Source: Desulfobacteraceae bacterium (GTDB lineage: Bacteria > Desulfobacterota > DSM-4660 > Desulfatiglandales > B25-G16). From it: a stretch of 33,264 nt of DNA. The notes under the pieces were generated by a model. It was not told the origin of the DNA. It did no database searches and saw only the letters and a list, made by a program, of their open reading frames with translations. The DNA lies in contig JAUWZV010000011.1 of the NCBI GenBank assembly GCA_030615105.1, forward strand, positions 1 through 33,264. Reading direction: 5' to 3'. Of the stretch, positions 1 through 33,264 are shown one piece after another (position 1 is the stretch's first letter; every line of letters starts with the position of its first letter). The position numbers were made by a program, and so were the translations under genes.

Positions 1-101
1 ATCTCATCGGTAAATATTCTAAATCGATATTTTGGACAAATTACAATGTGGTATTTACATTCATATATGGTATGTGATAATTTCTTAAAGCGTTTACTCA
101 T
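1..101 (-). CDS. tnpA: IS200/IS605-family transposase TnpA, 5' part only
   Basis: An open frame starts with ATG at 101 on the minus strand and runs off the left edge. The 33 visible residues include CKYHIVICPKYR at about 15-26, the typical N-terminal strand of IS200/IS605 Y1 transposases (KYHIVF.PKYR pattern). The family protein is a roughly 130-150 residue dimeric HUH enzyme that excises and inserts the element as single-stranded DNA. The catalytic HUH and tyrosine lie outside the window. A ribosome site (AGGGAGGT) lies 5-6 bases upstream and is part of a hairpin, as in IS200. Identification rests on a short stretch but the motif is distinctive. Confidence 0.75.
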   Translation of the reverse strand, partial: MSKRFKKLSHTIYECKYHIVICPKYRFRIFTDE

Positions 102-104
102 TTT

Positions 105-142
105 GTACCTCCCTGCTTAAGGGGTACCTTTCAGGGAGGTAC
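105..142 (-). promoter_or_regulatory. hairpin sequestering the tnpA ribosome binding site
   Basis: GTACCTCCCTG (105-115) and CAGGGAGGTAC (132-142) form a perfect 11-bp stem with a 16-base loop directly upstream of the tnpA start at 101. In the transcript one arm is the tnpA Shine-Dalgarno itself, so the stem would mask it. IS200 is known to limit its transposase through a 5' UTR stem-loop of this kind. The regulatory role here is inferred from position. Confidence 0.55.
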
Positions 143-182
143 ATTTTATCTAATTACTCCAACGGTAAAACCTTTTTATTGT

Positions 183-203
183 ACCACTACCAGAGGTAGT
201 GGT
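183..203. repeat. candidate subterminal hairpin of the IS200/IS605 element
   Basis: ACCACTACC, AGA, GGTAGTGGT make a perfect 9-bp stem with a 3-base loop, followed by TTTAAAC. It lies about 80 bases upstream of the tnpA start, which is the transposon left end in the tnpA orientation. Small imperfect or perfect hairpins recognised by TnpA sit at such positions in IS200/IS605 elements. The exact boundary and cleavage site cannot be fixed from one copy. Confidence 0.45.
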
Positions 204-279
204 TTAAACCGATTAATCAATTCAATACCTATACTTTCCCTCCATCAAAGGGAGTTCTTATCAATTTTTATTGACTTTT

Positions 280-455
280 GATAGCCGACTTAATGCAGCA
301 GCATTAGGTGAGGGAATGAATAATAAGAAATCCTTTGGTTGATCCCACTTTACACTTAAAGATGCCTTTGTCCGATCCCTTCTTGTAATGCCTTTTGCGA
401 CCTACTTCTTGACACACAAGCACCTCTATCCTATACTCCCTTCATCAAGAAGCAT
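280..455 (-). pseudogene. possible decayed TnpB (OrfB) C-terminal fragment
   Basis: The minus strand carries broken frames with a faint resemblance to the end of IS605 OrfB/TnpB: an LLDEGSIG-like segment from 455, a basic stretch followed by KGIF.C around 370-400, and NAAALSRL near 280-306. The order fits the family (..G..RGLFKC...I NADVNAA). At least one frame change and stops separate the pieces. The match is weak, and a strong plus-strand promoter (409-437) overlaps it. Apart from this and the hairpin at 183-203, the gap 143-504 shows no gene. Confidence 0.2.
409..437 (+). promoter_or_regulatory. sigma70-type promoter for the mntA-hepT pair
   Basis: TTGACA (409-414) and TATACT (432-437) are separated by exactly 17 bases, a near-consensus housekeeping promoter. 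The predicted transcript starts near 444, about 60 bases before the mntA start at 505, and no other gene intervenes. The call rests on sequence only. Confidence 0.6.
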
Positions 456-504
456 GTTTGTATCAGTTCAATCCATTTTATCAGTCTAAAGAGGCGAGGC
501 TGTT

Positions 505-924
505 TTGGAAAGCGAATTAAGAAAATACTTTAAAGACAGAAAAGATGTGGCATTTGCCTTTTTGTTTGGCTCACAGGCAACGGGTAGTGCAACAATTAGG
601 TCTGATGCTGACATAGCCGTATATTTCTATCCTGAAAAGAGAAAGCCAATAGAGGTTGAAGAGGAGGTGTTCTACGATGGGGAAGATAAGATCTGGTCTG
701 ATTTGGAAAGACTTTTGAATAAAGAGGTGGAGCTGCTTGTCTTAAATAGAGTTCCTGCCACTGTAGCTACAAGTGCTATAAAGGGCATCCCTCTTGCGAT
801 AAATGACTGGGGCTTGTATCTTGATTTCATGTTGGTTGTGACAGACATAGCAGAAGACTTCAGGGAATTTATTATCACTGATTACATGGAGAGATTAGGT
901 ATTGAAAGAAGAGGCAAAAGTTAG
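505..924 (+). CDS. mntA: MNT-domain nucleotidyltransferase, antitoxin of a HEPN/MNT type VII pair
   Basis: A 139-residue minimal nucleotidyltransferase. It carries the signature GSxATG(x5)SDADIAV: G22-S23, then S33-D34-x-D36, the two metal-binding acids. The third acid appears to be Glu76 in VELLVLNRV, where Asp is more usual. Family members (MntA) neutralise a HEPN toxin by transferring AMP from ATP onto its tyrosine. The start is TTG at 505, preceded by GAGGCGAGG (491-499) at good spacing. It overlaps the next gene by 23 bases, the usual coupling for this pair. The C-terminal 40 residues are less conserved. A sigma70-like promoter lies at 409-437. The assignment to type VII rather than another MNT/HEPN role is by architecture. 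Confidence 0.85.
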   Translation: MESELRKYFKDRKDVAFAFLFGSQATGSATIRSDADIAVYFYPEKRKPIEVEEEVFYDGEDKIWSDLERLLNKEVELLVLNRVPATVATSAIKGIPLAINDWGLYLDFMLVVTDIAEDFREFIITDYMERLGIERRGKS

Positions 925-1297
925 GCTTATCAAGCATATAGGCTTTCTTGAGGAAGAACTTAAGGATTATGTTCTTTTCAGGCAAGTTATGTGGAAGGAT
1001 TACAAAGCTAACAGAAGCACACGAAGAGATTTGGAGAGATGGATTGAAAATATCATAAACTCTTCTATTAATATTGCAAAAATAATTCTATCTTCAGAAG
1101 AGATAAGACTTTCTGATACATACAGAGAAGTTTTGTTATCTCTATCTCTTGTAAGGGAGTTCAATAGCAAGGGGGCAGAAAAACTCTCAAAATGGGTAAG
1201 GTTTAGGAACATCATTTCCCATGAATACCTCGACATTAAATGGGCATCCATCAAACGATTTATCGGTGAAACAGAACAATGTATAAGAGATTTTTGA
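902..1297 (+). CDS. hepT: HEPN-domain toxin (HepT-like, DUF86)
   Basis: A 131-residue all-helical protein with the HEPN signature RNxxxHxY: R102, N103, H107, Y109. HEPN toxins of this type are dimeric RNases, and the R-x4-H-x-Y motif holds both the catalytic residues and the tyrosine that the partner MntA modifies with AMP. All key residues are intact, so toxin and antitoxin both look functional. The start is TTG at 902 inside the 3' end of mntA, with GGAGA (887-891) upstream. Both genes use TTG starts, which would keep expression low. No further gene of the operon follows; the next 395 bases are repeats. Family assignment is firm; target and toxicity are not shown by sequence. Confidence 0.85.
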   Translation: MKEEAKVRLIKHIGFLEEELKDYVLFRQVMWKDYKANRSTRRDLERWIENIINSSINIAKIILSSEEIRLSDTYREVLLSLSLVREFNSKGAEKLSKWVRFRNIISHEYLDIKWASIKRFIGETEQCIRDF

Positions 1298-1380
1298 ATA
1301 ACGTGAAAGAATATATCAAAAAGAAGCATAAAGAGGAATAAATTAATGGGGCCATATATGACTAATTAAGTCGATGCCTT

Positions 1381-1658
1381 GTAACTACTCAGGTTCAAAG
1401 TTCCGGCCCGTCTGCCTCGCAAGCTTGGCGAGCGGGCAGGGGTTCACGGTTTACTGTTAGTGTCTACGAAAAAGATAGATAAGCAAGCGCTGCAGTTCGT
1501 GGATTTATCAACTATATGGGTTTTACCCCTATTTATTACGTAGGGTGGGGTTTTATACCCCACCGAATAGGGTGACATATAAAATGCCACCCTACATTCT
1601 CAAGGAATATGAAGAGCCCAAGGCAACCAACCGTGAACCTGACAACCTGAGTAGTTAC
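1381..1658. repeat. MITE-like nested inverted-repeat element
   Basis: GTAACTACTCAGGTT (1381-1395) is matched by its exact reverse complement at 1644-1658. Inside lies a second pair, GGTTCACGGTT (1441-1451) and AACCGTGAACC (1629-1639). Between them are an imperfect GC-rich palindrome (about 1407-1440) and a GTAGGGTGG/CCACCCTAC pair (1540-1548, 1587-1595). No open frame of note lies within 278 bp. The structure resembles a composite of several dispersed repeats or a non-autonomous element. It fills most of the 395-bp gap between hepT and the next frame; I see no clear terminator there. Confidence 0.6.
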
Positions 1659-1692
1659 AGAAAAACTTGAATAGAAAAGAATTAATAAATAA

Positions 1693-2103
1693 TTGTTCGT
1701 GATAATTAGTGATAATTTGTGGCTAAGTAGTTACAATTTTATTATCTTTAAGTTTTTCCACTCCCTGGGAATCTCTCACCTACTCCTCGAAAAAGAGATC
1801 ACCGCCGAGGAGCTTGAATCTTTTATCGTACTTCTGGCTGGAGCGAGGCAGGGGCAAGGCAACGAGGTTTCTTCAGCACTACCTCGCGAAAATATACAAC
1901 ATGTGAGGCTCGGACTCATGGATTACACCATCTTCTCTACCGTCCAAACCGTAGCAACTAATTTGGCCCAAACCAGCAAGGATGAAACAATCTGGCTACA
2001 GCTCATTTTACATCCTGTGGCAGCCGGAACCTTTAATCTAAACCCTGATCAAATCAAACAGCTAACTCGTCTCTCCGAAGTTGTTGAGTGGTCAAATGCT
2101 TGA
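1693..2103 (+). pseudogene. orphan gene fragment of a larger protein
   Basis: A 136-codon frame with a TTG at 1693 and no convincing ribosome site. From about residue 21 it has an FFHSLGISHLLLEKEITAEEL-like stretch followed by FIVLLA and a basic linker. This kind of segment (regular helix, then 'EL..F..LLA', then 'I.H..L') occurs inside larger HEAT-repeat or signalling proteins of environmental bacteria. The later part (DYTIFSTVQTVATNLAQ) also reads as real protein. The expected regions on both sides are missing and the ends merge into repeats, so I take it as a remnant. Exact family not recognised. Confidence 0.35.
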
Positions 2104-2223
2104 CTGGTTAAGTAGTTTAACAACTTCAGGTACTTTACTTAATACTGGATACTGGTTGTGGTTGTGTTTATTATGTTCATCCAGTTTCAGGTTTCCAGTT
2201 TCAAGTTTAATTATTCCTACTTG

Positions 2224-2736
2224 ATGTCTATTAATCAATCTGATAATTTAGAGATAATTAAGGTAATCAAGAAAGTTAATTTTTTAGACAAAATTGCCTT
2301 AATATTATCCACCTGGTTCGGTATAGGGCTTTTGCCTGGAATTCCGGGTACTCTTGGTACAGCCGGGGCAATACCCTTATATTTATTAATATCTTGTTTA
2401 GGCGCTGTATATCAGACTATATTTTTATTAACAATAATAATTGGGGCAATATGGGCATCTAACAGAAGTCAACTTATCCTGGGCAGGATTGATCCAAAGG
2501 AGATAGTTATTGATGAGGTATCAGGATTTTTATTAACAATTATTTTTCTCCCATTTACCTGGTTAACCCTAATAGCAGGGTTTTTTCTCTTTAGATTTTT
2601 TGATATCCTTAAACCACCTCCGATAAAAAAAATAGAGAGAACAGTAAAGGGGGGCCTTGGAGTTGTCCTCGACGATCTGTTGGCCGGTGTGTATGCTCAT
2701 TTATCTTTACGGTTTCTTCTATATATGCTCAATTGA
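2224..2736 (+). CDS. pgpA: phosphatidylglycerophosphatase A
   Basis: A 170-residue integral membrane enzyme that dephosphorylates phosphatidylglycerophosphate, the last step of phosphatidylglycerol synthesis. The family signatures are all present in order: GLLPGIPGTLGT, DPKEIVIDEVSG, FRFFDILKPPPIKKIE and GGLGVVLDDLLAG; the acidic residues of IDE and LDD are the expected metal ligands. Three to four hydrophobic segments separate them. An upstream GTG at 2158 is in frame, but the 22 codons before 2224 are encoded by low-complexity repeat (CCAGTTTCAGGTTTCC type), so I prefer the ATG at 2224, although it has no strong ribosome site. It is the first gene of the co-directional pgpA-cinA-thpR-recA-alaS series. 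Confidence 0.92.
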   Translation: MSINQSDNLEIIKVIKKVNFLDKIALILSTWFGIGLLPGIPGTLGTAGAIPLYLLISCLGAVYQTIFLLTIIIGAIWASNRSQLILGRIDPKEIVIDEVSGFLLTIIFLPFTWLTLIAGFFLFRFFDILKPPPIKKIERTVKGGLGVVLDDLLAGVYAHLSLRFLLYMLN

Positions 2737-2806
2737 TGGGATATGGGAATCTGGAGATTTAGGAATTGAGGAATTTAGTGCTTAGGCACTTTGCATTGAG
2801 AAAAAC

Positions 2807-4063
2807 ATGCTAACAGAGATCATAATCATAGGTAATGAACTGATCTCAGGTAAGACAAGAGACCTTAATGGCTGGTATGCATCAGGTTGTCTTTTATCCT
2901 ATGGCCTTGAAGTAAGTGAAATTAGAACCGTGGGTGACAACTACGATACGCTTTCTTCTGTGTTGAGGGCGGCTATAAAAAGGTCTAACTTTATAATTGT
3001 TACTGGTGGATTGGGCCCCACTGAAGATGATTTAACCACCGAGATAGTATCAAAGGCCTTAGACAGGCCCCTTTTACTTGATCAGACCGTTCTCGAACAT
3101 ATAAAGGATTATACGAAAAAATTTAGCCTACCTTGGTCTCCTTCTTTAGAAAAATTAGCCTGGCTTCCCAGGGAGGCCAAGATTTTAGATCCTAAAAGAG
3201 AGATGTGCGGTTTTTCATTATCTGAAGGGGACAGTATCTTCTATTTCTTGCCAGGTGTGCCTGAGCAGATGAGGGAGTTAATAAACAGTGCTGTTATTCC
3301 AGATATTCTCCGAAGATACAGGCCAACTGCTGTCCCCCATCACAGGATACTAAAAGTCTATGGAATGAGTGAATCCTCTATTGCAGATATCTTCAAAGGC
3401 CTCAGTGATGAACTTAAAAAGGTAATGTTTGGCTTTTATCCCTCATTCCCTGAAAACCATATTACTATTACAGTCCGGGGCAAAAAGGATGCAGAGATTG
3501 AAAGGGAATTAAATAGGGCAGAGGAGAAAATCAGGAACCTTTTAGGACCTTATATCTTTGCATCTGATGGTAAAACCATGGAGGCTATAGTTGGAGAGTT
3601 GCTAAAGGGGCGGAAGATGATGATATCTGTGGCTGAATCATGTACGGGTGGCCTCATTGGCCACAGGCTTACATCTATATCAGGGAGCTCTCTTTATTTT
3701 GAAAGGGGGGTAATTGTTTACAGTAACAGATCCAAAGTCGAGATGCTCGGAGTAAGGCAGCAAACCATAGATTCATATGGGGCTGTTAGTGATCAAACAG
3801 TTAGAGAAATGGCCGAAGGGACCAAGAGAATTGCGAAAACGGATATGGGACTTGCTGTAACAGGGACTGCCGGACCCTTGGGAGGTACAAAGGATAAACC
3901 AGTTGGTACTGTCTTTATTGGCCTATCAGTAGACGGAAAAATATTCTCTGGCCAATACCGGTTTTCAGGAGAGAGAGCTAATATTAAACTTAACACATCT
4001 GAGATGGCCCTTGACTGGGTAAGGAGATATCTAAATGGGTATCCGTTCATTCCTGGCATTTGA
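2807..4063 (+). CDS. cinA: CinA: competence/damage-inducible protein with NMN deamidase domain
   Basis: A 418-residue two-domain protein of normal length. The N-terminal MoaB/MogA-like domain (about 1-170) shows VTGGLGPTEDD (66-75); in CinA it acts as an ADP-ribose pyrophosphatase. The C-terminal PncC domain (about 258-415) carries AESCTGG (276-282), YSN and GTAGP, and deamidates nicotinamide mononucleotide in pyridine nucleotide salvage. Its 3' end overlaps thpR by 29 bases and recA follows. The cinA-recA association is common in bacteria and supports co-expression. The ATG at 2807 has only a weak GAG upstream; no nearer alternative is better. The 70-bp gap before it holds repeat-like sequence (CTTAGGCACTTT). 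Confidence 0.93.
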   Translation: MLTEIIIIGNELISGKTRDLNGWYASGCLLSYGLEVSEIRTVGDNYDTLSSVLRAAIKRSNFIIVTGGLGPTEDDLTTEIVSKALDRPLLLDQTVLEHIKDYTKKFSLPWSPSLEKLAWLPREAKILDPKREMCGFSLSEGDSIFYFLPGVPEQMRELINSAVIPDILRRYRPTAVPHHRILKVYGMSESSIADIFKGLSDELKKVMFGFYPSFPENHITITVRGKKDAEIERELNRAEEKIRNLLGPYIFASDGKTMEAIVGELLKGRKMMISVAESCTGGLIGHRLTSISGSSLYFERGVIVYSNRSKVEMLGVRQQTIDSYGAVSDQTVREMAEGTKRIAKTDMGLAVTGTAGPLGGTKDKPVGTVFIGLSVDGKIFSGQYRFSGERANIKLNTSEMALDWVRRYLNGYPFIPGI

Positions 4064-4619
4064 ACTTCCCCCTGAGATGAAAGAGCAAATTGGGACGGTT
4101 TCCAAAGAATTAAAAAAATCAGGCCTGCCTGTTAGGTGGGTTAAGGTAGACAACATTCATCTCACTATAATCTTTCTTGGGTCTGTGAATGAAGATGCAA
4201 TAGATGATATAAAAGAGAAGGTACACATAGTTGTTAATAAGTTTTCCATATTCAAGACTAGGCTCAGTGGTGTTGGGGTATTCCCCACAGGGAGGAGGCC
4301 AAGGGTCATATGGATTGGCCTTAATGGGGAAACAGAAAGATTGTCACGATTTCGGGACGAATTACAGAAAGAACTCAAGGCATTAGGTTTAAAGGAAGAG
4401 AAAAGGCCATTTAGTCCACACCTGACAATTGGCCGCTTTAAAGGTCGCCCAAATCAGGATGAGGAACTGAAATGGATTCTTGATAGATATCATGATATTA
4501 ATAGTAATCTATACCACCTGAATGAACTTATTCTTTATAAAAGTGATCTCAAGCCAGATGGTCCGGTTTATACAAAAATGGCTGTTTGGCCATTGAGGGC
4601 CGCAGATTCACACAGATGA
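4035..4619 (+). CDS. thpR: RNA 2',3'-cyclic phosphodiesterase (2H family)
   Basis: A 194-residue 2H phosphoesterase with both catalytic HxT motifs: H42-L-T44 in NIHLTIIFLG and H129-L-T131 in FSPHLTIGRF. Family enzymes hydrolyse 2',3'-cyclic phosphate RNA ends to 2'-phosphates (formerly called LigT, 2'-5' RNA ligase). The start at 4035 has AAGGAG eight bases upstream and overlaps the end of cinA, indicating translational coupling. The last residues (AADSHR) and the stop codon are encoded by a dispersed CACAGATGAACGC repeat, so the original C-terminus may have been replaced. The core fold ends before this point, so activity is probably unaffected. Confidence 0.9.
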   Translation: MGIRSFLAFELPPEMKEQIGTVSKELKKSGLPVRWVKVDNIHLTIIFLGSVNEDAIDDIKEKVHIVVNKFSIFKTRLSGVGVFPTGRRPRVIWIGLNGETERLSRFRDELQKELKALGLKEEKRPFSPHLTIGRFKGRPNQDEELKWILDRYHDINSNLYHLNELILYKSDLKPDGPVYTKMAVWPLRAADSHR

Positions 4620-4697
4620 ACGCGGATAGGTTTAAATACAAAGAAATCACAGATATTATTCTTAGATAATATCAGCGATAATCAGCGTAAATCTGTG
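4605..4697. repeat. dispersed CACAGAT/ATCTGTG repeat at the thpR 3' end
   Basis: CACAGATGAACGCGGATA begins at 4611, and ATCTGTG closes the unit at 4691-4697, with AATCAGCG steps between. The thpR stop codon (4617-4619) lies inside the first arm. A relative of this repeat occurs at the end of cheW (30343-30392). The rest of the short gap before recA holds no obvious LexA box. Confidence 0.6.
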
Positions 4698-4761
4698 GCA
4701 AAATAGTTATCAAAGAAATATAAAAATCGGGAACACTCTCGGTGAAAAAAGGGGGATTATT

Positions 4762-5793
4762 ATGGCAGTAGAATCAGAAAAGGGAAAGTCTATTGATCTG
4801 GCTATCTCCCAGATTGAAAAGCAGTTTGGCAGGGGCTCTATAATGAAGCTGGGGAAAGATGGGGCAGTGATAGATATTCCAGTAATCTCTACAGGCTCCC
4901 TTGCCCTGGATGCAGCCCTTGGTCTGGGTGGTGTGCCAAGGGGTAGAGTTATAGAGATCTTTGGTCCAGAGGCCTCAGGAAAAACCACCCTCGCCCTCCA
5001 CATTATTGCAGAGGCCCAGGCCAAAGATGGAATTGTTGCCTTTATAGATGCAGAACATGCACTTGATCTGTCGTATGCAAGGAGGCTCGGGGTAAATGTT
5101 GACGACCTTCTTGTCTCCCAACCGGACAACGGTGAGCAGGCACTGGATATAGTTGAAATCCTGGTGAGAAGCGGTGCCATTGATGCCTTGGTTATCGACT
5201 CTGTTGCGGCCCTTGTCCCAAGGGCAGAGATAGAAGGGGAAATGGGAGACCAGCAGGTTGGGTTGCAGGCACGATTGATGTCCAAGGCCCTCAGGAAATT
5301 GGCAGCAACCATTAACAGATCAATGACCTGTGTTATCTTTATAAATCAGATCAGGATGAGGATCGGGGTAATGTTTGGAAACCCGGAGACTACTTCTGGT
5401 GGAAATGCACTCAAGTTTTATGCCACCCAACGCCTTGATATCCGAAGGATAGCCTCGATACAAGAGGGAGACAAAACAATAGGCAATAGAACCAGGGTAA
5501 AGGTAGTAAAAAATAAGATCGCCCCTCCCTTTAAGATGGCCGAGTTTGATATAATATATGGTACCGGGATATCAAAGGAAGGAGACATATTAGACCTTGG
5601 TGTTGGATTAGATATAGTAGAGAAAAGTGGTGCCTGGTACTCATTTAACGAAGAAAGGATTGGCCAGGGAAGGGAGAATGTTAGAAGGTTTCTGGCCGAA
5701 CATTCGGATATAATGAAGGAGATCTCTGACAGGGTGAAGGAAAAGCTTGGCTTAGGTGAAAAAAAAGAACTTACTGAAGAAGAAACTCATTAA
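4762..5793 (+). CDS. recA: recombinase RecA
   Basis: A 343-residue RecA of usual length. Walker A is GPEASGKTT (68-76) and Walker B lies at VIDSV (144-148). The DNA-binding loop regions show GEMGDQQVG and [16 protein letters not shown]. It forms filaments on single-stranded DNA for homologous recombination and stimulates LexA cleavage. The ATG at 4762 has GGGGGA (4750-4755) at good spacing. No recX follows; alaS comes next after 179 bases. The stop codon abuts an AAAGTGCCTAAAATT repeat. I could not find a convincing SOS operator upstream: GAACACTCTCGGTG near 4732 is too poor a palindrome. Confidence 0.98.
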
Positions 5794-5868
5794 AAGTGCC
5801 TAAAATTATAAGTGCCCGCCCGCCTCGTTCAGCAGAGCGGGACGGGCAGGTCTAAAGTGCCTAAAATT
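5793..5868. repeat. GC-rich palindrome flanked by 15-bp direct repeats
   Basis: AAAGTGCCTAAAATT occurs at 5793-5807 and 5854-5868. Between them is an imperfect GC-rich palindrome (GCCCGCCCGCC ... GGGACGGGCAGG). The arrangement looks like an insertion with a duplicated target, or a tandem unit carrying a second repeat. Related GC-rich palindromes lie at about 1407-1440 and 11587-11620. The left copy starts within the recA stop codon region. Confidence 0.6.
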
Positions 5869-5972
5869 GAAAGACAAACCCTTTAGCCCTAGGTGTTGAA
5901 CTTTTTGCCTTTCGCCTTCCTCCTACCAGTAACCAGTAATGAGAACAGACACAATACATGATAGTATAGACC

Positions 5973-8621
5973 ATGGATAGCAGAAAAGTTAGAGAAAAAT
6001 TTTTAAACTATTTTAGAGACCAAGGTCATGAGATAGTGGGGAGTTCCTCACTACTCCCTAAAGATGACCCCACCCTCCTTTTTACAAATGCCGGCATGGT
6101 CCCCTTTAAGAATCTATTCCTTGGCCTTGAAAAAAGGTCATATACAAGGGCAGCCAGCTCCCAGAAATGTGTCAGGGCTGGAGGAAAACACAATGATCTC
6201 GATCAGGTTGGCCACACTAACAGGCATCATACCTTCTTTGAGATGCTTGGTAACTTTTCCTTTGGTGACTATTTCAAAGAAGAGGCCATCTATTTTGCAT
6301 GGGAGCTCATGACCGTAGAATATGGCCTGCCAGAAGAAAAGCTTTGGGTATCAATCTATAAGGATGATGACGAGGCATACAAAATCTGGTCCCAGAAAAT
6401 AGGCTTGCCTCATGATAGGATCATTAGATTTGGAGAAGAGGACAATTTCTGGTCCATGGGAGAGACAGGCCCATGTGGCCCATGCTCGGAGATTTATTAT
6501 GATCAAGGTGCTGAGGTTAGTTGTGGTAAGCCCACCTGTTCAGTAGGTTGTGACTGCGATAGGTACTTAGAGGTATGGAACCTGGTATTCACCCAGTACA
6601 ATAGAGACCCTGATGGCAATCTTACCCCCCTTCCTGATCCTAATATAGATACAGGCATGGGTCTGGAGAGATTGGCTGCGGTTCTCCAGGGTGTCTATTC
6701 AAACTACGATTCAGATCTATTCTCTGATATTATAAAACTCACCGAGGAGCTTGCAGGATCAAGATATGGCCAGGATAAAAAAAGTGATATCTCCTTTAAG
6801 GTAATTTCAGATCACAGTCGGGCCACTGCATTTCTGATAGCTGACGGTATTATGCCTTCAAACGAGGGTAGGGGTTATGTGCTCAGGCGTATAATCAGGA
6901 GGGCTATACGATACGGCCAGGTTCTGGGGCTAAGCGGCCCCTTTATTCATCGTTTAACAGATAAGGTCATTGATGTAATGGGCCCTGACTACCCAGAGTT
7001 AGCTCACTCGAGAAGATTTATTGATGAAGTGGTGATCAATGAGGAGAAAAGGTTTGCCGACACACTCTTCCATGGCCTCTCTATTTTAAAGGAAGATATG
7101 GATGGATTGCGCTCAAAGGGGCAGTCCACTATTCCTGGTGGCTTGGTCTTCAGACTATATGACACCTTTGGCTTTCCTCCAGACCTGGTAGAGGATATAG
7201 CCCGAGATGAGGGTTTCAGGGTTGACATTGGGGGGTTTGATCAGGCCATGGCAGAGCAAAAGGCAGCTTCCCAGAGAAGCTGGAAGGGGAGCGGAGAGGA
7301 AGAGATACCTGAAATCTATAGAAGGCTTGATGCAAGAGGGCTGGAGAGTCAATTCTTAGGCTATGAAACCTCAAATGCACAAACAAGGGTTGTTTCTGTC
7401 CTAAAGGATGGGCAAGAGGTTGATTCAGCAAGCAGAGAGGAACATGTAGAGATTATCCTTGATCAAAGCCCATTTTATGGTGAATCTGGAGGCCAGGTTG
7501 GTGATACTGGATGGATAGGTAATGATAGTCTGAGGATTGAGGTTTTAGACACTATCAGGTATCCCACAAACCTGATTATTCATAAAGGTAAAATTATTGA
7601 AGGTCTGATCTCTACAGGGGATACAGTCGAGGCGAAAGTGGATGAAACAAGGAGGAGGAATATCGCCGACAATCATACAGCTACCCATTTGCTTCAGGCT
7701 GCATTGAGGGAGACACTGGGGGAGCATGTTAAACAGGCAGGTTCTCACGTGGGGCCTGAAAGAATGAGGTTTGATTTTACCCACTTTGCACAGATAACGC
7801 CTGAGAGATTAAAAGAGATTGAGATGCTGGTAAACCTCAATATTCAAAAGAATCTCCCGGTGACAACGAAAATAATGCCAAGAGATGAGGCCTTTAAACA
7901 AGAAGCAATTGCCCTGTTTGAGGAACGGTATGGCGATCAGGTGAGGGTTGTGACCATCGGGGATAGTCTTAGCAGGGAGCTATGTGGAGGGACTCACGTT
8001 ACCGCAACAGGAGATATAGGTGTCTTCTTCCTTGTAAGCGAAGGGGCAGTTGCATCTGGTATTAGGAGGATTGAGGCATTTACTGGAGAAGGTGCCATCA
8101 GGGAAATACAAAAAGAAGTAGATAATTTAAAAACCATCTCAAGCCTCCTTAAAACCACTCCTGATCAACTTGCCAAAAAGGTTCAACATGTTATCGGGGA
8201 TCAGAAAGAAAAAGACCGCAAGATAGAATCTCTCAAGGCCAGGCTTGCAACAAAACAGTCAGAGGATTTAATCACTACCGCCAAAGAGATAAACGGTATC
8301 AAGGTCATAAGCCAGGAAGTAGCAGCAGTTAATCCAAAAGACCTGCGAGAGTTTGGCGACCATTTAAAAGATAAACTCAGCTCTGGAATAATCGTGCTTG
8401 GTGCTAGGAGCAACGTCAAAGTCTTTTTGCTGTGCAGGGTCACACCTGATCTGACAGATAGGTTTAATGCCGGAAATATTATAAAAGACTTGTCTGTCCT
8501 TGTCGGCGGAAAAGGCGGTGGAAGAAAAGACATGGCAGAGGGGGGTGGAACAAAGGTATCTGAACTCAAAAAGTCCCTCGGTAAAGTATACGATATGATT
8601 GCTGAATACTCTGTTAGTTAA
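5973..8621 (+). CDS. alaS: alanyl-tRNA synthetase
   Basis: An 882-residue class II synthetase that charges tRNA-Ala. Seen in order: the catalytic core (FLNYF..QGH, LFTNAGM, HTFFEMLGNFSFGDYF, GPCSEIYYD), then the editing domain with zinc ligands H568, H572, C671 and H675 (NHTATH and CGGTH), then the C-terminal DHHA1-like domain with GGKGGGRKDMAEGGG. All domains are intact and the length is typical, so both charging and editing of mischarged Ser/Gly should work. The ATG at 5973 opens with the usual DSRKVREKFL; the ribosome site is weak. It is the last plus-strand gene and converges on the minus-strand block across a 65-bp gap. Confidence 0.98.
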   Translation: MDSRKVREKFLNYFRDQGHEIVGSSSLLPKDDPTLLFTNAGMVPFKNLFLGLEKRSYTRAASSQKCVRAGGKHNDLDQVGHTNRHHTFFEMLGNFSFGDYFKEEAIYFAWELMTVEYGLPEEKLWVSIYKDDDEAYKIWSQKIGLPHDRIIRFGEEDNFWSMGETGPCGPCSEIYYDQGAEVSCGKPTCSVGCDCDRYLEVWNLVFTQYNRDPDGNLTPLPDPNIDTGMGLERLAAVLQGVYSNYDSDLFSDIIKLTEELAGSRYGQDKKSDISFKVISDHSRATAFLIADGIMPSNEGRGYVLRRIIRRAIRYGQVLGLSGPFIHRLTDKVIDVMGPDYPELAHSRRFIDEVVINEEKRFADTLFHGLSILKEDMDGLRSKGQSTIPGGLVFRLYDTFGFPPDLVEDIARDEGFRVDIGGFDQAMAEQKAASQRSWKGSGEEEIPEIYRRLDARGLESQFLGYETSNAQTRVVSVLKDGQEVDSASREEHVEIILDQSPFYGESGGQVGDTGWIGNDSLRIEVLDTIRYPTNLIIHKGKIIEGLISTGDTVEAKVDETRRRNIADNHTATHLLQAALRETLGEHVKQAGSHVGPERMRFDFTHFAQITPERLKEIEMLVNLNIQKNLPVTTKIMPRDEAFKQEAIALFEERYGDQVRVVTIGDSLSRELCGGTHVTATGDIGVFFLVSEGAVASGIRRIEAFTGEGAIREIQKEVDNLKTISSLLKTTPDQLAKKVQHVIGDQKEKDRKIESLKARLATKQSEDLITTAKEINGIKVISQEVAAVNPKDLREFGDHLKDKLSSGIIVLGARSNVKVFLLCRVTPDLTDRFNAGNIIKDLSVLVGGKGGGRKDMAEGGGTKVSELKKSLGKVYDMIAEYSVS

Positions 8622-8686
8622 TTGGTTTGTTGAGTTTGTTGGGTTTAAGGTGGGAATAACTTAAACACGGTAGGTGACCCTAATTT

Positions 8687-9409
8687 TTAGTCAAAATATG
8701 CATTAAATAAACATTCCATTTCATCCAATACATTTCTATCTATTGAAAAGGATACATGCTGTGCAAACATATCGAGCTTGATCAGTGCGTTAAGCGTTGC
8801 ATCCTTAATTTTAATATGCGCAAGCCTTTGGAAAAAACTCTTATTAACGATTCGAATATCGTCATAAACTTTAACAAGATTTGTCAGATCCCAATCCGGC
8901 TCCATACCTCGTTTATATAAAAAATATTGTGCGAGCAAATACATCGATATCACTCGATACTGCGTTTCTCTTAGTGTGGCAAAGGGTAAATGATAACGAA
9001 CCATTGGTTTTAGTTTCTCCATAATGGGGCAGCCACTTGTAACCATATATATACCAACTAAAGAGCTTATTCCTTGCTGTAATGTAGTATGCTTTGCATA
9101 CCTCCTTTCCTCACTGTGAATTACCAGGTCGACCTCTTTATAAGATATCATATCCCGAAAGAAATCCACCAAACTCACAAGATTTATTGCTATCGGACAA
9201 AATGAATGTTGCTCCTCGTCTAATGAACAATTTGGACATTTAAAAAATGTTAATTCTGTCCATTTCGGATATGATGTTTTTCTTGTTGGTATCAAATTGA
9301 GGGTTTTTTTATCCAATTTGACATCAATTGTTTTTTCTAAACCCCTGCCGAATATGAATCGATATTGAAAGCTGATACCGTTATTTGCATCATCGCTATT
9401 TTTACCCAT
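8687..9409 (-). CDS. uncharacterised protein resembling DUF6901
   Basis: I place the start at ATG 9409 (240 residues): AAGGTG precedes it at ideal spacing, whereas the GTG at 9448 has no good site. The N-terminal part is a short beta segment (YRFIFGRGLEKTIDVKLD). A cysteine knuckle follows (FKCPNCSLDEEQHSFCPIAINL), with three Cys and a His suited to metal binding. The rest is a long helical domain with YLLAQYFLYKRGMEPDWDL and a VYDDIRIVNKSFFQRL segment. This layout matches my recollection of DUF6901 proteins in Desulfobacterota and relatives. No enzyme motif, signal peptide or membrane segment is visible. It follows the duplicated membrane protein and the pilus ATPase on the same strand, so a link to pilus or envelope function is possible but unproven. 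Confidence 0.7.
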   Translation of the reverse strand: MGKNSDDANNGISFQYRFIFGRGLEKTIDVKLDKKTLNLIPTRKTSYPKWTELTFFKCPNCSLDEEQHSFCPIAINLVSLVDFFRDMISYKEVDLVIHSEERRYAKHTTLQQGISSLVGIYMVTSGCPIMEKLKPMVRYHLPFATLRETQYRVISMYLLAQYFLYKRGMEPDWDLTNLVKVYDDIRIVNKSFFQRLAHIKIKDATLNALIKLDMFAQHVSFSIDRNVLDEMECLFNAYFD

Positions 9410-9435
9410 AGCAAGCACCTTGCAAAACGTAGGAC

Positions 9436-9951
9436 CTACATCAACCACAACCTTAGGTTGATGAGAAGACAGGCAAGTAATAGCAAGATGCCCACTAGGA
9501 TATTGTGCCTATAAAACCAACCATCAATATTTTTTATGTTGTCCAGCGGCCTGAACAGCCTTTCTGTGGAAACCCAGAAACTCAGCTTGTCATTTATTTT
9601 TCTGATGGTTTCCGCTCCCATTATCAGGCCCACACCAATGAAAATACCGGTAAGTCCAAAGATTACCGAAAAGGCCTTTGAAGCATGTGCAGGCCATCCG
9701 CTGAGCACAGAATAGAAGAGATAGTAGATTATTATATAGGACGAACCTATAAAGATTAAAACACCTGTCAAACGGTTTAAAAGAAATTTATCAATAGAGA
9801 CGGAAGAATCCAAACGTTTAAAGAAACCATCTGTAGAAATCCACCGATCTACCTTGTTGCTGACTTTTCTGTATCCCCCGAAAATCAAAAGCAAGGCCAC
9901 AAAAACAATCATTAGGCTTAAAACAAAAGCAAAAATCCTTACTAAAAACAT
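9436..9951 (-). CDS. four-helix membrane protein with internal duplication
   Basis: A 171-residue protein with about four hydrophobic segments (near 5-27, 60-82, 92-112, 148-168). Two halves repeat the same plan: helix, then a cytoplasmic or periplasmic loop with WISTDGFFKRLD..VSID (about 38-54) or WVSTERLFRPLD..KNID (about 126-143), then helix. The shared core is W-(I/V)-S-T-x-x-x-F-x-x-L-D-x4-I-D. ATG 9951 has GGAGGT eight bases upstream, so the start is secure. I do not recognise a named family; similar uncharacterised proteins with a W-S-T-x-R/D core occur in other proteobacteria. It sits directly downstream of the pilus ATPase. Confidence 0.75.
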   Translation of the reverse strand: MFLVRIFAFVLSLMIVFVALLLIFGGYRKVSNKVDRWISTDGFFKRLDSSVSIDKFLLNRLTGVLIFIGSSYIIIYYLFYSVLSGWPAHASKAFSVIFGLTGIFIGVGLIMGAETIRKINDKLSFWVSTERLFRPLDNIKNIDGWFYRHNILVGILLLLACLLINLRLWLM

Positions 9952-9974
9952 GCTGTTTACCTCCGTCTAAATAA

Positions 9975-10035
9975 GTGGGTAGAATTTAGTAGGTAGAATA
10001 TAGGTACCTACTACCTACTACATCCTACCTACTAT
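9975..10035. repeat. TAGTAGGTAG low-complexity inverted repeat
   Basis: TAGTAGGTAG (9987-9996) and CTACCTACTA (10011-10020) form a 10-bp inverted repeat, followed by more CTACCTACTA-like units to 10035. The pilB stop codon (minus strand, 10032-10034) is the first TAG of the repeat, so the unit abuts or creates the gene end. Confidence 0.6.
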
Positions 10036-11531
10036 CCTGCTGGGGTTTCTTCTATCTCAAAGCTTACCTTGTTTACCTCATCTATGGTGGTGATTCCTTT
10101 CAAGACTTTATCTACACCATCTTCTCGAAGGGTTTTCATACCCTGGGTCTCTCTGGCCAGATTTCTAATCATGCCGGCCGGTTTTCCATGCAAAATCAAA
10201 TCCCGTACGCGGTCGTTTACCATCAGGAGCTCAAACAGGGCAATCCTCCCTCTATATCCGGTCTGCCGACAACTCTTACAGCCCTTCCCCCGATAAAAGG
10301 TAAGATCCTCCACGGTTGCTACACCTAAGGTCTTTATTATCCTATCTTCAGGTTGATAACGTTCTTTACATTTAGGGCAAATGGTGCGCACCAGACGCTG
10401 GGCTAATGCCCCCACAACAGAAGAAGAGATCAGATATGGCTCCACCCCCATATCCATCAGCCGCGTCAAGGCTCCTGGAGCATCGTTGGTATGCAGGGTG
10501 CTAAAAACTAAGTGTCCGGTCAATGCAGCTCTGACAGCAGCCTGCGCAGTTTCTAAATCCCTTATCTCTCCTAACATGATGACATCGGGATCCTGGCGGA
10601 GGATGGATCTGATAGCAGTAGCAAAGGTTACTCCTGCCTTGGGATTAATCTGTGTCTGGCGTATTAGGTTGAGCCGATATTCCACTGGGTCTTCAATAGT
10701 GATAATATTCTTTTCGGGACAATTAATGCTATTCAAAGAGGCATAGAGGGTGGTGGTCTTCCCGCTGCCGGTAGGCCCGGTAACTAAGATAACACCGTGT
10801 GGCCTCTTAATGAGGGTTTCATAATATCCTATCATATGCTTGGAAAATCCCAAGTCTTCTAATCCCATTAGGGCGCTACTTTGGTCGAGAATGCGAATAA
10901 CCACGTTTTCACCGTAGATTGTAGGAAAGGTTGAAATACGTAGTTCAATCTCTTTGCCCTCCATTTTTATATGAGAACGCCCATCCTGAGGGGCTCTACT
11001 CTCGGCAATGTCCATGTTTCCCATAACCTTTACGCGGGAGATGATGGCAGATTGGATGTTCTTGGGAAGGGAACCAGCTTCATGAAGAACACCATCAATC
11101 CGGCAACGGGTGTGTACGCCTTTTTCATCAGGCTCGATATGTATATCGCTGGCACCATCTCGAATAGCCTTGGCCATAACCAAATCCAGCAACTTAATCG
11201 CAGGGGCCTCCCCTGTTCCTAAAGGCTCAGGGCCTTCCTCAGCAAATCCCTTTACGATCTCTTTTATAGAACCGCCGACTCCATAATATTGGTCAATAGC
11301 CCTCCTGATCTGAACCTCCGTGCTAACAACAGGTTCTACCTCACACCCGGTTTTGAGCATTACCTCATCCAGGGCATGAATATTGTGGGGGTCAGCCATG
11401 GCCACGGTTAAGGTTTCACCAATCTTAAATAGAGGTATCAGTTGATGACGCCGTGCCAGACTTTCAGGAACCAGGTCTATGACCTTCCCGTCTATCAGGT
11501 AACTATCTAAGTCGACATGAGCCGTAGTCAT
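10032..11531 (-). CDS. mshE: type IV pilus assembly ATPase (MshE/PilB)
   Basis: A 499-residue GspE/PilB-type secretion ATPase that powers pilus extension from the cytoplasm. Motifs: Walker A GPTGSGKTT (252-260), Asp box EDPVEY (280-285), Walker B VIMLGEIRD (317-325), His box GHLVFSTLHTND (339-350), and a zinc knuckle C385/C388 with C418/C421. The N-terminal region (about 13-83) is only the second half of an MshEN domain; the first half with the RLGxxL..xG c-di-GMP motif is absent. The start is well fixed: AAGGTG lies six bases before ATG 11531 and only repeats lie upstream. The protein is thus shorter than usual (about 560). It belongs to the minus-strand msh/pil block. Confidence 0.93.
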   Translation of the reverse strand: MTTAHVDLDSYLIDGKVIDLVPESLARRHQLIPLFKIGETLTVAMADPHNIHALDEVMLKTGCEVEPVVSTEVQIRRAIDQYYGVGGSIKEIVKGFAEEGPEPLGTGEAPAIKLLDLVMAKAIRDGASDIHIEPDEKGVHTRCRIDGVLHEAGSLPKNIQSAIISRVKVMGNMDIAESRAPQDGRSHIKMEGKEIELRISTFPTIYGENVVIRILDQSSALMGLEDLGFSKHMIGYYETLIKRPHGVILVTGPTGSGKTTTLYASLNSINCPEKNIITIEDPVEYRLNLIRQTQINPKAGVTFATAIRSILRQDPDVIMLGEIRDLETAQAAVRAALTGHLVFSTLHTNDAPGALTRLMDMGVEPYLISSSVVGALAQRLVRTICPKCKERYQPEDRIIKTLGVATVEDLTFYRGKGCKSCRQTGYRGRIALFELLMVNDRVRDLILHGKPAGMIRNLARETQGMKTLREDGVDKVLKGITTIDEVNKVSFEIEETPAG

Positions 11532-11544
11532 ATTATCACCTTCT

Positions 11545-11695
11545 TAGGATTGAAGATTGAATATTGAAGATTTAAAGATAGAGCGACCTGCCCGCTCGTG
11601 CCTTGCAATGGCAGGCGGGAGCGATTCCACAAATATTCAATATTCAGTCGTCAATATTCAATTGTTTGCTCTTCAATCTTCAATCTTCAATCAGA
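11545..11695. repeat. ATTGA-type repeat cluster with GC-rich palindrome
   Basis: Runs of GATTGAAGATTGAATATTG flank a GC-rich palindrome (CCTGCCCGCTCG ... GGCAGGCGGGAGCG, about 11587-11620), giving an overall inverted layout ending in CTTCAATCTTCAATC. The stop codon of the TPR gene (11687-11689) is the TGA of the first GATTGAAG unit. The gap between the two genes holds nothing else. Confidence 0.6.
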
Positions 11696-12709
11696 TAATG
11701 TTTCCAAATGTCTCTTAACCCTTGCCGTCAATTCATGGTGTGTATAGCCTGCAAACTCGATAAACTCTTGGTAGTGGTATATGGCCTCTTTGATATACCC
11801 ATTTTCCTCACAGACAAGAGCCAAATTGTAGTGGGCCTCGGGACAGCATGGATCGATAGAAAGGGCATTCTCCAACATCTTTTTGGCTTTGCCTATCCTG
11901 TTCTGTCTCTTGTAAATGACCCCCAGGTTTATATACGCCTCTTTATTCTTGGCATTGACAGCAAGCACCCTTCTGAATTCTTGAATGGCCTTTTGCAGAT
12001 TCCCCTGGAGATAGAAGATAATCCCCAGGTTATTGCGGGCCTTTTCTTGCCGGGGATTCATGGAAATGACCGTCTGGAATTCCTTGACGGCCTGGTTTAG
12101 CTTTCCCATATCCTTATAAATAACACCCAGATTGTTGTGGCCCTCCACGTTTAAGGGATCTATTTCTATAACCTTTCTGTATTCCTCCATGGCCTTCGCT
12201 TTCTCTCCTCGTTTTTGATAAGATACGGCAAGCTCAAAATGATTTCTAATGCCATGTGAATTCCTTTTTTCCACTAAGATTTTCCCGCTTGGACTGGGCT
12301 CATCCCCTGATTTCGTATTCTTGTGTTTGGAAGAGGGGACTGCTATCTTTTCCTTATGCCCTATCGATTGGGCTTTCTCTTTCTGCTCCGGGGTGGATTT
12401 GTCTTCAGAAAGCTCCGCTTCAGCGGGAGCCACAGAGTATTCCCGGGAGGGTAAAGTAATAGTGGCAATAGTTTTATGAGACACATCCACCCTGGGGTCG
12501 GACTTCCTACTCTGTGACGTCATCACAAAGACCGCAAGGATCATGAGCACACTGAATCCGATTGTAACTCTGAAAAGCCATGTATGTTTGGAAATAAAGG
12601 CCCTTAAACGTAACCCTTCTTCATATGGGTATTTGACAAACGGTGGCATAGGTCCTTTGGCCACCCCATCCCTCTGAGCGATTTTTAACACATCAACGAT
12701 AAGACTCAT
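11687..12709 (-). CDS. TPR protein, MshN-like pilus biogenesis component
   Basis: A 340-residue bitopic inner-membrane protein. It has a short cytoplasmic start (MSLIVDVLKIAQRDG, typical of MshN/GspB-type proteins), one transmembrane helix at about 44-63, a low-complexity Pro/Lys/Ser linker to about 150, and four to five tetratricopeptide repeats from 155 to 330 (YRKVIEIDPLNVEGHNNLGV and equivalents). TPRs mediate protein contacts, here presumably in the periplasm. GAGG precedes ATG 12709, and the gene starts 9 bases after the mshM stop, so the two are co-transcribed. Position between mshM and mshE matches mshN in MSHA operons; the symbol is withheld because TPR similarity alone is not specific. 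Confidence 0.8.
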   Translation of the reverse strand: MSLIVDVLKIAQRDGVAKGPMPPFVKYPYEEGLRLRAFISKHTWLFRVTIGFSVLMILAVFVMTSQSRKSDPRVDVSHKTIATITLPSREYSVAPAEAELSEDKSTPEQKEKAQSIGHKEKIAVPSSKHKNTKSGDEPSPSGKILVEKRNSHGIRNHFELAVSYQKRGEKAKAMEEYRKVIEIDPLNVEGHNNLGVIYKDMGKLNQAVKEFQTVISMNPRQEKARNNLGIIFYLQGNLQKAIQEFRRVLAVNAKNKEAYINLGVIYKRQNRIGKAKKMLENALSIDPCCPEAHYNLALVCEENGYIKEAIYHYQEFIEFAGYTHHELTARVKRHLETLSD

Positions 12710-12717
12710 CCCTTACC

Positions 12718-14028
12718 TCATTTGAAACTGATTATCCTGGCATCAGAAAAAGCTTTGAGTGTCTTTATTTTTTTTAACATTGTCTCAGCCTCATCTCTGG
12801 TCCGGAATTTCCCAAACATCACCCGATACCAGATTCCTTTCCCGGGAATGTCCTTTTTGATGGTAAAGGCCTGGTATCCCAACCTCCGTAGTTTATTAAC
12901 ATCCATAAGGGCTCGTCTGTTATCTCGATAGGAGCTAATATGTATACCATAACGATGGCTAAGCCCTTGTGTCTCTATTGCTATTGGCGAGGATTTACTA
13001 TCATGCGCAGAAGTGGTAGCGGATTCTATCTCACCTTTAGGGGTAGCCACCGGGCGCTGCTCAATTATAGGGAGACGCACCTGTAAAGAATGCCCAAGTT
13101 TCTTAGACCTTACATATAGATCTTCACCTTGAAGTCCTATAAGAAAGGCACATCCCAGAAATAGGGCTAAGACCCCTAATAAAATGAGTTTCCTGCCTTT
13201 TGAAGGGATGGTATAAGGAAATCCCTGTTTTTTCAGACTTCCCGCCCCCTTTTTCACCATCTGTTTATCCAAGTAGTTACTTTTCTTGGCATATCCAGCA
13301 AGTAATGTCCGGTCACAAACAAGGTTGATGAGACGCGGAATTCCTCGAGAATGCTTAAAGATATCATTTAGGGCCCCAGCAGAAAAGGAGATATGTCCGT
13401 TATAGCCCGCCACTAACAGCCGATGATGGATATATTTTTCTGTGTCGACTCTGCTTAAGGGCAGCAAATGGTAGCGGATAGAGATTCTTTGGTTCAGCGG
13501 CCTTAAGAATGAGGACTCCAGCTTCTGATGCAACTCAACCTGACCGACCAGGATGATCTGAAACAACTTTGCCTTCTCTGTCTCAAGATTGGAGAGCAGC
13601 CTTATTTCCTCCAGGGTTTGATCTGAGAGATGCTGTGCCTCGTCAATTATTAAAACAGCCTTTCTTCCCTGCATGAGTTCGCCAAACAAGAATTTATTCA
13701 ACCTACCGATTAACTCCTTCCTTGTACCTCCCGAACTATCGATCCCAAAGTCTTCAAGGGTGGCCTTTAACAAATCCTCTCCTTCGAGCAAGGGATCTAA
13801 AATCAGGGCGCTACTCGTATCTTCATTTAGCCTCTCCAGTAGTGCCCGAACAATGGTAGTCTTTCCGGTTCCAATGTCGCCGGTGAGCACCATAAACCAT
13901 TCCTCTTCCCTGATTCCGTAGATAAGACTGTTTAATGCATCCTGATGATTTTCGCTCAGATACAGGAACCTGGTATCAGGGGTTAGGTTAAAGGGTTTTT
14001 CATTCAGTCCATAGAAATTGAGATACAT
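12718..14028 (-). CDS. mshM: MshM/ExeA-type AAA ATPase with C-terminal SPOR domain
   Basis: A 436-residue protein opening with the family hallmark MYLNFYGLNEKPFNLTPDTR. The AAA domain has Walker A GDIGTGKTT (50-58) and Walker B AVLIIDEAQ (124-132). A transmembrane helix lies at about 280-300, followed by a periplasmic linker and a SPOR domain (about 358-436, YGIHISSYRD...WYRVMFGKF), which binds denuded peptidoglycan glycan strands. Relatives (ExeA/GspA) use peptidoglycan contact to help place the secretin. I take ATG 14028 rather than the ATG at 14046: GAGAGGT sits six bases before it and it overlaps the secretin stop as TAATG. The SPOR domain is an elaboration on the usual peptidoglycan-binding tail. 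Confidence 0.9.
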   Translation of the reverse strand: MYLNFYGLNEKPFNLTPDTRFLYLSENHQDALNSLIYGIREEEWFMVLTGDIGTGKTTIVRALLERLNEDTSSALILDPLLEGEDLLKATLEDFGIDSSGGTRKELIGRLNKFLFGELMQGRKAVLIIDEAQHLSDQTLEEIRLLSNLETEKAKLFQIILVGQVELHQKLESSFLRPLNQRISIRYHLLPLSRVDTEKYIHHRLLVAGYNGHISFSAGALNDIFKHSRGIPRLINLVCDRTLLAGYAKKSNYLDKQMVKKGAGSLKKQGFPYTIPSKGRKLILLGVLALFLGCAFLIGLQGEDLYVRSKKLGHSLQVRLPIIEQRPVATPKGEIESATTSAHDSKSSPIAIETQGLSHRYGIHISSYRDNRRALMDVNKLRRLGYQAFTIKKDIPGKGIWYRVMFGKFRTRDEAETMLKKIKTLKAFSDARIISFK

Positions 14029-15479
14029 TATTTTACCTCTCTCCACCCAGATGAAAGACCCTCAATGGATTGATTTTCAATCTCATTTCCCACCATAACC
14101 GTAGGGGTAAGCATGATTACCAGCTCCGTCTTTTTTTTCTCTTTAACAGTCCTGCGGAAAATAGCACCCAGGAGGGGAATCTTTCCCAAAAAGGGGACAC
14201 TGGTTATTTCCCTTGTTTCCTTTTTCTGTAAAAGCCCGGCAATAACGATGGTCTGGCCATCCCTTACCTTGGCCACTGTACTGGTCTCCCTCACATCCAG
14301 GATGGGGGCGATATCACCTTCACTTGATACCGACTCACCCACTTTCTCAGTGATACTTGGATGAATATCCATAATAATCAAGCCATCAGAACCTATTTGT
14401 GGGGTAACCTTCAAGAGAATGCCTACGGTGATCCACCGAGGAGTGCTAGAACTTATAACACCTTCAGCGCCTGAAACCGATTCCCTCTCCCAAAAGACAT
14501 CTTCCCTGGCCACCTTTATAACGGCTGGCTGGTTATTTAAGGCAGAAACCTTGGGGCTGGATAAGATATCTATCTTGCCTTGCTTTGACATAGCATCCAG
14601 GAGTGCAGAGAAATGGTGACCTGAAATCCCGATCTGAAATATTTTACCTACAGGATTTATGGTTTGAGAAAGTATTGGGAAATCGCCAACCTTGAGAGCG
14701 GCCCAGTTAAGACCCATCTGATATTCATCAGAAAGGGTTACCTCTATGATTCTGGTCTGAATCATCACCTGTCTTTGCGCTGAGCCTTCAATAGTCTCTA
14801 AAAATTGGGCTATCCTGGCCAGGTTTTGAGGAAAGTCGATTGCTAAGATAGAACCCGATACCTTATTGATCACTAACCTACCTTCTCCCGAGGAGATAGC
14901 CTTTAAACCCTCCTCTATCTCCTTCCAGAGTTCTACAGTATCGGATGTCTCCACTTTGATGAAACTTCCCATACCCCCTGTTTCACCTCCCTCTCCTGCT
15001 CTGCCACTGGTGCCGGATACCATACCGCTTGCTCCCCGTTTAGTGCTCAGGTAATTGAGGGTAAACATTCTGGTCTGTATCTTAACAGGTGATACCCTGA
15101 TGAGATTGGCCTCCCTCTTATAGTCAAGCCCCAGGGGGGCAAGAAGGCATACCAGGGCCTTGTCTAAGGTAACTTCTTTTAAATCTACAGTGACCTCTCC
15201 CCTGACATCAGGATCAACAATGATGTTCAGTTTGCTTTCCCTGGATAAAATCGTCAGAATTTCGTGGACATCCGCCTTTCTAAAGGAAAGCGTGTAAAGT
15301 TTTTCCGGTTCCTTTGTCTCTTCTTCAATGGGAGATACGGTTAATTCCTTCAGTTTCTCCTTGACTGGTGGGGGAGGTTGGGGGTCAACGATTACAGGAG
15401 CCGCCTTCTCACCTGTTTCAGGAGTTGCACATCCAATGATAATAAGGAATATCAAAAGTATAACGCCTCTATTTTTCAT
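14028..15479 (-). CDS. mshL: MSHA-type pilus secretin (lipoprotein)
   Basis: A 483-residue outer-membrane secretin through which the pilus exits. A signal peptide ends in a lipobox IIGC (14-17), so it is lipidated at C17. A secretin/TonB short N-domain follows (SFRKADVHEILTILS, about 65-125), then a Gly/Ser-rich insert (GASGMVSGTSGRAGEGGETGG), an N1-like ring domain, and the secretin core beginning QVMIQTRIIEV and ending VPFLGKIPLLGAIFR...LVIMLTPTVM. ATG 15479 is chosen over 15494 because GGAGAGG lies directly upstream. The gene is coupled to mshM by a one-base overlap. Order pilP-mshL-mshM is that of MSHA clusters. Confidence 0.93.
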   Translation of the reverse strand: MKNRGVILLIFLIIIGCATPETGEKAAPVIVDPQPPPPVKEKLKELTVSPIEEETKEPEKLYTLSFRKADVHEILTILSRESKLNIIVDPDVRGEVTVDLKEVTLDKALVCLLAPLGLDYKREANLIRVSPVKIQTRMFTLNYLSTKRGASGMVSGTSGRAGEGGETGGMGSFIKVETSDTVELWKEIEEGLKAISSGEGRLVINKVSGSILAIDFPQNLARIAQFLETIEGSAQRQVMIQTRIIEVTLSDEYQMGLNWAALKVGDFPILSQTINPVGKIFQIGISGHHFSALLDAMSKQGKIDILSSPKVSALNNQPAVIKVAREDVFWERESVSGAEGVISSSTPRWITVGILLKVTPQIGSDGLIIMDIHPSITEKVGESVSSEGDIAPILDVRETSTVAKVRDGQTIVIAGLLQKKETREITSVPFLGKIPLLGAIFRRTVKEKKKTELVIMLTPTVMVGNEIENQSIEGLSSGWREVK

Positions 15480-15504
15480 GTTCCTCTCCTTCATTTTTTG
15501 TAAC

Positions 15505-15684
15505 CGTTCACGGGTTAAGGGTTCAAAGGTTCAGGGTTCAAGCAATTGAATATTGAATATTGTCAATTGACTATTAGTTTTTTCAATCTTCAATCTTCAA
15601 TAATCAATAGTCAATAGTCAAAGGTAACCTGACTCGGCTGAGCTCGTCGCAGGCTGAACGATGAACTTTTGAACCTGTGAACGC
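15505..15684. repeat. nested repeats: GTTCACGGGTT arms around ATTGA runs
   Basis: GTTCACGGGTTAAGGGTTC (from about 15507) and GTTCAGGGTTCAAGC lie on one side, TTTTGAACCTGTGAACG (to about 15683) on the other, giving an overall inverted repeat. The interior is filled by GAATATTGAATATTG and CAATCTTCAATCTTCAAT runs. The plan resembles the 1381-1658 element. It separates pilP from mshL; the interior does not look like a terminator. Confidence 0.5.
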
Positions 15685-16167
15685 TTACTTATCTTTTGTC
15701 CATTGAATAGGGCTTTCATCAAGCATAATTACCTGTTTCCGGCCGCCCTTTTGTAAAATCACTCTATCAGGCTTAATTTCCAGGACCCTTTCTCCATCTA
15801 TCAAATCTCCCTCTGCCACCACTTTGTGGTTAATAGAAGCTACCTTTCGAGAATCAGTGATCAAGATAGCAGTAACCTTTTTTACAGGGGGTTCTACAGC
15901 CTTCACAGCCTTCAGGGATTCCTCTTCTTCAGCTACCCTCAATTCCACGCCAGGGGGGAATTCAAAGGGATCTCTTCCCCAGGCTTTCTCTGGAGGGCTT
16001 TTCTTAACTATGGCTTTTTGAACACCTAAGGGTTTACTCCCTGATGTCCTTTTCTCCCCTGTCGATACACTCGGGCTTATCTTGGAGATCCGGATTTCCC
16101 TTTTGTCAGGAGCCGGAAATTCATAGTACATACAAAAGAGGATTGCTATTGCTCCCACCACAATCAA
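15685..16167 (-). CDS. pilP: PilP/GspC-like pilus alignment protein
   Basis: About 160-170 residues: a short basic N-terminus, one transmembrane segment (VVLIVVGAIAILF), a linker with WGRDPFEFP, and a small beta domain (TAILI..SRKVASINHKVVAEGDLIDGERVLEIKPDRVIL) of the homology-region type found in PilP, GspC and MshK, which docks to the secretin. The start is uncertain. TTG 16167 has only poor spacing to AAAGAGA and would lie inside the membrane segment. The frame extends upstream to an ATA at 16197 that has GGGGGTGA six bases before it and overlaps the pilO stop (ATAA). Position between pilO and the secretin supports the PilP role; sequence similarity is moderate. Confidence 0.75.
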   Translation of the reverse strand: MIVVGAIAILFCMYYEFPAPDKREIRISKISPSVSTGEKRTSGSKPLGVQKAIVKKSPPEKAWGRDPFEFPPGVELRVAEEEESLKAVKAVEPPVKKVTAILITDSRKVASINHKVVAEGDLIDGERVLEIKPDRVILQKGGRKQVIMLDESPIQWTKDK

Positions 16168-16193
16168 AACTACAAGTCTCTTTTGTTGATTAG

Positions 16194-16772
16194 TTATGAC
16201 CGTTCACCCCCTTGAACACTTATTTCATGAGAAACAAAGGTACTCAGAGCCAAATTTATGCGTAACTTAGGAAAGATTTGGTTATCTCTTACTATTTCAA
16301 GTCCCTCAAGAATAAACAATCCGGGTAAGTCGCCTAAACTCTTAAGATATGATGCCAGATGGCGGTAGGGACATTGAATGTTTATCACCATGGTCATCCT
16401 CTTGTAACGGGACTTTTCATGAGACGGCTCCAATTCCTTTCCTAATCCCATGGAAATCACATCTATATCTAACCTGCGGGTATCCCTTGCTAAATGCTGT
16501 AGAAGTTGCTCCATAGGTTGCATATCAGATGCGGTTTTCTTGGCCAAAGAAACCCATTTCTGCTCACGGGTAACCTCTTCCTCCAGTTTTTTTAAATCCG
16601 GGATCGCTTTCACTATTCGTTCTATCTCAAGGTCCACACTTTTTATTCGCTCCTGTAAGGTTATGGCCTCTTTCTTTTTGGGCTGATAAACAAACACATA
16701 GAAACACATAAGTCCCACCGCAAAAACCGCAGCGCCGATCATTATTCTTTCTCTTTTAGTTATGCGATACAT
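16194..16772 (-). CDS. pilO: PilO-like inner membrane platform protein
   Basis: A 192-residue bitopic protein with a basic cytoplasmic start, a transmembrane helix at about 11-29, a coiled coil (about 32-75, LQERIKSVDLEIERIVKAI), and a ferredoxin-like periplasmic domain (MTMVINIQCPYRHLASYLKSLGDLPGLF, ILEGLEIVRD). PilO pairs with PilN to form the alignment complex between the PilC/PilM side and PilP plus secretin. It lies 20 bases after the pilM-pilN fusion. The ribosome site before ATG 16772 is weak, suggesting coupling to the upstream gene. Equivalent to MshJ in MSHA nomenclature. Confidence 0.88.
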   Translation of the reverse strand: MYRITKRERIMIGAAVFAVGLMCFYVFVYQPKKKEAITLQERIKSVDLEIERIVKAIPDLKKLEEEVTREQKWVSLAKKTASDMQPMEQLLQHLARDTRRLDIDVISMGLGKELEPSHEKSRYKRMTMVINIQCPYRHLASYLKSLGDLPGLFILEGLEIVRDNQIFPKLRINLALSTFVSHEISVQGGERS

Positions 16773-16792
16773 GATTCATGATGCCTGAGCAT

Positions 16793-18400
16793 CTAGGGGG
16801 CTATCTTGCAGACAAGCTCAAAGTTTGCCCCCGGCATGCTGTATTCGTTATTTTCCTCGCTGGAAGATAGTCTAACATCTAAGAATAAAGGAGACTTCTC
16901 CAGACCTTGCATAATTTCAAGTATTCTTTCCGCTATTTTTGCGTCTCCTCCAAAGGTAACTCCTTTGAGCCGCAGTTCTTTCGCTGTGTCTTTTGTCCGG
17001 AAAGACATGTGGGTTAAGACGGTTTTCTTGGGAACAATGTGGCTTATCTCTTTCAATACTTCTCTCCACTGAGGTTGCTCCAGGGCTACCCTGGGAAGGA
17101 GTGCCTTGTCCTGATCTAATCTTTTCTTATTTTCCTTCAGTTGAACAAGTTTTCTGTCGGCTGACTGCAAACCAGCCAACCGTGTCTCTTTTAGTGCTAT
17201 CTGTTTTCCATACCTGGTGCATGTCGCATCCATCCTGAGGTATATACCAAAGAGGACAAAGAATACCAAACAGGCTAAGGCCACAGGAGCGTACCTTTTC
17301 AGTAATACCTCAGGTGTCAGCCTGTATTCTTCAGGTAAAAGGTTGAGCTCTCTGGCCCTGCCCAGGGCCAGACCGATAGCTATGGCCAAATTAGGCGCCA
17401 CATCTTTAAAGGGTGTCAATAACTCTACCTCTGTACCCAATTGATCCGCCAGATATTCTTTTAAGCCTTTTAGTCCTGCCCCCCCTCCGCATATGAATAT
17501 TCTTCTTCCCTCTGCTTCTTCTTTAAATTGGCTTTTATAAAAATCAAATGAACGCTTTATCTCAGTCGAGAGCCTTTCAAGGACCGGCCTCATCACAAAA
17601 GAAATCTTTTGCAAGGGGACATGGCCTTTAGCTCCTTCAACGCCTTCTTCTTTGGGTATGGCATACTCCTTTTTGACCTCTTCAGCCTTACCAAAATCCA
17701 GGGCAGCGCCTTCTAAGGTTGCCGCCTCTTTTACGGCCTCAGTAAAGGCATTACCAGCGGTAGCTATCTCCCTGGTAAACTGCAATCTGTTATCTTTGAC
17801 TATGCTTATGTTGGTCTTTTTGGCGCCAATGTCGATGAGAGCAGTGACCCCTTTCCTGGCCTCCCTGCCTGTGCCGTGGATACGGTAGACAGGAGGAATC
17901 GTTTGCATGCAATGCCACAAGGCATAAGGGATAATGCTAACGCCCACAGGCTCAAGGCCAGCCCCTTTAATAAGGGCTAATTGACTCTCTATGAGGTCCC
18001 CGTCGGCGACTGCTACCATAAGATCAAGTTTTTTAACCCCTTCTTCAACTGCCTCACCTAAAAGTTGAAATTCCACTATGGCCCTCTCCGGGGGAAAGGA
18101 AATGAATTTCCTGGCCTCCCACCTTACCGCCTCTTTTAGTTCCTTTTTGGGCATGGAAGGGAGACTAATGTGCCTTATGGCTACCTGAGAACCGCTTACC
18201 CCTATGGTCACCTTTCGGGCCTTGATGTTTTTCTCACGGAAGAGCTCTTTTATCTTTTCAGCTATTACATCCGCACCCGGTTCAGAGGGGAGTTCCTTAA
18301 CGGCAAAATTAGTCAGAAAAACTCCTTTAGGGGTATGCCTAAGCTCCACCATTTTTATGGAATGGCTGCCAATGTCCAGGCCGATACTGCTCTTAGTCAT
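16793..18400 (-). CDS. pilM: PilM-PilN fusion protein of the pilus platform
   Basis: A single 535-residue frame covers what are normally two genes. Residues 1-348 are an actin-like PilM: IGLDIGSHSIKMVEL, IGVSGSQVAIRHISLP, ALIDIGAKKTNISI and ICGGGAGLKGL. It continues without break into ELNLLPEEYR (351-360), the conserved N-terminal peptide of PilN. Then come a transmembrane helix (about 370-388), a coiled coil and the PilN periplasmic domain. In separate systems the PilN INLLP peptide binds a groove of PilM, so here the contact is built in. Both halves look complete. ATG 18400 is the usual PilM start. The gene leads the pilO-pilP-mshL run. Confidence 0.93.
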   Translation of the reverse strand: MTKSSIGLDIGSHSIKMVELRHTPKGVFLTNFAVKELPSEPGADVIAEKIKELFREKNIKARKVTIGVSGSQVAIRHISLPSMPKKELKEAVRWEARKFISFPPERAIVEFQLLGEAVEEGVKKLDLMVAVADGDLIESQLALIKGAGLEPVGVSIIPYALWHCMQTIPPVYRIHGTGREARKGVTALIDIGAKKTNISIVKDNRLQFTREIATAGNAFTEAVKEAATLEGAALDFGKAEEVKKEYAIPKEEGVEGAKGHVPLQKISFVMRPVLERLSTEIKRSFDFYKSQFKEEAEGRRIFICGGGAGLKGLKEYLADQLGTEVELLTPFKDVAPNLAIAIGLALGRARELNLLPEEYRLTPEVLLKRYAPVALACLVFFVLFGIYLRMDATCTRYGKQIALKETRLAGLQSADRKLVQLKENKKRLDQDKALLPRVALEQPQWREVLKEISHIVPKKTVLTHMSFRTKDTAKELRLKGVTFGGDAKIAERILEIMQGLEKSPLFLDVRLSSSEENNEYSMPGANFELVCKIAP

Positions 18401-18694
18401 TTCTCCCTACTTTGTTCGTTGTCCGTTGGTCATTGTATGCACTTGACACCGTGGCCATGGTAACTATCGGTTTTGCAAGTACTTTTTCTGAACCGCAGAA
18501 TACCCGCCTGCCATGCATAGGATGGAACAATAATTGCGGTCCCGATATAAACATTGAGGTGCTATCTCTAATCTGCCCAAAGGCATTGCGGGCAGGTCGA
18601 ACAAGGAATATCGAATGTCGAAGTGACCCCTTCGTAATTCTGCGGTTCCTTGTTCGATATTCGATATTCGCATTTTACTAAAACCACTGATCAC
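18401..18694. repeat. repeat-filled gap between pilX-like gene and pilMN
   Basis: No gene lies in these 294 bases. AACCGCAGAA (18491-18500) is mirrored by TTCTGCGGTT (18638-18647), and CGAACAAGGAA (18599-18609) by TTCCTTGTTCG (18646-18656). TTCGATATTCGATATTCGC follows. The 122-bp repeat at 18489-18610 lies inside. I see no clear promoter for pilMN. Confidence 0.5.
18489..18610. repeat. 122-bp dispersed repeat, copy 1
   Basis: From TGAACCGCAGAA to ACAAGGAATA this matches 19999-20120 with a single mismatch (G at 18539, T at 20049). It contains ACCCGCCTGCC and CTGCCC...GCGGGCAGG, related to the GC-rich palindromes elsewhere in the window. It carries no coding signal. Confidence 0.85.
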
Positions 18695-19453
18695 TCACGA
18701 TATAGTAAACGTTACCTTACTGGTATAATCGTCTGCCTCACTCCCACCCTCAAAATAATAGTGATAGATAACGGTATAGGTGTCTATGGCCGCGTCATCA
18801 TCTTCGAACTTGAATTCATTCTTTGCTTTCTTGTCCTTCTTTATTAGATAATAGAAGGTTACCGTGAAGTCTAGCTGAGTGGGATCACTGTGATTGCTAC
18901 TAATTGGTGTTATGACATCATAGACCGTATCATTCTTAAATTTTATCTCTTCCAGTCTGTCTCCTTTTCCCTTAGCCATGTCTATCTGGAAGATGTAGAC
19001 GTTACAACCGCAATAATTCTGTAGGGGAATCTCGATCTCTTTATTGTGCCCCCCCTTCTTTTTTGGTGTTTTACCACTCTCCAACCTCACACACCCCCCC
19101 CAGAAATCTGTAAACCTTGAGAGCTTAATCACCCTTTGCCCTGTGTCAGCCGCACCGGTTGAAGTTATGCTGTTATCTGCCGCATCATAGGTGACATTAA
19201 AACTTCCTGCACCTGCCCCTATGCTTTCTTGTACTAATGGGAAGTTATTTGGGAAACCCGTGTAATGGTCAGCGGCATAGCGAATTGCGTATTCTATCCC
19301 TGCCTGGGCCAAATAGAATGCCTGAGCAGATCTAAGTGGCAGAGGCGCGGATTTTTGCTTGGTTATAATCAATGAGGCAAGGATAGTACCTAGAGTACTC
19401 ATGATCAAAAGGACTATGACTAATGCTACAACAGATATTCCGTCACTTCTCAT
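18695..19453 (-). CDS. PilX-like minor pilin/assembly protein
   Basis: A 252-residue protein with a short leader ending in Gly5 and a hydrophobic N-terminal helix (ISVVALVIVLLIMSTLGTIL), followed by AFYLAQAGIEYAI, typical of PilX/GspK-like N-terminal regions. The +5 position is Ala, not Glu, as in the PilX/GspK class. The soluble part is beta-rich, with three Cys (C(V)RL, YCGC) that could form disulfides, and many Lys/Asp. ATG 19453 is chosen because it overlaps the upstream stop (ATGA) and has GAGGT six bases before; the in-frame start at 19471 lies inside the previous gene. Probably a tip or priming component. Confidence 0.75.
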   Translation of the reverse strand: MRSDGISVVALVIVLLIMSTLGTILASLIITKQKSAPLPLRSAQAFYLAQAGIEYAIRYAADHYTGFPNNFPLVQESIGAGAGSFNVTYDAADNSITSTGAADTGQRVIKLSRFTDFWGGCVRLESGKTPKKKGGHNKEIEIPLQNYCGCNVYIFQIDMAKGKGDRLEEIKFKNDTVYDVITPISSNHSDPTQLDFTVTFYYLIKKDKKAKNEFKFEDDDAAIDTYTVIYHYYFEGGSEADDYTSKVTFTIS

Positions 19454-19983
19454 TGGACTACCTCTTCCCAATCGCCATTAAAATGGGCGCCACCAAAATC
19501 TTCAGATGCGAATGGTAAATTTTTGGGATACACCTTTGTATGCAGGGTAACATTCTCTCCCCCAGCCAGAGAAAGGGTTAGTTCTAATTTTATCTCATTG
19601 GAATTATTGGTTACGTTGAAACTTGATACATTTCCTGCCAGGGGTTCGGGAGGATTAGTCCCCCTTTTTCGCTCCAGTGTGCTTCCGCTTTTTTGAAAGG
19701 TTATATCTGTATCGCTATCAACCGCAGTTGAATGGCTTTTTATGAAATTAATGGAATTCCCGGATGAACCTGAAGCCGGCGCCAAAATATTATTAGCATC
19801 CCTAATTTCCTTCGCCATCCGCTCCATAGCCAGCTTTGCCTCAGCGAGGAGTCCTGCCTGATTGCTTGCTATAATATAAGTTTCCACACTGCTACCCACG
19901 AACTGAAAAATAAAGAGACCTATGATACCAAGTAGAACTATCACTACTATAATTTCAATAAGGGTCATCCCTTTTGAATTCAT
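19450..19983 (-). CDS. minor type IV prepilin (PilW-like)
   Basis: A 177-residue prepilin. The leader MNSKG is cleaved before MTLIEIIVVIVLLGIIGLFIF, a class III signal with Glu at +5. A helical stretch (LAEAKLAMERMAKEIRDANN) and beta-rich C-terminal part follow, as in PilW/GspJ-like minor pilins. ATG 19983 has AAGAGG five bases upstream. An in-frame start at 20064 exists, but its 27 extra residues are encoded mostly by the 122-bp repeat and would ruin the leader. It is coupled to the PilX-like gene by a 4-base overlap. Confidence 0.82.
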   Translation of the reverse strand: MNSKGMTLIEIIVVIVLLGIIGLFIFQFVGSSVETYIIASNQAGLLAEAKLAMERMAKEIRDANNILAPASGSSGNSINFIKSHSTAVDSDTDITFQKSGSTLERKRGTNPPEPLAGNVSSFNVTNNSNEIKLELTLSLAGGENVTLHTKVYPKNLPFASEDFGGAHFNGDWEEVVQ

Positions 19984-19998
19984 ACCAGCCTCTTGTTT

Positions 19999-20120
19999 TG
20001 AACCGCAGAATACCCGCCTGCCATGCATAGGATGGAACAATAATTGCGTTCCCGATATAAACATTGAGGTGCTATCTCTAATCTGCCCAAAGGCATTGCG
20101 GGCAGGTCGAACAAGGAATA
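19999..20120. repeat. 122-bp dispersed repeat, copy 2
   Basis: Matches 18489-18610 with one mismatch. It lies directly upstream of the PilW-like start, only 15 bases away, so its outer end supplies part of the 5' region of that gene. The rest of the gap to 20226 contains GAATTTCG/CATTCG half-palindromes and a GAACCTTGAACCCTGAACCC run. Confidence 0.85.
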
Positions 20121-20226
20121 ATGAATTTCGAAGTAATGAAAAACGTTATTAAACTTCATAATTCGACATTCGTTATTCGCATTTTACTAAAACCTCTGAA
20201 CCTTGAACCCTGAACCCTTACTATAT

Positions 20227-20745
20227 TTATTCATCTGCAGTCCGTTTGGTAACCACGGTCTGTAGTCCGATTGCACGGCCATCGGGGTCCTGTACACTCA
20301 CCAGAATGAGTTTATACCCCACATCTACTGGTGGATTTGTCGGATCCAGGTTTCCATCGACATAGGATATCTGCCTCTGCCATTGGTAGCCAGGAAAACC
20401 TATTGGGACTACCTGCGGAAAAGACGTTAGCAATATGGGATTTAAGTTGCTATTATCATATGCATTTTTAGTAAGCTCCTCCATTTTATACTGTGCCAGG
20501 TAGGTCGCTTTGGCTACTTTCTCAGGAGTAAGGCTTTCTTTAACACTGGTTGCAAAAGGCACCAGGATTACCGGCAGAATTATCCCGACAATCACTATAA
20601 AGATTATAACCTCTATAAGGGTGAACCCTTTGGGATTGACGATTGCCGATTGACGATTGAAGATTGAAGATTCATGATCCATGATCCACGATCCACGAAT
20701 AAAATCTGTTCCTTGTCTTTCGCTTTTTATTTTTCTATCCCGCAT
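20227..20745 (-). CDS. minor type IV prepilin (PilV-like) with repeat-derived leader
   Basis: The mature part begins FTLIEVIIFIVIVGIILPVIL after NPKG, a canonical class III cleavage site with Glu at +5. The rest (KATYLAQYKMEELTKNAY, then beta strands) matches PilV/GspI-type minor pilins. ATG 20745 has AAAGGA six bases upstream but gives a 40-residue leader; ATG 20682 gives 19. Both leaders run through an ATTGA/GATCCACGATCC repeat (about 20640-20705), so the leader was apparently rebuilt by repeat insertion. Which start is used is undecided; I list the one with the ribosome site. Confidence 0.75.
   Translation of the reverse strand: MRDRKIKSERQGTDFIRGSWIMDHESSIFNRQSAIVNPKGFTLIEVIIFIVIVGIILPVILVPFATSVKESLTPEKVAKATYLAQYKMEELTKNAYDNSNLNPILLTSFPQVVPIGFPGYQWQRQISYVDGNLDPTNPPVDVGYKLILVSVQDPDGRAIGLQTVVTKRTADE
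20636..20705. repeat. ATTGA/GATCCACGA repeat inside the prepilin 5' end
   Basis: GATTGACGATTGCCGATTG, then GATTGAAGATTGAAG, then GATCCATGATCCACGATCC. The tract lies within the translated leader of the PilV-like gene on the minus strand and keeps its frame open. Confidence 0.6.
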
Positions 20746-20780
20746 CTTGTATCCTTTATCTCAATCTGTAACCCTGAACC

Positions 20781-21206
20781 CTAATCTATACTCACCTTCC
20801 CCGTATAATCAGAGACCGTAATGGTCTTATCCTGGCCACCAGCCGATATGCTTACAGAGCCCCCACCCCCGACTGGTTCTCCCAGTGAGTTGAATGTGAA
20901 TGTGACGGTAGTGACGGTAGGGTCATCACTTATGGTTACTCCTGAAGGGAGGTCCTGCGTTTCCGAGTCAACGGTAGTATAACTGCCGGCCTCGGAGACA
21001 AAAGTTATACTCTTTGCTATATGCTCAGCCATAGCCAGCTCTTGTGTATATCTGATATCGGCCTGGATCATCTCTGCCGCTCCTCCAACAGAGACATCAC
21101 TCATGCTGGTAAATTTTGGGATAGCAGTTACCGCTATCACGGCAATGATTATAATCACCATTATGAGTTCAATGGTGGTAAACCCGTGTTGAGTTTCAAT
21201 TTTCAC
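20781..21206 (-). CDS. GspH/FimT-like type IV prepilin
   Basis: A 141-residue prepilin with an 8-residue leader MKIETQHG before FTTIELIMVIIIIAVIAVTAIP (Glu at +5). The helix continues into DIRYTQELAMAEHIAKSI, the pattern of GspH/FimT/MshC pseudopilins. The C-terminal domain is a Gly/Ser/Thr-rich beta structure (TVTTVTFTFNSLGEPVGGGGSVSIS). GTG 21206 has AAGGAGG upstream. It lies between the major pilin and the PilV-like gene, the usual place for mshC. Confidence 0.85.
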   Translation of the reverse strand: MKIETQHGFTTIELIMVIIIIAVIAVTAIPKFTSMSDVSVGGAAEMIQADIRYTQELAMAEHIAKSITFVSEAGSYTTVDSETQDLPSGVTISDDPTVTTVTFTFNSLGEPVGGGGSVSISAGGQDKTITVSDYTGKVSID

Positions 21207-21234
21207 CTGAAAATAGCCTCCTTAAAACCCAAAT

Positions 21235-21306
21235 GAGATTGCTTCGCTTTGCTCGCAATGACAGAATGACCGTCATTGCGAGGAGCGATAGCGACGAAGC
21301 AATCTC
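21235..21306. repeat. dispersed GATTGCTTCG/CATTGCGAG palindrome
   Basis: GAGATTGCTTCG (21235-21246) and CGAAGCAATCTC (21295-21306) form the outer 12-bp arms; CTCGCAATGACA and TGACCGTCATTGCGAG lie inside. The same family recurs at 31126-31234. It fills the gap between the major pilin and the GspH-like gene. No typical terminator was seen after the pilin. Confidence 0.75.
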
Positions 21307-21448
21307 TTCATGACTGCTCAACTCCGGGAACAGTCCCCTTAGGCCTGTCGCCATCCTTCTTTGTGTCCTGAAGGGGCATGGGAGTTTTACCTGAAAAATA
21401 GCTCCCGTGTTACTCCCGGTACTATCCAACGTTTTTAACCCCTTTCTA

Positions 21449-21865
21449 CTAATATGCGGGTAGGGCTACCCTTGCTCGGGCTTGGGATCCGGCAGTGGTA
21501 ACCTCAGCAGTAAAAGTACAATCCCAGGTGGCGCTTCCAGTATAGGTAAAACTATCGGCATCTAATGTCCATTTAGGATACTCAGTGGTAGAATAAGCAG
21601 GATCAAGTAGAGTTCCAAGGACAGTGGGTGTACTTACTGTAGTAGCTGATCCATATCCTGTTTCTGCCGCCAGCAGATTTTTTGCAAATTGTGCTGCGGC
21701 CGCAGCATTAAGGGTGCCTACCATCCCTTGTACTGCTGCATAATCCGCATCCCTTGTAAGGCTGACATACTTGGGAATAGCTACAGCAGCCAGGATACCA
21801 ATAATAACTATCACCATAATCAACTCGATTAAGGTAAAGCCCTTTTGATTTTGCAATGTCCTCAT
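21449..21865 (-). CDS. pilA: major type IV pilin (MshA/PilA-like)
   Basis: A 138-residue pilin. The leader MRTLQNQKG is followed by FTLIELIMVIVIIGILAAVAIPKY, an ideal prepilin site with Glu at +5 and the bend-forming Pro. The helix runs into an Ala-rich stretch (GTLNAAAAAQFAKNLLAA), then a compact beta domain with one Cys (TWDCTF). There is no second Cys for the usual D-loop disulfide. ATG 21865 has GGGAGTG five bases upstream; the in-frame ATG at 21892 lacks this and would lengthen the leader. It sits between pilC and the minor prepilins. A peptidase pilD is not in the window. Confidence 0.9.
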   Translation of the reverse strand: MRTLQNQKGFTLIELIMVIVIIGILAAVAIPKYVSLTRDADYAAVQGMVGTLNAAAAAQFAKNLLAAETGYGSATTVSTPTVLGTLLDPAYSTTEYPKWTLDADSFTYTGSATWDCTFTAEVTTAGSQARARVALPAY

Positions 21866-21957
21866 ATTACACTCCCTTTTTTCTTCCTTCATTTTTAATC
21901 CTGTATCTTGCAGTTTTGTTCAGCAGAATATGCCCCTGCCTACTACCTGTTCCTCCT

Positions 21958-23175
21958 TCACCGTGGCCTGAGCAATGATGCCATGTCCCACATGGGAAGG
22001 AATATGGCCAGAGCCAGGAATAAAACCATCCCCCCTATGATTACAATCAGGACCGGCTCAATAAGGGTAGAAAGATTCTTAATGGTATATTCCACCTCTA
22101 AGTCATAGTACCGTGACACCTTAGCCATCATCTCATCAATCTTACCCGACTGCTCACCGACAGAAATCATCTGCACCACCATAGGCGTGAATATCCCGCT
22201 CTCTTTTAGTGGTTGGGATAGCCCGCTTCCTTCCTTCACACTTTCCCTGAGCTTCTGTACTTCCCGGATAATTACGGTATTGTCAACCGTGGCAGAAGTA
22301 ATCTTCAGGGTGTCCAATATGGGGACACCGCTTCGCATGAGCATCCCCAATATGTGAGTAAACCTTGACATGGCAATCTTCAGAAAAAGGGCGCCAAAGA
22401 CCGGAATGCGCAGCTTAAGGCCATCCCATCTCAATCTCCCGGATTTGGTGTTTGTGTACCAGTGAAATCCCAGGACAATAGCGGCTATTACCACAACCAT
22501 CAAATACCAGTAGTGGTGGATGATATAGTTCACGCCGATCATCACCCTGGTAGGCAGAGGGAGGGTTCCTCCGAATTTAGTAAACATGGCTGCAAATTTG
22601 GGGATGACAAAAGTCACCAACACGATAAAGGCCACCGATATAGCGGTTATCACCATCTTAGGATAGCGTGTAGCTTCCTTTATCCTGGCTCTGGTATCCT
22701 TTTCGTGTTCGGTTATGGCGGCCAGACGATCCAGAATTTCATCCAGGGTACCTGCTGTTTCCCCTGCGTGAACCATACTGACATAGAGTGCAGTGAATAC
22801 TTTGGGGTGTCTGCTTAGGGCATCTGATAGAGAGCTCCCCCCTTCGATATCGTTCCTTATAGTATCTATAACCTCTTTCATCCTCTTGTTTTCTGTCTGC
22901 TCTGATAGAGCATCTAAGCTACGAAGCAGAGGAATTCCAGCACTAATCAGGGTGCTTAGCTGGCGGCTGAATAAGATCAAATCCTCCAGGCTAACCCCTC
23001 TAACTCCCTGGAGAAAATCTAATGATATGACATCCTTCTTTTTTTCCTTTATGGAGACCGGAATGTAACCTAAGCCATCCAGATGGCTGGCCGCCATCTC
23101 GGAGTCGGAGGCCTCCATAACTCCATCTATTGCCCGCCCAAATTTGTCTCTGGCTTTGTATCTGTATGCTGGCAT
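21958..23175 (-). CDS. pilC: type IV pilus inner membrane platform protein PilC/MshG
   Basis: A 405-residue polytopic protein of the GspF/PilC family. Two homologous GspF domains are visible: LILFSRQLSTLISAGIPLLRSLDAL (first) and FTHILGMLMRSGVPILDTLKI (second), each followed by transmembrane segments (about 160-185, 215-240 and 370-395). It transmits motion from the ATPase to the pilin base. The start at ATG 23175 gives the family opening MPAYRYKARDKFGR. The nine codons upstream lie in an ATTGA-like repeat. The length is typical. Confidence 0.93.
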   Translation of the reverse strand: MPAYRYKARDKFGRAIDGVMEASDSEMAASHLDGLGYIPVSIKEKKKDVISLDFLQGVRGVSLEDLILFSRQLSTLISAGIPLLRSLDALSEQTENKRMKEVIDTIRNDIEGGSSLSDALSRHPKVFTALYVSMVHAGETAGTLDEILDRLAAITEHEKDTRARIKEATRYPKMVITAISVAFIVLVTFVIPKFAAMFTKFGGTLPLPTRVMIGVNYIIHHYWYLMVVVIAAIVLGFHWYTNTKSGRLRWDGLKLRIPVFGALFLKIAMSRFTHILGMLMRSGVPILDTLKITSATVDNTVIIREVQKLRESVKEGSGLSQPLKESGIFTPMVVQMISVGEQSGKIDEMMAKVSRYYDLEVEYTIKNLSTLIEPVLIVIIGGMVLFLALAIFLPMWDMASLLRPR

Positions 23176-23224
23176 TATTGATTGCTCTTCAATCCTAACC
23201 AATCGTCAATCGACAATCATCAAT

Positions 23225-23590
23225 CTATAGATACTTCCTTATTATGTTCAACAGCTCATCCATATCAAAAGGCTTTTTAACATATTCATCTGCACCGGTT
23301 TCCTCTCCAAGCTCGATATCGGTCTGCTGTGTTCTGGCAGTCAGCATTATGATGGGGATGTGTTTATACGATTCATCGAATTTGAGGAGCCTGGCAATTT
23401 TGTATCCATTTATCTTTGGCAGCATAATATCCAGAAGGATGAGATCAGGATTTTCACTCTTGGCCTTGAGCAATGCCTCTTCGCCATCATAGGCCACCAG
23501 ACATTCAAATCCTTCAAGTTCCAGCCTGAACTGGATAGTCTCCACAATATCTTTTTCGTCATCTACAATTAGGACTCTTTTCTTATCCAT
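23225..23590 (-). CDS. single-domain response regulator
   Basis: A 121-residue receiver domain with no output domain. Key residues are present: D10/D11 (acid pocket), D54 (phosphorylation), T84 and K106 (YVKKPF). GGGATGA lies five bases before the ATG. It is encoded just downstream of the PAS histidine kinase, so it is its likely target, and just upstream of pilC. It would act by protein contact, like PilH/PilG or CheY. The stop codon TAG leads directly into an ATTGATGATTG repeat. Confidence 0.9.
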   Translation of the reverse strand: MDKKRVLIVDDEKDIVETIQFRLELEGFECLVAYDGEEALLKAKSENPDLILLDIMLPKINGYKIARLLKFDESYKHIPIIMLTARTQQTDIELGEETGADEYVKKPFDMDELLNIIRKYL

Positions 23591-23599
23591 GGTCTCATC

Positions 23600-23693
23600 C
23601 CTTTTATTGACGATTGTTGATTGTCTATTGTTGATTGGTTATTGACCTCGCTAGTTTTTCATCAATTCTCAATTCTCAATATTCAATAGTCAA
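23600..23693. repeat. ATTGA repeat between kinase and regulator
   Basis: Contains GATTGTTGATTG and CTATTGTTGATTGGTTATTG on the plus strand, then CAATTCTCAATTCTCAATATT and CAATAGTCAATC. The kinase stop (TGA at 23690-23692, minus) is formed by this run. Confidence 0.5.
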
Positions 23694-25273
23694 TCATCAA
23701 TCACCAGTCCTCGTGCCTTTTTTATTAGTTCATCTCCCGTAAGACCATCCTCTGGATAGGTTGCCACCCTTGAGACCAGGCTAATCTGCACAGATTCTTT
23801 GTCTACCGTAAATGTTTCCTTAAAGAGCACCTCCTTTAGCCTGTTGTTCAGAGCGAGCGCACCCTCTCTGGGTGTATCAAGCAAAATCATCATTACCCCA
23901 ACACCTGCTTGAACTTCTGCCTTATCTGTAGTTCTACGGGCAGTATTTTGAACAAGCAGTTTAATCTCATCTAATAGCTTAAGTGCCTCTGCCTCCCCAT
24001 AGGCTTCACTCAGATAATCATATTCCTCTATTTTCAGTATCATCAATGATAAGGGGGTATCTTCTTCTTTAGCCCTTTGGATTTCTCTATCCAGGTAATC
24101 TTTTAATGCCCTCTCAGGGCTATATGCAGGCAAGTTAAAGGTAAATGTAGACCCTTTACCATTCTCGCTTTCTACCCAAATCTTCCCCCCATGAGCCTCA
24201 ACCAGGCCCTTGACAATGGAGAGTCCTAATCCAGTCCCCTGTATTTCTCTAGTTAGCGATTCCTCAACCTGATGGAACCTGTCAAATATCTTTTCTAACT
24301 CATCAGGGCTGATGCCTATGCCGGTATCTGCAACAGAGACCTCTATCAGGTCTCTGTCGAGTCCATTGTTTTTAGCTGAAACGTAAATATGCCCTCCCTC
24401 GGGGATAAACTTGAGGGCATTACCAAGCAGGTTAATAAATATCTGCTCCAGCTTATCCGAATCTCCATAAGCCTGTGGTAGGTCAGATGGTATCTCCTTG
24501 TGGATGGATATAGACTTCTCCCTGGCCGTGGATTTTAAAGAGACTATTGACATATCAAGAGGAACGCCCAAATCTAAGGGTTTCAAGTCAATCTTTAATG
24601 TTCCTGACTCTATCTTAGAGATATCCAGGAGCTCATTGATAATGCCTGAAAGTCTGTTGATATTTCTATGGGCCATGGAGAGAAATCTCTTCTGATTCTC
24701 ATTTATTGCCCCTGCTTTTTCCGTCAGGATTATATCCACGGCATTTTTCATGGAGGTCAGGGGGGTTCTGAGCTCATGGCCTACTATAGATATAAATTCG
24801 GACTTCATCCGATCACTCTCCCGCAGCGCCTCCACCTGCTTGCGCTCGGTCAGGTCTTCTACTATTTCGATAAAACCCACCACCTTGCCGTCCTTATCCT
24901 TGGTCAGCGTAAACAGGACTTGGGCAGGAAATCTATCGCCGTTCTTCCTGACCTTCTCCCCTTCATAGGAGTATCTCTCCTTCGCTATAAGATCATCGAT
25001 GATCTGTTGTAATCCTCCTGCTTCAATAAAATCTTTGGGGAAGAATATCTCGATACTCTTTTTTCCGATAATCTCTTCCGGGGCATAGCCGTAGATCTGA
25101 TGGGCGCCTTCATTAAAGGCGATGATGTTGCCGTCGAAATCCGCGGCAATGATGGCATATCCGATGAGACTCTCAAAGAGGGTCGCTACAAAATCCGTGT
25201 TCTCACGGAGGTCTCTTATTCTCCCCTGAATCAAATCGAATGCGGATTTTGGATTTTGGAGTTTAGAGTTCAT
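23690..25273 (-). CDS. PAS sensor histidine kinase with degenerate GGDEF tail
   Basis: 527 residues, soluble (no transmembrane segment). Order: PAS domain (about 30-140, IIAADFDGNIIAFN..), HisKA with H166 in VGHELRTPLTS, HATPase with N box INLLGNALKF (280-289), D317-x-G in DTGIG and GTGLGLSIVKG (346-356). The last 135 residues (392-527) follow the GGDEF fold: D-REIQRAKEEDTPLSLMILKI opens it and VATYPEDG..GDELIKKA closes it. The signature position reads AGVGVMM (456-462) instead of GGDEF, so no cyclase activity is expected. The kinase probably phosphorylates the receiver protein downstream. The first dozen codons and the last few lie in repeats, so both ends may be altered. The start at 25273 has AAAGGA unusually close. 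Confidence 0.88.
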   Translation of the reverse strand: MNSKLQNPKSAFDLIQGRIRDLRENTDFVATLFESLIGYAIIAADFDGNIIAFNEGAHQIYGYAPEEIIGKKSIEIFFPKDFIEAGGLQQIIDDLIAKERYSYEGEKVRKNGDRFPAQVLFTLTKDKDGKVVGFIEIVEDLTERKQVEALRESDRMKSEFISIVGHELRTPLTSMKNAVDIILTEKAGAINENQKRFLSMAHRNINRLSGIINELLDISKIESGTLKIDLKPLDLGVPLDMSIVSLKSTAREKSISIHKEIPSDLPQAYGDSDKLEQIFINLLGNALKFIPEGGHIYVSAKNNGLDRDLIEVSVADTGIGISPDELEKIFDRFHQVEESLTREIQGTGLGLSIVKGLVEAHGGKIWVESENGKGSTFTFNLPAYSPERALKDYLDREIQRAKEEDTPLSLMILKIEEYDYLSEAYGEAEALKLLDEIKLLVQNTARRTTDKAEVQAGVGVMMILLDTPREGALALNNRLKEVLFKETFTVDKESVQISLVSRVATYPEDGLTGDELIKKARGLVIDD

Positions 25274-25282
25274 TTCCTTTTT

Positions 25283-25807
25283 TTAGAATTTTATCTTCAC
25301 CGTCACTATGCCTGACGCAATGGAGAATTCGACCGAGCGACCTTGTGAGCCACCCACGGATTCGCCGACCAGTCTGATACCTTCTATCTTTAACTTTTTC
25401 TTTGCAGCTAAGACATTTTCTTTACCAATATCTGATTTGAGTGCAGGAAACATATTTGCCCCGCCAACGAGCTTAGCTTCTAAATTCTCTTTGTTTGCAC
25501 CCTGAGTCACCATCTTTTTTATCATCTCATCTATGGCTGCATCCACATATTTCATATCTCGTATCTCGTGTCTCCTCTCGTTCCCACCTTCCCGAGTCCT
25601 GGCAGAGGAGGATGTTGCGTCCAATGCATCACTTTTTAGGTGCGACACACGACGATCAGTAAGCATAGTATGTGCCAATGCACCTATTTTAAACTTCAGA
25701 TCGTAAAGCGTAATAACCAGGCAAGAGCCGACTGCTGAAGTTGTTAACTTATCCTGGTTTTTCGTTACCACCAGATCGCCCATGTTTACCTCTATATCTG
25801 CCATCAT
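25283..25807 (-). CDS. cheD: chemoreceptor glutamine deamidase CheD
   Basis: 174 residues. The catalytic set T23, C29 (GSCLVITLYD) and H46 (ALAHTML) is intact and spaced as in known CheD proteins; GGANMF and SQGRSVEF are family motifs. CheD deamidates Gln residues of chemoreceptors and interacts with CheC, which is encoded next door. Between about 54 and 84 there is an extra charged stretch (ATSSSARTREGGNERRHEIR) not usual in the family, whose DNA is an ATATCTCGTATCTCGTGTC repeat. The surrounding fold is unbroken. No clear ribosome site precedes ATG 25807. Confidence 0.92.
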   Translation of the reverse strand: MMADIEVNMGDLVVTKNQDKLTTSAVGSCLVITLYDLKFKIGALAHTMLTDRRVSHLKSDALDATSSSARTREGGNERRHEIRDMKYVDAAIDEMIKKMVTQGANKENLEAKLVGGANMFPALKSDIGKENVLAAKKKLKIEGIRLVGESVGGSQGRSVEFSIASGIVTVKIKF

Positions 25808-26364
25808 TAACTTGATTGCTTAGGAATTTCCTTTTTTAGACAGGATAGACAGGATGTTCAGGCCTTCGACAGGCTCAGGCCCCGAGCTTGTCGAGGGGAT
25901 ATAAAGAAAATAAGAAAATCATGCCTGTCGAGAGCCTCCAGGTCGAGCGATTAATCTTGTTAATCCTGTCGAAAAAGTTCCGCCGCAGGCGGCTAAGTTC
26001 ATTGTATAGAAATTTCCTTTTTAAGTCCTTGTAGGGGCGACATTTATCCGCCAAAGGGCTATGGCGGATTAATGACGCCCGTCATTGCGGGTTCGATAAA
26101 TCGAACCCCTACAGGTCCGCACCAAAGGTGCGGTATGTTCAAACTCCCCGTAGATTATAACGTTACCTTAGTATGTCCTCCCCCTTGTCGCAGATCCCGG
26201 TCTCATAGGGAGCGGGGATGGGGGAGGATTCACCCGCCAAAGGCGGGTAAAGGTGGGGGTGATCATGGTTTATCTTTCCCCCTCCCCTCAGTCCCCTCCC
26301 ACAAGTGGAGGGGAAATCATATCTGATGTCAGATAGTCTGCTTGCTGGAGGGTAGTTCATTCCC
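25808..26364. repeat. 557-bp mosaic of dispersed palindromic repeats
   Basis: No gene is visible in this gap between cheD and cheC. It holds, in order: GACAGGATAGACAGGAT with its partner TTGTTAATCCTGTCGA (to about 25972); CCTTCGACAGGCTCAGG with GAGCTTGTCGAGG (about 25861-25898); TTGTAGGGGCGACATTTATC with AATCGAACCCCTACA (26030-26113); CCGCACCAAAGGTGCGG (26117-26133); and a CTCCCCC/GGGGGAG family (about 26177-26310). Several different families lie side by side, suggesting serial insertion. Confidence 0.6.
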
Positions 26365-26943
26365 CTATCCGCTATCCAATGATCTCAGGATCGCGTTGAA
26401 TTGTGGCAGCTCGAACAGCAGCAAAAAATATCCCTTAAGAGCTGTAAGTTCAAAGATGATTTCTATTTCCACGACTAATGCCTTTTCACTCTTTTGAACG
26501 AACGCTGTTATAATCTGACTTACTATTGCACCAAACATATCAAAGCTGAAACTTGGCACATGCCCAATTATCTTAACTTGCAGCGCGTTTGAAAGAACCG
26601 TAAGATAACTGCCGCAGACAATGTTTCCCAGTTCTTTTAAGGCGGATTTATCAAGCCCAGTTAGTTTTCGCGTTGTCCCGGGTTCTCTTCTAACCAATAA
26701 ATCGCTTAAGTTAAAAGAACTCTCCTTGGGAAATATCAGTAAAGCCGCTCCTGTAATCTCGCCTGTAACAGGCAGGTATACCCCGGCAACTATTTCTTCA
26801 GGACCAATAACTGGGCTGAGTTCTTCTGCCTTTCTTACGTCTGCCATAGTAATGTTCATCTTAACTGGCCTATCAATCAGCTTGGATAGAGCACCAGATG
26901 CATTCAAAGCAGCTTGATTGTTTATCTCTTGTAATTTTTCCAT
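26365..26943 (-). CDS. cheC: CheC-family CheY-P phosphatase
   Basis: 192 residues with two CheC active-site helices. The second is canonical: S100, E104, N107 and P130 fit S/D-x3-E-x2-N-x22-P. The first keeps E6 and N9, but position 2 is Glu and position 32 is Thr, so one site is probably weak or inactive. CheC dephosphorylates CheY-P and binds CheD. GGGAGGAG lies five bases before ATG 26943. With cheD downstream and cheA upstream it forms the adaptation part of the chemosensory set. Confidence 0.88.
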   Translation of the reverse strand: MEKLQEINNQAALNASGALSKLIDRPVKMNITMADVRKAEELSPVIGPEEIVAGVYLPVTGEITGAALLIFPKESSFNLSDLLVRREPGTTRKLTGLDKSALKELGNIVCGSYLTVLSNALQVKIIGHVPSFSFDMFGAIVSQIITAFVQKSEKALVVEIEIIFELTALKGYFLLLFELPQFNAILRSLDSG

Positions 26944-26955
26944 ATTCTCCTCCCT

Positions 26956-27047
26956 TGCAACCGCCGATTACGCAGAATTGTGACCGCCGAGGTCGCCGAA
27001 AGTTTACTCTGCATTATCTGCTCTCCTCTCCGATCTCGGCGGTTGCA
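26956..27047. repeat. inverted repeat spanning the cheA stop codon
   Basis: TGCAACCGCCGA (26956-26967) and TCGGCGGTTGCA (27036-27047) are perfect 12-bp arms. Related units (ACGCAGAATTGTGACCGCCG and ATTCTGCGTCCTTTGCGG) lie at both sides. The cheA stop (27014-27016) is inside, so the last 11 or so CheA residues are encoded by the element and further repeat units cover another 6-8 residues. Confidence 0.65.
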
Positions 27048-28711
27048 TTCTGCGTCCTTTGCGGTTGCACTCTCTTCGACAATATTAAGTTACCTATGTC
27101 CAAAATTAACACCACCTCACCTGAACCGATTATGGTAAAGCCGGCAAAGTATCGATTCTCTCTTATCAGCCTATTCAGGGGTTTAAGAACTATCTCCTGT
27201 GTCGTCATGAGGGCATCAACCGCCAAACCGAGTTTTTCTTCCTCTTTCCTGACAATTACTATCTGCTGTCTATCAAAAGCTAAAGACGGTGTGCCAACCC
27301 CGTCAGAAGTCCGCACCGAAGGTCCGGTAGTCACCCCAAGCGACTTACTTCTAACGGGGCCAAACAGCACATTTAATCTTGTTATAGGAATATTCTCTTC
27401 ATTTAAAACGATGGCTTCGTAATTCAGCATTCCTTTTATGTCTTCTTTACTTACACTAACCAATCTCTCTATGTTTGCTAAGGGAATGGCATAAGTCCTG
27501 CCGCAGACCTCAACGAACAGAGTCTTGATGATGGCGAGGGTGAGAGGTATCTTTATTACAAATTTCGTCCCCTTTCCTATCTCAGATTCTACTTGGATAG
27601 AGCCTCCCAGGGATTCTATCTTTTCTTTAACTATATTTAAGCCAAAACCCCTCCCGGAGATCTCAGTAACCTCTTTAGTGGTGCTCACACCAGAAAAGAC
27701 TGAATCGATTACTTCTTCCTTAGTTGCTTCCGGTGATAGAATTCCTCGTTTTAGAGCCGATTCTTTTATCTCTTCAATATCCAGACCAGCTCCATCATCA
27801 AAGACTTCAATGACGGCAAAATTTTTGGTTCTTGTGGCAGTTAACTTTATGGTCCCTTGAGGAGGCTTATCGGATTTGTTCCTTTCCTCAGGAGTCTCAA
27901 TACCATGGTCAACAGCATTTCTTAAAAGATGTACCAAAGATTCTCCGATTTCGTCTACCACACTCCTATCCAATTCTATATCACCGCCTTGTATCTGGAG
28001 GCTTACCTCCTTTTTCTGAAGTTTGGCTAAGTCTCTAACCATCCGGGGGAACCTATTAAATACAAAGCCCATCGGCACCATTCTTGCCTGCATAACATTG
28101 TACTGCACATCTGCAATCAATCTACCCAGGTTATCCACAGCAGCAGATAGTTCAGCGTTCTGGAGGGTCTCCTTAATTCTATCGAGCCTCATGTTGGTGA
28201 TTAATAGTTCTTCTGCTAAGTTCATAAGCAAATCGAGTCTTTCAACCTTGACTTCGATGCTTGTAATCTTCTCCACTGCGGCAGATTCGTCCGTGATTGG
28301 TGATTCGCGACTTGCGACTTGCGGCTCGTCGCCCGTGAATTCTGTAAGATTTTTTAACCTCTCCACCAGCATTCTAGTGTCAAGCTCTTCCTCGCCTCTG
28401 GAGATCTCTTTTAAGCTTGATTCCAAATGATCAAAAGATTGAAACAAGATATCAACGCACTTTTCTATCTCTATCTTCTTGTTTCTTATCGCATCTAATA
28501 CATCTTCTATCGCATGACACAACTGAGCTGTTTTATCGTAATTCATGGTAGCGGCCATGCTCTTTAACGTGTGCGCCTCGCGAAACATATCACTCACCAG
28601 TTCTAACTCATCGGGGGACTTCTCCAGCTTAAGCAGGAAATTATTCATCGCTTCCACGTGTTCTTTTGCTTCACTTAAGAAGGCGTCTTTGTATTTTTCG
28701 AGATCTTCCAC
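27014..28711 (-). CDS. cheA: chemotaxis histidine kinase CheA
   Basis: 565 residues. P1 (1-105) has H47 in REAHTLKSMAATM. A short linker (122-150) replaces the P2 domain. P3 dimerisation helices lie at about 150-210, the P4 ATPase has N box HLLRNAVDHGIE (261-272), DDGAGL (305-310) and GRGFGLNIV (353-361), and P5 (about 390-548) is CheW-like. P5 contains a Gly/Ser/Thr-rich insertion at 451-475, whose DNA is a palindromic repeat; a second repeat (TTGCGACTTGCGGC) encodes part of the linker, and a third the C-terminal tail. The start GTG 28711 has AAAGGAG rather far upstream. Kinase residues are intact, so it should be active. Confidence 0.95.
   Translation of the reverse strand: MEDLEKYKDAFLSEAKEHVEAMNNFLLKLEKSPDELELVSDMFREAHTLKSMAATMNYDKTAQLCHAIEDVLDAIRNKKIEIEKCVDILFQSFDHLESSLKEISRGEEELDTRMLVERLKNLTEFTGDEPQVASRESPITDESAAVEKITSIEVKVERLDLLMNLAEELLITNMRLDRIKETLQNAELSAAVDNLGRLIADVQYNVMQARMVPMGFVFNRFPRMVRDLAKLQKKEVSLQIQGGDIELDRSVVDEIGESLVHLLRNAVDHGIETPEERNKSDKPPQGTIKLTATRTKNFAVIEVFDDGAGLDIEEIKESALKRGILSPEATKEEVIDSVFSGVSTTKEVTEISGRGFGLNIVKEKIESLGGSIQVESEIGKGTKFVIKIPLTLAIIKTLFVEVCGRTYAIPLANIERLVSVSKEDIKGMLNYEAIVLNEENIPITRLNVLFGPVRSKSLGVTTGPSVRTSDGVGTPSLAFDRQQIVIVRKEEEKLGLAVDALMTTQEIVLKPLNRLIRENRYFAGFTIIGSGEVVLILDIGNLILSKRVQPQRTQNATAEIGEESR
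27298..27359. repeat. palindromic element inside the cheA P5 coding region
   Basis: CCCCGTCAGAAGT (27298-27310) and ACTTCTAACGGGG (27347-27359) are inverted with one mismatch. The core CCGCACCGAAGGTCCGG (27311-27327) matches intergenic CCGCACCAAAGGTGCGG (26117-26133) at 15 of 17 bases. The whole unit is translated without a stop or frameshift. Confidence 0.7.
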
Positions 28712-28760
28712 CAGGTGCTCTTCGCTCCTTTAGCGTTCGGTATTTTTGTGCAGTGTACGT

Positions 28761-29819
28761 CTAAGCTACAAGATCTAATATCGCCCGAGCAATGCCAGAA
28801 GCAGGTAGCACTTTATCAGCGAAACCTGCGTCAATAACCACCTTGGGCATACCAAATATTAATGAAGACTCATCCTGGGCAATTGTTTTGCCGCCGGATT
28901 CTTTAATTGCCTTCATCCCTTCTCGTCCATCCTGACCCATACCTGTCAGGATAATTCCAATAACGTTTCCAGCATAAATTTTAGCCACTGATCTCATTAT
29001 AATGTCTATTGACGGGCTCAGGGCGCTGGGCTCCTCCTCAGATAGACAAATAAATCGCTGGTCGTGATTTGTGAGTCCTGATTCATATTGCGGGGAACGG
29101 TTGGTGACTGTCATACGGAAGCCGCTGGGCACAAAATACACATATCCTGCTTGGATAAGCTCATTATCTCCTGCAACCTTTACTAATAGCGGACTGGTGT
29201 TATTTAAATGTTCAGCCATACTTTCCGAAAAAAATCTGCTTGGCGCATGCTGAACAACAATGATTGAAGCGGGAAAATCAGAGGGAATGGACGGCAAAAT
29301 TGCCTCCAGTGTCTGCGGCCCCCCAGTGGAGGCTCCAATAACTACGATTTTATTTATGCCAATTAACTTGCGTCTGGCTCTTTTCGGTTTCTTGGCGACG
29401 AGTGATTTGATTTTTGCAACATTAACCTTTGCGGCTGCCACAACTTGTTCTAAGAGCTGCTCTTCAACGGTACGTATATCCAGCGATAATTCACCCGAGG
29501 GCTTAAGCACAAAACCGACCGCCCCAGCATTAAGGCATTTTATAGTAATATCCGCATCTTCTTTGCTATAGGCGGAAACTATGACTACCGGAGTTGGATA
29601 TTGGCTCATAATATGCTTCAAAGTGGTCAAACCATCCCAGCCAGGCATTGCCAAATCCAGCGTGATACAATCGGGTTTTATTTCAGGTATTTTTTTTAAA
29701 GCTTCGGCTCCGTTTTTGGCAGTGTCAATTACTTCAATCCGCCGATCAGAATCGAGCATATCTGATACTAACGTTCTCATAAATAAAGAGTCATCGACCA
29801 CGAGAACTTTTATAGGCAT
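28761..29819 (-). CDS. cheB: chemotaxis response regulator and methylesterase CheB
   Basis: 352 residues: a receiver domain with D10, D55 (phosphorylation) and K106, a linker, and the methylesterase domain with catalytic S164 (GASTGGPQ), H191 (QHAP) and D297 (GMGQDGREG). It removes methyl groups from, or deamidates, chemoreceptors when phosphorylated by CheA. No cheR is present in the window. A short extra stretch (QYESGLTNHDQ, about 244-254) lies in a surface loop of the esterase domain; its DNA is TGAATCAGGACTCACAAATC-like repeat. GGGGT lies just before ATG 29819. Confidence 0.95.
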   Translation of the reverse strand: MPIKVLVVDDSLFMRTLVSDMLDSDRRIEVIDTAKNGAEALKKIPEIKPDCITLDLAMPGWDGLTTLKHIMSQYPTPVVIVSAYSKEDADITIKCLNAGAVGFVLKPSGELSLDIRTVEEQLLEQVVAAAKVNVAKIKSLVAKKPKRARRKLIGINKIVVIGASTGGPQTLEAILPSIPSDFPASIIVVQHAPSRFFSESMAEHLNNTSPLLVKVAGDNELIQAGYVYFVPSGFRMTVTNRSPQYESGLTNHDQRFICLSEEEPSALSPSIDIIMRSVAKIYAGNVIGIILTGMGQDGREGMKAIKESGGKTIAQDESSLIFGMPKVVIDAGFADKVLPASGIARAILDLVA

Positions 29820-29831
29820 AATACCCCAAAA

Positions 29832-29965
29832 ATGAATTGTTGATTGATGATTGGCGATTGACTATTGATGGAAGTCGCTCCGCTCCGCTGTTTTGATTGG
29901 AATTGTCGTGATAAAATTGGCAGAATTCCTTAAATATTTCAATTGTGAATCGTCAATATTCAATT
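29832..29965. repeat. ATTGA-type repeat between cheY and cheB
   Basis: GATTGATGATTGGCGATTGAC and CTATTGATGG on one side, CAATTGTGAATCGTCAATATT on the other. A short GAAGTCGCTCCGCTCCGC palindrome lies in the middle. The cheY stop (29960-29962) is the TGA of an ATTGA unit. Confidence 0.5.
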
Positions 29966-30322
29966 ACCAAGGCATTTCTCCACTGTCTCGGCAACCAGCT
30001 TCTCGTCAAAGGGCTTAACAATGTAATCTTTGGCCCCGAGTTTTTTACATTGCTTTATTATCGCATCGTGTCCAACAGCCGTAATCATTACTACTTGTGC
30101 CCCACGATTAGTCTTCATGACCTCCTGAAGAACCCGTACGCCTTCCTGGTCGCCTTCCGGCATAATTATATCCAGTAAGACTAAATCCGGTTTTTCTTTT
30201 TTAACTTGCTCCAGGGCCTTGTCTCCTGAGTCGGCCTCTACTATTTCATATTTTTTTGACAAAATATGCTTTAATATTCCTCGCATAAACGCTGAATCAT
30301 CTACAATTAGAATCTTTTTCAT
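29960..30322 (-). CDS. cheY: CheY-like response regulator
   Basis: A 120-residue single receiver domain with D8/D9, D51 (phosphorylation), T81 and K103. Between D51 and helix 3 it has MPEGDQEGVRVL, slightly longer than in enteric CheY. ATG 30322 has AAAGGAGCT at ideal spacing; the ATG at 30346 does not. Located between cheB and cheW, it is the direct CheA output candidate, and CheC its phosphatase. No flagellar genes are in view, so the target may be the pilus machinery; that is inference. The last codons and stop lie in an ATTGA repeat. Confidence 0.92.
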   Translation of the reverse strand: MKKILIVDDSAFMRGILKHILSKKYEIVEADSGDKALEQVKKEKPDLVLLDIIMPEGDQEGVRVLQEVMKTNRGAQVVMITAVGHDAIIKQCKKLGAKDYIVKPFDEKLVAETVEKCLGN

Positions 30323-30342
30323 ATTCAGCTCCTTTGTGAGAT

Positions 30343-30392
30343 ACACAGATTAAGACAGACATCTGCGGCTTTTTATTCGTGGTTATCTGTGT
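30343..30392. repeat. ACACAGAT repeat at the cheW 3' end
   Basis: ACACAGAT (30343-30350) and ATCTGTGT (30385-30392) are inverted arms. The cheW stop (30373-30375) and its last codons (DNHE) lie inside. A related unit ends thpR (4611-4697). Confidence 0.55.
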
Positions 30393-31053
30393 TTGTTTCC
30401 GTCCCCGCCTGCTCTTCCTTATCCTGACCCCCTTCTGCAATTACGGACTCTATCTCGTCTGCGGTTTCTTCCTCTGTCAGCTGGGGTCTCACGGCCGTCT
30501 CATTCCTGGTCCATGGTCCTTCGCTCTCGCCAACTGCACGATGCCTTCTGGAAAGCTCACTCAATCTGGCAAGTTCTTCCTCTGAAAGGACCTTGGTTAA
30601 ATCGAGCATAATGATCAGACGATTTTCAAGCGTTATCATCCCGCTGACATATGTTCTGTCTATTCTTGTTACCAGATCTGGGGTACGTTTGATCTCTCTT
30701 CCTGGTATTCTTAACACCTCTGTAACTTCATCAACCATAAGTCCGAAAAGATTCTTTTCCTGCTCTGTTATTACTATATGCTTTGATTCAACTTCTTTTT
30801 TCACAGGCAAGAAAAAACGCGCTTTAAGGTCTATCACTACTCCGATTTCACCCCTTATATTGGTTACACCTTTAATAAACTCGGGAGAATCCGGTATCGG
30901 GGTAATGACTCCTGCCATTACTATCTCTCTAACCTGACTTATCTCAGCGCTGAATTCTTCGTCTCCTAAGTTAAAGACAATTAACTGAATAATCTTTTCC
31001 CCTTCATCCGTGGCGCCTACCCCGTAACTCGAGGCTTGTGTCTTTTCCTGCAT
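30373..31053 (-). CDS. cheW: CheW coupling protein with acidic C-terminal tail
   Basis: 226 residues. The CheW fold spans about 20-165: LIVFNLGDEEFSAEISQVREI, PDSPEFIKGVTNIRGEIGVVIDLKARF, FGLMVDEVTEVL. It bridges chemoreceptors and CheA P5. A further 60 residues form an acidic, Gln/Glu-rich tail that ordinary CheW (about 150-170) lacks, probably disordered. The last residues come from a CACAGAT-type repeat. GGAGGG lies eight bases before ATG 31053. It is the first gene after the chemoreceptor. Confidence 0.93.
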   Translation of the reverse strand: MQEKTQASSYGVGATDEGEKIIQLIVFNLGDEEFSAEISQVREIVMAGVITPIPDSPEFIKGVTNIRGEIGVVIDLKARFFLPVKKEVESKHIVITEQEKNLFGLMVDEVTEVLRIPGREIKRTPDLVTRIDRTYVSGMITLENRLIIMLDLTKVLSEEELARLSELSRRHRAVGESEGPWTRNETAVRPQLTEEETADEIESVIAEGGQDKEEQAGTETNTDNHE

Positions 31054-31125
31054 ATTTTTGCCCTCCGTTTTTTTGCCTCAATAGGTACTTGTCGTACCCA
31101 CACTGTGCATAGGAAGCAGAACAAC

Positions 31126-31234
31126 TGTCATTGCGAGCCGTAGCCACGAGCGCAGCGTGGTGGGCGGCGAAGCAATCTCTAACCGGTGGATAAAACAATG
31201 GGATTGCTTCGTCGCTTCGCTCCTCGCAATGACA
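31126..31234. repeat. dispersed CATTGCGAG/GAAGCAATC palindrome, second copy
   Basis: TGTCATTGCGAG (31126-31137) and CTCGCAATGACA (31223-31234) are perfect outer arms; GCGAAGCAATC and GGATTGCTTCG lie inside. It is the same family as 21235-21306. The remaining gap between cheW and the chemoreceptor holds ATTCCTAAATTCCTCAATTC-like low-complexity sequence and no gene. Confidence 0.75.
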
Positions 31235-31311
31235 TCTTGTGAACCTTGCAAAATTCGGGTTCAATTCCTAAATTCCTCAATTCGCAATCCCTGAATTCCA
31301 GCTTGCCCGGG

Positions 31312-33264
31312 TTAAGCAGCTATTTTAAAGGCTATTAGTGCAGTTCTTAATTCCTCTGTCAGAGTCGATAAATTTTGGGCTGATGCGGACATCTGCTGCA
31401 TAGCCGCTGTCTGCTGCTGAATAGATGTAGACATCTGTCCTGCTCCCACAGCAGCCTGCTCTGATGTGGCAGCTATCTCCTCTACGGTCTTTGCTACGCC
31501 TTGCGCGCCTGCGGCCTGTTCGTCAGTTGCCGATGAGATTTCCTGGGCTTTGGCTGTGATCTCCTGGGTTCCCGCGCCGATCTGCTCCAATATGGATAGC
31601 GCCTCATTGACGATGCCAGCACTCTCAGAAACTTGCTCCGCTCCAGTGGTCATACTATTAACCACCTCGGCTGTTGATTCTCCTATAACATTCACCATTC
31701 CCTCAATCTGCACAGCCGCTTGTTTAGTTCCTTCAGCCAGCTTCCTAATTTCATCTGCTACAACCGCAAAACCTCTTCCCGCATCTCCTGCACGAGCAGC
31801 TTCAATGGCGGCGTTCAGAGCCAGCAGGTTTGTCTGGTCGGCAATATCCTTGGTGGTACCCACTATTACAGCTATTTCTTTAGCTCTTTTATCCAATTCT
31901 TTAATTGTCACGGTGTTGCCCTTTACAATCTCGTCTATGGTTTGTAATCTATCTGCTGCTTGCTTACCCGACTCAGTGCCCCTTTGAGCAAGTTTAGCTG
32001 CTTCTTGAGTAACCTCAGACGCTGACCTTGCAGTGGCCGCACCCTGTTGTATGGACATAGATAAGTTTGCCACAAGCTTGGTGCTTTCTTCCAATTTCTT
32101 GGATTGGTCCTTTGCGCCAGCCGCTATCTGCTGGGTTGTCTGTGCTGCCTGCGACAATGCGGTATTTACCTGCGTTGATGAAGCAGCTACCTGGTTGGAT
32201 CCGGTTGCTACTTTCTCGGAGATATCCATTGACAGTTTAATAAGTGCTCCAAGGCCATCAAATGATTTGTTAAGGGCATCTCCCAAGTTTTTAATATCCC
32301 CTCTTGTCTCAATCTCCATTCTCTGTGAGATATCGCCTTCAGATAAGGCAGTGGCAAGCCTGATTACTTCCTGAACAGGGGTAGCAATCGAATCAATCAG
32401 GCTATTGAGTGTATCTACGATATCCTTCCAGCTACCTGCCACTCCTTCTACCTCTGCCCGTTCACTCAGTTTTCCCTCAACGCCTGCTACCTGCGCGACT
32501 CTTGAGACTTCAGCGGCTAATCTATTCAAATTATCCACCATGGCGTTGAGAGTCTCCTTTAACTCCGCTATCTCTCCTGCTGCCTCAACAGTTATCTTCT
32601 GGGTTAAGTCTCCGTTGGCTATGGCAGTGCCGATTTTGGCAATATCTCTAACCTGGTTTGTTAGGTTGGCCGCCAGCATGTTGACATTATCGGTCAGATC
32701 CTTCCATGTGCCAGCCACACCCGGTACCTCTGCCTGACCACCAAGCTTGCCTTCACCGCCGACCTCTATGGCAACCCGTGTGATCTCAGATGCAAATGTG
32801 CTGAGCTGATCCACCATGGTATTAATGGTGCCCTTCAGATCCAGAATCTCACCCTGTGCCTCAACGGTGATCTTCTGAGAGAGATCCCCCTGGGCCACTG
32901 CCGTGGTCACCTGGGCAATGTTTCTGACCTGATCTGTGAGGTTAGAGGCCAACATATTCACGTTGGCAGTCAGCTCTTGCCAGGTGCCTGCTACTCCAGG
33001 AACCTCTGCCTGACCACCAAGCTTGCCATCGGTGCCTACCTCTCTGGCCACTCGGGTTACCTCAGCTCCAAATAGATTCAGGTTATCAACCATCTTATTG
33101 AGGGTATCCTTCAGCTCCATAATCTCGCCTTGTGCCTCAACAGTTATCTTCTGGGTTAAGTCTCCGTTGGCTATGGCAGTGCCGATTTTGGCAATATCTC
33201 TAACCTGGTTTGTTAGGTTGGCCGCCAGCATGTTGACATTATCGGTCAGATCCTTCCATGTGCC
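31312..33264 (-). CDS. poly-HAMP methyl-accepting chemotaxis protein, 5' end outside window
   Basis: The frame is open to the right edge, so the sensor part is not seen. From the edge inward there are tandem HAMP-like units of about 92 residues (core [20 protein letters not shown], then [13 protein letters not shown]). The last unit is diverged ([19 protein letters not shown]). A long coiled-coil signalling domain follows, with the hairpin tip [19 protein letters not shown] and [16 protein letters not shown]. Stacked HAMPs relay signals in soluble or membrane receptors. The protein ends without a CheR-tethering pentapeptide (FKIAA). It heads the cheW-cheY-cheB-cheA set. Confidence 0.93.
32581..33264. 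repeat. tandem HAMP-unit repeats, partly identical DNA
   Basis: Bases 32581-32712 and 33133-33264 are identical over 132 bp and lie 552 bp (two 276-bp units) apart. Intermediate units are more diverged. The identity reaches the window edge, so its full extent is unknown. Confidence 0.85.

Follow-up and report, generated by a model that had tools for sequence, protein, structure and literature searches.

A 62-bp palindrome in frame within cheA of a Desulfobacteraceae bacterium is very probably a MITE-like transposon of a cross-phylum family

The window analyzed here, a 33,264-nucleotide stretch of DNA from a Desulfobacteraceae bacterium, carries a cheA gene with cheC-like, cheB, cheY, and cheW genes as its neighbors (products read from the list of open reading frames). 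Pfam and NCBIfam assign to its protein HPt, dimerization, HATPase, and CheW-like P5 domains, the last spanning residues 398 to 543, and it is in P5 that a 62-bp palindromic stretch falls, across which the cheA frame stays open (Table 1). Minus this insert, CheA would by inspection read ...ITRLNVLFGTPSLAFDRQQIVIV.... A nested inverted repeat (GCAACCGCCGA...CGCAGA, positions 26956 to 27069) lies at the 3' end of the gene, and the last codons (approximately residues 547 to 565) run into it, so that the C-terminal tail of CheA also appears to be repeat derived.

The 62 bp read CCCCGTCAGAAGT CCGCACCGAAGGTCCGG T AGTCACCCCAAGCGACT T ACTTCTAACGGGG, that is, a 13-bp arm, a 17-nt hairpin, T, another 17-nt hairpin, T, and a 13-bp arm. 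The termini form 13-bp inverted repeats, CCCCGTYAGAAGT, that enclose two 7-bp hairpins, and the 13-nt ends pair with each other, one of the pairs being G.U on the sense strand. As sense RNA (70 nt, short flanks included), the element folds into a three-way junction of -39.4 kcal/mol (z = -5.8), with none of 200 shuffled sequences as stable, and the + strand of the DNA takes the same fold (z = -3.5). A preliminary description of this DNA had reported a 62-bp inverted repeat in the cheA reading frame, and sequence, frame, and fold all bear it out. What that description missed is an exact direct repeat of 4 bp, CCAA, on the two sides of the element; the insertion therefore amounts to 62 + 4 = 66 bp, or 22 codons. 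Neither Rfam at 27298 to 27359 nor NCBIfam in the insert region gives a match up to an E value of 10, and a DNA similarity search with the 62 bp returned no close copy of the interior elsewhere in the same genome, only weak matches to an intergenic hairpin.

Table 1. Positions of the cheA element, its parts, its host gene, and a nearby repeat within the window
Feature	Position	Strand	Remarks
Terminal hairpin of the separate intergenic repeat	26116..26133	+	Not part of the cheA element
cheA host ORF	27014..28711	-	565 aa; basis: ORF list, Pfam, NCBIfam
Target-site duplication, copy 1 (CCAA)	27294..27297	none	Fits YNNR
Whole 62-bp element	27298-27359	-	Orientation of covariance model R1; codes CheA residues 451-472, GPVRSKSLGVTTGPSVRTSDGV
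Terminal inverted repeat CCCCGTCAGAAGT	27298..27310	+	Outer stem, one side
Inner hairpin H2, CCGCACC-GAA-GGTCCGG	27311..27327	+	7-bp stem with one C.C mismatch, 3-nt loop
Single junction base between hairpins	27328	none	Unpaired; sense A here, G in most relatives
Inner hairpin H1, AGTCACC-CCA-AGCGACT	27329..27345	+	7-bp stem, 3-nt loop
Single junction base	27346	none	Unpaired; sense A, invariant in the 62-bp class
Terminal inverted repeat CCCCGTTAGAAGT	27347..27359	-	Outer stem, other side
Target-site duplication, copy 2 (CCAA)	27360..27363	none	Exact match to copy 1

Protein comparisons agree with the earlier proposal that the loop was inserted rather than inherited. It is absent from 28 CheA homologues of the same order (one more aligns only partly there), and, in alignment to solved structures of Thermotoga CheA (2ch4 among them), the two conserved P5 blocks break exactly at the insert, with 33 residues here versus 12. 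An AlphaFold model of P4-P5 (17 sequences) has a good core and a mean pLDDT of 79.7; the pLDDT drops below 50 at model residues 238 to 264, corresponding to CheA 452 to 478, which take in nearly all of the insert and lie between two strands. No cheA orthologue was found in the same-genus genome, and hence an insert-free allele of the same gene is not at hand. That the loop is an ancestral part of CheA whose DNA is palindromic by chance we regard as extremely improbable: the lengths of P5 loops do vary among homologues, but chance sequences of this composition do not fold as well, the duplication is exact, a covariance model of related elements recovers this copy with an E value of 6.6e-16 (see below), and neither the homologues nor the Thermotoga structure keeps the sequence.

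Relatives within the same genome are recognized by their ends and not by their middle, as CCCCGTYAGAAGT-like inverted pairs that stand 47 to 101 bp apart, many with exact 4-bp duplications (commonly TTTA/TAAA, also CTCA and CCAA). The gapped pattern CCCYGTYARA...TYTRACRGGG yields 34 longer and 7 shorter pairs in this genome, versus none for the reversed control. Other genes hold the same kind of element in frame. The second clear case in this genome is a 47-bp element with a TTTA duplication in a gene for a B12-binding radical SAM protein, to which it adds NPVRKPPKGSRIFSNGV between KKISLDI and KVILGGPH; homologues from this and related genomes are without it. Less certain are a 77-bp element in an LptA-like protein and a 101-bp element in an unassigned one.

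Two further groups of elements accompany these. One is a separate 100-bp class (L098, L117, and L119; C41, C145:2649, and C160 of this genome), in which CTCG/CGAG flanks lengthen the inverted repeat and there is no direct duplication. The other is a 62-bp element with the same termini nested in an older element (L263 1501-1562, which is C164:2098-2159 of this genome; also L261 and L262). This 62-bp element is conserved nearly base for base in the same-genus and one same-family genome, upstream of a pseudouridine-synthase-like gene, and is possibly an ancestral or functional copy.

Beyond this genome, the pattern CCCCGTTAGAN{20,50}TCTAACGGGG, run against 84,980 species genomes, returned at least 116 stretches, the hosts among the matches listed being Patescibacteria, Omnitrophota, Planctomycetota, Cloacimonadota, Nitrospirota, Nitrospinota, Bacteroidota, Elusimicrobiota, Riflebacteria, WOR-3/Stahlbacteria, and Deltaproteobacteria/Desulfobacterales. 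Exact 4-bp duplications flank 82 of 141 elements (the matches listed together with a few viral contigs), and a target rule of YNNR fits 81 of the 82 exact duplications among the matches listed, as it does the CCAA of cheA. The 25 genomes reached from the matches listed hold 395 copies (control, 0), with up to 71 in the richest of them, a 1.4-Mb Omnitrophota MAG. Common to the family are CCCCGTTAGA terminal inverted repeats, a 4-bp YNNR target duplication, a variable folded interior, and a length mostly of 32 to 100 bp. With 13-bp arms, a target duplication of fixed length, dispersed copies, and, at 62 bp, no room for a gene inside, the cheA element has the makings of a miniature inverted-repeat transposable element (MITE). 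It is, with high probability, a MITE-like nonautonomous transposon with CCCCGTTAGA termini, one member of this cross-phylum family, that inserted at CCAA in cheA and would be read through as a 22-residue unstructured loop.

Elements of 62 and 65 bp share one architecture in unrelated sequences: a 13-bp stem, A, a hairpin starting with AG, R, and a hairpin starting with CC or GC. Over eight 62-mers, 94.0% of the cells pair and 36 cells are changed on both sides, with a covariation score of 0.468 versus 0.201 when shuffled (0 of 500 as high) and at most 0.135 when slid. The cheA copy forms 13 of the 14 inner pairs of the class and belongs to it. A covariance model (R1) of six 62-mers from Patescibacteria, Omnitrophota, Phycisphaerae, and one unclassified MAG, none of them from this genome, finds the cheA copy, itself not in the model, at 61.4 bits, the E value quoted above being rough because of a short calibration. 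This copy is the sole strong match in its genome (the next scores 32 bits) and may thus have been acquired from elsewhere or be the only one of its type left in this genome. As the shape is conserved but the sequence is not, mobility may depend on the folded strand.

The preliminary description placed the core of the family elsewhere, taking CCGCACC/GGTGCGG as its unit and the intergenic stretch at 26117 to 26133 as a second copy. The similarity between the two stretches is real (90% over 21 nt, 26115 to 26135), but the intergenic one is part of another repeat and has no CCCCGTYAGA arms; it is not a copy of the cheA element, and the CCGCACC/GGTGCGG unit, which belongs to that separate repeat, does not define the family, as the CCCCGTYAGA termini and the YNNR duplication do. 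The intergenic repeat (TGTAGGGGC...CCCCTACAGGTCCGCACCGAAGGTGCGATATGTTC) is approximately 110 bp long (approximately 26030 to 26140) and occurs at 15 further places in the genome; its pattern, TGTAGGGGC...CCCCTACAGGTCCGCACC(G/A)AAGGTGCGATATGTTC, resembles GTAG-tagged REP-like repeats.

What the two repeats have alike is a single hairpin, H2 of the cheA element being similar to the terminal hairpin of the intergenic one. This raises a composite origin, in which H2 of an old terminus-bearing element was overwritten by, or borrowed from, the repeat at 26116 to 26133 through local recombination or template switching. H2 and the repeat, which occurs at 16 places (26116 among them), do share an uninterrupted run of 15 identical bases (GTCCGCACCGAAGGT); the position of H2, its base pairs, and the single bases that flank it nevertheless agree with the cross-phylum class, and the CUUCGG-type loops that both have in common make convergence easier. 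We consider such a history possible but rather doubtful. As an account of how the interior arose, it is compatible with insertion of a MITE-like element.

Translation of such an element as a short loop would explain why it is tolerated, and its dimensions fit this. Counted together, element and duplication come to a multiple of three in 58 of the 99 sequence clusters among the matches listed (p = 3e-7), and in 46 of 84 such clusters the length is still frame neutral outside a coding context. Lengths of 3n+2, with which insertion and a 4-bp duplication together keep the frame, predominate: they account for 58 of 74 listed copies from seven genomes, a sample reached via the first, with slight overlap, in which copies within one genome are not independent. 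Where the context is coding (at least 60 open codons on each side), 28 of 31 elements are frame neutral and 24 of 31 are in frame and open throughout.

The ends themselves hold stops. By inspection, the left end has a TAG in one of the three phases (CCC CGT TAG), and the right end has a TAA in one. The two stops share a phase only at a length of 3n+2, and the other two phases are then free of stops at both ends. In the cheA insertion, whose 66 bp are a multiple of three, ribosomes would thus read through. Even noncoding copies of the 3n+2 class have more open frames than their shuffled versions (2.71 versus 2.04 of 6; sd, 0.13), with no excess in other length classes. The excess of open frames and of this length may come from survival in gene-dense genomes and not from selection on the element itself. 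The frame in use reads xPVR...SNG(V/A) in 20 and xPL(E/D)...LTG in 4 of the 24 coding cases; in cheA it reads GPVR...SDGV.

Frame neutrality also bears on whether the insert is removed before it can have any effect, by mRNA splicing or ribosome hopping, as an intron-like or bypassing element would be. The strong RNA hairpins and the compact, conserved fold would suit such a process, which, however, needs no frame neutrality, yet the lengths are strongly 3n+2 and most coding-context elements are in frame and open; stop-free frames exceed those of shuffles even in noncoding copies, and no gene with a broken frame appears in five other cases, drawn from two genomes. Splicing or bypassing is disfavored on these grounds, and we hold it to be very unlikely.

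The five cases just mentioned, from two element-rich genomes, had at first sight the look of out-of-frame insertions, and none is consistent with a frameshifting insertion into one gene. At least three sit at junctions of adjacent genes (L4/L23, L16/L29, and penicillin-binding protein/MurE; residues read by eye). In these gene-junction elements (L343 1863-1915, L343 5148-5194, and L348 1484-1553, respectively), the built-in stops fall between the genes.

Searches with protein families place in-frame elements in PheT, Asd, CarB, PolA, LipA, LMW-PTP, and MerA-like proteins, as well as in two DnaE proteins, RACo, EtfB, AIR-synthase-like and aconitase-like proteins, and IF-2, and several of the matches bridge the insert within one domain. 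The PheT B5 domain, for example, takes 86 aa for 67 profile positions, the insert accounting for 19; in IF-2, TIGR00487 spans the insert, and the start of the Pfam IF-2 domain falls just within it.

At least nine elements lie in prepilin leaders, directly before G/FTLxE (L159 2236-2288, L169 5845-5909 and 6383-6447, L178 3651-3715, L190 1581-1645, L204 5799-5848, L217 6092-6144, and L245 6776-6828 and 7892-7944). The resulting type IV prepilin leaders read, for instance, MKKSFTPLE...SLTG/FTLIELL, the TTTA target coding for F-T of the motif. Prepilin peptidase would cut these inserts away.

Because the same kind of peptide occurs in unrelated enzymes, a role specific to CheA, though possible, is not needed. 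Such a role would mean domestication at the protein level, with the peptide or the hairpin kept for CheA function, e.g., by modulating the contact of P5 with CheW and receptors or by ribosome pausing. Domestication would accord with the role of P5 as coupling domain, with the high stability of the mRNA hairpin, and with the hydrophilic, turn-rich peptide that the frame most used across the family gives; the loop is nonetheless predicted to be disordered, and it sits at a hypervariable position where some homologues have long inserts unrelated to it. We judge domestication unlikely and expect a MITE-like insertion to be nearly neutral for CheA.

Several known kinds of small repeat invite comparison. 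Integron attC sites are folded imperfect palindromes with RYYYAAC outermost on the 5' side, GTTRRRY cores, and no known target-site duplication. The cheA element is likewise a folded imperfect palindrome with GTTRRRY-like letters, but its GTTAGA and TCTAAC face inward within CCCC/GGGG ends and the CCAA duplication stands outside, so it is not an attC site. REPs are extragenic, of 20 to 40 bp, tagged with GTAG or CGTC at one end, and mobilized by RAYTs (PMC3733652). REP/RAYT palindromes and the present family are both small and present in many copies; the CCCCGTYAGA termini, the target duplication, and the intragenic position set the cheA element apart, and it is the intergenic TGTAGGGGC repeat (approximately 26030 to 26140) that comes closer to the REP kind.

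Terminal inverted repeats, target-site duplication, lack of coding capacity, and high copy number unite the family with bacterial MITEs (RUP, ERIC, Correia/NEMIS, and QMITE; PMC10969869). In contrast to typical MITEs, its members are much shorter, the interior of the 62/65-bp class is conserved as a three-way-junction fold and not as sequence, the length and stop phasing fit read-through, and no partner insertion sequence was found.

Rickettsia palindromic elements (RPEs), of approximately 150 bp and in frame in many genes, have been described for Rickettsia (Ogata et al. 2000 and 2002, as cited in PMC10969869), and the same review suggests that a similar process could exist outside Rickettsia. 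The likeness to RPEs drawn in the preliminary description stands in part: both are short, dispersed palindromes that lie in frame in unrelated protein genes and add a short peptide. The present elements, however, are mostly 32 to 100 bp (62 bp in cheA), have CCCCGTTAGA termini and a YNNR duplication, and span many phyla, and by its size, its ends, and the lack of an NCBIfam match the cheA element is not an RPE.

A survey of open-access literature by sequence strings and by in-frame palindromes in candidate phyla, brought up no description of the family. We lean slightly toward regarding it as an undescribed, translation-tolerant transposon family of at least 10 phyla, with conserved ends and folded shape, in which the 3n+2 size and the stop phasing were selected for frame-silent insertion into genes, among them essential ones.

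Protein-coding palindromes are known mainly as an oddity of Rickettsia. If the present reading is true, defined termini, a target rule, and a fold found in many phyla make translated palindromes testable across bacteria. Selfish DNA in gene-dense genomes could then persist by being translated, and the family would form a natural catalogue of short peptides tolerated within conserved folds. It would also account for odd inserts of 12 to 27 residues (xPVR...SNGV and TPLE...LTG) in candidate-phylum proteins and prepilin leaders, which can mislead annotation and structure prediction, and the mobilizing enzyme would be a findable target.

Mobilization would be in trans: a putative transposase would act on the ends, insert the element at YNNR, and duplicate the target, as presumably happened with CCAA in cheA, and the survivors within genes would be frame-neutral, open copies that persist as short, unstructured loops. 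The analysis turned up no autonomous element that bears these termini, the long terminus pairs being without a recognizable transposase. Where such pairs, 567 to 1743 bp long, had 4-bp flanks that matched, they turned out to consist of two distinct elements lying in pilin genes or in other genes. As for the IS1380 transposase as a candidate partner, it is absent from this genome, and intact copies in relatives have no paired termini. One long pair, L223 1791-3533 of a Syntrophaceae MAG, brackets a 1.7-kb segment with two thioredoxin/peroxiredoxin-like genes; the ends agree almost fully (19/20), and TGAA direct repeats flank them, which gives the segment the look of a composite moved by a pair of elements.
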